Origin: a virus
Length of the DNA: 48,837 nucleotides
IMG/VR virus record: IMGVR_UViG_3300050821_009530
Location: 1-48,837 of that record
Reading direction: 5' to 3' (one strand)
The notes below the pieces were generated by a model. It had not been told where the DNA came from, did not search any database, and saw only the letters and a list, made by a program, of their open reading frames with translations. Positions 1 through 48,837 of this stretch are shown piece after piece (within the stretch, counting starts at the first letter, position 1; each line of letters starts with the position of its first letter). The translations under genes and the position numbers were made by a program.

Positions 1-98
1 CCGACTGCTCCGCACTCTGTCATTGATATTACGCCTCCGGAAATTCCACCAGGCCATGATCCAGTTGAGGGCGCGTTTAAATCCCTTCAGTTGAACGA
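1..98. repeat. Terminal direct repeat, left copy (assembly overlap)
   Basis: These 98 bases are identical to 48740-48837. The reading frame of the long ejection-protein gene continues without a stop across the join, so the contig closes into a 48,739 bp circle. The repeat lies inside a coding region and has a length typical of a k-mer overlap, so it is probably not a packaged terminal repeat. Confidence 0.95.
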
Positions 99-3000
99 GG
101 CTCTGCACCAGATCAATGACGTCCAAAAGTCCACCGGAATGAATGACGTTGCTCCTACGGAGTTAGAGGACGTTAACAAAAGATCATTTGAAGCCGGCGG
201 TTTTAAAAAGTTCTATTCGAGTTTTCAGACATTGCGCGATTGGGCGAATAGCGAGGAAAAAGGCAAAGCCGCTAGATCTCTGATCGATCCTTCTGGCGTC
301 GCAGCAGGTCAAATGAATGCTTCAATAGAGCTTGACCCGCATAAGGTGATGAAAATCGCCAAAGATTATCCCGATATTTTAGACCACATTTCTTATGACC
401 CAAATGCTCCGACCGGAATGCAGGCCAAAGAGTACGTGGAGGCATTGAATCGTGCCGAAGAAAAACGCGCGGAAGTCATGCAAAAGCTCGGGATCAAGCC
501 GGAAGAAATTAAGTCGCCAAGCGGAGCAAGTGTCACAGCACTTCCGGAACAAGCAAAAGCGCCGGCGAGTAATTATGATTTTGAAGCCTCGACGCGCGAA
601 GCGGCAAGAATCATCGCCGAAAATAAAAACCTGACCGAACATATTCAGCAGGCTAAGGATGCGCAGAATTTCGAGGATCTTTGGGATAAGGAAAAAGGCG
701 TCACCTCGATCGATGGTAAAACGGAAAAAATGTCCCGCGAGAAATTTATTAAGATGAAACAGGACATGATTGATTCCAACACCAAAGATCTCGAAAAACT
801 TAAAACTGAAATTATCGATCAACTCAAAGAGTCGCCGCCCGGTAAGCTGCTCATGTATCCGTTCGACGAGGCTAAAACTGCAGTCCAAGCCGAAATGAAG
901 TTTGGCCGTGAACCAACTTTCTCCGATGCTCTGCGCTCAGTGTTGCCAGAGCAGAGAGTCGCTGAATTTGACAAGGCAGTTTTAGGAGCTCGTCAGCACG
1001 TCACCAATTTGGTTCACGATCAAGCCGTTCACGAGATGAATAAGGTGGTCGATCAGACGGCCGAGATAGCCAAAGAAGATCGCTTGCGCGAGGAATTATC
1101 CCGCATCGCCAATGACCCCAACTACGCGCTCGTCGATAAGTTCCGCCAGCATCAAATTGCCAACGCTAAGGGTAAAGCCAAGAGATCCCTTTACGCGATC
1201 GACCCCGCGACTCTGCCGGATGATTTGATAAAATATGTCGATAATCCGAGGCTTAAAGATCACAAGGTTTTCGCTAAGGGCGCAAATTCCGCCGAAGACT
1301 CCGCGAAAGCATTGGGATTCGCGAGCGCGAAAGATCTCCTCGAGGTTCTAGCCAAGACTCCGACTAGGGATCAAATGATAAAAGCCCGCACGGCTTTTTA
1401 CGACTCCGACATTGAGAAGCTGGCGCGCGACAACACAGATCTCGATCACACCTCGATCATGAAAGCGTTCACCGATAAGACAAAAGCTTATCTGGAGACG
1501 ATGCGCTTTTTAAAAGACAACGATTGGTCAAAGACTAAATTTGGAATCAAGAAAATTGCACTGCCGCTTCCGCGCATTGAGGACATTGAAAACGACGCTA
1601 GAGAAGCCGTTAAGAAATTAACCGTCGGCGAATTAAAGCCGTCAAAGTTTGTAGTCGGCGAGAGGCAGAGTTATAAAAATGCCGTCGATAAATTCTTAGC
1701 CGGAGATTTGGCGGGGGCATTCCAGGAAAAGGAAATGGCCGCGCGCAACTCGGCGATGCAAAAAGAAGTCAGGAAGCAGATTGGCGCTGTCAATCGTGCT
1801 CAGAAGTTTGCCCGAAAACTTGAAGACCCCGCGGCAAAACAGATATTTAAAACCGCCGGAAAATTCTACGAAAATGCCCGCGATGAAATATTAGACGTGT
1901 TCAATTTTAATCCGTCTAAGAAAAATCAGGCTGAACAAAATTCTTACGCGAAATGGGTTAAGCGAGAGCTCGAGCAGGGCCGCGGGGATTTTTCAATTCC
2001 TCCGCGCCTATCCGACGTGCGCGAATCCATTGATCAAATGACGGTCGAGCAGGTTGTTACGGCCGAGGATCGTTTGCGCGCCATTTTCAGCGAGGCCAAG
2101 TTTAAAGCTGAGCTCATTGACAATAAGGAAATGCGCGACGAGGAGAGAAGCGTTGACCGCATCGCTGAGCAGACCATTCAAGCGGCAGAGCTTCACCCCG
2201 GTTCAAACGACGCCAATTTTAAAGACGTTCAAGGGAATGAAACCCCTTTCTCAGCTCTAAGGCATTTTGTCCAAGACGCTCAAGTCGCGTTTACCAATAT
2301 GGAGCACATCCTTAGATATTACGATAAGGGCAACTTCAACGGATTTTTCCACGAAACATTCATGCGCCAAATTAAGGGCGACGGAAAATTCAACCTCAAA
2401 ATGGGCGTCTCGAAAGAGCTCAATATGAGCAAGTGGTTCGCCGACACCGCGCGCGAGATCATGAAAAATCACGGCGATTACGAGAATGTTGAAAAAACCA
2501 GGCTCACCATTCCTGAGTTTAAAGACTATCCCTCTCTCAGCAATGGCGAGTTGACCAAGGGTGATCTAATGACCCTTTGGGCCTATAAGGGAGATCCCGA
2601 CGGCCGCGCGAAGCTCCAGAGCAATCACCGCGATTCGCTAGGCCGCGGCATTCAACTTGAAACTTGGCAAAAGGTTTTTGACCGCGAGCTCACCAGAGCC
2701 GACGTCACGTCCATGCAATATGGCGTCGACATGTACAAGAAATATCAAGCCGAGACCTCCGATATCGAACAGCGGACAAAAGGTCGGGTCATAAATTTTA
2801 TCAAAGGCGTTCCAAACAAATGGAAAGATGAATATTTCCCAGGCGGCTACGTTCCCAATAAACACAAACACGAATGGTCCGCCGAGGCCGCAAAACACGC
2901 AGTTCAAATGCTCGAGGGTAAAAGAGCGGCTTGGTTTGAGAAAGACGATGGCGCTGATTTCGGTCGGCAGTTCGCGGCCGAGCAGACGGAGCAAGGTCGT

Positions 3001-5277
3001 TTGGTCAATCGCGAAGGCAGCAATAAGCCTCTCGACGCCTCCCTTTTGAGATTCTGGCGCGGTCACGAGGAAGTGATCCACGATCTTTCCTACCGCGAAC
3101 CGACGATGAACGCTCTTAAGCTTTTACGCGATAAGCGCATTCGCGAAGCCATGATCAAGATGGGCGGCGAGGCCAGGTATAATCTTCTCGTCAATTCTGT
3201 GATCGAAGTCGCCGGCCGCGCGGAGATGATGAATGCCAATTTCTTCGCCGACCAAAATCGATTCTTTAAAGGCATGACAGGATATTTGCAAAATCGTTTC
3301 AATATTATAGCGCTCGGAATCAACACCACATCCGCGGCCGTCCAGTACGAGGAGCTCACACAGCTTTTACAAAATATCGGAGTCAGCGGGCAAAAGCATT
3401 TTGCAATGGTGAACGCCAAGATGATGGCAACTCCTCATTTGTGGGGTGGTTATTACGAATGGGCGGCGAAGCTTGATCCGACAATTGGTGCTTTCAAAGC
3501 CAATATTCAAAATAAAATCACGTCCACGGTTCACGACATTATCCCGACAAAGACGAGCGTCCCATTCGGCGGACCTTTAAAACGCGCGGGAAAATGGAGC
3601 ACGGATCGGTTCTTTGCCGCGATGTCAGTCGCCGATGTTCACGACAAGATCATTTGCGCAATGACCTGTTATAGCCAGTTCATCTCCGGCGACGCCAACA
3701 ACTGGCCGCTTGAAAAAGTGATGGCTTTAACACCTGAACAAAGGGATCAAGAGGCTCAAGCCTACGTCCGTCAAATGTCCAGGCTCTCGCTCATGCACGG
3801 CCGGCCGGAAGACAAAGCGCCGTCGCAAAAGCATCCTTTAATGGAGTATTTTTCGACCTATTGGAACTTCTTTAGGAACGTGTTGAACAATCAAGTCAAC
3901 CACGGCAATCGCGCGAAGTGGGCGGTGCAAGCCGGCGGTAAAGCTTTGGGAGAAGGCGGCGGTAGTTATGAAGTTGGAGGCCGTGGTTTTAATGCTGATT
4001 CTCGCGGCGGTAATGATGGGGGAGATAATGGCGGTGGAGGACCCTTTGGCGGCAAGGGCGGCTATGAAAAAGAAGGCGGTCAAAAAGGACCCGACTTTAA
4101 AGGCGCAGCCGGACATTTCGGAGACGCCGCCGCGATCGTAGCATTGACCGCAATCACTGCTTCCATTGGCCGTTGGTATACGGCTAAACTTCGCGGCGAG
4201 GAGACTCCTGATCAATGGGATATCGACTGGAAGTCGGCGAAAGGGATTGAAGACGCAGGTAGAAGAATGGGCAAGTTTATGATGATGTCGCCGGTCGAGC
4301 AGATCGCCAACGCTCAGCCCATCGTTAGAAACGTGCTTTACGCGGCCAATGCTCCGGATAAAACAATTCGCGGATATGTTGACCGAACAAAGACCGTTGA
4401 GATTCCGATCGTCAAGCAATTATCAGACGCCGCGACGGCTCTAAATCTAATCCGCGAAGGCGCTCAAGGTGCCGATAACTTGAGTGATTTTTTAACGTAT
4501 CTGACAAATCTCGACAATAAAGAAACCAAAGTTCTAATGAGCGCGGAAGCTGATTTCCTTGTGCCGTTCCCGGTGAACGCCTATTCGAAATTGATGCGCT
4601 ATCTTGAACTGCCGCTAAACTCTCCCGCGCAGATTGGCCCCGCAGCGCTCGATAAATTAAATGGCGTCATTCACAAATTCACCGCTAAACAAGAGCAGTT
4701 GACGGCGAGCAATGAGCCTGGACAATTTCATATTGATCCTAAATTTATCGACGAGGTCAAAGACGTCCAAAAACAGATTCAGCCGGAAGTCGCCACCATT
4801 CCTCCAGGCATCACCGACAAAATTAAAGGCGCAATGTCCGGCGGCGATTGGACAAAACCAAATGGAATCTATGGGTTTAGTAAAGACCAATGGGCTGAAG
4901 TGAAGGCCGCGGCTCCGGATCTTGGACTGACCGACGCCGGCCGCATCGCTAAGAATACCGAGCAGCAGGAAAAGGCGATGGACTTTTTGCTCCACTTCAA
5001 TTCTCAGAAATTGGCCGAGAAGGATATTAGAGTAAATAATGAGTCGCTTTACGGCGCTTTTAGGCTCGGAGCGGACGAATATGAAAAGCTCTATAAGGCT
5101 CCGCGCGACGCCAAACTGAAGTCGGTGTTAAGCGAGGAGACATTAAAAGAAAATCCTGATCTCGGAGAAGCCAAGACCGTAGGCCAGGCAAAGCTAAAAT
5201 TAATGGAACAATTGAGCAAAGGGCAGCCTAAGAAAACTGCGCAGTTGACACCTCCAACCTCTAACGCCGAGGATTAA
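1..5277 (+). CDS. Giant internal virion (ejection) protein, C-terminal 1758 residues
   Basis: This is the downstream part of one gene that starts at 47549; the whole product is about 2155 residues. The frame is open from base 1, and the apparent TTG start at 91 is only internal. Its position as the last and largest of three genes after the tail-tube genes matches T7 gp16, which is ejected into the host and helps form a channel across the envelope. Most of it is charged and helix-rich. There is a glycine-rich stretch coded at about 3955-4085, followed by a hydrophobic segment at about 4125-4180. The last 170 residues (from about 4800) resemble the C-terminal half of phage transglycosylase/muramidase domains (GIYGFSKDQW, then NESLYGAFRLGADEYEKL), but I see no clear catalytic glutamate. 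Family assignment rests on size, order and composition; the lytic domain is tentative. Confidence 0.85.
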   Translation, partial: PTAPHSVIDITPPEIPPGHDPVEGAFKSLQLNEALHQINDVQKSTGMNDVAPTELEDVNKRSFEAGGFKKFYSSFQTLRDWANSEEKGKAARSLIDPSGVAAGQMNASIELDPHKVMKIAKDYPDILDHISYDPNAPTGMQAKEYVEALNRAEEKRAEVMQKLGIKPEEIKSPSGASVTALPEQAKAPASNYDFEASTREAARIIAENKNLTEHIQQAKDAQNFEDLWDKEKGVTSIDGKTEKMSREKFIKMKQDMIDSNTKDLEKLKTEIIDQLKESPPGKLLMYPFDEAKTAVQAEMKFGREPTFSDALRSVLPEQRVAEFDKAVLGARQHVTNLVHDQAVHEMNKVVDQTAEIAKEDRLREELSRIANDPNYALVDKFRQHQIANAKGKAKRSLYAIDPATLPDDLIKYVDNPRLKDHKVFAKGANSAEDSAKALGFASAKDLLEVLAKTPTRDQMIKARTAFYDSDIEKLARDNTDLDHTSIMKAFTDKTKAYLETMRFLKDNDWSKTKFGIKKIALPLPRIEDIENDAREAVKKLTVGELKPSKFVVGERQSYKNAVDKFLAGDLAGAFQEKEMAARNSAMQKEVRKQIGAVNRAQKFARKLEDPAAKQIFKTAGKFYENARDEILDVFNFNPSKKNQAEQNSYAKWVKRELEQGRGDFSIPPRLSDVRESIDQMTVEQVVTAEDRLRAIFSEAKFKAELIDNKEMRDEERSVDRIAEQTIQAAELHPGSNDANFKDVQGNETPFSALRHFVQDAQVAFTNMEHILRYYDKGNFNGFFHETFMRQIKGDGKFNLKMGVSKELNMSKWFADTAREIMKNHGDYENVEKTRLTIPEFKDYPSLSNGELTKGDLMTLWAYKGDPDGRAKLQSNHRDSLGRGIQLETWQKVFDRELTRADVTSMQYGVDMYKKYQAETSDIEQRTKGRVINFIKGVPNKWKDEYFPGGYVPNKHKHEWSAEAAKHAVQMLEGKRAAWFEKDDGADFGRQFAAEQTEQGRLVNREGSNKPLDASLLRFWRGHEEVIHDLSYREPTMNALKLLRDKRIREAMIKMGGEARYNLLVNSVIEVAGRAEMMNANFFADQNRFFKGMTGYLQNRFNIIALGINTTSAAVQYEELTQLLQNIGVSGQKHFAMVNAKMMATPHLWGGYYEWAAKLDPTIGAFKANIQNKITSTVHDIIPTKTSVPFGGPLKRAGKWSTDRFFAAMSVADVHDKIICAMTCYSQFISGDANNWPLEKVMALTPEQRDQEAQAYVRQMSRLSLMHGRPEDKAPSQKHPLMEYFSTYWNFFRNVLNNQVNHGNRAKWAVQAGGKALGEGGGSYEVGGRGFNADSRGGNDGGDNGGGGPFGGKGGYEKEGGQKGPDFKGAAGHFGDAAAIVALTAITASIGRWYTAKLRGEETPDQWDIDWKSAKGIEDAGRRMGKFMMMSPVEQIANAQPIVRNVLYAANAPDKTIRGYVDRTKTVEIPIVKQLSDAATALNLIREGAQGADNLSDFLTYLTNLDNKETKVLMSAEADFLVPFPVNAYSKLMRYLELPLNSPAQIGPAALDKLNGVIHKFTAKQEQLTASNEPGQFHIDPKFIDEVKDVQKQIQPEVATIPPGITDKIKGAMSGGDWTKPNGIYGFSKDQWAEVKAAAPDLGLTDAGRIAKNTEQQEKAMDFLLHFNSQKLAEKDIRVNNESLYGAFRLGADEYEKLYKAPRDAKLKSVLSEETLKENPDLGEAKTVGQAKLKLMEQLSKGQPKKTAQLTPPTSNAED

Positions 5278-5280
5278 AGT

Positions 5281-6255
5281 ATGATCAGTGGATTTGACGT
5301 AAAAGATCAGGCACTTGGAACCGGCGACACGCTGGCTTACACCTTTGATTTTAAAATCTATGATCCTACGGATTTGCTGATTTGGGTTCAAGATGGCAGC
5401 GGCAATGTTGTCGAGCAAGTGCGCGGCGACGATACGACTTATTTGGCCGGCCTTGCTTTCGATTCTCTTAACGGCGGTGGAACGGTCACACTCGCTGCAT
5501 TTTTACCGGACACCTACGTCATCACTTTTATGCTCGCTCCGGACGCTCCCGATCAGCCGAGCGATTTTCCCGACAAGGGATCTTTCTCGCTAAGCGCATT
5601 GGAAGGCGCTTTGGATTTTCTAGCGAGCTGCATTCAGCGCGTTTCGTGGCTGGCCACGCGCGCGGCCGTAATGCACGACCTCGACGACTTATCATCCTTT
5701 GATCCGACCCTTCCGCTTGGCATTGGGAACAATCCGGGGGGAGTTGTCTCAGTGAAGGCGGACGGGTCGGGATTTGAAATTATCATAACCACCGCAACGA
5801 TTGCTGCGGCTCAAGGTTACGCATCAACCGCTCAAGCGGCTCAAAATGCCGCGGCTTCTAGCGCTACGGCGGCGGCGGCAAGTGCGACTGCAGCGGCGGC
5901 GTCGGCCGCGGCTTCACAGTCTGGAGTCACCCCCTTTGGTACGCCCGCGGCTCCTGAGAATGTTTTAGCAGCCAATGGCGTCACTTTTACGCCCGCCAAT
6001 CAAGAGGAAGTGCATTGGATCCAAGGTAATGCCGGTAATGTGGTGGTGACCGCCAATCCTCAAATTAACACCGCTGGCGTGGCCAAGGGTCAACGCATTT
6101 ATCTCTACGGAGCCAATGACGCTCAGACGGTGAAATTTACCAATGGTAACGGCTTGTCGCTCAACGGCGATTGCATCCTTGGTCAAGAGGACTGCTTAGG
6201 TTTATTGTTTAACGGGACGCAGTGGAGTGAATTGTTCAGGAGGTCTGCAACATGA
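5281..6255 (+). CDS. T7-type tail fibre adaptor protein, copy 1
   Basis: This 324-residue protein has an N-terminal domain of about 150 residues like that of T7 gp17 (Phage_T7_tail family), which anchors fibres to the tail: DTLAYTFDFKIYDPTDL near residue 20, later FPDKGSFSL and RAAVMHDLDDL. An alanine-rich coiled-coil-like linker (residues about 175-210) leads to a beta-rich C-terminal domain. It is paralogous to the protein at 7619-8674. The start has a GAGGA ribosome site. The gene overlaps the next fibre gene by ATGA, suggesting an adaptor and fibre made together. Anchoring to the tail is inferred from the family. Confidence 0.88.
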   Translation: MISGFDVKDQALGTGDTLAYTFDFKIYDPTDLLIWVQDGSGNVVEQVRGDDTTYLAGLAFDSLNGGGTVTLAAFLPDTYVITFMLAPDAPDQPSDFPDKGSFSLSALEGALDFLASCIQRVSWLATRAAVMHDLDDLSSFDPTLPLGIGNNPGGVVSVKADGSGFEIIITTATIAAAQGYASTAQAAQNAAASSATAAAASATAAAASAAASQSGVTPFGTPAAPENVLAANGVTFTPANQEEVHWIQGNAGNVVVTANPQINTAGVAKGQRIYLYGANDAQTVKFTNGNGLSLNGDCILGQEDCLGLLFNGTQWSELFRRSAT

Positions 6256-7622
6256 GTAAATTTATTTTAGCGATGTTAATTGGAGCAGTTGCGTGGGCAG
6301 GACCGTCGAGCAATCGCTATGTGACTGGTCAGTTCATTAAGAACGGATCCGGAATTTTTGCAATTCCTTCGGTCTCGACGAATGACCAATTGGTCGGCCG
6401 CGCGACAACGGACACACTGACAAATAAGACGATCGATACGGGATCCAACACGATCACCAACTTGGGATCCGCAAACCTTGGCGGGACTCTCTCAAGTGGA
6501 AATATCATCGTTGGTAACGGCTCAAACCAATCGGCCGCGGTGGCCGTCACTGGTGACGTGCTGCTGAGCAATGCGGGCGTGACGAGTTATAATAACGTGG
6601 TTCCTATCGCTAAGGGCGGCACGAACAATGGATCTCTTGCTGTCACCAATGGCGGCGTGGCCGTCACCGACGGATCCAAAGTCATAAATTCCGGTGCCGG
6701 AACGACTGGACAGGTTCTATTGGCCGGCACTCCCGCGGCGTTCGGATCTTTGACAGGACCGAGTGCAACATATCTCACATCGACAAGCACCACTGCCGGT
6801 TATTGGTTTGCGATCAGCTCAGGCAATGCGACAGTCGGCGCGACTTACACAAACAATTCAAATACCTACATTGTAATTTCAACTGTCTCGAGCGCCACCA
6901 CGGTTTTGATGTCCGGCACAGGAGCTCCCTTATCTAGTGGTACATTGACCAAATCCGGCGGCACTGGTGACGCAACGCTCACCTTCTCGGCCGCGACGGC
7001 GATGGCTGGATATACGCCTCCGACGGGAACCAAAACTCTTGACGTGATTGCGGTCGGCGGCGGCGGTGGAGGAGCTGGGACTGACTCTGTGGCATCGTCC
7101 ACAGGCACAGGAGTGGGAGGTCAGGGCGGCTCTACAGTTCTTAAGACAATTACCTCGCCCGACGCCATCTATTATTATGCAATTGGTGCCGGCGGCGCTG
7201 GAGGCGTATCGGGAAATAACTCCGGATCCGACGGCGCGCAGACGGTCTTTGGTTCAGCAAATTTAACACTTCTCGCAACTGGCGGATATCACGGAATTGC
7301 TTTTGGTTCGCAAACTTCTTTTCCGGCCTGCCAATCGGCGACGTCTTCCGCGGTGGCTCCTACTGGTGGAGACTTGAATTTCCAAGGGACCGTAGGCGGT
7401 CAGGCGTGCGTGTTTTCTTCCACCATTGTTCCTCTCCGCGGGACTGGCGGCAGTTCAATGCTCGGCGGCGGTGGATCCAACTGCGGAGGAAACCATACCG
7501 GTTGTTCTGGGTTAAATTATGGCGGCGGCGGGTCTGCTGGCATTGAAGTAAATAATAGCGGAGCTGTCGCCGGCGGCCCTGGTGCTGGCGGCGTCATTAT
7601 TATAAAGGCTTATATTCAATGA
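6252..7622 (+). CDS. Signal-peptide-bearing fibre protein with glycine-rich tip
   Basis: The 456-residue product starts with a Sec-type signal peptide (MSKFILAMLIGAVAWA, cleavage likely before GPSS). A fibre-stalk region follows with repeats such as TDTLTNKTIDTGSNTITNL and GGTNNGSLAVTNGGV. After a small insertion domain (about residues 195-250) the C-terminal third is glycine-rich (VGGGGGGAG, YYYAIGAGGAGG), like glycine-rich fibre tips in other phages. The start has a perfect AGGAGG site and overlaps the upstream stop (ATGA). The stalk repeat is shared with the fibre at 8634-10232. A signal peptide on a virion fibre is unexpected; the protein may instead be displayed by the infected host. The fibre call is firm, its location is not. 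Confidence 0.8.
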   Translation: MSKFILAMLIGAVAWAGPSSNRYVTGQFIKNGSGIFAIPSVSTNDQLVGRATTDTLTNKTIDTGSNTITNLGSANLGGTLSSGNIIVGNGSNQSAAVAVTGDVLLSNAGVTSYNNVVPIAKGGTNNGSLAVTNGGVAVTDGSKVINSGAGTTGQVLLAGTPAAFGSLTGPSATYLTSTSTTAGYWFAISSGNATVGATYTNNSNTYIVISTVSSATTVLMSGTGAPLSSGTLTKSGGTGDATLTFSAATAMAGYTPPTGTKTLDVIAVGGGGGGAGTDSVASSTGTGVGGQGGSTVLKTITSPDAIYYYAIGAGGAGGVSGNNSGSDGAQTVFGSANLTLLATGGYHGIAFGSQTSFPACQSATSSAVAPTGGDLNFQGTVGGQACVFSSTIVPLRGTGGSSMLGGGGSNCGGNHTGCSGLNYGGGGSAGIEVNNSGAVAGGPGAGGVIIIKAYIQ

Positions 7623-8674
7623 GCATTCAGGGCTTTGATTACAAAGATCAATTCCTCGGCACCGGCGACACCAGTGTCTATACGTTTGATTTTAAAATCT
7701 ACGATCCGTCACATTTGCACATTTATGTTCAAGACTCTCTTGGGAATATTATTAACGACACCGACGGCAACGATCCGACTTTAATCGCCGGCGTGACTTT
7801 CGATTCGATCAACGGCGGTGGAACAATCACACTCGCCAATAATTTGGGTAATCAATTCACGATGACCATTTTACTGGCCAACGATTATCCTGATCAGCCT
7901 ACGGATTTTCCGGATAAAAATTCATTCACATTGGATGTGATCGACGGCGCTCTTGATTTCATCACCTCTTGGGGGCAGCGCGCGGCCTATCTTGCTCAAC
8001 GCGCCTTAAGACTTCACGATCTCGATGACGTCGATGGCTTTGACATGCGGCTGCCTTTTAACGCCGCGGCCAACGCCGACTGTTTTTTACAAATCAACGA
8101 TGCGGGCAATGGGTTCGCTTTTGGACCGACGTCCGCAAGCCTGCTCAATTCCGTAAACGCAGCAGCATCCGCGGCCGCAGCTAGTGAAGCGACTGCAGCC
8201 GCCGCCGCTGCCGACGCTTTAGCTCAAGACGCTTCTGCCACGGCGTCCGCAAGTGCCGCAGCAGGATCCGCGGTCAGTGCAAGTGCAAACGCCGCAGCCG
8301 CAGCCGCCAGCGCAGCTCTAGCCGCCACCTTTGCGAGCGGCATTGTCCACACAGGACCTTTCGCAGCCATTGCTCCAAATACCAACGCCAACTTGGCCGG
8401 CGAGACGATTGATCACACGAAATTTACAATGATCGAATACACCGCTCGGATTCAGCGCGGGACCACGGTTTACGCAAAACAGCAGTTCACTCTTTTTTAC
8501 CGCAATAGCGCATGGGAGTTGGCTTTAGGTTTGGATCTATTCGCAGACGCCGGAAGCGATCATGGCGTGACATTTACGGCTGATTCGGTGACGGCTCAAA
8601 TAAATGTGGCCGTGGCCAATGATGGGGGAAGCAATGCGATCATCGACCTTGATAAAATTCAGTGGCCTGCTTAG
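7619..8674 (+). CDS. T7-type tail fibre adaptor protein, copy 2
   Basis: The 351-residue protein repeats the plan of the protein at 5281: DTSVYTFDFKIYDPSHL near residue 20, FDSINGGGTITL, DFPDKNSFTL and LRLHDLDDVDGFD in the same order. A long alanine/serine-rich heptad-like linker (about residues 175-240) follows, then a C-terminal domain of about 110 residues unrelated in look to copy 1. It starts in an ATGA overlap with the previous fibre gene. Copies 1 and 2 show that a two-gene cassette (adaptor + fibre) was duplicated in tandem and that the distal parts then diverged or were exchanged. Confidence 0.88.
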   Translation: MSIQGFDYKDQFLGTGDTSVYTFDFKIYDPSHLHIYVQDSLGNIINDTDGNDPTLIAGVTFDSINGGGTITLANNLGNQFTMTILLANDYPDQPTDFPDKNSFTLDVIDGALDFITSWGQRAAYLAQRALRLHDLDDVDGFDMRLPFNAAANADCFLQINDAGNGFAFGPTSASLLNSVNAAASAAAASEATAAAAAADALAQDASATASASAAAGSAVSASANAAAAAASAALAATFASGIVHTGPFAAIAPNTNANLAGETIDHTKFTMIEYTARIQRGTTVYAKQQFTLFYRNSAWELALGLDLFADAGSDHGVTFTADSVTAQINVAVANDGGSNAIIDLDKIQWPA

Positions 8675-10232
8675 TGCAATTTTATTCGCGAGCTCTCTTT
8701 GGGCGGCGAATGGAATTCCAAATTTAAGCACTGACCAATTTCACGTCACCGGCGCGACTGCGACCACGGTTCCTTATTTTGATTCGAGTAAAAAACTAGT
8801 TTCGTCATCCATCACGCCGACGCAGCTTGGGCTTTTAGGAACGGCAACGAATCTCAATACTGCGAGCACTTTGGTCGAGCGAGACGCCTCCGGCAATTTC
8901 TCGGCCGGCACAATTACGGCGGCATTGAGTGGGAATGCGACGACAGCGACTTCCGCGACAAGCGCAACGACTGCAACGAGTGCGAGCACAGCGGCGGATC
9001 TTTCAGCAACTTTGATTCCCGGTCACGGTGGAACCGGTTCCAATCTATCGGCTACGGGTGGTACATCACAGGTTTTGAAACAGACTTCAGTTGGCGGGAA
9101 CATCACTGTAGGGCAATTGGCGTGCGGAGATCTTTCTAACTCAACCGCGTCCTGCTCGACTGACGCGACCAATGCAACCAATATTTCATCCGGAACTTTA
9201 GGGGCCGCGCGATTACCAAATCCGACGGCGAGCACGCTTGGCGGCACGCAATCGATCGCATCGGTAAGTCACAATTTTTTAACTCAATTATCGACTAGCG
9301 GTGTGTTCTCACAGGCGCAGCCAGCATTCGCCGATCTCACAGGCACTGCGACAATCGCTCAAGGCGGTACGAACAACGGCTCACTTGGCGTTGACGCCGG
9401 CGGTATCGTTTACACTGACGGCACGAAGTTGATGAACCTTGCGCACGGATCAAGTGGGACTGTTTTGACATCTGGTGGAACGGGCGCTCCAACTTGGAGC
9501 TCACCTCTTACGAATCCGATGAATTCCGTTGGCGATATTATCGTAGGTGGAACAGCAGGCGCGGCTAACCGAGTTGGGATTGGAACAACGACGACCAACC
9601 AAGTTCTTGTCACGACGACTGGAACGCCAAGTTGGGGTTTAGGGAAACCTCCGGGCGAAGTTTTCATGTTTGGATCAACGAGTTGTCCCGTTGGATCTCT
9701 TGCGGCCGACGGCAGTTCACTACTTAGAAGCGGTGACACGACCTGCACGGCTGGGACGACCAATTGTAATAATTTATTCACAGCGATCGGTGTATCTTTC
9801 GGGAACGTGGACGGAACACATTTCACTCTACCGGATCTTCGCGGGATTTTTGTAAAGGGCGCGGGCACGGCCGGCACGTTAAAAACCTCCAATGGAAATG
9901 CTTATGGCGGTACCGTCGGTGTAAGTGAAAATGACATGGTTCAAGGTCATGATCATGGTGTGAGCGATCCGGGTCATACGCATGCTGTCGCCGGCGGAAC
10001 GAACGGATCAACCTTACCTTGGAATACGGCCGGCGGTACGGCCTTTTGTGCTCTCTCTAGTACTGGCGTCACATTTCAGACCAATACCAAATCAGGCGGA
10101 CAAGCGCTCCAGACAACGACTACAGGCTTGACAGTGACGACGCCGACGACCGATGGTAGCAATGGAACACCGCGGACGGGAAATAGAACCCAGCCGGTGA
10201 ATACAGCCGTGCAGTATTGCATTGCTTATTAA
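8634..10232 (+). CDS. Signal-peptide-bearing fibre protein with tail-collar tip
   Basis: I place the start at the ATG at 8634, which has a GGGGGAA ribosome site and puts a signal peptide at the N-terminus (MRSSTLIKFSGLLSAILFAS, cut near SLWA/ANG); the upstream ATG at 8604 would bury it. The product is 532 residues. The stalk contains ASTLVERDASGNF and IAQGGTNNGSLGVD, the second shared with the fibre at 6252. The C-terminus from about residue 345 is a phage tail-collar domain (GEVFMFGSTSCP, FTLPDLRGIFVKGAG), usually the receptor-contacting end, ending with RTGNRTQPVNTAVQYCIAY. It overlaps the adaptor gene by 41 nt. Role: host or surface recognition, by family. Confidence 0.82.
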   Translation: MRSSTLIKFSGLLSAILFASSLWAANGIPNLSTDQFHVTGATATTVPYFDSSKKLVSSSITPTQLGLLGTATNLNTASTLVERDASGNFSAGTITAALSGNATTATSATSATTATSASTAADLSATLIPGHGGTGSNLSATGGTSQVLKQTSVGGNITVGQLACGDLSNSTASCSTDATNATNISSGTLGAARLPNPTASTLGGTQSIASVSHNFLTQLSTSGVFSQAQPAFADLTGTATIAQGGTNNGSLGVDAGGIVYTDGTKLMNLAHGSSGTVLTSGGTGAPTWSSPLTNPMNSVGDIIVGGTAGAANRVGIGTTTTNQVLVTTTGTPSWGLGKPPGEVFMFGSTSCPVGSLAADGSSLLRSGDTTCTAGTTNCNNLFTAIGVSFGNVDGTHFTLPDLRGIFVKGAGTAGTLKTSNGNAYGGTVGVSENDMVQGHDHGVSDPGHTHAVAGGTNGSTLPWNTAGGTAFCALSSTGVTFQTNTKSGGQALQTTTTGLTVTTPTTDGSNGTPRTGNRTQPVNTAVQYCIAY

Positions 10233-10241
10233 GGAGATAAT

Positions 10242-10493
10242 ATGGAAATGGCCATCACGTTAATTGCCCTTTGGTGCGGCGGATACAAAACTGAACACAG
10301 AATTCAAGCGTGTAGAGAGCGAATGATTGAGTGCCTTCTGCTTGGGAAATTGGCTACACCGGTTGAGAAGGATAAACCCGCTCCTGTCCCGCCGACGCAG
10401 CTCGAGGGCTTGCGTTGTTTTCAAAAGGAAAGATTAGCCGAGGCGGCCGAGGAATGTAGCTGTAAGGATAAGAAAGATAAATCGCAAGACTAG
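10242..10493 (+). CDS. Small cysteine-containing protein, unknown function
   Basis: This 83-residue protein has a strong AAGGAGA ribosome site. A short hydrophobic N-terminus (ITLIALWCGG) is followed by a charged segment with cysteines spaced through the protein (about C12, C24, C31, C59, C71, C73) and a lysine/aspartate-rich tail. The cysteines suggest disulfides in the periplasm if the N-terminus acts as a signal. It lies between the fibre genes and the lysis-like genes. I do not recognise the family. Confidence 0.6.
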   Translation: MEMAITLIALWCGGYKTEHRIQACRERMIECLLLGKLATPVEKDKPAPVPPTQLEGLRCFQKERLAEAAEECSCKDKKDKSQD

Positions 10494-10512
10494 ATCACCA
10501 CGGAGGGTGAAC

Positions 10513-10752
10513 ATGGACGTTGATGAAAAGACAAAGATACCACTTTGGTGGGTAGGAGTCGGTCTTCCCATTTTCCTTGGTTTTGCTGGATGGATGACCT
10601 CTGTCGATTCCAAGGCTTCGGAAGCTAGAGATAAGACCAAAAATATTGAAGAAATGTTGACTGAAGTGCGCGATAAGGTCAATCGTATAGAGGTCCATCA
10701 AACGGACCTAGAGTCATATATTAACCGTTCCCAAGGAGGGAAAAAATGGTAA
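10513..10752 (+). CDS. N-terminal TM plus coiled-coil protein, inner-spanin-like
   Basis: The 79-residue protein starts at ATG 10513, six bases after a GGAGGG ribosome site. It has one membrane segment (residues about 11-28, WWVGVGLPIFLGFAGWM) and then a predicted coiled coil (SEARDKTKNIEEMLTEVRDK) to the C-terminus. That topology matches an inner-membrane spanin, which spans the periplasm and joins an outer-membrane lipoprotein to fuse the membranes at lysis. The next gene, overlapping by 7 nt, codes for a lipoprotein, which supports the idea. Holin-associated coiled-coil proteins are an alternative. Confidence 0.6.
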   Translation: MDVDEKTKIPLWWVGVGLPIFLGFAGWMTSVDSKASEARDKTKNIEEMLTEVRDKVNRIEVHQTDLESYINRSQGGKKW

Positions 10753-11222
10753 AGATTAAGATGCTTCTAATTTGTATTTTGAGTTTGGCGGCCTTCGCCG
10801 GCTGTACAAAATCCAGCTCCGGCGGTGGAACCGTCACTCCCATTCAAGCCGCTGGCTGTGATATTGAGACTGCAATCCTTGGCGGCGCTTCCGGCGCGAT
10901 CTCCTCGGCTCTTAGCTGCACCAACTCTGCCGCCATTCAAGCCTCGCTCACCACCGCTTTGGGAAATGCCAATCTTTGCGCTGCCCCCGGAGTCGCCGCG
11001 GTGTCGTCGGGACAGATGTCGGCCGCGAAAGCGTCGATGAAAAGCGCGGCCGCAAAGCCGATGGGCGTAATCGGAAATATTGCCTGCCCGATCGCGATCA
11101 GCACAATCATGGGATTTTTGTCGAACAGCATTCCAAGTGCATGGGGATGTTCGGCGAGCGCGTCCGCAGCAGGAGTCTCGGCAGCTCTGGTGTCCGTATG
11201 TGAAGCAGCGGTGCCCATTTGA
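10746..11222 (+). CDS. Lipoprotein, possible outer-spanin partner
   Basis: The 158-residue product begins with a lipoprotein signal (MVKIKMLLICILSLAAFAGC) with a good lipobox (AFAGC), so it should be lipid-anchored at C20. The mature part is rich in Ala, Ser and Gly and has several cysteines. It is longer than usual outer spanins. Position between the coiled-coil membrane protein and the holin-like gene suggests a lysis role, but a surface or exclusion lipoprotein is also possible. Confidence 0.7.
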   Translation: MVKIKMLLICILSLAAFAGCTKSSSGGGTVTPIQAAGCDIETAILGGASGAISSALSCTNSAAIQASLTTALGNANLCAAPGVAAVSSGQMSAAKASMKSAAAKPMGVIGNIACPIAISTIMGFLSNSIPSAWGCSASASAAGVSAALVSVCEAAVPI

Positions 11223-11227
11223 GCCTC

Positions 11228-11479
11228 ATGAATTGGATCTACGCAAATTGGAATGTGATCTCGCCTTTCTTGGCGTTGATTCTTCCATTCTTTGTTAAAC
11301 TTCCATTCATTGCTCATTCGACGATTTTGGAATTTTTCCTAAAGATTTTTATGAAGGTCATTTTACCTTCGGGGAGTTCGAACAACACACCTGTTCCACC
11401 TCCTGATTCATCGGGCGACGCTCAACTTCCTGATCCCGCCGGCCAAGTTGGCTCGGCTTTTAGGAATCCTAAAATTTGA
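11228..11479 (+). CDS. Holin-like membrane protein
   Basis: The 83-residue protein (ATG at 11228; a coupled TTG at 11219 is possible) has a long hydrophobic N-terminal half with two close membrane segments (residues about 10-25 and 30-47: NVISPFLALILPFFV, then ILEFFLKIFMKVILP) and a polar Pro/Ser/Asp tail. Size, topology and position immediately before the endolysin gene fit a holin, which permeabilises the inner membrane and releases the endolysin. No family motif was recognised. Confidence 0.65.
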   Translation: MNWIYANWNVISPFLALILPFFVKLPFIAHSTILEFFLKIFMKVILPSGSSNNTPVPPPDSSGDAQLPDPAGQVGSAFRNPKI

Positions 11480-12072
11480 GACCGTCCGAATCTGAACACT
11501 CCTTAATAAATTTATCAGTGCGCCGGGACCAACTCCTGGCGCAACTTGCCAAAGCGACGCTTCTCGTGTCGTGCGCGACTTATGCGAAGACCATCGCCAA
11601 TCGAATCGTTTCAATGCCTTGGTCGGATGAATATCGCGCTGCTTCCGATACAATGGGGAACGCAATCCCAACATGGTTCATCGGCTGTCTGCATTACCGA
11701 GAGATCACTTCAATGTCGCTTAGGGCCTATTTGGGAAACGGCGAGATGATCATCGGCACGGGCCGTAAAACCCAATTGGTCCCCAAGCTCCGCGGACCCT
11801 TCGCTACGTTCCATGACGGGGCTGTGGATGCGTTAAACCTGTCATTCAACGGGATGTCGAACTGGGCGGATATCGGCAATTGCCTTGTGCGCGCCGAGAT
11901 ATGGAACGGCGAGGGATATGCCAACCGCGGCGTCGTGAATCCCTATTTGTTCTCTGGGACTTCTGTTTACACTTCCGGCAAGTACGATTCCGACGGCCAC
12001 TATGATCCCGATCTTGTGGACCAAGAGCTAGGCGTCGTAGCGATTATGAAGGCTTTGAACGTAATCCCCTAA
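11476..12072 (+). CDS. Endolysin (lysozyme-like peptidoglycan hydrolase)
   Basis: The 198-residue protein matches a phage lysozyme-like family: WFIGCLHYREI (likely catalytic glutamate in HYRE), NGEMIIGTGRKTQ, HDGAVDAL, then EIWNGEGYANRG, SPYLFSGTSVY-type segment and GKYDSDGHYDPDLVDQELG. It should cut the cell wall at lysis. No signal peptide is seen, so release depends on the holin. The start is a TTG overlapping the previous stop; a later GTG at 11518 could be used instead. The order holin then lysin is typical. Confidence 0.82.
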   Translation: MRPSESEHSLINLSVRRDQLLAQLAKATLLVSCATYAKTIANRIVSMPWSDEYRAASDTMGNAIPTWFIGCLHYREITSMSLRAYLGNGEMIIGTGRKTQLVPKLRGPFATFHDGAVDALNLSFNGMSNWADIGNCLVRAEIWNGEGYANRGVVNPYLFSGTSVYTSGKYDSDGHYDPDLVDQELGVVAIMKALNVIP

Positions 12073-12118
12073 ATAAACTGGACTCGTTGCATCGATATAT
12101 TTGACGCACCATAATGGT

Positions 12119-12823
12119 ATGTTAAATGCGCTGTGCATCTCCGATCTACAGTGTCCTTTCGAGCACAAAGACGCGCTCGATTTCGTGAAGCACGTTGATA
12201 AGACCTGGTTCCCCTTTGGCGATCGATACGTCATAAACGAGGGCGACGAGGTCGATCAGCACACTCTTTCTGTCAAATTTATTTCAAACCCCAACGGGAA
12301 ATCAGGATCCGACGAGCTCCACGAGGCCAAGATTCGGCTGAGCTATTGGATGACAGAGTTTCCAAAAATGTATCTGTGCGTTTCGAATCACACTTACCGC
12401 GCGTGGAAGAAAGCATATCTCGCCGGCATCCCGGCCGAGTTCATGAAGTCTGTCTCGGAGGTCTATGAAGCGCCGGTGGGCTGGCAATGGCGCGATAAAT
12501 GGTATCAAGAGGGCGTTTGCTTTGAACATGGCGAGAATGTTTCGGGGCCGACTGCAGCTCTCAACGCAGCGATTCAAAACCAAATGAACACCTCGATTGG
12601 TCACCAACACTCGCACGGCGGCGTGCTTTGGCGGCAGAGTGGAACGACGTCGCTTTGGGGAATGAATACCGGCTGCCTGATCGACGTCGAGCAATACGCT
12701 TTTGACTACGGGAAAAATATCCGCATCAAGCCGTCACTCGGCATGGGCGTCATTAAAAACGGGATCCCTTATTTCGTGCCGATGATTCTCAACGACCAAA
12801 GGCGCTGGGTAAAATATGTTTAA
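12119..12823 (+). CDS. Calcineurin-like metallophosphoesterase
   Basis: The 234-residue protein shows the metal-binding series of calcineurin-like phosphoesterases in order: SDLQCPFEH (in place of DxH), NEGDEVDQ (GDxxD), VSNHTYR (in place of GNH), FEHGE and GHQHSHGG (GHxH). Phage members can be nucleases or phosphatases; substrate is unknown. Start chosen at ATG 12119; an in-frame TTG at 12101 exists. It follows the lysis genes and ends the late block together with the small exported protein that overlaps its stop. Confidence 0.85.
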   Translation: MLNALCISDLQCPFEHKDALDFVKHVDKTWFPFGDRYVINEGDEVDQHTLSVKFISNPNGKSGSDELHEAKIRLSYWMTEFPKMYLCVSNHTYRAWKKAYLAGIPAEFMKSVSEVYEAPVGWQWRDKWYQEGVCFEHGENVSGPTAALNAAIQNQMNTSIGHQHSHGGVLWRQSGTTSLWGMNTGCLIDVEQYAFDYGKNIRIKPSLGMGVIKNGIPYFVPMILNDQRRWVKYV

Positions 12824-13112
12824 GATTTTGGTTTCTTTTTCTTTAGCTGCGCACGCGTGGGCTGAGCAGTCGTCGTGCATTCAATCCCTAAAGAACGCTG
12901 AGTGTCGCGTGGCATGTAAGATGGAGTTTTATGATTCGGGAGTAGCTGACCAATCGGCAAAGGGTTTTTGCCTTTGCTTTCGGCGGATGTCTTTGGAGAA
13001 TCTGACGGGACCGCTGCGGATATACGATTATCCTTCACAGGACGACCATACGGATCCACCACCTTCTTATCGTTCGGTCCCGCCATATCATTTCTCCTAC
13101 AGTAGCGACTAG
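12816..13112 (+). CDS. Small exported cysteine-rich protein, unknown function
   Basis: The 98-residue product overlaps the phosphoesterase stop by 8 nt. It starts with a signal peptide (MFKILVSFSLAAHAWA) and continues with five or more cysteines in a short mature domain (SCIQSLKNAECRVACKMEF, then GFCLCFRR), as in disulfide-bonded periplasmic proteins. The last 30 residues look disordered. Almost its whole length is antisense to an ORF at 12820-13086 on the other strand that also has a good ribosome site; one or both may be real. Confidence 0.6.
   Translation: MFKILVSFSLAAHAWAEQSSCIQSLKNAECRVACKMEFYDSGVADQSAKGFCLCFRRMSLENLTGPLRIYDYPSQDDHTDPPPSYRSVPPYHFSYSSD
12820..13086 (-). CDS. Possible antisense small protein
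   Basis: An 88-codon leftward frame begins 22 nt after the preceding leftward gene ends and has a good AGGAG ribosome site 8 nt before its ATG. Its start (MAGPNDKKVVDPYGRPV) looks like a genuine small basic phage protein, but the rest is low in structure and overlaps completely the exported protein gene on the opposite strand. I keep it as a candidate. Confidence 0.4.
   Translation of the reverse strand: MAGPNDKKVVDPYGRPVKDNRISAAVPSDSPKTSAESKGKNPLPIGQLLPNHKTPSYMPRDTQRSLGIECTTTAQPTRAQLKKKKPKS
12957..12977. terminator. Weak hairpin between converging operons
   Basis: GCAAAGG and CCTTTGC form a perfect 7-bp stem around a T-rich loop where the rightward late block and the leftward block converge. 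The T tract after the stem is short on both strands, so this is a weak terminator candidate only. Confidence 0.3.
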
Positions 13113-13357
13113 CGCTTCTTGCCTTTGGCGACGTCTGCAGCCAGCGCGGCTTTCGGCGTCGGGTTCACAATGAAGGCTCCGACAACTGCAGCAATGGCAG
13201 AGGGAGATTCTTCAACTTCGCGGCCCATGTTCTCGTCGATCACGATATGCGATCCACCGACATTTGCCGGATCCACGCTCGGCTCGAATAGAGCGATGCG
13301 GTCAGAATCGACAACAACTTCACGGGAAGTCTTGGCGTCTGTTAAAACTAATTTCAT
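13109..13357 (-). CDS. Small conserved-looking phage protein, unknown function
   Basis: The 82-residue protein has an AAGGAG ribosome site. It starts MKLVLTDAKTSREVVVDSD and has a short beta-rich pattern ending in a basic tail (AKGKKR). It follows the glycosyltransferase-like gene by 20 nt. No function can be assigned. Confidence 0.65.
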   Translation of the reverse strand: MKLVLTDAKTSREVVVDSDRIALFEPSVDPANVGGSHIVIDENMGREVEESPSAIAAVVGAFIVNPTPKAALAADVAKGKKR

Positions 13358-13377
13358 AAAATACTCCTTTGGTTTTG

Positions 13378-14370
13378 TTAACTGTCGATCGAATCTTCAT
13401 TACGAGATCTAGCATATCTTCTCAATTGGTCACGCATTTTTATTTGCCGTGGCTCATGAGTCTCGAGCTGCCAAAGACCTTGCGCATCTTTTTTCAAATC
13501 AGTGAGCGGATTAAACTTATTGTCCTGCAAAATCCTCTCACGCCAATTATAACCCCGGTCTGATATTTTTCCGTGGAAATAGTGCATCATAAAGGCTTTA
13601 ACAAAACCAACGTCGCGTTTTACCCAGCGCTCGGCCAAGTCCTGACGATGCTTCCAATAGTCAATATATTCCTTAGTGTAACCCTTCATTTCAGGGAACG
13701 GCAGATCTGAGATCAGCATGTGCGCGAGATACCAGTCGCCGCCGCCTGTGACTCCAACATCCCCTACCATAGATATTTTTTGTAAACTGTCTATGTTTGC
13801 CGCCCACGCCAGGCCGGGAGATCCCCATTGGTTAGGATAGCCTGCAATTTTTGACTCAGGATAAGGCGTTCCATACTTCACGTAATTGGACATGAACGAC
13901 GGATTGGTGCTGTTGACATAGCCCTTTTTATTGGCGTTGAGCGGAGCCAAGTCGATGTCGAGATGCTGCATCCATTCCCACGCTTGTACGAATTCGTGAT
14001 GTTGAAGCTCATGCCAGATTTCTTCAAACCATTGAGTAAATGTTTGACCAATGGGCGCGCAGTCCGCATCTGACCAAAGAACCTTCTTTTTATGGGACCA
14101 CATGTTCACGCCGTGCGTGATTCCCAAATTGATTAGATTCTCTTTATGCCAAAATTCATCGACAGTTCTAAGTCTTAAATGATGAGGCTTGTCGCCGTCG
14201 GTGCAGAAATATTCACGGTCGCCGAAAGCCAATTCGACGAGGACGTGGTTCACGCCGCTCATCTCAAGCTGCTTTCTAAAATCCATGAACAACTTCGCGC
14301 GCCGTTTAAAGCGCGCGGTATTCGAGATTACAGCGACAACGAAAAAATCGTCTAGGTTTGCGTCGAACAT
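13378..14370 (-). CDS. GT-A-type glycosyltransferase-like protein
   Basis: The 330-residue protein begins with a Rossmann-like strand (FFVVAVISN) and continues with features of a phage/environmental glycosyltransferase-like family: FRKQLEMSGVNHVLVELAFGDRE, ELWHKEN-type segment (DEFWHKENLINLG) and a DxD metal/nucleotide-sugar site (VLWSDADC, D101-D103), then GSPGLAWAA and GGGDWYLAHML. Substrate is unknown; it could glycosylate a virion protein, DNA or host surface. SD AGAGGGG precedes the ATG. It lies in the leftward block next to a virion-like protein, its possible target. Confidence 0.75.
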   Translation of the reverse strand: MFDANLDDFFVVAVISNTARFKRRAKLFMDFRKQLEMSGVNHVLVELAFGDREYFCTDGDKPHHLRLRTVDEFWHKENLINLGITHGVNMWSHKKKVLWSDADCAPIGQTFTQWFEEIWHELQHHEFVQAWEWMQHLDIDLAPLNANKKGYVNSTNPSFMSNYVKYGTPYPESKIAGYPNQWGSPGLAWAANIDSLQKISMVGDVGVTGGGDWYLAHMLISDLPFPEMKGYTKEYIDYWKHRQDLAERWVKRDVGFVKAFMMHYFHGKISDRGYNWRERILQDNKFNPLTDLKKDAQGLWQLETHEPRQIKMRDQLRRYARSRNEDSIDS

Positions 14371-14378
14371 AGCCCCTC

Positions 14379-15089
14379 TTAAACGTAGCCGGGATTGCTG
14401 AATTCCGTGCTCGAACCTTCCCAGATATCGAAGCCCGCGGCAACGGCCGTGGAGTTGGCGTTCACAGTGGCGCTTATGCGGACGTCTTCACCGGGATCGA
14501 GAACTATCGGCGAAGCAAAATCAAAGGCGTCTGCCGGGCAGTTAGTTCCATAGACCGCGTGTACATGGCGGATCTGCCAAATTCCACCAGACTTGCGAGT
14601 GAACAATGTAAAAGTTCCGCCGCCGGCGACTTGATTGGTGCAAGCAACGAAAAGTTTCTTAAGCGCAGTGGCCGCGCGGCTTGCGCTTGCCGTGTAAACA
14701 GCCATTTGCGAGCGGCCGGCGCTGACCGCGATCGCCGCGACAACCGTCGACGACTGCTTCACGGAGATAATTCCATCATTGGTGCCGTCGGATCCGGCGG
14801 TCAAAACTTCCACTTTATTAATGCGCAAATATGAATTCACCAAATTGACAGGTGTCGCGCCGCTCAGATTGACGATCTCTGCGATCTCCATAAAATTGGC
14901 GTCAAGACCACTCACCTTACAGGTTCTAGCTCCTGTGCCGGCCGCAGTGTCACTGGCGCTTCCGGATACAATGGTCGTTGCAAGCGCTGACGCGGGGAAA
15001 GGGTAAAGTCCAGAGCTGCCCGTGAATACGTCGGCAGGTGTGGCGGAAGCCAATGAAGCGATAATCCCTTGAATGTGAAGTTTAAACAT
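14379..15089 (-). CDS. Virion structural protein (decoration or fibre type)
   Basis: The 236-residue protein is beta-rich and Ala/Ser/Thr/Gly-rich, with a pattern common in phage structural proteins: ARTCKVSGLDANFMEI, ATPVNLVNSYLRINKVEV, AGSDGTNDGIISVK. A proline/glycine-rich N-terminus precedes it. SD is AGGGGG. Unusually for a virion protein it lies on the leftward strand, away from the late block, beside the glycosyltransferase-like gene. Precise location in the particle is unknown. Confidence 0.65.
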   Translation of the reverse strand: MFKLHIQGIIASLASATPADVFTGSSGLYPFPASALATTIVSGSASDTAAGTGARTCKVSGLDANFMEIAEIVNLSGATPVNLVNSYLRINKVEVLTAGSDGTNDGIISVKQSSTVVAAIAVSAGRSQMAVYTASASRAATALKKLFVACTNQVAGGGTFTLFTRKSGGIWQIRHVHAVYGTNCPADAFDFASPIVLDPGEDVRISATVNANSTAVAAGFDIWEGSSTEFSNPGYV

Positions 15090-15097
15090 TTTTCCCC

Positions 15098-15211
15098 CTA
15101 GAAAAAATAAGATGAAATATAAACCAGGACCAATATTAAGACCGTACTCCAGACAAAATCAATCGTCTTCTCTAATAATTTCAGACTCACCGGCTCGCTC
15201 AATTTCAGCAT
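15098..15211 (-). CDS. Possible 37-residue single-pass membrane protein
   Basis: A frame starting at ATG 15211 codes for a short amphipathic N-terminus and one strong membrane segment at the C-terminus (FVWSTVLILVLVYISSYFF). It overlaps the previous gene by 53 nt and has no clear ribosome site. Retained because the hydrophobic pattern is clean. Confidence 0.4.
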   Translation of the reverse strand: MLKLSEPVSLKLLEKTIDFVWSTVLILVLVYISSYFF

Positions 15212-15368
15212 CACAATCGAGTATGATCTCACGGCGCTCCTGGTGAGGGATCTTAGAAACCTCATGGTAGTTTTTGGCAAAACGATTCCGCTGTTCGGTC
15301 GCGACATCGAGCCTCGCTTTAAGAATCCTGATTCTTTCATTCAACACTCTTTCCATGAGTGCATCCAT
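15159..15368 (-). CDS. Small coiled-coil protein, unknown function
   Basis: The 69-residue product is charged and helix-rich (RIRILKARLDVATEQRNRF) with an acidic C-terminus. SD AAAGG lies close to the ATG. It belongs to the leftward replication block. No family recognised. Confidence 0.55.
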   Translation of the reverse strand: MDALMERVLNERIRILKARLDVATEQRNRFAKNYHEVSKIPHQERREIILDCDAEIERAGESEIIREDD

Positions 15369-15400
15369 ACCTTTAAGGGTTAAGTCAAAAACCTAACTTG

Positions 15401-15631
15401 TCAATCTTTAGGCGGCAAGGTCCAGTAACCGGGTTTGGGCGTCTCAGAATAGGGATAAAGTCCAAAGGAATGACCGTTGGGGTTCATGATGCACAGGCCG
15501 ACCCAAGGTCCATCCATAGCGCTTTTAATTGGCGGCAGATTGGTGATATGCGCCGGCCGCGGAAGCTTGTCCAACTCGTCCATTTGAAGGCGCTGATAAT
15601 AGTGGACCAACTGGCCGATTTTTATTTGCAT
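15401..15631 (-). CDS. Small protein, unknown function
   Basis: The 76-residue protein (ATG at 15631, overlapping the upstream stop by 10 nt; a TTG at 15643 is possible) is rich in Pro, Gly and aromatic residues (GPWVGLCIMNPNGHSFGLYPY), suggesting a small beta-fold. It ends the tight cluster that begins with the polymerase. No function recognised. Confidence 0.6.
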   Translation of the reverse strand: MQIKIGQLVHYYQRLQMDELDKLPRPAHITNLPPIKSAMDGPWVGLCIMNPNGHSFGLYPYSETPKPGYWTLPPKD

Positions 15632-15930
15632 AAATTGTCCCAATCCAATAAAGCGTCTTTTTTGGTCGATTCGTAAACCTTTTCAATGTATTCGCGGCCT
15701 TCCGCGGATCCGGGTTTATGAATTTTTTTGGTCAAAGAGATCATAATGTCTCGGAGCAATATGGTTCCGACGATTGCGGCCTGAACGCCGCCGCCTTTAA
15801 ACTTTCGATTGCAGGTATCGGCGAGCTCTTTTTCAAATCTACGCGCGATCGGAATCAGATTGTCCAATCCCGTTGTCGGATTCTTTTTTAAGACTAGTAC
15901 GTTTTCCCCGCCAGATTGTTCTTCCTCCAC
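15622..15930 (-). CDS. Small protein, unknown function
   Basis: The 102-residue product starts at a GTG after a G-rich leader and overlaps the winged-helix gene upstream by 92 nt in another frame. The middle (FKGGGVQAAIVGTILLRDIMISL) is hydrophobic-amphipathic and the ends are charged. The long overlap is odd, but both frames look protein-like. Function unknown. Confidence 0.6.
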   Translation of the reverse strand: MEEEQSGGENVLVLKKNPTTGLDNLIPIARRFEKELADTCNRKFKGGGVQAAIVGTILLRDIMISLTKKIHKPGSAEGREYIEKVYESTKKDALLDWDNLCK

Positions 15931-16141
15931 GACCCACCCCTTTACCGTGCAATGTCCATTCTAACTTCAACCTGTCACATTTTCTTTCAATTCGACGGAT
16001 GACGCCGGCGACGTAATTGCGCGACTCTGAAGGAAGCTGTCGAGAATGATAAAATTCCTCAGAGATCTCCTCGATCGTCATTCGACGCTTGCCTAAAATT
16101 TTAAGCACCAGGTTCTCGTGCTCAGAGAATGTGAGTTGCAT
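15839..16141 (-). CDS. Winged helix-turn-helix DNA-binding protein
   Basis: The 100-residue protein has a helix-turn-helix pattern: ENLVLKILGKRRMTIEEISEEFY, then YVAGVIRRIERKCDRL as recognition helix and a wing ending GRGGRTIWRG. A basic tail follows. It overlaps the polymerase stop by 20 nt. It may regulate phage transcription or recombination; the target is unknown. Confidence 0.7.
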   Translation of the reverse strand: MQLTFSEHENLVLKILGKRRMTIEEISEEFYHSRQLPSESRNYVAGVIRRIERKCDRLKLEWTLHGKGVGRGGRTIWRGKRTSLKKESDNGIGQSDSDRA

Positions 16142-18089
16142 GGTCCTCTCCGATCAGCAGCTTGCTGACTTCTTTTTCATAGTATCGATAGTCGACGTCC
16201 TGCCAAGAAAAATCTGAAGCTTTATTGCATTCTTTGATCAACCATCCGCTCTCAACAGCGGTTTCGGCCATCTCGTAACGCGACTTGTTCTTGGTGTGAA
16301 ATGCAGGATCCCACGCTTCACCACGCTTCGCCCACATCTCATCTGTAATCCCATTTTTACGCTTGAATTGACCAATGATTCCCTTTGGCATGGCAATCTT
16401 TTTCATCGGCTGCCCGGCCGTCGACACGTAATAGCGGACGGTTTTTAATTGCTCGCGCTCTCCGATGTAGACTTTGGCTCCGGCAGGGGTTTTATATCTG
16501 AGCATAAAGTCGAACGGGTTCGAGAAAGTTCTAATAATGTCTTCCGGGCGATAACCGTGCAAAAGGCAAGCTTCCACGCCTCGTTGAGCAGCCAAGTTTG
16601 AGAAATCTTTGTTCCAATTGGAGCCGCTTGATCCATGATAATCCTCGTCGGTGAGCGGGTACCAGTAGGCCCCTTTGCGTTTGATTTTACCTTTGGTGTC
16701 GATAGCGATGTAATTATTGACGTCGCGGATCCACATGCGATCATAGACGGCATGTTCAAGTTTGAGACCCGTGGCAGTCTCCCATTCGCCACACCAAAAA
16801 TGAAAGAATGGCTCAACCTTCTTGGGAACCAAGGCTGTGATACCGTCCGTATTGGCCTGAATCAATTCAACTCCAGGGATAAGGCTGAAATATTCCGCCA
16901 GTTGGAGAAGCTGAAGTTGGCCATTAATGGTAATGCTAAAAGTGAATTTTGGGTCATAGAAGGGACTGTACTCGTTATTCGAATTCCCAAACACGCCGTT
17001 ATTGGCGAGTTTTAGAACCAAATTCATCATTGAGCCTTTCGGATACTGCTTTCGATCGGCTTGAAGTTGACGATAAGCTTGTGCAAAAGCTTGACCAAGA
17101 TGCTCTGGAGCAAAGTTATTGGCCACAGCAATAGAAGGATACATACCACCGACGTCGACGTCCAAAATGACCGACTCCTCATTAGTTTCATATCTTTTAT
17201 TCTCGACGGAGGCGTGCACACCCCCCACGCCAAAATCAAATAGGAGCTGTCCAAGAGATCGCTTAAGCTTTGGGCGCTCTGATTTACCCATCCATATAGT
17301 TTGATCTTTAAACCAGGTGAGGACTTCTCTGAAAGCTTCCGTCTGGAATTCAATTTTCGGCAGTATAATTTCGCGAAAATTGACGCTAGTTCGGAGGGAT
17401 TGTCGCGGTTTTCCAGGTGCGATAAAACATTTTTGCCGTCCAATTTTTCCAATAAGATACTCGGTTCCGATTTTGACGTCGGAGTAATTGAGTACGTCTC
17501 CTGTGAGAATTCCATTGTCTAACAAATCCTTTCGCATTTCGATCATGGGAATGCATTTGACTAAAAACTTTTCAGTCTCGGTGATATCGTGGACGTTGTA
17601 GCTGCGAAGCACGTCCATCTGTTCTGAATTCAATTCTTTCATAGGATCGAACGGTAAATCTTCTACGCTCTCTGAGCGCATTGCAAACTGGAGAGCCTTC
17701 AGCGATGTTCGCTTCGTCCGGTTGTCGAAGTGGTTTACTTTTACCAAATCGATCTGCGGAATGATCCGATCACGGATTCCAATCATGTGAGGATTGACGC
17801 CATAATCATGTCCGATAATCGCCTGAGCTTTTGCGTGTGCCTTGAGAGCGTCGAAGGTGTACGGCTCGGTCAAGAGTTGATGCAAAATAGGATAGTCGAA
17901 TCCAAGGGAATTGTATCCGACCATGTGGACCCCGAGAGTTTGAAGGTATCCAAGCCATTGCAACAACTGATCTCGGTCGTTGCGCCGGCTGGATATTTCA
18001 AAAACGTGGACCTCTGGCCTACCGAAAAACTTCCCCGCGAAGAGGAAGCAGTTCAAGTAGGTTTCAAGATCCCAAGGGTAATAATTCAT
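16122..18089 (-). CDS. Family B DNA polymerase with 3'-5' exonuclease
   Basis: The 655-residue replicative polymerase has exonuclease motifs ExoI WDLETY (D7, E9), ExoII GYNSLGFDYP (N60, D65) and ExoIII YNVHD (Y164, D168). The polymerase part has motif A DVDVGGMYPSI (310-320), motif B K360-LANNGVFGNSN and a motif C ANTDGI (D415) instead of the usual YGDTDS. All catalytic acids needed are therefore present, but motif C is divergent. It is short for family B and looks protein-primed-size, yet no terminal-protein gene was recognised. The start overlaps the SSB stop (TAATG). A T7-like virion with a family B polymerase, rather than family A, is worth noting. Confidence 0.92.
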   Translation of the reverse strand: MNYYPWDLETYLNCFLFAGKFFGRPEVHVFEISSRRNDRDQLLQWLGYLQTLGVHMVGYNSLGFDYPILHQLLTEPYTFDALKAHAKAQAIIGHDYGVNPHMIGIRDRIIPQIDLVKVNHFDNRTKRTSLKALQFAMRSESVEDLPFDPMKELNSEQMDVLRSYNVHDITETEKFLVKCIPMIEMRKDLLDNGILTGDVLNYSDVKIGTEYLIGKIGRQKCFIAPGKPRQSLRTSVNFREIILPKIEFQTEAFREVLTWFKDQTIWMGKSERPKLKRSLGQLLFDFGVGGVHASVENKRYETNEESVILDVDVGGMYPSIAVANNFAPEHLGQAFAQAYRQLQADRKQYPKGSMMNLVLKLANNGVFGNSNNEYSPFYDPKFTFSITINGQLQLLQLAEYFSLIPGVELIQANTDGITALVPKKVEPFFHFWCGEWETATGLKLEHAVYDRMWIRDVNNYIAIDTKGKIKRKGAYWYPLTDEDYHGSSGSNWNKDFSNLAAQRGVEACLLHGYRPEDIIRTFSNPFDFMLRYKTPAGAKVYIGEREQLKTVRYYVSTAGQPMKKIAMPKGIIGQFKRKNGITDEMWAKRGEAWDPAFHTKNKSRYEMAETAVESGWLIKECNKASDFSWQDVDYRYYEKEVSKLLIGEDHATHIL

Positions 18090-18982
18090 TATCTAGGAAC
18101 CGCCGGAAATCCCGGTGTGACAGGTGGAGGATATGCCGCGGCCATGCCCGGATGCGCAGGATGAGCCGGCGCAGGAGGCGGAAAGCCTGGAGCTACGGGA
18201 AGAGGTGCCACAGGTGCCGGAGGATACTGCGCGGCCTGACCACCTGGAGGCGGCTGGAAGGCTGGCGGTAAGACGGCGTGGTGAGGTGCCGGAGCTGCGG
18301 GCGGCGCGGCCGGTGCAGGCATACTGGAGACCGGAGGCATCGTAGGAGCGGGAGGCGGAACATAATTGGGCGGGGCCGCGGGAGCCGCCAAGCCAAAGAC
18401 TTGATCGCCGGTGGGAGCGTTGATGATCTCTTTTCCGGGGGCCACAAGTTGAACTGACATGGGGTTTAAATAAAGACCCGCTTTGCCGCCTTTTTGACCT
18501 GGACCATGCGCTTTGATATTGACTTGCACGTTCACATAGTCGCCGCATTTAATTCCGTCGATGACCTGAACATTTTGACCATTCTCCCAGCGAAACCAAC
18601 GGATAGGAAGGTTTGTGGTCATGGCAAAAACGATACATCCGGCGTAGCCTTCACGCGCGCTGTACGGACGCCCTTGGTCGTCGACGTCATTATCTCCGTC
18701 TTTATATTTCATCGCAAAGTTGGGCGGAATCTGACGTGAGGGAAACATTGTGAAAGCTTCCTCGTGCATCGCATTCCACAGAGCTCCGGCGCGATTGGGA
18801 TCGGCCAACTCACTTTTCGGCACTGACAATCCAAAGCCGTACTGAATGCTCTGCTCTCCGGTCTTCGGGTCAATCGACGGCTGATTAGTGCCGAAAATTG
18901 TTTGACCTTTTCCTTTGAAAAGGTCACCTGAAGCCCAAACCATGCGCCCCTGAACTATTACTAATTTACCTTCGCTGGCCAT
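18089..18982 (-). CDS. Single-stranded DNA-binding protein with proline-rich tail
   Basis: The N-terminal 190 residues match the phage SSB family related to T7 gp2.5 (DUF2815 type): VWASGDLFKGKGQTIFG, QYGFGLSVPKSEL, EGYAGCIVFAMTTNLPIRWF, GDYVNVQVNIKAHG and GLYLNPMSVQLVA. The last 105 residues are a Pro/Ala-rich, probably unfolded tail. It lacks the acidic tip used by most SSBs to recruit partners, so the tail may do this another way. A perfect AAGGAGG site precedes the ATG, as expected for an abundant protein. It is coupled to the polymerase gene. Confidence 0.88.
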   Translation of the reverse strand: MASEGKLVIVQGRMVWASGDLFKGKGQTIFGTNQPSIDPKTGEQSIQYGFGLSVPKSELADPNRAGALWNAMHEEAFTMFPSRQIPPNFAMKYKDGDNDVDDQGRPYSAREGYAGCIVFAMTTNLPIRWFRWENGQNVQVIDGIKCGDYVNVQVNIKAHGPGQKGGKAGLYLNPMSVQLVAPGKEIINAPTGDQVFGLAAPAAPPNYVPPPAPTMPPVSSMPAPAAPPAAPAPHHAVLPPAFQPPPGGQAAQYPPAPVAPLPVAPGFPPPAPAHPAHPGMAAAYPPPVTPGFPAVPR

Positions 18983-19204
18983 TTATTCCTCCTTTTTGAA
19001 CTGACGTTCGTATTGATCATTGCGAATCGCTTTTCCGATCCACATAAAACATTCTTCAACTTTAGTCATTGCTAGACTCGCTTCGCGCCCTGGTTTGATA
19101 TTGGTCTCAATGAATGCGCGTACATCATCGACCTTTTGTAAAGCCGAATTCGACAGCGCTTGAGAGGACGAATCGTATGGGAGTAGTTCAAACTTTCCGA
19201 GCAT
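18983..19204 (-). CDS. Acb2/Tad1-like hairpin protein, probable anti-CBASS sponge
   Basis: This 73-residue protein has the two-helix pattern and signature of the Acb2/Tad1 family: a first helix (LQKVDDVRAFIETNI), then PGREASLAMTKVEECFMWIGKAI. Family members such as phage T4 and Pseudomonas phage Acb2 form oligomers that bind the cyclic nucleotide signals of CBASS and stop host defence. Length agrees. SD CAGGAG. It sits between the SSB and a small cysteine protein in the replication operon, so it would be made before the defence is fully triggered. Family assignment is from motif memory; ligand is not known. Confidence 0.72.
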   Translation of the reverse strand: MLGKFELLPYDSSSQALSNSALQKVDDVRAFIETNIKPGREASLAMTKVEECFMWIGKAIRNDQYERQFKKEE

Positions 19205-19427
19205 TTTTCATCTCCTGTTTCTTTTTACTTTGTTCTAAAATTTCTTCAAGTCGGTCGCTTATGTCCTTCTTGAAGCTCTCTTGCTTTTTCAATCTGTTCG
19301 CGCAAATTGGGCAGAGTCCGTATTGAAACCATGCCTTAGTTTGCGAATCCTGAATTCTAAAAACCTGAAGCGCCCGCAGACGGTTGTGAAAAATGCACGC
19401 GTGCGGGTCAGGCTGTTGATCACTCAT
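19188..19427 (-). CDS. Small zinc-ribbon-like protein
   Basis: The 79-residue protein has a C-x2-H (CIFH) near the N-terminus and CPIC later, fitting one zinc site, followed by a lysine/glutamate-rich helix. It overlaps the Acb2-like gene by 17 nt and starts in an ATGA overlap with the nuclease gene. It may bind nucleic acid or the nuclease; this is inference. Confidence 0.62.
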   Translation of the reverse strand: MSDQQPDPHACIFHNRLRALQVFRIQDSQTKAWFQYGLCPICANRLKKQESFKKDISDRLEEILEQSKKKQEMKNARKV

Positions 19428-20521
19428 CGGCTCGGCGCTCCTGTTCCAAAGATTTTATCTGCGAGTTGACTCGAATCTTTCTTCACTATCTTTTGACCGA
19501 GGAACTGCCTGTCAACCAAAGAGTTTACGAATTTCTTATCGATGCCGGCCTTCTCAGCCTTGGCCGGCGAGAGCATGACCTGCTCGATTATTTTTTTACC
19601 CGTTAAAACTTCAATCACGTCCGGCGTGATTCCGTCTTTCCATTTGCGGTCGCTATAGCGCTCCTCGGTAACGTAGCCGGGAATGAGTTTTCCAGACTTG
19701 ATTCGCATAGTGGCGAGCTGGGAAAGTGAGTCCATTTTAATTTTGATGACTTCTGCAGCACGCTCGGCTTGGTCTAGTTGCCGCGCCAATTCCTTTTCAT
19801 CAATTTGGTCTTGAACAAAGTCGTAGCTAACTTCCAGAGCGCGATAAAAAAGGCGATTGAAAGCCGGGCAAGCCTCGGCAGAAGCAGAGCAATATTTGCA
19901 CTGTTTTCCGGTTTCAAGGAGACGATAGCCACTGACGATTTGCTGTAAACGATCGTCGATTTTCGCTTTGTGAGCAAGAAGTTCAGCGTATGATAAGGCC
20001 CATTCACGAGTAGACCCATCCTCATGATGAGGTCTCGGCTGATGGATCCTGAGAATAATTTTTTCGAAACTAATAGCTCGGCGAATGACCTCACCGATTG
20101 CGTATCCCAATAACTGCCAATTGTCCTTAACTTCAACGATTCCCCATCCGTACTTGAGATCGTCAATGTATAAACATCCGTTCCGAATAAAAGATATATC
20201 GTAGCTCCCTCGAATCCGCACACCAGAAGACGAGATCCAATCAATTCTTTGCTCACATAAAACTTCTGACTGTCTGTTGCCATTGATTTCCTCAACGATC
20301 GGTTTGAGATAAAATTCCATCTCGTCGTTAAAATAAACTCCGTTACGCGCCTGCTTCGGAATATCCTGCCCCAGAAGCATCCGCTCTAAGAGCTCTCCCG
20401 CGGCCGTACCTTCAGCCGCGGCCGGTCCGCTTTCAAATTCCGGCAGATTCTCGAAAGATAAAAAGCCCGCGCAGGTCATTGGACGGGCTAAATTTGAGCA
20501 ACGGATCTCAAGGGCTTTCAT
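19424..20521 (-). CDS. Cas4-like PD-(D/E)XK nuclease (DUF2800 type)
   Basis: The 365-residue protein matches phage DUF2800 nucleases: GTAAGELLERML (residues 38-49), RGSYDIS (D108), IDDLKYGWGIVE (D121-K123) and a cysteine cluster CKYC...CPAF (C208, C211, C218), which with an N-terminal cysteine could hold an iron-sulfur cluster as in Cas4 and AddB. Such proteins process DNA ends in recombination or replication. It is coupled by ATGA on both sides in the replication block. Confidence 0.82.
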   Translation of the reverse strand: MKALEIRCSNLARPMTCAGFLSFENLPEFESGPAAAEGTAAGELLERMLLGQDIPKQARNGVYFNDEMEFYLKPIVEEINGNRQSEVLCEQRIDWISSSGVRIRGSYDISFIRNGCLYIDDLKYGWGIVEVKDNWQLLGYAIGEVIRRAISFEKIILRIHQPRPHHEDGSTREWALSYAELLAHKAKIDDRLQQIVSGYRLLETGKQCKYCSASAEACPAFNRLFYRALEVSYDFVQDQIDEKELARQLDQAERAAEVIKIKMDSLSQLATMRIKSGKLIPGYVTEERYSDRKWKDGITPDVIEVLTGKKIIEQVMLSPAKAEKAGIDKKFVNSLVDRQFLGQKIVKKDSSQLADKIFGTGAPSR

Positions 20522-20790
20522 AAGTCATCCTTAAATAGAGCTTCCATCTTATTGGTCGCTGCAATCATATCGTCGCCAAAATCATCAATGCCCTTTTTCA
20601 ATTTCAAAAGGCAATTAGCTAAATCGTGCGATGTGATCCAGACCCTGCTAAAAACAGGAGATCCCGGAGGACCTGCCAATTTAAAATCTCGCGGTGTTAC
20701 CGGGCGACGTTTAATCACTTCAACAAGAGGTATAGAATCTCTCCTGAGAATCTCTTGCAAGCAAAGTGCGGTCACATCGACGATGGCCAT
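20518..20790 (-). CDS. Small protein, unknown function
   Basis: The 90-residue protein starts in a TAATG overlap and ends in an ATGA overlap with the nuclease gene. It starts MAIVDVTALCLQEIL and is mostly helical. Tight coupling suggests a role with the nuclease, but no family is recognised. Confidence 0.65.
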   Translation of the reverse strand: MAIVDVTALCLQEILRRDSIPLVEVIKRRPVTPRDFKLAGPPGSPVFSRVWITSHDLANCLLKLKKGIDDFGDDMIAATNKMEALFKDDL

Positions 20791-21551
20791 TATTCAGCCT
20801 TCGCAATCATTCCGTATTGGATAAAATTGTGGAACATCTCTTCGGCCTGCTGATCATTGACTTTGTGAATGGCGTCGACGCCGAAATGCTGGGTCAATTG
20901 GTTCACGTACTCTTGAGTCAACTTGCCCTTTTTCACCAGGTCAGCAAGCGTCGGCACGAGAAGCTTTTTAAAAGTCTCTACCGTGTGGGCGCTTGGGAGC
21001 GCTGGTTCAGGCCGCGGCATTTGTGGGGGAGCGACAGGGGCAGGAGGCACGACGGGCACGGAAGGGACGACTTGCTGAACAGGAGCTTGCGCGGGGGAGA
21101 CTGCGACGTGATGAATAGGCGCTGCTGGTATTGCCGGAGTCGGTGGAAGTGTCACCGGCGCGCCTTTGAGTGCCGCGATCAACTCTTGCTCCACTTTATA
21201 TATAGTCGAGTCCTCAACATTACGGCGATAGCGCCAAGATCCCTTGGCTGTGACCGCTCTGCTGCTCGCGTGAATTCGCGCATCCCACGGCATTCCTTTG
21301 GAATCAATATCATTTTTTGAAACGGCTGACATCGATTCGGACTCCGCTGGCAGGCCAAGGGGAATTGTCGGCGAGCTCGGCTGCGCCGCGGCTTCGGTCA
21401 AAAAATCCTCTTGCTCCTCCTCATCCAACATAGCAGGCTCAGGAATTAGCGGATTTGAAATTGAAACCCTTCGATTCAACTCGTTATTGAAAAGCTCGTA
21501 ATTAGCTCTCAGTTCTTCGATCGTTCGCCCCTGAATCAAAATTTTAAACAT
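20790..21551 (-). CDS. Proline-rich protein opening the leftward replication operon
   Basis: I place the start at ATG 21551 (MFKILIQGRTIEELRANYE), which has an AGGAGA site; the frame extends upstream to 21659 but without support. The 253-residue product has a charged N-terminal half, a Pro/Ala-rich middle (VVPSVPVVPPAPVAPP) and a helical C-terminus (LVKKGKLTQEYVNQLTQHFG). The same Pro/Ala style occurs in the SSB tail. Function unknown; an early replication or recombination accessory factor is an inference from position. Confidence 0.7.
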   Translation of the reverse strand: MFKILIQGRTIEELRANYELFNNELNRRVSISNPLIPEPAMLDEEEQEDFLTEAAAQPSSPTIPLGLPAESESMSAVSKNDIDSKGMPWDARIHASSRAVTAKGSWRYRRNVEDSTIYKVEQELIAALKGAPVTLPPTPAIPAAPIHHVAVSPAQAPVQQVVPSVPVVPPAPVAPPQMPRPEPALPSAHTVETFKKLLVPTLADLVKKGKLTQEYVNQLTQHFGVDAIHKVNDQQAEEMFHNFIQYGMIAKAE

Positions 21552-21590
21552 TGTTTTATCTCCTCTGTGATCAGTAGAAATAGCACGAGG

Positions 21591-21660
21591 AATTAAATAA
21601 TCAATTAAATAATTAAATAAGTTTGACAGCTTTCCGGTGAAAGGTTCACGATCTGTCAAA
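21591..21660. promoter_or_regulatory. Divergent control region with nested inverted repeats
   Basis: The 108-nt gap between the leftward operon and the helicase gene has an AT-rich block with repeated AATTAAATAA-type units (21591-21620) and then an inverted repeat TTTGACAG (21622-21629) / CTGTCAAA (21653-21660). A second perfect repeat, GTGAA-AGG-TTCAC (21637-21649), is nested inside. The right outer arm touches the helicase ATG. This suggests an operator or an RNA hairpin controlling helicase translation. A clean -10 box was not found. Confidence 0.55.
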
Positions 21661-23330
21661 TGGCAACGGTTTTGAGACCTTATCAGGTCGATCTAAAAAA
21701 TGAGATCTATGACGAGTGGCGGGCTGGACATAAAAACGTCCTGGCCCAGCTTCCGACAGGAATGGGAAAGACTCGTCTTTTCTGTACGATAGCCAATGAA
21801 ATGGCTGTTGGATCTCTCGATAAAACGCCCACCGCCATTCTCGTCCACCGCAAAGAATTGGTCCAGCAGATCAGCCTCACACTTGCCGAGGAAGGGATAA
21901 TTCACAATATAATAGCTCCAAAGCCTGTGATCTCCGGAATCATCGCCGCGCAAAGGCGGGTTTTAAAGAAGTCTTTTTATGACTTCAACGGGATCGTCAC
22001 GGTGGTCTCGGTCGACACTCTCAATGCGCGGGGGCGTAACTATGAAGCGTGGGCGAAAAAAATCCGGCTCTGGATCACAGACGAAGCGGCGCACCTCCTT
22101 AAGAATAATAAGTGGGGACGGGCTATCGATGCTTTTCCCAACGCAATCGGACTTGGAGTTACGGCGACACCTCGCCGGCTTGATAAAAGAGGACTTGGCC
22201 GACATGCTGACGGGGTCTTCGACGTCATGGTTGAAGGGCCTTCTACCCGATGGGGAATTGAGAATCAATTTCTCTGTAAATATAAAATCGCAATCCCACA
22301 AAGTGACTATAAAAGTTTCCTCCGACGGGCCTCAAACGGGACGGACTACTCGAAAGAAGCGATGACCGAGGCTTCGCAAAAGTCCGCGATCGTCGGCGAC
22401 ATGGTGGCGAACTATCAAAAGTTTGCTCTCGGAAAACAGGCGATTTATTTTGTGACCGACATGCTGACCGGAAATCTCACCGAAACCAAATTCAAGTCGG
22501 CCGGCATCCCTGCGAAACTCTTGACCGCGCAGTCGACGGATAAAGAGCGGCTCGACGGGATGCTCGACTTCCAAAATAAGCGCATCAAAGTTTTATTGAA
22601 TATCGATCTTTTCGACGAGGGTCTAGACGTCCCCGGCATTGAGTGCGTCGGCATGGGACGCCCGACCATGTCCACCGCCAAATATTTGCAAATGTGCGGC
22701 CGCGGCCTCAGACCTGCGCCCGATAAAAAGTATTTAATTTTAATCGATCACGTCGGTAATGTCACCGAGCACGGACTTCCGGACAGTTCCAGGGAATGGA
22801 CTCTAGACCGGATTGTCAAGAAGCGCGACAAAACCAATTTCATACGCATTTGCTCAAATATAGAATGTAATTCACCTTACGACCGTGCGCTCACCGCGTG
22901 CCCTTGGTGTGGAGAGGAAGCTTTCCGGGGTTCAGGCGGCGGCGGTGGGCGCGTCCCTCCCATCCTGGTTGATGGAGACCTTGAACTGGTCGATCCCGAA
23001 ACCCTTCATGAACTGGCGGCGAAAGCTCAGCTCGAGGACCCCGGCCGGCTGGCCAAGCGGGTGAGCCTAGCCGCCGGACCTGCCGCCGCGAAAAAGGCTT
23101 TAAAAGCTCAGCAGGAGCGCATAGATACGCAAAAAGATCTAGTCGATATCATCGCCAAATGGGCCGGAGTCCAGAAACACAGCGGATACTCCGACCGCTA
23201 CATTCACAAGCTTTTTTATCTCCAATTTGAAATGACGATCACTGAAGCACTTAGCCAAACGAGGGCCGAAATGTTGGAGTCAATTGACCAACTACAGGCT
23301 CTACTGTCACGCTGGGAGCGGAGGAGGTGA
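21660..23330 (+). CDS. SF2 DNA helicase with C-terminal zinc ribbon
   Basis: The 556-residue protein has helicase motifs in order: LRPYQ (Q-like), Walker A LPTGMGKT (31-38), DEAAH (141-145), TATP (168-171), and motif VI QMCGRGLRP (344-352). A zinc ribbon follows (C398, C403, C414, C417) and then a glycine-rich linker and a helical tail. It likely remodels forks or recombination intermediates. The start codon lies inside the regulatory palindrome. It opens a rightward block ending with the primase-helicase. Confidence 0.92.
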   Translation: MATVLRPYQVDLKNEIYDEWRAGHKNVLAQLPTGMGKTRLFCTIANEMAVGSLDKTPTAILVHRKELVQQISLTLAEEGIIHNIIAPKPVISGIIAAQRRVLKKSFYDFNGIVTVVSVDTLNARGRNYEAWAKKIRLWITDEAAHLLKNNKWGRAIDAFPNAIGLGVTATPRRLDKRGLGRHADGVFDVMVEGPSTRWGIENQFLCKYKIAIPQSDYKSFLRRASNGTDYSKEAMTEASQKSAIVGDMVANYQKFALGKQAIYFVTDMLTGNLTETKFKSAGIPAKLLTAQSTDKERLDGMLDFQNKRIKVLLNIDLFDEGLDVPGIECVGMGRPTMSTAKYLQMCGRGLRPAPDKKYLILIDHVGNVTEHGLPDSSREWTLDRIVKKRDKTNFIRICSNIECNSPYDRALTACPWCGEEAFRGSGGGGGRVPPILVDGDLELVDPETLHELAAKAQLEDPGRLAKRVSLAAGPAAAKKALKAQQERIDTQKDLVDIIAKWAGVQKHSGYSDRYIHKLFYLQFEMTITEALSQTRAEMLESIDQLQALLSRWERRR

Positions 23331-23336
23331 TCAATC

Positions 23337-23411
23337 ATGGCAAAAAAGAAGAAGAAAAAGAAAATGAAAAAGTCCAAAGCTTGGAAAGACAGCGATAAGG
23401 ACGGCAAATAA
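23337..23411 (+). CDS. 24-residue lysine-rich peptide
   Basis: A short frame starts 6 nt after the helicase stop and codes for a peptide with 13 lysines (MAKKKKKKKMKKS, then AWKDSDKDGK). Its ribosome site GGAGGAGGTGATC is a near-perfect match to the 16S 3' end, stronger than most genes here. An intrinsic terminator follows directly. Possible roles are DNA or RNA binding; none can be assigned. I regard it as a real gene because of the ribosome site and clean boundaries. Confidence 0.65.
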   Translation: MAKKKKKKKMKKSKAWKDSDKDGK

Positions 23412-23416
23412 ATTTT

Positions 23417-23450
23417 ATCCCCGGCTGTAGCGATTGGGCCGGGGATTTTT
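23417..23450 (+). terminator. Intrinsic terminator after the lysine-rich peptide
   Basis: ATCCCCGGC pairs with GCCGGGGAT (9 bp, 12-nt loop) and is followed by TTTTTAAA. It should end or attenuate helicase transcription before the VRR-NUC and primase genes. Confidence 0.88.
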
Positions 23451-23462
23451 AAAGGGGGAGGA

Positions 23463-23840
23463 ATGGATGAATCAGAAATCCAGCAAAGAATCCAAATCGA
23501 AGGCCCGTTCTATGGATGCCAGCTTATGCGCAATAACTCAGGCGCGCTCAAAGATGCGACAGGACGCTGGGTTTTCTTCGGCCTGGGGAACGTCTCAAAA
23601 AAGCACGGCGACACCTTTAAGTCCTCAGATCTCATCGGATTCCGACAAGTTAAAATCACCCCAGAAATGGTCGGCCAAACGATCGCTGTTTTCACCGCTA
23701 TCGAAGTTAAAAAACCTGATCATAAAAAAGATAAACGCTTTCATGCGCAGCTTGCTTTCGTATCTTGGGTGAAAGCCGCTGGCGGGATCGCCGGCATTGT
23801 GACGTCGGTCGATGAATTTAAAAAGACCATTTGGCCTTGA
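23463..23840 (+). CDS. VRR-NUC domain nuclease
   Basis: The 125-residue protein is a stand-alone VRR-NUC nuclease: SKKHGDTFKSSDLIG (D56), AIEVKKPD (E81, K83), then HAQLAFVSWVKAAGGIAGIV (Q96). This family cuts branched or structured DNA, for example in replication fork repair. GGGGGAGG lies 5 nt before the ATG. Its stop overlaps the primase-helicase start region. Confidence 0.9.
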   Translation: MDESEIQQRIQIEGPFYGCQLMRNNSGALKDATGRWVFFGLGNVSKKHGDTFKSSDLIGFRQVKITPEMVGQTIAVFTAIEVKKPDHKKDKRFHAQLAFVSWVKAAGGIAGIVTSVDEFKKTIWP

Positions 23841-25759
23841 GCTTTAAAATATTCCCCGCGGCTGGAAAAGTGCCGCTCATTAAGAATTGGCAGGCCGACG
23901 CGTCCGCCGATCCGGAAGTGCATCGGATGTGGGCCGATCTATTCCGCGGAAAGCTCACGCATTGGGGAGTTCCGACAGGTCCCGCCAATGGAATTTTGGT
24001 TTTAGATGTGGATGTGAAAGGAAATGGATATGAAACGATCAAAGGAAAAGAACTGCCCGACACCCCAACTCAGCGAACACCTTCCGGTGGGGCTCACTAC
24101 ATCTATAAATATCCCGCCGACGGACAACGATACGGGAATCGCACTAAGTTCGCAGCAGGTCTTGATGCGCGCGGTGATGGCGGCTACATCATATGGTATG
24201 GAAGCGAAATCAATAAACCGTTGGCAGATCCACCGCCATGGTTCACAAGCTCCTGTCTCGCGACACAAGCTCCCGCCGTCGGGCAGATCACGTCAACGAT
24301 CCGGGTCTCTCCGGAAATTGCAGCGGGACTTATTCAAAGATCCCTCGACATTATCCGAGATGCCCCGGTGGGAGAGAGAAATCACACGCTCAACACGGAA
24401 GCCTTCAAGCTCGGCCAGCTAGTTGCAAGCGGTTCAATCACCAGGGAATACGTTTTCGACGCTTTGATGCGCTCTGCCCAAGCTTGCGGAATTGTAGGAT
24501 ACGAGGCAAAAGCAACGATTGATTCTGGGCTCGCCGGCGGGGGCAAAAAGCCCATAAACGATCCGTTTAACGCACAACCGCCGGTGGCTCATTTACCTAT
24601 CCCAGATCCCCGCGGACCGTCTTGGATGCCGCTCAAAACTACAAGGGAGGAATTGTTTGACCACACCAAACTCAAAAAAATGCAGCTCTTTCAGGACTGG
24701 TCGACTGAGGATATTCACATCACCACCGCTGACGGCGGCACAGGAAAGACAACGCTTAAACTTTTTGAGGCTGTGTGTCTCGCGCTTGGGGAGCGCTTCC
24801 TCGGATTTAATTGTGTGGCACCGGGGAAAACCTTATTTGTTACTGGCGAAGACACGGATAAAAAACTTAAAGCGATGCTCGGCCAAATCCTCAAACAAAT
24901 GGGGTTTACAGAAAACCCGGCCTTCAACGAAAAGATCGAAAAAGTCCTCGAATCAATCTACATAAAAAAAGATTCCGACTTATGTTTAATTGTCAAAGAC
25001 CGCATGACCAATTTCTTAATGCCAAATGCCGTCGCCATGGAAAAAATCATGGTGGCGGTCGACGAGATCAAGCCTAAAATGATCGTCTTCGACCCGATCT
25101 CTAGTTTCTGGGGCTCTGAGGCCGCTCTCAACGATATGGCTAAAGCTGTATCCAAATTTATGGCCGAATTGGCTGAACGGAGCGGAGCCTGTGTTGAAAT
25201 GATAAACCACATGGGTAAACAGGCCAGCTCGCAAAAGGACATGACGCAATTTGCCGGTCGCGGCGGCACCGGACTGCCATCGCACTCGAGGGTCTCTCGA
25301 ACGCTGCGTTCGATCAGTGATCAGGAGTACAGTGAATTGAGCGGTGAAACCCTCACTGAAAAACAAAGCGCGATGCTTTGCAATGTGAATAAGTTCAGCG
25401 ATGGATCTCCACTCTATAACAAACCATTTTTGATCCTGCGGGACGGATTCCTCTTTACCCGCAAGCATATGACGGATGCGAAGGCACGCGAAGCCCAAGA
25501 GAAACTCACCGACATTGAAAGAGTTTTCCAATTTGTGCAGGAAGTCCGTGAAACCAATCGATTCCCCAGCCGGGCCGCGATTGTCGCACACTTCAAAACC
25601 TGCGGCGATCCGCTCTCCAAAACGCGCACGGAGGACGCGCTCCACCTCATTGAGCTGCAAGGTCACCTCGGCGAAAAAGTTAAATTGATTGAGAATCCTG
25701 ACCAAATGGCCGGCGGAAAAGTGTACACCATTACGGACGCCGAGGGCCGGGAGAGTTAG
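23831..25759 (+). CDS. Bifunctional primase-polymerase / RecA-like helicase
   Basis: The N-terminal domain is a Prim-Pol: LVLDVDVKG (D59, D61), TPSGGAHYIYKYP (S85-H89) and GLDARGDGGYIIWYG. The C-terminal domain is a RepA/DnaB-like RecA fold: DGGTGKTTLK (Walker A, 302-308), VTGED, and KMIVFDPISSFWG (Walker B). It is 642 residues from the TTG at 23831; the TTG at 23837, overlapping the previous stop, is also possible. It would prime and unwind DNA at the fork, the job of gp4 in T7, with a different primase type. Its last 29 nt are antisense to the next leftward gene. Confidence 0.9.
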   Translation: MALSFKIFPAAGKVPLIKNWQADASADPEVHRMWADLFRGKLTHWGVPTGPANGILVLDVDVKGNGYETIKGKELPDTPTQRTPSGGAHYIYKYPADGQRYGNRTKFAAGLDARGDGGYIIWYGSEINKPLADPPPWFTSSCLATQAPAVGQITSTIRVSPEIAAGLIQRSLDIIRDAPVGERNHTLNTEAFKLGQLVASGSITREYVFDALMRSAQACGIVGYEAKATIDSGLAGGGKKPINDPFNAQPPVAHLPIPDPRGPSWMPLKTTREELFDHTKLKKMQLFQDWSTEDIHITTADGGTGKTTLKLFEAVCLALGERFLGFNCVAPGKTLFVTGEDTDKKLKAMLGQILKQMGFTENPAFNEKIEKVLESIYIKKDSDLCLIVKDRMTNFLMPNAVAMEKIMVAVDEIKPKMIVFDPISSFWGSEAALNDMAKAVSKFMAELAERSGACVEMINHMGKQASSQKDMTQFAGRGGTGLPSHSRVSRTLRSISDQEYSELSGETLTEKQSAMLCNVNKFSDGSPLYNKPFLILRDGFLFTRKHMTDAKAREAQEKLTDIERVFQFVQEVRETNRFPSRAAIVAHFKTCGDPLSKTRTEDALHLIELQGHLGEKVKLIENPDQMAGGKVYTITDAEGRES

Positions 25760-25982
25760 ACCTCTTTTTCAACTCAGTTCGCATAATTCTAAGCTCTATT
25801 TCCTCGTCGGGCGTCAAAGCATTCCACTTTTCCCGCACTTCTAAAAAATCAATTCTATTTTTGACCCATTCTACCGGCGTCGACTCAAATTGGTAAGGGT
25901 CATCGGCGATTAAATGTTTGGTGCAAAATTCTCTCCACCATCCGGCGTGCGCGGTCATGACCAAAGCGAGGAGGAGTTTCAT
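25731..25982 (-). CDS. Small exported protein, unknown function
   Basis: The 83-residue protein begins with a signal-like segment (MKLLLALVMTAHAGW) and continues with a charged helical region. It converges on and overlaps the primase-helicase end by 29 nt and starts in an ATGA overlap. It may act in the periplasm. No family recognised. Confidence 0.6.
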   Translation of the reverse strand: MKLLLALVMTAHAGWWREFCTKHLIADDPYQFESTPVEWVKNRIDFLEVREKWNALTPDEEIELRIMRTELKKRSNSPGPRRP

Positions 25983-26257
25983 TTTCCAGATTCCCCTTTA
26001 GGATCTGTAAACTTGAAGTCTTTATGAGAAATGATGTAACCCAGCGCGCCCATCTTGGCATAATAAAACGGCTCGTCATCAATCGTATACTTCTCTCGCT
26101 CCTGCGCATTGATAGCCGCAGGGTTTCCGCGACACGCGAGGTAAGGAATATCGGCGCGACCATAGCCGGGCTGTGGGCCAAATACCTCGGCTAGTTCGCC
26201 TTCAATGCGAAGCTTTTGGTCTTTGAATATTTTGTTTGTACCGATTGCGTCTCTCAT
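25979..26257 (-). CDS. Small protein, unknown function
   Basis: The 92-residue product lies between ATGA overlaps in the leftward small-gene block. It has a mid-region GPQPGYGRADIPYLACRG and a basic C-terminus. No domain recognised. Confidence 0.6.
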   Translation of the reverse strand: MRDAIGTNKIFKDQKLRIEGELAEVFGPQPGYGRADIPYLACRGNPAAINAQEREKYTIDDEPFYYAKMGALGYIISHKDFKFTDPKGESGK

Positions 26258-26457
26258 TTCGACTCTCCCATAGAATCTTTAAGTTTATAACCCGTCTCCG
26301 GGTGAAAAAGTTGATGGCATTGTGGGCATTCATCGAACATTTGGTGAATGTCAGGATCGCAATGAAAAAGACTCCCGCAAACCCATTTTTCATAGCCTGG
26401 TTTTTCAGGCATTCGGTCCAATATTGAATCAAAATATCTCTGTTGTTCAACTGTCAT
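26254..26457 (-). CDS. Small zinc-finger-like protein
   Basis: I choose ATG 26457 (MTVEQQRYFDSIL) because it forms an ATGA overlap with the previous gene; the longer frame to 26511 lacks this. The 67-residue protein has CGSLFHC and CPQCHQLFH, so four cysteines (C27, C33, C44, C47) plus histidines could bind zinc. Role unknown; small zinc proteins often alter host transcription or nucleases in early phage blocks. Confidence 0.62.
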   Translation of the reverse strand: MTVEQQRYFDSILDRMPEKPGYEKWVCGSLFHCDPDIHQMFDECPQCHQLFHPETGYKLKDSMGESK

Positions 26458-26780
26458 AATTGCCCTAAAATCATAAATGGAACGTCCGATATTCTCGCCT
26501 GAGGCCAGCAAAGATAATAATCAAAATCCCCGACGTGAATCCAAAACCCGTGCGTGTCATAGGTCAAAACGCCTATCTCGTCGGATCCATCGTCGAATTC
26601 TCGGTAAACAATGAGCTCCGGCGCAGCAGAGTGCCCCACCGTTGGCGTCCGTTCCAACTCTGAGTCCTGGGGGATTGTACAAGTTTTAGCCCCCTCGGCG
26701 GTAGTGCCGTCGCCGGCCTGCTTTTTATTACTATCGTAAAGCAGACGCCCATCGTCGTCGACTTTGATGCGGTCAATCAT
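26454..26780 (-). CDS. Acidic protein, unknown function
   Basis: The 108-residue protein is acidic and beta-rich (GVLTYDTHGFWIHVGDFDYYL) with a polar N-terminal third. It is coupled by ATGA at both ends, downstream of the HTH gene. Function unknown. Confidence 0.6.
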   Translation of the reverse strand: MIDRIKVDDDGRLLYDSNKKQAGDGTTAEGAKTCTIPQDSELERTPTVGHSAAPELIVYREFDDGSDEIGVLTYDTHGFWIHVGDFDYYLCWPQARISDVPFMILGQL

Positions 26781-26971
26781 TGGCGAAACTCCGACATGAG
26801 TTGAGGATGGCGGTCAAAAAGCCTTAGTAAACGACCGTATGGCTTCGCTATCGAACGCGCGCCGGTAAGCCAATGGTTCACCGCGGCCGGCGTGAGACCT
26901 ATTAGATCGGCCAATTGGCTGTATTCCATCTTGTGTTTAGTTAAGAATTTCTGCAGGTCCATGGCGTTCAT
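26777..26971 (-). CDS. XRE-type helix-turn-helix regulator
   Basis: The 64-residue protein (ATG 26971, GGGAG ribosome site and ATGA overlap) is almost entirely one HTH: DLQKFLTKHKMEYSQLADLIG then TPAAVNHWLTGARSIAK. It resembles Cro-like phage regulators that bind short palindromes as dimers. It is the best candidate in the window to bind the TACAATGTA sites at 30.2-32.2 kb. That link is inference. Confidence 0.78.
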   Translation of the reverse strand: MNAMDLQKFLTKHKMEYSQLADLIGLTPAAVNHWLTGARSIAKPYGRLLRLFDRHPQLMSEFRQ

Positions 26972-27198
26972 GACTTCTCCCATTTAGTTCTGGCCTCGTC
27001 GAGCATTTTGCAAGCCTCCTCGACCCCGTACATCACGGCAAAGGCGTCGAAATAGACATGTTGCGCCGAGGGCTTGCGCTTCCCGTGGTGGAAGTCGGTC
27101 TTTTCGTGAGTTAAAATGTGATCACAGATCGAGTCGACGTGGTGTCTATTCTTCGGTTTGTGGATCGTCGTGTGTTTTCTTCCCAGCGGGTCCGCCAT
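26968..27198 (-). CDS. Small histidine-rich protein, unknown function
   Basis: The 76-residue product has an AAGGAG ribosome site, yet overlaps the upstream gene by 53 nt. It has many histidines in the N-terminal half (THEKTDFHHGKRK) and a helical C-terminus. A metal or nucleic-acid role is possible but not shown. Confidence 0.6.
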   Translation of the reverse strand: MADPLGRKHTTIHKPKNRHHVDSICDHILTHEKTDFHHGKRKPSAQHVYFDAFAVMYGVEEACKMLDEARTKWEKS

Positions 27199-27850
27199 AC
27201 TTGCTCCTTATTTCTTGTTTATCTCTTTCCAATTTTTCATTAATTCTCTGTCTCACGTCATCGGGGACTTTTTCACGATAAGCCAAAAATTCTTCAACCG
27301 ACAATTTTTCTTCAGCCATTTTGATCTTATTTTTTTGCTGTTCTAACTTCTTTCGCTTTCTATCGATGACGTCCGTGTTCCTGGTTTTAACTCTAATCCA
27401 TTTATGGTCGGGACCAAATTCAAAGACCTGCCCTGGCGGCTTAACGGCCGTCTCGAAAACCAATTTCATTTCCAGTAATTCACGTAAAGCCAATAGCACC
27501 ACTGATTTATTGGGCACGCCAAATTGCCTTCGAAAAATCAGCAAATTGTCCCGGCTGATACCTGACGGAAAACGCTGAATGAAAGCGAAAATATTTTGCG
27601 CCTCGTCGGTATAGGCGTGCGGCACATAGATAGTTTGTGGCTCAGCGGCCGGATAATAAAACGGTGTCCGCGAATCGCGCTCGTTGTCGACGGCGTAGCT
27701 AATCAATCTCGAAAGAGGCAGCATGGTCGATTCCGACAATTTGCATAAAAATTTATATTGTTCATTGGGAATACTGATTTTAACGCCCACAAAATCCTTC
27801 GCGGCTTCAACTGAACTTTTCTTTTTGAACCACGGCGGCCGGCGTCTCAT
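27146..27850 (-). CDS. Probable DNA-binding protein, unknown function
   Basis: The 234-residue protein opens with a basic segment, then a ribbon-helix-helix-like stretch (VGVKISIPNEQYKFLCKLS), a winged-helix-like middle (SRDNLLIFRRQFGVPNKSVVLLALRE) and a long charged coiled coil (RKRKKLEQQKNKIKMAEEK). It may regulate transcription or initiate replication at the nearby repeat region. The start overlaps the previous stop by ATGA. No exact family recognised. Confidence 0.6.
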   Translation of the reverse strand: MRRRPPWFKKKSSVEAAKDFVGVKISIPNEQYKFLCKLSESTMLPLSRLISYAVDNERDSRTPFYYPAAEPQTIYVPHAYTDEAQNIFAFIQRFPSGISRDNLLIFRRQFGVPNKSVVLLALRELLEMKLVFETAVKPPGQVFEFGPDHKWIRVKTRNTDVIDRKRKKLEQQKNKIKMAEEKLSVEEFLAYREKVPDDVRQRINEKLERDKQEIRSKYGGPAGKKTHDDPQTEE

Positions 27851-27999
27851 TCCGCAATCCTTTTAAAATATCCCCAAGTTTCCGTCTGAGCGTCTTGACT
27901 ATTAAAAACTTCAGTGACCGAAACCAGTTCCCATCCGTCTCTACCAAGGCGATTCCATTTTTCAAGATCTAACTTTTCCGTGATATATTGCCACATCAT
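27847..27999 (-). CDS. 50-residue DUF4177-like protein
   Basis: This short gene is flanked by ATGA overlaps on both sides. Its pattern, WQYITEKLDLEKWNRLG then GWELVSVTEVF and WGYFKR, fits the small DUF4177 type (two strands, GWELV, final FKR). Function of the family is unknown. Confidence 0.72.
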   Translation of the reverse strand: MMWQYITEKLDLEKWNRLGRDGWELVSVTEVFNSQDAQTETWGYFKRIAE

Positions 28000-28301
28000 T
28001 TCATTCCCCTGTCTATTTTAAGATCGATTGCCTTAAACAGATCCGACCAATTATTGCGCACCAAACCAACGTGTCCAGCACAAAGAACGAGAGTCGACAA
28101 AAATTCTTGGTTCTCACGCTCCAAGTAATAAACTAGTTTCGTAGCCACTCTCGAGCAGGCTTCGCACTGACCATAAGCGCCGTCTCTAATGTCGAAAAGC
28201 CATGGATATTTGCGCGGCCGGATCCACTTCGGCGCTTCACGAGTTGTCCAGCCGCCGCGGGGTTTTGACATTTTATTCATCTGAGGCCCATGAACACGCA
28301 T
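27996..28301 (-). CDS. Small cysteine-containing protein, unknown function
   Basis: The frame codes for up to 101 residues; starts at 28301, 28280 (ATGA with a 13-codon upstream frame) or 28271 are all possible. C-x2-C (CEACSR) and a later LCAGHVGL give a possible treble-clef zinc site. It starts basic with RGGWTTREAPKWIRPRKYP. Function unknown. Confidence 0.6.
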   Translation of the reverse strand: MRVHGPQMNKMSKPRGGWTTREAPKWIRPRKYPWLFDIRDGAYGQCEACSRVATKLVYYLERENQEFLSTLVLCAGHVGLVRNNWSDLFKAIDLKIDRGMK

Positions 28302-28314
28302 AGATTCTCGTCGC

Positions 28315-28452
28315 TCATTTTACCGCCACCGTCAAAAGAAAGTATGTCGGGTTTTCCTCGAGGAATGCTTTCGCCTCTTCCTCGAAGTAAAATGTCGCGC
28401 AAACTATGATCGCTTCTCGGTGGTCCGTGCAGCAGACTAGATATTTGATCAT
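28315..28452 (-). CDS. 45-residue protein, unknown function
   Basis: The frame starts in an ATGA overlap with the 183-residue gene and codes for MIKYLVCCTDHREAIIVCATF and then EEEAKAFLEENPTYFLLTV. It looks like a small beta-alpha-beta protein. The coupling pattern shared with all its neighbours supports it. Confidence 0.6.
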   Translation of the reverse strand: MIKYLVCCTDHREAIIVCATFYFEEEAKAFLEENPTYFLLTVAVK

Positions 28453-29000
28453 TTTACGCCCGGCGGTTTGGGAAATTTTTTCATAATTTTATCAACTCTA
28501 GCATCGTAATCAGGGTCATATCCTGAAGGCATTCGCTCGCGCATCTCAACGGCAGTTGTCGGCGCGCCTGTCAATTTTTCCGACGGAATCCGATAAGCAT
28601 CCAATTGATGATTCTCAACGGTGGGCGCAGGCATCGTCTTGACGTGAATCTCCTCGCCAGTCTTCAAATTCACAAAATCCGGCGCTCCCCTAATCTCTAA
28701 AACATGCTCATCAATCCGGTCTTGCATCATTCCCTCGCAAATGTCCACACACTCGTAAACCGAGTCAAAGACGGACTTCCACGACGGATCCGCCAACATC
28801 ATGCTGATTACCACATTGCAATCCTGCTCTTTTTCGGCTCTCTCTAATGCGAACATCATCGAGCGCACGCGGCTTAAAGTGTAATGCATCTTGTCCGCAA
28901 TCGCGCATTTCCTAGCCGACGGCCAGTCCGGCATATTGCTTTTAAAGCCATTGACCCATTGAACGTGATTCGTCGGAATTGAATGTGCTTTACCCTTCAT
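28449..29000 (-). CDS. Protein of unknown function
   Basis: The 183-residue protein is helix-rich in the first two thirds (ARKCAIADKMHYTLSRVRSMM, SVYECVDICEGMMQDRID) and proline-rich at the end. It is the largest of the central early genes. ATGA overlaps at both ends. No domain recognised. Confidence 0.62.
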   Translation of the reverse strand: MKGKAHSIPTNHVQWVNGFKSNMPDWPSARKCAIADKMHYTLSRVRSMMFALERAEKEQDCNVVISMMLADPSWKSVFDSVYECVDICEGMMQDRIDEHVLEIRGAPDFVNLKTGEEIHVKTMPAPTVENHQLDAYRIPSEKLTGAPTTAVEMRERMPSGYDPDYDARVDKIMKKFPKPPGVK

Positions 29001-29179
29001 TTTATGTAAACCCTCGCGTCAGAGATGCATTTATTTTTCCGGTACACTCGAATGTTGATCGAATCGCCCCAATATGAAGTGACCTCAATTCGCACCTTGC
29101 CTTTAAAATGAATATGCGCGCCGTTAACAAACGGCCTCTTGATCCGCGTGACGTGCAGAGCTCCTATTTTCCTAGGCAT
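28997..29179 (-). CDS. Small basic beta-rich protein, unknown function
   Basis: I choose ATG 29179 (MPRKIGALHVTRIKRPF), which has a TAGGAG site at 5 nt; the longer frame to 29206 does not. The 60-residue protein is basic with alternating beta pattern (AHIHFKGKVRIEVTSYWGD). Could bind nucleic acid; no family recognised. Confidence 0.6.
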   Translation of the reverse strand: MPRKIGALHVTRIKRPFVNGAHIHFKGKVRIEVTSYWGDSINIRVYRKNKCISDARVYIK

Positions 29180-29546
29180 ACCAACTCCTATATTTCTTCT
29201 CGCCATTCCAAAGCGTGAGCGATGAATAACTTGTCATTGCAATCCACGGCGAGCGAACTATCTTTTTAAACGGCTCTTTAACCTTCACCGATGCGTCCGG
29301 CATCACGTAGTCACAATCTCTACCTTCCGACCCCTCAACGGTCTTACATCCAATTTCCTGAAGCCAAACCGTGCTGTTTCTGACCTCCACCACCTCATAG
29401 AAGTCGACGTTGGTTTGGTCATAACCCCACGACTGATAAAGCACGGTCCCAGGCTTCAATCCCTTCAAAAACGCAATCGTCTCCAAAGCTCTCTTGGTTT
29501 TCATCTCTTGCCGGTATTCTACGACGGCTTGACTGACTTCTCGCAC
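29172..29546 (-). CDS. Conserved-type phage protein with SWGYDQTN motif
   Basis: The 124-residue protein has GTVLYQSWGYDQTNVDFYEV followed by STVWLQEIGCKTVE, a pattern I have met in proteins of unknown function from phages and plasmids. It overlaps its neighbours by short stretches. Role unknown. Confidence 0.65.
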   Translation of the reverse strand: MREVSQAVVEYRQEMKTKRALETIAFLKGLKPGTVLYQSWGYDQTNVDFYEVVEVRNSTVWLQEIGCKTVEGSEGRDCDYVMPDASVKVKEPFKKIVRSPWIAMTSYSSLTLWNGEKKYRSWYA

Positions 29547-29854
29547 GGGTAAATCTCCTTATATTGAATTGAAATATCTGTTAAAACCCAAACCGGCTCG
29601 ACAGGTCGATGTGAACAGCAAAGCACTAAGAACTTAATTAGTTTCGGTTTGGTCATTAAAATAAAATCCTCCGAACAAATGGCGCGAAGCTTTTCTTTTA
29701 ACTTATCTTCCAGTAAGTACCATTCATTACGAATGCGGCGGCTCGAAACCACGTCGCCGGCTAAAGCCTCCATCTCACTTTTAGTATTCATTTGTTTCTC
29801 AATCGCTATCGCTTCAAAATACATTTTATTTATATCCTCAATTGTTTTCTTCAT
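29519..29854 (-). CDS. Small protein, unknown function
   Basis: I set the start at ATG 29854 (MKKTIEDINKMYFEAI), which overlaps the micro-gene stop by ATGA; the open frame extends to 29899. The 111-residue protein is helical with a cysteine-bearing hydrophobic stretch (LIKFLVLCCSHRPVEPVWVL). Function unknown. Confidence 0.6.
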   Translation of the reverse strand: MKKTIEDINKMYFEAIAIEKQMNTKSEMEALAGDVVSSRRIRNEWYLLEDKLKEKLRAICSEDFILMTKPKLIKFLVLCCSHRPVEPVWVLTDISIQYKEIYPCEKSVKPS

Positions 29855-29916
29855 AGCGCCCATCCCACGGCAATCAAGCCTTGCGCCAATAGCCAACATA
29901 AAACCATGACGGTCAT
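29851..29916 (-). CDS. 21-residue hydrophobic micro-protein
   Basis: A tiny frame (MTVMVLCWLLAQGLIAVGWA plus L) codes for nothing but one membrane-spanning segment. It fills the gap between two genes and its TGA overlaps the next ATG, as with every gene nearby. A GGAAG lies upstream but somewhat far (about 12 nt). Could be a membrane peptide acting on the host, or only a coupling leader. Confidence 0.45.
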   Translation of the reverse strand: MTVMVLCWLLAQGLIAVGWAL

Positions 29917-29932
29917 AAGCCCGACACTTCCG

Positions 29933-30148
29933 CTAATTATCATCGCTCTCATCATCCTGCACCTCCAGTTTAAAGTCCTCTTCCAATGCCTTCGGCCGCA
30001 ACCTATCCTCACAGTAAGCGCACAGCTCCACCTCGTGCACCTTCACGCCCAAGTTCTGACAGCGCACTATTGTATTGTGGATCTTAAGGCGGCATCCCTC
30101 GCACATGACGGCGAACAGCAGATTCATTGGGATCCGCTCAAGCTTCAT
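29933..30148 (-). CDS. Small zinc-binding-type protein, first gene of leftward block
   Basis: The 71-residue product has CEGC and CAYC pairs separated by about 24 residues, fitting one zinc ribbon, and an acidic tail (LEVQDDESDDN). It is the first gene behind the leftward promoter at about 30200-30228, so likely the earliest made. Start could be ATG 30148 or 30127; neither has a strong ribosome site. Small zinc proteins in this position often change host transcription; that is inference. Confidence 0.62.
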   Translation of the reverse strand: MKLERIPMNLLFAVMCEGCRLKIHNTIVRCQNLGVKVHEVELCAYCEDRLRPKALEEDFKLEVQDDESDDN

Positions 30149-30717
30149 ACCACGCTCGCTTCACTATAAACAATGTATTGCGTTTCTTCCATTGTGACTG
30201 AGTAATACAATGTAGATTGGGCTGTCAAGTGGTGTTACATTGTATTTTTATTGTTTGACGCGCTGCCTAACTAGTGGGTGCCCGTATCTACAGCACAGAG
30301 GGCGGACGAAGCTTGCTGAAGGCTGCGCTCGCCTCCTGCGGTGGAGATAACTCCCACATGTTAACATTTGGTGAGAAAGATTGTCAATAGCATAACGCGG
30401 CGCTCATTTGATTTGGCAAAATAATTTGTTAGGTAAAAAATTTTCCACCAACATAAAATTGTAGATAATTTCTCAAATTGGTAGCAAATTCTCTAAAATC
30501 ATACAATGTATTTCAATTTTAAAATCATCATTTGGCAATTTATACAATGTATAATCATAAATAAGCCTCGCGGATTATAATTAACGTCTACAATGTATAA
30601 AAGTTCTACAATGTATAAGGTTTTAAAACAATGTATATTGATTTTAACGCGGCACGATATTAGCATGCTCAACTGTACCGACTCTAGGAATTCTCCTAAG
30701 TCAACAAAGGATGCACT
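30149..30717. promoter_or_regulatory. AT-rich intergenic control region with eight TACAATGTA sites
   Basis: No gene is seen in these 569 bases. Sites TACAATGTA occur at 30206, 30502, 30543, 30589 and 30607, the reverse form at 30236, and one-mismatch AACAATGTA at 30169 and 30627. The site at 30541-30553 is a perfect hyphenated palindrome, TATACA-A-TGTATA. The middle (30270-30360) is more GC-rich with a small imperfect hairpin near GGAGATAACTCC. The region separates divergent operons and is the best candidate for the main control region, a replication origin, or the physical genome end. Confidence 0.8.
30200..30228 (-). promoter_or_regulatory. Leftward promoter with internal operator
   Basis: On the leftward strand TTGACA (30223-30228) is followed 15-17 nt later by TATTACTC (about 30200-30207) as -10. 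The site TACAATGTA at 30206-30214 fills the spacer, so a protein bound there would block the promoter. It would drive the small-gene block from 30148 down. Confidence 0.6.
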
Positions 30718-31026
30718 ATGTCTAAGTTAACCGCCGGTATTATCGGCCTCGTAATCTCAATGCTTCTCGTAATCTCAGGTCACGCTCACGCGTCGGTCAC
30801 CATGGACGATGATTCGGGCGTAGCCAAGTTCCGCGTTAAGGGTACGACCAAGGTAATCTCAGCAATGGAGGCGCAACGCCTCGCTATCGACCACGAGATT
30901 GAACAGGGTAAACCCATTAAAAATGCAATGACTGAGGACGGGAAAGCGGCCGCCGTGTACCAATGGAAAGAGGTCACTTATAATTGCAAGGCCAAGTCCG
31001 GCAATTGCTCGTGGAAGCGCAAATAA
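30718..31026 (+). CDS. Small exported protein, unknown function
   Basis: The 102-residue protein starts with a signal peptide (GIIGLVISMLLVISGHAHA, cut before SVTM). The mature part is small and charged, with two cysteines near the C-terminus (YNCKAKSGNCSWKRK) that could form a disulfide. SD AAAGGA. It heads a three-gene operon of envelope-targeted products between two clusters of operator sites. Possible superinfection-exclusion role; inference. Confidence 0.75.
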   Translation: MSKLTAGIIGLVISMLLVISGHAHASVTMDDDSGVAKFRVKGTTKVISAMEAQRLAIDHEIEQGKPIKNAMTEDGKAAAVYQWKEVTYNCKAKSGNCSWKRK

Positions 31027-31190
31027 TGAGACGCTATATTTTAATTTTTACGCTCGTGGTAATCACCGGATTGTTTCAGCATTTTGTATTAGACCGCGTG
31101 GCAATTGAAAAGAACGACGACGGCGAAACGTGTCTCATCCATTGGATCACCGGCGGGGACGCATGGATGCTATGCGATACGGGACCGTGA
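31026..31190 (+). CDS. 54-residue membrane-anchored protein
   Basis: The start ATG 31026 overlaps the previous stop (TAATG). One N-terminal membrane segment (YILIFTLVVITGLFQHFVL) is followed by a short polar domain with two cysteines (ETCLIHWITGGDAWMLCDT). No family recognised; probable periplasm-facing envelope protein. Confidence 0.65.
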   Translation: MRRYILIFTLVVITGLFQHFVLDRVAIEKNDDGETCLIHWITGGDAWMLCDTGP

Positions 31191-31351
31191 GTATTTCCCA
31201 CGTCCTAATAGCCTCGCTATTGAGCGCATTCGTCTTAGTCCTTATGTTCGGGTGCACTAGTTTTAAAACCGCGGATGATTTAATGCGATGTGAGCGGATC
31301 TGTTCGCCGCTTCTCGCCTCGTATCAGACGTGCTATTCCAAATGTAAATAG
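31187..31351 (+). CDS. 54-residue lipoprotein
   Basis: GTG 31187 overlaps the previous stop (GTGA) and gives a good lipoprotein signal (VLIASLLSAFVLVLMFGC); an upstream ATG at 31163 would add eight residues. The mature part is small with four cysteines (RCERICSP, QTCYSKC). It ends just before an intrinsic terminator. Together with the two preceding genes it suggests an envelope-modifying set, such as superinfection exclusion. Confidence 0.62.
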   Translation: MSISHVLIASLLSAFVLVLMFGCTSFKTADDLMRCERICSPLLASYQTCYSKCK

Positions 31352-31380
31352 AATCGGCTCGTATCCTTTCGAGCTGTAAG

Positions 31381-31409
31381 CCTCGGCGTCGGCGACGTCG
31401 GGGTTTTTT
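31381..31409 (+). terminator. Intrinsic terminator of the exported-protein operon
   Basis: CCTCGGCGTC pairs with GACGTCGGGG (10 bp with two G-U pairs, loop GGC) and is followed by six T. It closes the operon of 30718-31351. Confidence 0.85.
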
Positions 31410-31419
31410 ACGTCCGCAA

Positions 31420-31640
31420 TACAATGTAGAAAATGAGAAACCGAAAACAAAACGGCCACCCCCTGGAGCAAAAAACGCGATCCGGAAAATCTTTATAAGG
31501 TCCATCCCCACACCTAGGCAAATTTTGATAAACATTTTCAACTATATACAATGTATAAAATTATGGGAAAATTTTGATAAATATTTTCAACTATATACAA
31601 TGTATAAAATTTTATAATTTTTTACCAGATATACAATGTA
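31420..31640. repeat. Second TACAATGTA cluster with a 49-bp tandem direct repeat
   Basis: Sites lie at 31420, 31547, 31596 and 31632. The two central ones are inside near-identical units (about 31520-31563 and 31569-31612) that repeat ATTTTGATAAA-C/T-ATTTTCAAC and TATATACAATGTATAAAAT with 49-bp spacing. Each unit also reads TTGATA-N16-TACAAT, a plausible rightward promoter. The last site overlaps the 3' end of the desaturase gene. The stretch 31352-31611 has no gene. Confidence 0.8.
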
Positions 31641-32148
31641 GAAGTCTCTCAAGTTTTCCCCAAAAATCTACAGCATCTAACCACGGATTCAGCCAATTCG
31701 ACATAACGCAAAATCTATAACGGCTCTCCTCGCGCTTAACCAAATGAACACCTTCGAAGTGATGACCGGCGTGATGATTCTCTGAGATCAGTAGGCCAAT
31801 GGCTTGTAGCACTCGCACTATATAAGGGCGGCGCGATTTAGAATCATGAGCCCAGCGGTGGACGAGATTTCCAAAGCCTAGGAAAAAGAGGACGAGCCAC
31901 ATGAGGTCAGGCGCGCCGAGGAAAAAAGAAATGACTGCGGCGGTCCATGCGAAGGGCGCTGTGGTGTTGATATTGGACCACCACGAGTAGCGCGTCAGAT
32001 AGCCCGGCATTTTGTGATGGCGTTCATTGTCGAGGCGGACTTGATTGAGAAAAGCGATACTGGAATTGGTGGTGGAGGATCTGTCTTCCCACCAGTGCAC
32101 CACTCCAGAGATAAAATCAGCAATGAGCCAAGCAAATAGGTATGTCAT
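31612..32148 (-). CDS. Plasmanylethanolamine desaturase family (TMEM189/PEDS1/CarF)
   Basis: The 178-residue membrane protein matches the lipid desaturase family that forms the vinyl-ether bond of plasmalogens (PEDS1 in animals, CarF in Myxococcus). All histidine motifs are present in order: ADFISGVVHWWED (H18), ERHHKMPGY (H44, H45), NLVHRWAHDS (H97, H101), ENHHAGHHFEGVH (H125, H126, H129, H130, H135). The end FCVMSNWLNPWLDAVDFWGKLE also fits. Membrane segments lie at about 66-92. It is shorter than cellular members, starting directly at the ADF motif, so leading helices are missing; an in-frame stop upstream excludes an earlier start. No clear ribosome site. It is the only metabolic-type gene in the control region. 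Confidence 0.85.
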   Translation of the reverse strand: MTYLFAWLIADFISGVVHWWEDRSSTTNSSIAFLNQVRLDNERHHKMPGYLTRYSWWSNINTTAPFAWTAAVISFFLGAPDLMWLVLFFLGFGNLVHRWAHDSKSRRPYIVRVLQAIGLLISENHHAGHHFEGVHLVKREESRYRFCVMSNWLNPWLDAVDFWGKLERLLHCISGKKL

Positions 32149-32159
32149 TGTAACAGATT

Positions 32160-32226
32160 AACATTGTAGCGGCGATTGAGGAGTCCAGACTTGACACGGA
32201 TTTTAGTTAGGTCACTCTATATATAT
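32160..32226 (+). promoter_or_regulatory. Operator variant and likely promoter of the late block
   Basis: AACATTGTA (32160-32168), a one-mismatch reverse copy of the operator, is followed by TTGACA (32191-32196) and TCTATATATAT (32216-32226) as -10, with a spacing of 19-21 nt, longer than ideal. It would start rightward transcription of the terminase genes close to their ATG. The same operator lies just upstream of the divergent desaturase gene. Confidence 0.5.
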
Positions 32227-33042
32227 ATGTCGGAGAGTAAACCTTTTCCAAAACCGCCGTTTCAGAACAATAGGGAGATGCCATTTGGCAATCCAGACCC
32301 GGTGATGGTTGAGGAGGATCCTAGGCTTAAAGACGATGACGTGAGGCTCATCTTTAAGACTTATTTAATTCCTGAGCACTTTAAGAGTGAGAAGATTCTG
32401 CGGTTCATATTGGCATATTGCACTTGTCGGAATGCGTCCCAGGCGCAGAGAGAGTCGGGGCTTAGCGGGTCGGGGGCTTACTGGAGGTCGCGGCCGGACA
32501 TACACTCCTGCATTGAGGCCATCACGCAACGTGCGATAATAAAGTACGGCTATGACTCACACGACGTGGTCGAGAGAGTCAAAGAGATCGCTGACGTCGA
32601 CCCGGTGGAGTTTCAAAATCCAGACGGCTCGTGGAAGACACATTTGCGCGAGATCAGACCGGAAGTTCGGCGCGCGATAAAAAAAATGAAGGTAAAGAAT
32701 ATTTATGGAGAAGACGCCAACGGGATGAGAATTGTCACCGGTCAAATTATTGACTTTGAATTATGGGACAAGATGAAAGCCAATGAGATGCTGGGGCCGG
32801 AGAAGAATGTATTTAAAAAGACTACGGTTGTGACGCATGACGTGACTGAGAATATGAAAGAGGTTTTACTTGAATCTAATAATAGAGCCGAGGAACGATT
32901 GAAACTAATGGCTTCAAGGGAGGTAGTTGAGCATGGCGAAGGCGAAACCGGTAGTAGTGGTGAAGGATGGGATCGAGACGGAATATCCGTCGGGGAATCG
33001 AGCGGCCAAGGAATTGGGGATGGACCAATCGGTGATGAGTAA
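32227..33042 (+). CDS. Terminase small subunit
   Basis: The 271-residue protein from ATG 32227 has the core of small terminases: helical N-terminal domain (TCRNASQAQRESGLSGSGAYW) and the typical segment HDVVERVKEIADVDPVEF, REIRPEVRRAIKKMKVKN, DFELWDKMKANEMLG. It would recognise phage DNA and present it to the large subunit. No ribosome site precedes the ATG, so translation may be leaderless; an in-frame TTG at 32176 is less likely. The C-terminal tail overlaps the next gene by 110 nt. Confidence 0.85.
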   Translation: MSESKPFPKPPFQNNREMPFGNPDPVMVEEDPRLKDDDVRLIFKTYLIPEHFKSEKILRFILAYCTCRNASQAQRESGLSGSGAYWRSRPDIHSCIEAITQRAIIKYGYDSHDVVERVKEIADVDPVEFQNPDGSWKTHLREIRPEVRRAIKKMKVKNIYGEDANGMRIVTGQIIDFELWDKMKANEMLGPEKNVFKKTTVVTHDVTENMKEVLLESNNRAEERLKLMASREVVEHGEGETGSSGEGWDRDGISVGESSGQGIGDGPIGDE

Positions 33043-33121
33043 ATTGGTCAGGGGAGAGAAGACCGACATCAAGGGGATTACGGCCAGGTTTAAAGACTGC
33101 AAAGACGTGGCGGATAAGTGA
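32933..33121 (+). CDS. Small NUMOD1-like DNA-binding protein
   Basis: The 62-residue protein (ATG 32933 with a GGGAGGT site) has a helix-turn-helix of NUMOD1 type: YPSGNRAAKELGMDQSVMSKLVRG. Such modules occur in homing endonucleases and phage DNA-binding proteins. It overlaps the small terminase gene by 110 nt in another frame, which is long but supported by the strong ribosome site. Target unknown. Confidence 0.62.
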   Translation: MAKAKPVVVVKDGIETEYPSGNRAAKELGMDQSVMSKLVRGEKTDIKGITARFKDCKDVADK

Positions 33122-33555
33122 TCATTTCCGAGCACTATAAAGTGTGGGGAGGGCCTCGGCCGGCAAATTTGGCCGACCTTAGGGCTGAGGGGATCAAGCG
33201 GATTATTTCTCTTGAGGCTGGAGTCTATCAGGCTCTAAAAGTTTACGAGAATGAGCGCGACAGCGTCATGTTCCAGTTCCCCTGTGAGTTTGGAATGGCA
33301 GAGTACAATATGCCGATGTCGGCGATCCAAGCTCCGGACAAAGACTACGTCGATAAAATTTTAAAATTAGTGGCCGATGGAATGCCTACATTTATTCACT
33401 GTGAGCATGGTCAAGATCGCACCGGTTTTGTGGGCGCGGTCATCAAAATGCGCTATGAGGGCTGGACGTATAAACAAGCGCTTGAGTGGTGGTCCGCATT
33501 CCGCCATTGGCAATATTTCGTGTGGGACAAAGAGCTTGAGAAGTGGGGAGTATGA
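33118..33555 (+). CDS. Tyrosine/dual-specificity phosphatase
   Basis: The 145-residue protein has the cysteine phosphatase loop HCEHGQDRTG (C95, R101) and the upstream pattern GPRPANLADLRAEGIKRIISLEAG typical of compact dual-specificity phosphatases. It starts at a GTG overlapping the previous stop. It could remove phosphate from protein, nucleotides or lipids; substrate unknown. Location between the terminase subunit genes is unusual. Confidence 0.85.
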   Translation: MIISEHYKVWGGPRPANLADLRAEGIKRIISLEAGVYQALKVYENERDSVMFQFPCEFGMAEYNMPMSAIQAPDKDYVDKILKLVADGMPTFIHCEHGQDRTGFVGAVIKMRYEGWTYKQALEWWSAFRHWQYFVWDKELEKWGV

Positions 33556-33731
33556 GCGACTTAGCGGACGACAAGACCGTCACTCTCACCTTGGTTTTGC
33601 TCGAGGGCCGGGAGTTTGACTTTTGGACAAATCGTATGTTTATCGAGACGCTTAGGGATCTGGCGGACCTACTTGAAAGTGAATGCGAGAAAAAGGACTT
33701 GGACGAAACCCTTAAAACCGTGGACCATTGA
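33552..33731 (+). CDS. Small protein, unknown function
   Basis: The 59-residue protein starts at ATG 33552 (GGGGAG site, ATGA overlap). It has a beta-rich N-terminus (KTVTLTLVLLEGREFDFW) and an acidic helix. It ends in an overlap with the terminase start. Confidence 0.6.
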   Translation: MSDLADDKTVTLTLVLLEGREFDFWTNRMFIETLRDLADLLESECEKKDLDETLKTVDH

Positions 33732-35335
33732 TGGCGCAAATTAATCCAGATGACTTGGCGGCGTTCAAAGCCGGACTAAATAAAAATCGCTATGACTTTT
33801 GCCGCTTGGTTTACCATATCTTTCCGTTCGGACAAAAGGGGCACGAGCTCGAGGCCATGGCCCCCTACGACTGGCAAATGGAGGAGTGGGAGAAGCTCTC
33901 TAAACACTTGACCAATCCTGAAACGCGTTATGAACTTTACCGGCTGATCATCTCGTCAGGCAACGGGGCCGCAAAGACGGCCTTTGGCGCGATGACAATT
34001 TTAATGCTCATGTACACGCAGCAGCTCAGGGCCAGGATCACAGCCAACACTGACCCTCAAATGAAGGCGACCGTGTGGCCTGAGTACGACATTTGGTTTA
34101 GAAACGCTCGGTATTCGGAGGTGTTTTTTGAGAAGTTTGGGACGTCTATTAAAGCGCGCAATCCAAAGTTTGCGTCCACATGGCGGACGGACACCTTCAC
34201 TTGGTCCGAGGAAGCCCCCGCAGCTATTTCTGGGCTTCACAACAAAGGGCGAGCTGTATCTTATGTGTTTGAGGAAGCGCCAGGCATTCCGGCTAAAATA
34301 TTCGAATACGCAAATGGAGCCTTCGGAGACACGCTTACCATCAAAATTTGGATGGCGTTTGGCAACTCCGACGACCCTACCTCTAAATTCGAGCAGCTCA
34401 TGTCATCACCTTTGTGGCATTCCAAGCGAATCGATACCCGTACCTTGGGCCACATGGATAAAAGCTGGATTGATGATTTGCTCCGTGAATGTAACGGTAA
34501 CGAAGACCATGATGATTTTAGAGTGCGCGTGCGAGGACTGCCGAGAAAAACAGCGAAAGACTCCATCATTTCAACCGAAAATGTCTCGGCTGCTATTGAG
34601 CGAGGAAAACATTTTGACGCCGGAACAGTGGCAAGCCTTCCTTGTCTCTTGACCTGCGACCCGGCTTGGCAGGGCGGCGACGAGACGGTAATTGCCATGC
34701 GGCAGGGGCACCATCTTTGCGTGCTCGAGAAATATAAACTCGATCGGTCGCAAAAAGAAAATCACACGCTCACTTTTCAAAAGCTTTGTCACTATGAGAA
34801 GGACATTGGGGCCGACGCTGTTTTTATCGATCAAGGAGAGGGAACTGGAATTTATTCGATGGCGCAAAACGCCGGGAAGACAAGTTGGTTTTTAATTTCG
34901 TTCGCCAACAAACCGACCGACACGCCGGAGTCGAAGGATTCTGAGTACGCAAATATCCGCGCGCAGATGTACCACGAGCTCAATAAATTGCTCATAGAAG
35001 GCGGCGTGCTGACGACTAGGGATCCGGATGATTTGGAGATCACAGCGAAGCAGCTCACTTGGGCTAGAGGATCCAGACATAAGGTGACGATGAAAAAAAC
35101 CGTCGAACCTAAGGTGGACATCAAGGACCGAGTTGGTCAGTCACCAGACATCGCCGACGCTCTCGTGCTAACGTGCGCCATGCAGGTGACCGACAGGCTT
35201 CCGGAGAACGCGGTTGTGACCGATGCTGACGGCAATCACTTGCTCACGGGGCAGTCGGCGTACAAGATGCCGGAGCACGACGTGACCGATCTTTATGATA
35301 TCGACGACGTCACCTACTCTAATTTGTACGACTAA
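33731..35335 (+). CDS. Terminase large subunit
   Basis: The 534-residue packaging motor has a variant Walker A (SGNGAAKT, 76-83), Walker B (YVFEEA, 178-183), and nuclease acids in LTCDPAWQGGDETV (D310), AVFIDQGEG (D367) and SPDIADALVL (D473/D476). It pumps DNA into the head and cuts it. The ATG overlaps the previous TGA. The GxGAAKT loop differs from the usual GxGKS/T spacing but retains Lys-Thr. Confidence 0.93.
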   Translation: MAQINPDDLAAFKAGLNKNRYDFCRLVYHIFPFGQKGHELEAMAPYDWQMEEWEKLSKHLTNPETRYELYRLIISSGNGAAKTAFGAMTILMLMYTQQLRARITANTDPQMKATVWPEYDIWFRNARYSEVFFEKFGTSIKARNPKFASTWRTDTFTWSEEAPAAISGLHNKGRAVSYVFEEAPGIPAKIFEYANGAFGDTLTIKIWMAFGNSDDPTSKFEQLMSSPLWHSKRIDTRTLGHMDKSWIDDLLRECNGNEDHDDFRVRVRGLPRKTAKDSIISTENVSAAIERGKHFDAGTVASLPCLLTCDPAWQGGDETVIAMRQGHHLCVLEKYKLDRSQKENHTLTFQKLCHYEKDIGADAVFIDQGEGTGIYSMAQNAGKTSWFLISFANKPTDTPESKDSEYANIRAQMYHELNKLLIEGGVLTTRDPDDLEITAKQLTWARGSRHKVTMKKTVEPKVDIKDRVGQSPDIADALVLTCAMQVTDRLPENAVVTDADGNHLLTGQSAYKMPEHDVTDLYDIDDVTYSNLYD

Positions 35336-35427
35336 AGTCAAGAATTTTTTGACAGATCATTAATTTTAACTTTAGACTTTACTGTCTTCTGCAGAAGGGT
35401 CACCGTTAAGTGTGAGGGACTTCATAG
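35336..35427 (+). promoter_or_regulatory. Intergenic element with likely promoter before the head genes
   Basis: An inverted repeat GTCAA...TTGAC follows the terminase stop, and TTGACA (35349-35354) with TAGACT 18 nt later forms a plausible promoter. The TTTGACAG word also occurs at 21622. A moderate ribosome site (GAGGGA) precedes the next ATG at 35428. Confidence 0.5.
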
Positions 35428-35856
35428 ATGGGTCTTTTCGATGACATTGGTAAATCTGTAAGCAGCTCCTTTTCGGACGTTGGTAGTTTCGTCAGTAAGG
35501 GTGTGCAAGCTATTGGAAACTTCTACGGTTTCGACAATAACGGCAAATGGACAAATCAAGGCGGCGAGTTTAAATGGATGGACGAGGCGGCGGGAGAAGT
35601 CACCGGCCGCAATCAATCGCGCGCGTCGCTCAACCTCGCCAAAGACCAATTTAGTTACGCTCAAGCGCAGGCGCAACAGCTCATCACTCAACAGCAGTGG
35701 AATCGCCAGCAAGCGGACGTGTTGTCGTCAAACAACGCCGGCGCTGCGACTCGAACAGCAGCCGCGACATCGGGAATCAATATGACCACGGCCACACCTA
35801 CAGCGCTCGGACCCGGTTTCAATATGGGCGGCAGTAAGGATTTCTTAGGTTTATGA
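35428..35856 (+). CDS. Small virion-associated protein, unknown function
   Basis: The 142-residue protein has a Ser/Gly-rich start (MGLFDDIGKSVSSSFSDVG), a helical Gln/Ala-rich centre (AKDQFSYAQAQAQQLITQQQW) and a polar tail. Composition and place before the portal gene, with an ATGA overlap, fit a minor structural or ejected protein. No family is certain. Confidence 0.65.
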   Translation: MGLFDDIGKSVSSSFSDVGSFVSKGVQAIGNFYGFDNNGKWTNQGGEFKWMDEAAGEVTGRNQSRASLNLAKDQFSYAQAQAQQLITQQQWNRQQADVLSSNNAGAATRTAAATSGINMTTATPTALGPGFNMGGSKDFLGL

Positions 35857-37679
35857 ACGATTCCTCACCAAATGACAATTATAAAAAAGTCGATGAGCAG
35901 CCAAAAGGCGGCGATCGCAATCATCCACCGATCTCAAAACAGCGCTGTGAATATTTGCGCAATCTCGCCAAGCAGCGCTTTTTGCGCGCGCAAGGGGATT
36001 GGATCGACCTCGGGAAATGGGCCGCTCCTCACCGCATCAAATTTATGGTCGGCAACGGCCAGCTCGAGGGACTGCGGAATAACCGTCACATAGTTGACGC
36101 CACGCATCTTTTAGCCTTGCGCTCTTTCGCGGCGGGTTTTCTCGAGGGGAATACTTCGTCTTCGCGACCATGGATCCGCTTCGCGACATCAAACGAGGAC
36201 ATCAACGACCGGCCGGAAGTGCATCTCTGGCTTCAGCGCTATACGAACCGCTGTCATGACGTGTTGGCTGCGTCCAATTTTTATTACTCTGCAGCTCAGT
36301 TCTATCAGGACTATGGAGTTTTCAACACCGGCGCGCACTACATTCAAGAGCGTAAGGTGGGACCTTTTTACCACACTCTGATTCCTGGATCTTATTATTT
36401 GATCAACAACGGTCTCAATGAAGCCGCCACGATGGTCCGCGAGATGAACCTCACGGTGAAAGCTATCGTTGAGCAATACGGCGTGAAGATGCCCGACGGC
36501 TCTTATAGTTGGGACAATATTTCCTACAACGTGCGCCGGATGTACGATCAAGGAAATTACACCACTCAATGGACGATCGTTGAAGTCTGCACGGCAAATG
36601 ATCAGTTTAATCCGATGCTTCCGATCCGCGGCTGGAATCAGCCTTGGCTTTGCGTCACTTATGAATTAGGCGGCACCGGTGGACAAAACTATCAGTACTC
36701 GACCGAGTTTAGCGACCTTCTCTCCGACACCAAAGAGCGGCAAAAATGGCTTAGGGCCTATGCGTCTCGTCGAAAACCGTTTGTCGCGGGGAAATCTGAT
36801 TCTGGCGCTAATTTTGAATATGGTGAAGTTGGACCGACACTTCAAGCCCTTGGCCTTATCAAATCTCTCAATAAAAAGGCCATCGCAAAAGATCAAGCCA
36901 TTGAGCAAATGCTCCGGCCGGCGCTTCAAGGTCCAGCAAATTTACGCAAATCATACATCACAACCGCTGCGAATTCTTACGTCCCTGTCGACCCGACATC
37001 TTATAGTCAGGGAAAAGGGCGCGCGCTAAGTTCGATTTTCGACATCAATCCTGCGATTCCACAACTCGTCAATGATGTCGATGACTTGCGAAGCCAAGTG
37101 AACAAGCTTTATTTCGCCGACTATCTTCTTTACCTCACGCAAAATCCAAAAACGCGGACGGCGGAAGAAACTAAGGCGGTGGTCCAGGAGCAACAGCTAG
37201 TCATTGGACCAATGTTGCAGTCATTGAATCAGACTTATAATATTCCGATCGTTGAACATGTGGCCGATTATGTTCTTTGGGACGATCCATATATGAAGCA
37301 GTTTCCGATTCCAGAAGCGCTTCAAGGACAGTTCTTACGGCCCGAATTCATTTCAGTTTTTGCGCAGGCCCAGCGCGCGGCCGATCTTCCGGCCGTTAAT
37401 CAATATCTGGACTTCGTCGAAAAGGTCGGGCAAATTAATCCAGCGATCTTCGATAAGGCCAATCTTGACAAGATGGCGGATATTTATGAGGATAGGTTAT
37501 TCTTGCCTGTTGGAGTGAATCGTCCGCAAGCTGAAGTGGACGCGAAACGACAACAAGCACAGGCACTAGCGCAGCGGCAGCAAATGCTCGAGCAAACGCT
37601 CCCGGCAGTTGCAAAAGCTTCGAAGGATGCCGGAGCGACAGCAAAACCACAGGTTCCAAACGGGGGAGGCCCACAATGA
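35853..37679 (+). CDS. Portal (T7-type head-to-tail connector)
   Basis: The 608-residue protein matches the podovirus head-tail connector family: RCEYLRNLAKQRFLRAQGDWIDLGKW, LRSFAAGFLEGNTSSSRPWIRF, FGVFNTGAHY-type segment (YQDYGVFNTGAHYIQE), LIPGSYYLINNGLNEA. It forms the dodecameric ring through which DNA is packaged and ejected. The C-terminus is Gln/Ala-rich. ATGA overlaps at both ends tie it to its neighbours. Confidence 0.93.
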   Translation: MNDSSPNDNYKKVDEQPKGGDRNHPPISKQRCEYLRNLAKQRFLRAQGDWIDLGKWAAPHRIKFMVGNGQLEGLRNNRHIVDATHLLALRSFAAGFLEGNTSSSRPWIRFATSNEDINDRPEVHLWLQRYTNRCHDVLAASNFYYSAAQFYQDYGVFNTGAHYIQERKVGPFYHTLIPGSYYLINNGLNEAATMVREMNLTVKAIVEQYGVKMPDGSYSWDNISYNVRRMYDQGNYTTQWTIVEVCTANDQFNPMLPIRGWNQPWLCVTYELGGTGGQNYQYSTEFSDLLSDTKERQKWLRAYASRRKPFVAGKSDSGANFEYGEVGPTLQALGLIKSLNKKAIAKDQAIEQMLRPALQGPANLRKSYITTAANSYVPVDPTSYSQGKGRALSSIFDINPAIPQLVNDVDDLRSQVNKLYFADYLLYLTQNPKTRTAEETKAVVQEQQLVIGPMLQSLNQTYNIPIVEHVADYVLWDDPYMKQFPIPEALQGQFLRPEFISVFAQAQRAADLPAVNQYLDFVEKVGQINPAIFDKANLDKMADIYEDRLFLPVGVNRPQAEVDAKRQQAQALAQRQQMLEQTLPAVAKASKDAGATAKPQVPNGGGPQ

Positions 37680-38599
37680 AGTTCAAGTTTTTAATAGCAG
37701 CGCTTTTTGCGCTCACGAGCACTGCGGCCTACGCCGGTTTTCAGGGCATAAACAATACGACGAATCTTGGAGTTTTCAACAAGCTCACCTGCTCGACAGG
37801 TTTGACTTGCACGAAAAATAAAGATTCATTTTCCATCGTTTCCAGCCCTTCGATTACATCCGGCGCGATCTCAGTGAAAGCCGCCTCGAGCACCGCCGCC
37901 ACCGTCGACATCCAAGCAAATAACAACGCCTCAAACGGCGATGATTGGCAGTTGAAGTCGACAACGTCGCAAGGCGGTTTGTCACTGTTGAACAACACCT
38001 CTGGGTCGTTGGTTCAAAAATTCTTGATCGACACAAGCGGAAACGTATCGATGACTGGAACATTGTCGCCAAGCGGCGCGATTGTGCCTTTAGGCGGTTT
38101 GTCGAATCCTGCGGCCGATACCGCGCCGAAAACTCGATACGGAGCTTGGAAGCCACAGCCGGTTACTAACGCCACCTCAGTCACGGGCGCTATTACAACC
38201 GTTTATCTGACTCAAGTTTTCGTTCCTTATAATACGACTTTTACCGGCGCAGCCGTTCTAAACGCCGCGACCGTTGGAACGAACAAGTGGATTCTCGCGT
38301 TATTCAATTCAGCGGGAACGGCTCTTGCGAATACGGCAACGGCTGGAGTATTGACCGCCGGCGCGTCGGCTTATCAGTCGATCAACTTTACCGGCACTGT
38401 TGCGGTTAAGGGCCCTGCTACTTATTGGGTCGGCCTTTACGTGAACGGAACGACTGACACCTATTATTCAATTCCTACACTCGGTCAATCTGACGGGTTA
38501 GCAGGAAGCGTAACGGGTCAGACATTCGGCACTGTCGCCAACGTCACCCTACCGACTACATTTACAGCCGGCGTCGCGCCGGTCGTTTATCTGTACTAG
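37676..38599 (+). CDS. Signal-peptide-bearing fibre-like protein among head genes
   Basis: The 307-residue product starts with a clear signal peptide (MKFKFLIAALFALTSTAAYA) followed by a fibre-stalk-like domain (NKLTCSTGLTCTKNKDSFSI, NGDDWQLKSTTSQGGLSLLN, DTSGNVSMTGTLSPSGAIV). The C-terminal 140 residues form a beta-sandwich-type domain (TQVFVPYNTTFTGAAVLN, KGPATYWVGLYVNGTTDTYY) seen in phage fibres and head decorations. It lies between portal and scaffold with an ATGA overlap, where a head fibre would be expected. A Sec signal is at odds with assembly in the cytoplasm. Confidence 0.75.
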   Translation: MKFKFLIAALFALTSTAAYAGFQGINNTTNLGVFNKLTCSTGLTCTKNKDSFSIVSSPSITSGAISVKAASSTAATVDIQANNNASNGDDWQLKSTTSQGGLSLLNNTSGSLVQKFLIDTSGNVSMTGTLSPSGAIVPLGGLSNPAADTAPKTRYGAWKPQPVTNATSVTGAITTVYLTQVFVPYNTTFTGAAVLNAATVGTNKWILALFNSAGTALANTATAGVLTAGASAYQSINFTGTVAVKGPATYWVGLYVNGTTDTYYSIPTLGQSDGLAGSVTGQTFGTVANVTLPTTFTAGVAPVVYLY

Positions 38600-38605
38600 T
38601 CGGTT

Positions 38606-38917
38606 ATGACACAAGAAGAAGTTTCAGAGCGCATCCAACATCGGGATGCGCTTCTTAATATTAGAGCCATTTTAAAGACAGGCCCCGGCCGCGGATTTTT
38701 CAAATATTTATTGAAAAATTATGATCCTATTTTCTTGCCACCGATGGGTCTTGAAGGTCCAATCTTACACGAGGGGTTAGGTCAACGACGCGCCTACATC
38801 GAACTTTTTAACCTAATCTCTGAGGCTGACAGCGACACCGCGGCGCTATTGCTCGCGGAGAACATAAAGGAACGAAATGCTAAGCTCAATGCTGAAAATA
38901 TTGATGGACAAAGCTGA
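38606..38917 (+). CDS. Bbp19-like phage protein
   Basis: The 103-residue protein matches the small Bbp19-type family found beside head genes in BPP-1-like podoviruses: RDALLNIRAILKTGPGRGFF, EGLGQRRAYIELFNLI. Function in the family is unknown; location suggests head assembly. Confidence 0.75.
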   Translation: MTQEEVSERIQHRDALLNIRAILKTGPGRGFFKYLLKNYDPIFLPPMGLEGPILHEGLGQRRAYIELFNLISEADSDTAALLLAENIKERNAKLNAENIDGQS

Positions 38918-39719
38918 CGATGACAAAGGCGGCGGGGCTCCTAAAGCGGACGCGCCTCCACCTAAGCCCGGCGAACAACCGCCGCCAAAGAAGGACGACC
39001 CGCCGGCTCCGGCGGCAGGGGATAAACAATACGACGAACTCGGCTACGAGATTATTCCCAAGAAAGCGGCGGACCAAAAAGAGGGAGAGAAGACCAAAGA
39101 GGGAGATCCAAAAGAGAAAGCTGCCTCTAAGGAACCCGAGAAAGTGGAAAATCCCGCCACCGGATATGGAGACAAGCCGCCCGAGGTAGTTGAAGAACCG
39201 CCTCCGAAAAAAGCGGACGAGCCTCCTAAACCGCCTCCGACTGATTTAGAAAAAAAGCTTGAAGGGCTGCACTCATCCTTTGCAAATCAAGTAAAACAAC
39301 AAATGACCGAACTTGATTTGAAGGGTGAGCAGCTCGACAAGTTTATTGCTTTTAAGAAGCAGGAGCAGAAGGATTTGGAGACTTTTATCCAAAATCAGGA
39401 GACCGAAAATAAACGTCAGGAAAAGATCCGTAACCAAAAATGGGACAAGGAACTTCGCGACGATCCAGCCTTTGGTGGTGATAAGTTTCCCACAAACCTA
39501 ACCCGAACTGAGAAAATTCTCGACCAATATGGCCCTGAATTTAAAAAAGAGTTGACGGATGCTAAGCAAATGTTGCGTCCTAGTGTTATGCGGATGCTTG
39601 CGCGCATCGCGGATGATGTGTACCCTGATAGACAGATGGTGCACGGAGATCCTCCTGCGCCGGAGCAAAACGATAAAGACGACAAGGCTGATAACCCACT
39701 GTCGTTTTATACCAATTAG
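38877..39719 (+). CDS. Scaffold protein
   Basis: The 280-residue protein has a Pro/Lys/Asp-rich unfolded first half (PPPKPGEQPPPKKDDPPAP) and a helical, charged second half (LDKFIAFKKQEQKDLETFIQ), as in phage scaffolds. Position immediately before the capsid gene supports this. ATG 38877 has an AAGGA site and overlaps the previous gene by 41 nt. Confidence 0.82.
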   Translation: MLSSMLKILMDKADDDKGGGAPKADAPPPKPGEQPPPKKDDPPAPAAGDKQYDELGYEIIPKKAADQKEGEKTKEGDPKEKAASKEPEKVENPATGYGDKPPEVVEEPPPKKADEPPKPPPTDLEKKLEGLHSSFANQVKQQMTELDLKGEQLDKFIAFKKQEQKDLETFIQNQETENKRQEKIRNQKWDKELRDDPAFGGDKFPTNLTRTEKILDQYGPEFKKELTDAKQMLRPSVMRMLARIADDVYPDRQMVHGDPPAPEQNDKDDKADNPLSFYTN

Positions 39720-39731
39720 GGGGATTTTTAA

Positions 39732-40781
39732 ATGGGAGCATTGGGAGCAAATTTCGTAACTCTCGCCGATGTGGCGAAAAGCAAAGATAAACGCATCGGC
39801 GGTGTGGCCGAGGTTCTCGTGCAAGAGAATCCGATGCTCATGGACATCCCCTATACGGTGATGAATGAGGGCACAATCCACAAAGAGGAAATTCGCTCCT
39901 CGCTGCCCACCGTCTACTATCGTAAAGCGAATCAGCCGATTCCGGCTAGTAAGACAACCACTGAGGAACGCACGTTCACCGCTGCTCACTTCGAGTCGAA
40001 GTCGCAGATGGACGCGGCCGTTGCAAAGCGTGGCGGTCCGGATCGCGTGGCCTACAATCGCTGGAACCAAGCGCAAGGTCATATTCAGGCAATGGGTCTC
40101 GAGCACGCAAGCTTGCTGATCTACGGTTCACCTTTCACTTCGAATACAAAATCTGCAGGTTTGTCGGATATTTTTTCGACGACCAACACGGGTGAAGCAA
40201 CTTCCAAACAAGTGATTGACGGCGGCGGATCCAGCTCGGATTTGACCTCTATCTATCGCATTCACTGGGGTGAGCGTTCACTCTTTGGTGTGTATCCCAA
40301 AGATACAACCGCCGGCTTGAAACGGATCGACCGTTCTCCCGGTGATCAGTTGGTGCAAATCCAAGGAACTGATCAAAACTCGAACACGGGATTCTATTGG
40401 GGATATGAAGAGGATTTCGAAATCGATCACGGTCTTGTCGTGAAAGATTATCGTCAAGCCTCGCGTATCGCCAACATCGACATCGACTTGCTGAAGTCTG
40501 GTGTTGGTGCGGCCGACCTCATCGACTTGATGATCTCGGGGCACTACAAGATCTGGAATATCCAGAACGGCGTTGGTGCTTGGTATGTGAATCGCACGAT
40601 CGAGGCTTTCTTGCATAAGCAAGCTTTGACCAAAGTTGGTGCCGGCGCGGGTCTCCGCTTCGACAACTACCAAGGTGAAAAGGTTCTCATGTTCTTGGGT
40701 TTCCCGGTTCGCCGCGCAGACGCGCTGCTGAACACTGAGGCTCAAGTGACTTCGACGAATCCCGGCTTCGGCGCTTTCTAA
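39732..40781 (+). CDS. Major capsid protein
   Basis: The 349-residue protein has the features of a podovirus capsid family: VLVQENPMLMDIPYTVMNEG, ERTFTAAHFESKSQMDAAVA, QAMGLEHASLLIYGSP, SIYRIHWGERSLFGVYPKD, DHGLVVKDYRQASRIANID. An HK97-type fold is expected. SD GGGGGA is strong, scaffold precedes it and a terminator follows, as with other high-output capsid genes. Confidence 0.93.
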   Translation: MGALGANFVTLADVAKSKDKRIGGVAEVLVQENPMLMDIPYTVMNEGTIHKEEIRSSLPTVYYRKANQPIPASKTTTEERTFTAAHFESKSQMDAAVAKRGGPDRVAYNRWNQAQGHIQAMGLEHASLLIYGSPFTSNTKSAGLSDIFSTTNTGEATSKQVIDGGGSSSDLTSIYRIHWGERSLFGVYPKDTTAGLKRIDRSPGDQLVQIQGTDQNSNTGFYWGYEEDFEIDHGLVVKDYRQASRIANIDIDLLKSGVGAADLIDLMISGHYKIWNIQNGVGAWYVNRTIEAFLHKQALTKVGAGAGLRFDNYQGEKVLMFLGFPVRRADALLNTEAQVTSTNPGFGAF

Positions 40782-40797
40782 TCTGACTGGATTTTAC

Positions 40798-40823
40798 GAG
40801 CCGGCGGTTTCGCCGGTTCTTTT
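40798..40823 (+). terminator. Intrinsic terminator after the capsid gene
   Basis: GAGCCGGCG pairs with CGCCGGTTC (one G-U, loop GTTT) and is followed by TCTTTTG. This parallels the T7 terminator behind gene 10 and would lower expression of the tail genes relative to the capsid. Confidence 0.85.
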
Positions 40824-40858
40824 GAAATAAAATTGAAACCTTAACGGGGGAAGCTTAA

Positions 40859-41311
40859 ATGAGATTTGATGTACAGAACCAATTATCGGTAGCGCAGGCT
40901 TTCACCGGAGCGACTACCGTTTCAACAAGCTCTTACCAGATCGCGAACTACAGCACAGTCGCGAATAAGCCTGATCTCAGCATCGGTCGACGTTTGTCGA
41001 TTTTGGTGTTGGTGACGACGGCCGCTGGATCAGGAAGCACGCACACTTGGGACGTGATTTCTGCCACCAACGCAGCATTGACTGCCGGTGTGAAGATCTT
41101 GGCCACCGTGACCAATTTGGCCGCGACTCTTGCCGCCGGTTACGCGTTTGAAATTCCGATTCCTCAAGGTTCTATTGACCAACTTTTCTTGGGCTATCAG
41201 AACACTTCGACTGGTGGAACGACTACGGTTTCCGCTGACGCCTATTTGGTGCCGAGCGACGAGATTCCGAAGTTCCGTTCATTCCCCAAAGTTGTGGACG
41301 CGGTGGTTTAA
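40859..41311 (+). CDS. Bbp16-like capsid cement protein
   Basis: The 150-residue beta-rich protein matches the cement family of BPP-1-like phages: MRFDVQNQLSVAQAFTGATT, DLSIGRRLSILVLVTTAAG, YAFEIPIPQGSIDQLFLGYQ. It would bind outside the capsid and stabilise it. It lies just after the capsid gene and terminator. Confidence 0.8.
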   Translation: MRFDVQNQLSVAQAFTGATTVSTSSYQIANYSTVANKPDLSIGRRLSILVLVTTAAGSGSTHTWDVISATNAALTAGVKILATVTNLAATLAAGYAFEIPIPQGSIDQLFLGYQNTSTGGTTTVSADAYLVPSDEIPKFRSFPKVVDAVV

Positions 41312-41314
41312 GAA

Positions 41315-41701
41315 ATGGCAAAGAACAATTCGAGAATGCCCGCGCCGCCTAATAAAGCTGTCTTGGAGGATAATCCCGAGGCAGCTCCACAGCCCGTCCT
41401 TGATTTGGACGGGAACAGTGAGGACCTTGACGCCGCTTCTGAGCCGGCTCCGGTAGCGATACCGAAGCCTCTGCCCAAGAAGAAAATTAAAGTCGAGGCA
41501 AACCGCGCGGGTTTTATTCATAACCATCGAAAAGTTGGCGGCGACAAATTCGAAGTTTATGAGCACGAACTTGGAAGCTGGATGGATTGCGAAGATCCTG
41601 TGGAGCAAAAAAAGCACCTGGAGCGCATGAAAGCCAAAAAGCAAAAAGTAAATCGGCAAGCGATCCAAGACCATAAGGACGAAATCGCAGCGGGCGACTA
41701 A
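41315..41701 (+). CDS. Charged protein near the tail genes, unknown function
   Basis: The 128-residue protein has an acidic proline-rich N-terminal third and a basic remainder (RAGFIHNHRKVGGDKFEVYE, MKAKKQKVNRQAIQ). Likely a minor head or assembly protein by position. No family recognised. Confidence 0.6.
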   Translation: MAKNNSRMPAPPNKAVLEDNPEAAPQPVLDLDGNSEDLDAASEPAPVAIPKPLPKKKIKVEANRAGFIHNHRKVGGDKFEVYEHELGSWMDCEDPVEQKKHLERMKAKKQKVNRQAIQDHKDEIAAGD

Positions 41702-41730
41702 TCTCCCGCTGAAACACTGGCGGGGGACAG

Positions 41731-42375
41731 GTGTTCACCAAAGCAATATTTTTCAATCTGGCTTTGCAGGCGCTTCTCCTCAGTCGTCAGATCGTCGACA
41801 CAAACTCAGACAAGTCCAATGAAGCCAAGGTCTTAAACCAGATCTATGACATTGCGTTTAAATCGGCGCTTTTCGACATGGATTTGGATTCGACGGCGAG
41901 CCAATCCAATTTGGAGTTAGTGACGGATTTCACCGTTTTGCCGCCGCCCGTAAACGGCCAGCCGGGACCTCTTTGGAATTACGCCTATAAGTATCCGAGC
42001 AACTGCGCGTTTTTCCGCAAGGTGGTTTCGTGCAATGTGATTGACGACAAGTCGACGCATATCCCAAAACGCATTTTGATCGAAGACGGAAAAAAGATGA
42101 TCTTAACCAATGAGCAATATGCCATTGGCGAATTTATCGCAACTGACTTCCCGATTCAGACTTTGTCGGCTCCGGCCGGCATGACCATCGCTCTGCGGCT
42201 TGCGCTCATGGGAGCCCCGCTTATCGTGGGTAAAGGGGCAAAAACTTTAATGAATGAAATTAGGCAGCGTTACATCGATTCCAAAGCAGAAGCTCAAGCG
42301 CTGGATTCGCGCGAGAGTTTCAGTTTTCAGCATGACTCGAATTTATCCGAGTTTGTGAAAGAGCGGATGTCATAA
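41731..42375 (+). CDS. Tail tubular protein A / adaptor (T7 gp11-like)
   Basis: The 214-residue protein starts at a GTG after GGGGGA. It matches the podovirus adaptor pattern: SDKSNEAKVLNQIYDIAFKSAL, PGPLWNYAYKYPSNCAFFRK, NEQYAIGEFIATDFPIQTLSAP. It would form the ring between portal and nozzle. Confidence 0.88.
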   Translation: MFTKAIFFNLALQALLLSRQIVDTNSDKSNEAKVLNQIYDIAFKSALFDMDLDSTASQSNLELVTDFTVLPPPVNGQPGPLWNYAYKYPSNCAFFRKVVSCNVIDDKSTHIPKRILIEDGKKMILTNEQYAIGEFIATDFPIQTLSAPAGMTIALRLALMGAPLIVGKGAKTLMNEIRQRYIDSKAEAQALDSRESFSFQHDSNLSEFVKERMS

Positions 42376-44937
42376 GTGGGCCTAGTCGATAAACCCGCAT
42401 TTACTGCCGGTGAACTCGATCCCTCCCTTTGGGAGCGGACAAACCTCGACAAGTATCGAAACGGTTTGGCGACGGCGCGCAGTTGGATCATTTCAAAAAC
42501 CGGATCTATTCTCACTCGTCAAGGCCGCCAATTTTTTGCTTCAACAAAACTTTTAAACCGCGCGGTGAGACTCTATTCTCCTCCAGGCGGCGGCGTGCTC
42601 CTCGAGTGGGGCCATCAATATGTGCGCGTCTATAACCTCACTACGTGGGGCCTTCTCGGCGACATCGCGCACGGGTTTTTAGAAAGTGACTTGCCAAATA
42701 TTCATTTCGACACGAGCGGATCTTATGTTTATATTTTTTGCGCCGGAAAGAACGTCCTAAAATTTAATTACGCGACCGGCGTCTTTATTTCTCAAGGCGC
42801 GATATTTGCGCTTCCTCCTAAGCCCGCGGCCGGAGCCGTCACACAAGTCGGAACGCCCACGGGTTACAACGTCCAATATGTGATCACCTATGTCATCAAC
42901 GGCGAGGAGTCTTTGGCCTTCGGACCTCTCGTCGAGGTGTCGAGTGGTCACCCTTACGTGAAGCTTCCTATCGCGGCCGGTCAAACGATCACCGTGGGCG
43001 GGACACTTGGACCGATCGCTCCGACGACAAACCCGAATCCATTTTTGACTGAGATGCGCGTTTATCGAAGACCCTACGATGCGACAAACGTCGCCGGCGG
43101 CGGCGCTTACGGCTACGTCGGATCGAGCACTGACATCCAAGTGAGCATTGGCGAGTTGGTCGCGATCTTCACTGACATCGGCGCGGACGCTGATTATTCG
43201 CACCAGCCTCCAAGTTCAGTGCTCCCCGGTGACGTGACGTCCGCGAGTGGAGCGGTGGAAGACCCCGGAAATTTATTATCTAATACAGGAGTTATTTACC
43301 AACAACGTCTTTTGATCACGGATTTCGTGACAGATTTGCAGGCGATTTATGCGAGCCAACCTGGTTTTCAGGATAATTTTTATCGGAACTATCCTCTTGA
43401 CGCTGCTTCTGCTCTCAAATTTAAGTGCGGAACAAGTGGTTACGCTCGCGTTTATCGACTACTCGATTCGGACGGCCTTGTTGCTTTTACTGCTGCTGGT
43501 GTTTATCTAAACCAGGGGGAGCTCGGTCCCGACAATTTGAGCATGATAAAAAAAGGAAAGTGGATTATCAATCCGATCGTTCCACCTTTGGCAGTGCCCG
43601 GCGGCGTGATGTTTCTCGATTCCGCCACCAACGGAGTTAGAAATTTACTTTGGTCATTTCAGCTCAATGCATTCGACGCCGACGAAGTGAGTATTTATTC
43701 GAATCATATTTTCCGATCGCGGCAACTCCAGACCTGGAATTTCCAGCAAGGCGCTTTCCCTCTACTTTGGGTCGTCTTCACTGACGGCACGGCCGCGTCT
43801 TTCACATTTGATTATAATCAGCAGATGCAGGCTTGGACTCGTCACGACGGTGCCTTGCCTCTCGACGTCTGCTGTGGAACTACAAATCCTGATCAGTCAT
43901 TTTTTGTGACTAAGAAAACGGATTTGGCCGGCAACGTCACCAGATATATCGAGATCACTCTGCCGCGCTACGTTCCGCCGTTCTATATTTCCTCGGATCC
44001 GGACTATGACAAAAATGCGAGCTGCGCTTATATGGACAGCATCGTCACCGGCGAGATCGTTTTAAATCTCGGCCTCAAAGGAACCGACGGTTTCACTTTT
44101 GCCACAACTCAAGTGAACGACGACGGTACGCCGAATTGGGGAGGAATTTTAAATCTCGATTGCGGAACGTCTGCAATTTGGCTTGCTCTTGTGCAGGTTC
44201 CCCCTGGACCAAGTTCAATCTTCTATCGATTTTTCGATGAGGACGGATCCGTCATCGACCTAGAACTTTTGACCGTTGTCGATGTGAATCATATTCAAGT
44301 GCAAGTTGTTAACGTCGATGAATTCCCGTCCGATTGGGCTGTGAAAAAAGTAAAACTTTATCAGACTTTTACGACCATCACCGGACTGACAATGTTCGAG
44401 CAGGAATATCCTGGCGTCATCGTCGACGGCGCGGTTGTGTGCTCGCCAAACAACGACCAAGAAAATTACGCTCAGCTTCAAGTGGTCAACGGAGTTTTGA
44501 CTTTGCCGGCGGGAACGCGCGCGGCAATTATGCACATAGGCCGCCCGATCGTTGGTGATCTCGAGACCCTTGATATTGACACCGTCGAGCAGCAGCCGAC
44601 ACTCATCGAATCATTGGTTGTGAATAAAGTTTATGTGAAAGTGAAGGACGCAAAATCTCTATATATCGGCCCCACTTTCCCCAACGGCGCGAACGGCGAG
44701 AGTGTTAACGGCGTCACAGGAATGTATCCTATCGATAGTTTTCCGGTCGACTACACTCAAGCTAATCCGATCATTGGAAACCGCGCACAGCCGGCTCAGA
44801 CCAAACGATATGAAATTTTGACCCAAGGAGATTATAGTCAACAGGGGAAAATTTGCATAAGGCAAGTTGACCCGCTCCACGCTGAGATTCTTTCGTTCAT
44901 CCCAGACGTGGAAGTACAAAAAAGGCAGGACCGCTAA
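42376..44937 (+). CDS. Tail tubular protein B / nozzle (T7 gp12-like)
   Basis: The 853-residue beta-rich protein begins with the typical nozzle start: KPAFTAGELDPSLWERTNLDKYRNG and GSILTRQGRQFF. Later SDLQAIYASQPG-type segment (VTDLQAIYASQPGFQDNF) and FFVTKKTDLAG also fit. It forms the tube that fibres attach to. Start is a GTG directly after the previous stop; it overlaps the next gene by TAATG. Confidence 0.92.
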   Translation: MGLVDKPAFTAGELDPSLWERTNLDKYRNGLATARSWIISKTGSILTRQGRQFFASTKLLNRAVRLYSPPGGGVLLEWGHQYVRVYNLTTWGLLGDIAHGFLESDLPNIHFDTSGSYVYIFCAGKNVLKFNYATGVFISQGAIFALPPKPAAGAVTQVGTPTGYNVQYVITYVINGEESLAFGPLVEVSSGHPYVKLPIAAGQTITVGGTLGPIAPTTNPNPFLTEMRVYRRPYDATNVAGGGAYGYVGSSTDIQVSIGELVAIFTDIGADADYSHQPPSSVLPGDVTSASGAVEDPGNLLSNTGVIYQQRLLITDFVTDLQAIYASQPGFQDNFYRNYPLDAASALKFKCGTSGYARVYRLLDSDGLVAFTAAGVYLNQGELGPDNLSMIKKGKWIINPIVPPLAVPGGVMFLDSATNGVRNLLWSFQLNAFDADEVSIYSNHIFRSRQLQTWNFQQGAFPLLWVVFTDGTAASFTFDYNQQMQAWTRHDGALPLDVCCGTTNPDQSFFVTKKTDLAGNVTRYIEITLPRYVPPFYISSDPDYDKNASCAYMDSIVTGEIVLNLGLKGTDGFTFATTQVNDDGTPNWGGILNLDCGTSAIWLALVQVPPGPSSIFYRFFDEDGSVIDLELLTVVDVNHIQVQVVNVDEFPSDWAVKKVKLYQTFTTITGLTMFEQEYPGVIVDGAVVCSPNNDQENYAQLQVVNGVLTLPAGTRAAIMHIGRPIVGDLETLDIDTVEQQPTLIESLVVNKVYVKVKDAKSLYIGPTFPNGANGESVNGVTGMYPIDSFPVDYTQANPIIGNRAQPAQTKRYEILTQGDYSQQGKICIRQVDPLHAEILSFIPDVEVQKRQDR

Positions 44938-45692
44938 TGTACGCTTATTTTGCTCTCGCAGCTCTACAGGCAGTTGGTGGGTTTCAATCGGCCGACATTA
45001 TTCGCCAGAACGGCGATTTGCAGGCCAGCATCAACGAGATGAACGCTAAGTATGCGGACGTCGACGCTTATAACGCTTTGACCGCCGGTTACTCAAATGC
45101 GAATCGTTATCAAGACGTGGTCGACGCAACGACGGCCGCGGACCGCGGAGCTTTTGCCAGCGAGGGCGTCGCAGTGGGTTATGGGACCGCCGCCAGTGTC
45201 CAAACAGATAATAGAACCGCCGGCCTTTTAAACACTCTGCAGCTTCAGCGCAGTGCGCGAGATGCGGCCATGGGATATCAAGCGCAGGCGATAAATATGC
45301 GCCTAGGTGGGCAGATGACCCAACTTCAATCCGGACTCAATGCTAACTCAGCTGAGAGCCAAGGGATTATGTCTGCGATCGGGACTGGAGTGACCGGATA
45401 CCAACAAAGTAATTTGACCGGCCGCGGGCGCGATAAGGATTCCGGAACGAACGATAAGTCGTGGCAAAACACTTCGACAACAATGCAAATAACACCTGGC
45501 GGCAATGGAGTTGCGACGCCGTCGAAGTACGCCGGCAACGATAGCGATCTTGGATGGTATTCGACCGGTGAGAAAGGCGATACGCCGGGATTTTACGGCC
45601 ATTCCGATCAATGGCGACCAATGTCCTATTCAGGCAACGCTTATGCCGATACGCTTGGTAAGTATAGCTTCACAGGCGAGACCGGAGGATAA
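44937..45692 (+). CDS. Internal virion protein, T7 gp14-like
   Basis: The 251-residue protein has a long helical Ala/Gln/Asn-rich first half (ASINEMNAKYADVDAYNALT, LLNTLQLQRSARDAAMGYQ) and a polar tail. Its place between nozzle and gp15-like genes and its composition match the first ejection protein, which forms the outer-membrane part of the channel. Confidence 0.75.
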   Translation: MYAYFALAALQAVGGFQSADIIRQNGDLQASINEMNAKYADVDAYNALTAGYSNANRYQDVVDATTAADRGAFASEGVAVGYGTAASVQTDNRTAGLLNTLQLQRSARDAAMGYQAQAINMRLGGQMTQLQSGLNANSAESQGIMSAIGTGVTGYQQSNLTGRGRDKDSGTNDKSWQNTSTTMQITPGGNGVATPSKYAGNDSDLGWYSTGEKGDTPGFYGHSDQWRPMSYSGNAYADTLGKYSFTGETGG

Positions 45693-47549
45693 ATGCCAAT
45701 CGAAATTCCAAGGCTTTCAGTAACTCCGAATGAAGAACAACTCCACGCTCCGCGCGTGCAATCGCAAGGCATTGACGCCGTCACTCCAATGCAAAGGGAC
45801 CTTGGCTCTATAGAGGGCGTCGCGAAAGATGCGATTAAACTGCACCAAGAGATGCAGCATCAACAGGCCGACACGACTGCGACCAATAACGCCAATGAAT
45901 ATTTACTATGGAGAAAAAAACGCCTTTACGGAGATCCCGAAACTGGCTGGGCCGGCTATACGAATATGACCGGAGCGGATCCGCAAGAGCTTTACAAGCA
46001 ATTCGATAAAGAGCAATCGGATAAACTCGATGAATTGTCAAAGCCGTCGGGCGATGCAACTTGGTCAAACGAGACTCAAAATTTGGTGAATCGCCGTTTG
46101 AGCCGTCACTATGAGGAGACTCAGCTCGAGACTCTCACCGCCTATTCACATCAAAAGAAAAAATATGACGACGGCGTCGCCGACACCGGCGTTTCAATCG
46201 CGCAGCAGGGAATGTACGGCGCGTCGAGTTTTATCGTTCCCGGCGACAGCAGTAGCTTTGGTCAATTGGAAGCGAAGATCGCAGGCATTCGAAACACTCG
46301 CATCGCGCAGGGGATGAAAAATTTCGGAGCCGTTGAAGATGAAAACGGCGACACGTCTTACAATGACGGATCCGGACCTAAATCGGTGAAGCTTACACAG
46401 TCTGTTAAATATCAAATTGCAAAAGACATTTCCGACGGTCTTGCGGATGCGACTAAAAATTTGGTTGATTCAAAAGAGCTCGACAAAGCCAAGGCGCTAA
46501 AAGATTGGGCTGATCAGAATGGTTACATTGACAATACGAACATGGGGAAAATCGACGACAAGTTGCAAAAGGCAGAGCTCAAGCAAAAGGCTTATGCCGC
46601 TGCCGACGACGCGATAAAAACCAATTCGCCTGAGAATTTGGATAAGATTCAGGATCCTGAGCTTCGCATTGAAGCCAAAAAAATTCTCAATGAGGAGCAG
46701 CGCTACAACGAGCAAGAAACCAAGCGCAAATCCAAATCTTTCTACGATCCTCTCGCCAATCACGTTTTACAAGTCATGCAGAGCGATCATCCGTACAAAG
46801 GTATTTTGGATATGCAAAACGATCCGATGTACATGAAGGCGATCGACAATATTACGGATCCAAAACAGCGCAAGGCGCTCGATCACATGGTGGAGCAGCC
46901 GTCGTTTACGCCCGACAATGTGACTTCAAAATGGGTCGATTTAATGACCGGAAAAATTCCAGGTGTGAGCTTAAACGGAATGTCCACTTCAGATCTCATG
47001 CAGTACACCGCAGGAATGAAAACGGCGGATAAGAAAGAGGCGATGACGACCTATGTTAAAATGAATTCTCAGACCGGTAGTCAAATGGAAACCGAATATA
47101 GAAATTTCGGCAAAGAGTTTGATCAGCAGGCCATTGGAGCTCAGTTGCTCAAGAAAGTTCCGAACAGCAATTTTTTTACGGCTTCGGATCAAATCAAAGA
47201 AGCTCAGTGGAAAAAAGAACTATTAGACACACTCGATCCGAATAAACAAATGAATCCAAAAGAGCGCTCGGACTATGTTGCGCAATTCATAGCCAATAAA
47301 AAAGCCGGCACAGTCTTCAGTCCTCCGCAAAAGCAGCCTTTTAACGGCGGTCCAAGCAAGGCTCCTGTTCCCGCGGCCGGCGCAAATGAAGCGCCTCCGG
47401 TGACGCCAAAAACGGATCCGGTGAAATATCTCGGTAACTTGAATCCTTATCAGCGAATGCAAGCGATTCAGGACTATCGAAAACAGCCGGGGCAGTCCAA
47501 AGCGATTCCGACCGACGCTCAATTAGCCGACTTTTTGGGGCATAAATAA
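45693..47549 (+). CDS. Internal virion protein, T7 gp15-like
   Basis: The 618-residue protein has an internal-virion-protein pattern: TNNANEYLLWRKKRLYGDPE, GWAGYTNMTGADPQELY, HYEETQLETL. It is mostly helical with a Pro-rich region before the C-terminus. It would form the periplasmic part of the ejection channel. GGAGG ribosome site; it overlaps the next gene by TAATG. Confidence 0.82.
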   Translation: MPIEIPRLSVTPNEEQLHAPRVQSQGIDAVTPMQRDLGSIEGVAKDAIKLHQEMQHQQADTTATNNANEYLLWRKKRLYGDPETGWAGYTNMTGADPQELYKQFDKEQSDKLDELSKPSGDATWSNETQNLVNRRLSRHYEETQLETLTAYSHQKKKYDDGVADTGVSIAQQGMYGASSFIVPGDSSSFGQLEAKIAGIRNTRIAQGMKNFGAVEDENGDTSYNDGSGPKSVKLTQSVKYQIAKDISDGLADATKNLVDSKELDKAKALKDWADQNGYIDNTNMGKIDDKLQKAELKQKAYAAADDAIKTNSPENLDKIQDPELRIEAKKILNEEQRYNEQETKRKSKSFYDPLANHVLQVMQSDHPYKGILDMQNDPMYMKAIDNITDPKQRKALDHMVEQPSFTPDNVTSKWVDLMTGKIPGVSLNGMSTSDLMQYTAGMKTADKKEAMTTYVKMNSQTGSQMETEYRNFGKEFDQQAIGAQLLKKVPNSNFFTASDQIKEAQWKKELLDTLDPNKQMNPKERSDYVAQFIANKKAGTVFSPPQKQPFNGGPSKAPVPAAGANEAPPVTPKTDPVKYLGNLNPYQRMQAIQDYRKQPGQSKAIPTDAQLADFLGHK

Positions 47550-48837
47550 TGGATGATATCTCAGACGCAATGTCAGTCGCCACATCGACGCCGGAAGACG
47601 CAGCCGCCAATATTGGCCATGGCAATTTATTTTCTATTGATCCGCGCTATGCCGCTCAGAATAAAACTATCTTTGATCAAAAAGCCTCGCAGCTTCTAGC
47701 GCCGCAAACGGCCGAGCCGCCCATTGCCGATTATTCTAAGCAGTCGAGTGAGCACGCGGCTTTGGCAAAACCCGACATCGATCATTTGAACTTTATGGCG
47801 CGCCAAGCGAATCTCATCGGCGATTACGTTTTCAATAAGCCAAATGTTCAGCAAAAAATTGTCGATTTGAATTTAAAGAAAATGAATCAAGGCGGTCAGC
47901 TTTCGGGCGACGACGAGAACGCATTGATCGCGGCCAACTTGGACTCTCAGGATTTGGAAAAAAAGGATTATGGGATTTCAGGTCCGATCGAAAAGATCCC
48001 TGCGATCGTCGCCGGCGGAATTTCTGACATTGGTCAGAGTATGGTCCGCGGCGCGCGTAAAGGTCTTTTAGAAGGTCCTTTTAAAAGCATCCTCGGCAAT
48101 CTCGCTTACGGCACGAGCGTAAAAGAGCCGTTCGATAATTTGACGGCCGGCACTTACAATGAACTTGGAAATTTAACCGATGACAACGGCAATCCCGTGA
48201 ATCTCGACCACGATACGAAAGCGAACATCTCGCGTGGCGTTGGTGTTGTCGGAACGGCTTTGATGAACGTCGGTGGTTTGGCGATCGCCGAGACGACTCC
48301 ATTTTTAAAGCCGTTCATGAATCCAGTTCTCGCGAAAGGTTTAATCAATACGCCGGCGAAAGCCGCGGTCTTGACTTCCATCGGTAATTTAATGAAGGGT
48401 TCCGCGGCCGTTGGTGGCGTGTCTGGATTGACTGAATTCACCAAAATTGTCGGTGAGGAAATAGCCAAAGCTCACGGGACGGACGAAGCTGGATTTTGGA
48501 ATGCTCTAGGAACCGCCGTCAATCGTGTGAAAGAGAATCAGGGCGGTGCTGCCGAGCGTGTTGGACAAGCTACAGGTCAAGGCGCGCTATTTGGAGCCGC
48601 ATTAGAATTGCCACTTCAGATCGCAGGATTTGGAGCCACTAAGCATAATTTCGAACAGGGGTTTAAAAACTATGTCGAAACTCTACCACCTGAAAGGGAC
48701 GTCACGCCTCAACCGCAAGCGCAGATCACTGGTGAGGCTCCGACTGCTCCGCACTCTGTCATTGATATTACGCCTCCGGAAATTCCACCAGGCCATGATC
48801 CAGTTGAGGGCGCGTTTAAATCCCTTCAGTTGAACGA
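47549..48837 (+). CDS. Giant internal virion protein, N-terminal part (continues at base 1)
   Basis: ATG 47549 overlaps the previous stop (TAATG). The frame is open to the end of the window and continues in frame at base 1 to the stop at 5275-5277; 397 residues are unique here before the repeated 98 bases. The part seen starts MDDISDAMSVATSTPEDAAA, has several glycine/alanine-rich amphipathic and hydrophobic segments (GVGVVGTALMNVGGLAIAE, GQGALFGAALELPLQIAGFG) that could insert into a membrane, and then a Pro-rich linker. See 1-5277 for the remainder and role. Confidence 0.88.
   Translation, partial: MDDISDAMSVATSTPEDAAANIGHGNLFSIDPRYAAQNKTIFDQKASQLLAPQTAEPPIADYSKQSSEHAALAKPDIDHLNFMARQANLIGDYVFNKPNVQQKIVDLNLKKMNQGGQLSGDDENALIAANLDSQDLEKKDYGISGPIEKIPAIVAGGISDIGQSMVRGARKGLLEGPFKSILGNLAYGTSVKEPFDNLTAGTYNELGNLTDDNGNPVNLDHDTKANISRGVGVVGTALMNVGGLAIAETTPFLKPFMNPVLAKGLINTPAKAAVLTSIGNLMKGSAAVGGVSGLTEFTKIVGEEIAKAHGTDEAGFWNALGTAVNRVKENQGGAAERVGQATGQGALFGAALELPLQIAGFGATKHNFEQGFKNYVETLPPERDVTPQPQAQITGEAPTAPHSVIDITPPEIPPGHDPVEGAFKSLQLN
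48740..48837. repeat. Terminal direct repeat, right copy (assembly overlap)
   Basis: This is the second copy of the first 98 bases of the window; see 1-98. It should be counted once when closing the circle. Confidence 0.95.

Follow-up and report, generated by a model that had tools for sequence, protein, structure and literature searches.

Proteins of the lipid desaturase family PF10520 are named in the literature from plants, algae or Myxococcus, and the two characterised branches are both desaturases (PMC8960569). Each introduces a double bond near the glycerol end of a phospholipid chain, PEDS1 (TMEM189) at Delta1' of an ether chain and FAD4 at Delta3 of an acyl chain. Mouse PEDS1 requires histidines 96, 121, 122, 187, 191, 215, 218 and 219 together with D100, and its F118A and H131A mutants keep 6% and 7% activity, respectively (PMC8960569). 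Histidine 131 (H113 in CarF) occurs specifically in PEDS1/CarF, whose normal activity depends on it (PMC9131029, PMC8960569). This histidine is found in metazoan, myxobacterial and Leptospira enzymes and is absent from plant and alphaproteobacterial homologues; one tested alphaproteobacterial homologue and three plant ones failed to replace CarF in Myxococcus (PMC9131029). Searching titles and abstracts of the open-access literature, we found no description of a phage PF10520 protein, and an earlier description elsewhere is possible.

The stretch of DNA analysed here, which we call the window, is an IMG/VR virus record of 48,837 bases in which a profile scan identified terminase, portal, DNA polymerase and helicase genes. 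It is the genome of a podovirus-like phage. Its terminase, portal and capsid proteins are 28-38% identical to those of epsilon15-like and cyanobacterial podophages, a level that names no host, and we therefore rejected host naming from these likenesses; no tRNA genes were found in the window. On its minus strand the phage encodes a lipid desaturase family protein of 178 amino acids (31612-32148, with the ATG at 32148 and the stop ending at 31612), belonging to a short PF10520 subfamily in which, to our knowledge, no member has a demonstrated activity.

The protein matches Pfam PF10520 (Lipid_desat) far above chance (E 1.8e-29, 103.4 bits, cut-off 26.4), with residues 7-176 aligned to profile positions 1-170 of 175. 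Eight superfamily histidines are kept (H18, H44, H45, H97, H101, H126, H129 and H130), as is the essential aspartate, with D22 corresponding to mouse D100. The profile match and the intact metal-ligand residues establish a phage-encoded member of the TMEM189/CarF/FAD4 superfamily, as a sequence-only reading of this DNA had proposed, and the C-terminal family signature that it pointed out, WLNPWLDAVDFW, is present. That reading also credited the protein with the full set of histidine motifs; eight of nine are there, but Tyr54 stands in place of mouse H131, the histidine diagnostic of PEDS1/CarF. The eight are invariant in an alignment of 37 sequences (the window protein and 36 relatives) and kept in 102 of 102 compared homologues. 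Neither the window protein nor the 36 relatives aligned with it matched a PHROG.

The gene is apparently intact. Only three codons (SVT) separate its ATG from an upstream in-frame stop, which shows that the short N-terminus is genuine. On this ground, and because cellular relatives are similarly short, we rejected an N-terminal truncation and a missed start. The Pfam score, the invariant histidines and dN/dS in relatives likewise led us to reject a chance ORF or decaying cargo.

The AlphaFold model of the protein has a pLDDT of 89.4 and a pTM of 0.83. Sequence matching gave no useful solved structure, and the best structural match to a solved protein was the di-metal hydroxylase Scs7p (TM 0.40-0.46, with a non-significant E of about 1), on which Werner et al. 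partly modelled PEDS1, leaving out the first helix. A closer fold is itself encoded by a virus: the Harvfovirus Lipid_desat protein A0A3G5A308 (Foldseek E 6.3e-6, TM 0.70), which differs in coming from a giant virus, not a phage, and in being longer (220 amino acids). Membrane desaturases and hydroxylases have this kind of histidine site in common and the top PDB match is a hydroxylase, both of which would suit a lipid hydroxylase, or another oxygenase using the same metal site, in place of a desaturase. We give this little credence, as the Scs7p match is weak (E 1.0) and PEDS1 and FAD4, the characterised PF10520 branches, are both desaturases (PMC8960569).

The sequence-only reading went further and identified the protein as a plasmalogen desaturase of the PEDS1/CarF type. 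Alignment places Tyr54 at the H131 position and Asn41 at the F118 position; misalignment of H131 was considered and rejected, since this position lies at exactly the same distance from the HH pair and is a histidine in all CarF-type proteins. Only 17 residues precede H18, where most CarF-type proteins have about 57-80, and the first of the four transmembrane helices of PEDS1/CarF is absent. The earlier statement that the first helices are lacking thus holds for one helix, but for one only, and cellular short-type relatives are without it too. Against the CarF equivalog model NF045946 the protein scores 45.5 bits, where the cut-off is 500, a strict one considering that the best score among 237 genomes was 345.

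Phylogeny points the same way. In a maximum-likelihood tree of 102 proteins from viruses, phages and bacterial genomes, a branch supported at 100/98 separates a CarF-type side (28 proteins) from a short side (74). The former consists of 26 proteins labelled beforehand by origin and score, plus the cellular protein L138 and the huge-phage protein L038; the latter holds the window protein, 46 viral proteins and 27 cellular or prophage ones. F118 and H131 both occur in 26/26 labelled CarF-type proteins, and neither occurs in any of the 74 short-type proteins.

A true plasmanylethanolamine desaturase, forming the vinyl-ether bond in a host with alkyl-ether phospholipids, would nonetheless agree with the shared superfamily, the eight of nine histidines with D100, the weak CarF-model match and the residual activity of murine H131A, which indicates that H131 is not absolutely required there (PMC8960569). 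Set against this are the lost H131, F118 and helix 1, the unreached NF045946 cut-off, the position outside the CarF clade and the failure of the tested alphaproteobacterial homologue to complement carF (PMC9131029). In addition, no true CarF-type protein was found in the IMG/VR scan, in which none of 36 pattern matches was a relative. We consider such an activity improbable, and on these sequence comparisons the window protein is probably not of the plasmalogen-making type. Because these tests and the complementation result are negative, the proposed effects on plasmalogens, singlet-oxygen signalling and fusion find no specific support. Among viral proteins, the strongest candidate for a CarF-like activity is L038 (LR756511.1, positions 5980-6438), a 152-residue homologue from a 595 kb uncultured phage, which has Phe at the F118 position and a His aligned at H131 and joins the CarF-type side on a long branch.

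In summary of the likeness to PEDS1/TMEM189 and CarF, the window protein shares the Pfam family, the essential histidines and D100, and the short and CarF-type profiles are homologous over their length (profile comparison: probability 100, E 2.2e-51), whereas it is shorter (178 residues versus about 240-270) and falls in a separate clade. Short-type proteins have a single helix ahead of the first histidine box, and the missing helix is therefore a trait of the subfamily and not a phage truncation. The window protein also resembles short PF10520 proteins of Alphaproteobacteria and Bacteroidota, which have the same short form, fall in the same clade and also carry neither F118 nor H131 (27 cellular short-type proteins compared, prophage copies L116 and L117 among them). 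The window protein differs from them by a low-confidence insertion around residues 131-138, shared only loosely with the viral protein L040. L040 is its sister in the tree (100/99); the terminal branches of the two are long, which makes any finer placement uncertain.

PF10520 scored above cut-off in 4/289 genomes from the class to which the sphingomonad locus L116 belongs, in 2/247 from the phylum that includes the Spirosomataceae locus L120 and in 30/101 from the family that includes the Hyphomonas locus L121. Genomes of the Hyphomonas family (G003, G006, G008 and others) carry short PF10520 genes, several of them in two or three copies. Among the nine bacterial loci of a first genome scan, L116 lies inside a P2-like prophage, L117 adjoins Mu gp27 and a Mu portal gene, and L122 adjoins a NikA-like mobilisation gene; no matches came from searching plasmids with one of the cellular homologues. 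Another cellular short-type gene, L118, lies directly 3' of a PF01553 acyltransferase gene, a weak pointer that may indicate glycerophospholipids.

Phosphatidylglycerol is a common bacterial lipid, and an acyl-chain desaturase acting on it in the manner of FAD4 is a further candidate. Plant FAD4 shares with the window protein the Pfam family, the eight histidines and the lack of H131, which is usually Arg in plants (PMC9131029, PMC8960569). The window protein, however, has Tyr and not Arg at that position, and the F118 that is conserved in FAD4 is Asn here. We regard this activity as unlikely. The same substitution counts against the desaturase explanation as a whole, since F118 is a conserved residue of PEDS1 as well as of FAD4 and matters for the function of PEDS1.

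Within the window, the gene sits between an operator-like repeat array and the terminase genes, and the earlier placement in a phage control region thus agrees with what we found. It points away from its divergent neighbour, the terminase small subunit gene (32218-33042, plus strand; phrog_51, E 1.5e-07; the start is the one used in the scan and is provisional), beyond which lies the terminase large subunit gene (33728-35335, plus strand; phrog_2, E 8.5e-21). The array consists of operator-like TACAATGTA direct repeats (31418-31640) that overlap the desaturase 3' end. Such sites number 17 in the window, versus 0.3 expected by chance, and cluster there and at 30167-30617. A scan for promoter-like sequences placed two copies within near-identical promoter-like units directed rightward, towards the terminase and antisense to the desaturase. 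A ribbon-helix-helix protein encoded at 27146-27850 (PF12651, E 1.4e-4) is a candidate regulator that might act at these sites. No Shine-Dalgarno sequence is evident before the desaturase ATG (32149-32176), unlike in many other genes of the phage, and a TACAATGT motif about 20 bases upstream of the start also sets it apart from many of them.

Related phages were found through the terminase large subunit, yielding 27 other contigs, 12 of which include at least about 1 kb of the sequence that precedes the terminase small subunit gene. These relatives were rejected as desaturase carriers, as none has the gene, which is therefore an accessory gene of the lineage. Given a bona fide phage genome and a gene that is not core to its group, the desaturase is a phage accessory (auxiliary metabolic) gene. 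Between the two terminase genes the window also encodes a dual-specificity-type phosphatase (33118-33555, plus strand; PF22785, E 2.6e-8), which had no match in the 27 contigs.

Beyond this lineage, genes of the short form recur among phages. A degenerate-pattern scan found a short-type relative in about 107 IMG/VR contigs, a number that includes one contig from the window's own phage; the CarF-type scan used different degenerate patterns, so the contrast between the two counts is qualitative. Carriers include unrelated podo-, sipho-, Mu-like and P2-like phages, and dN/dS between pairs of phage homologues ranges from 0.06 to 0.37, so that the short-type phage genes are under purifying selection. 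One homologue belongs to an isolated phage, Erythrobacter phage vB_EliS-L02 (UIS25202.1, 35.5% identity over 94%), and its gene adjoins the portal gene, near PhoH; it is annotated only as hypothetical, and the paper on that phage makes no mention of a desaturase.

The immediate neighbours of viral homologues, based on gene calls by codon-usage selection and not by a standard gene finder, include genes for terminase small and large subunits, portal, tail sheath and tail completion proteins, holin, lysozyme and amidase. In P2-like members the desaturase occupies the lysis slot, between tail gene X and gpR in prophage L116 and between lysozyme and tail gene S in L060, and in L095 it overlaps the end of an amidase gene. 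These positions, with holin PHROGs among the neighbours, would suit a late-acting membrane protein tied to lysis, whose lipid change might time or ease holin or spanin action. This reading concerns role and is compatible with the desaturase explanation. We nevertheless think it rather doubtful, as the gene lies by the terminase or portal in the window, L040 (near the terminase, as in the window), L064, L068, L037 and L071, the window desaturase and the late genes are on opposite strands, and the neighbours rest on codon-usage selection. A general lysis-cassette location was accordingly rejected, holding for some phages only.

Directly upstream of the desaturase in L047, L048, L058, L063, L067 and L069 is a conserved, secreted-looking protease-like gene, the L058 copy of which matches Trypsin_2 (E 6.6e-9). 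Two genes upstream of the desaturase in L070, a gene at 7009-7767 (plus strand) reads like a phospholipase-D-type protein.

Our preferred reading, to which we assign a probability of roughly 0.6, is that the window protein is an O2-dependent di-iron integral membrane desaturase that acts on a host glycerophospholipid, encoded by an accessory gene that adjusts the host membrane. The eight histidines and Asp22 would hold two irons at the cytoplasmic face. Host carriers of the ferredoxin or cytochrome type would supply the electrons, which we propose because no dedicated redox partner was noticed in the window. The enzyme would then desaturate a fatty chain of the lipid near its glycerol end; we infer this class of chemistry because both characterised PF10520 branches desaturate a phospholipid chain there. 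By these steps the phage would adjust the host membrane during infection, presumably to its own benefit. A bolder proposal, which we hold tentatively and at somewhat less than even odds, is that podo-, sipho-, Mu-like and P2-like phages share an as yet uncatalogued family of di-iron lipid desaturases that alters host phospholipids during infection with a regiochemistry unlike that of PEDS1 and FAD4, producing a lipid foreign to the uninfected host.

Little attention has gone to the remodelling of host phospholipids by phage genes. What makes this family matter is its repeated occurrence in unrelated phages under purifying selection, the lack of any PHROG for it and its place outside the CarF/PEDS1 branch of the superfamily. 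An isolated carrier, vB_EliS-L02 on Erythrobacter litoralis DSM 8509, opens the role of the family to direct testing, and the answer would give the short PF10520 proteins of Alphaproteobacteria their first function.
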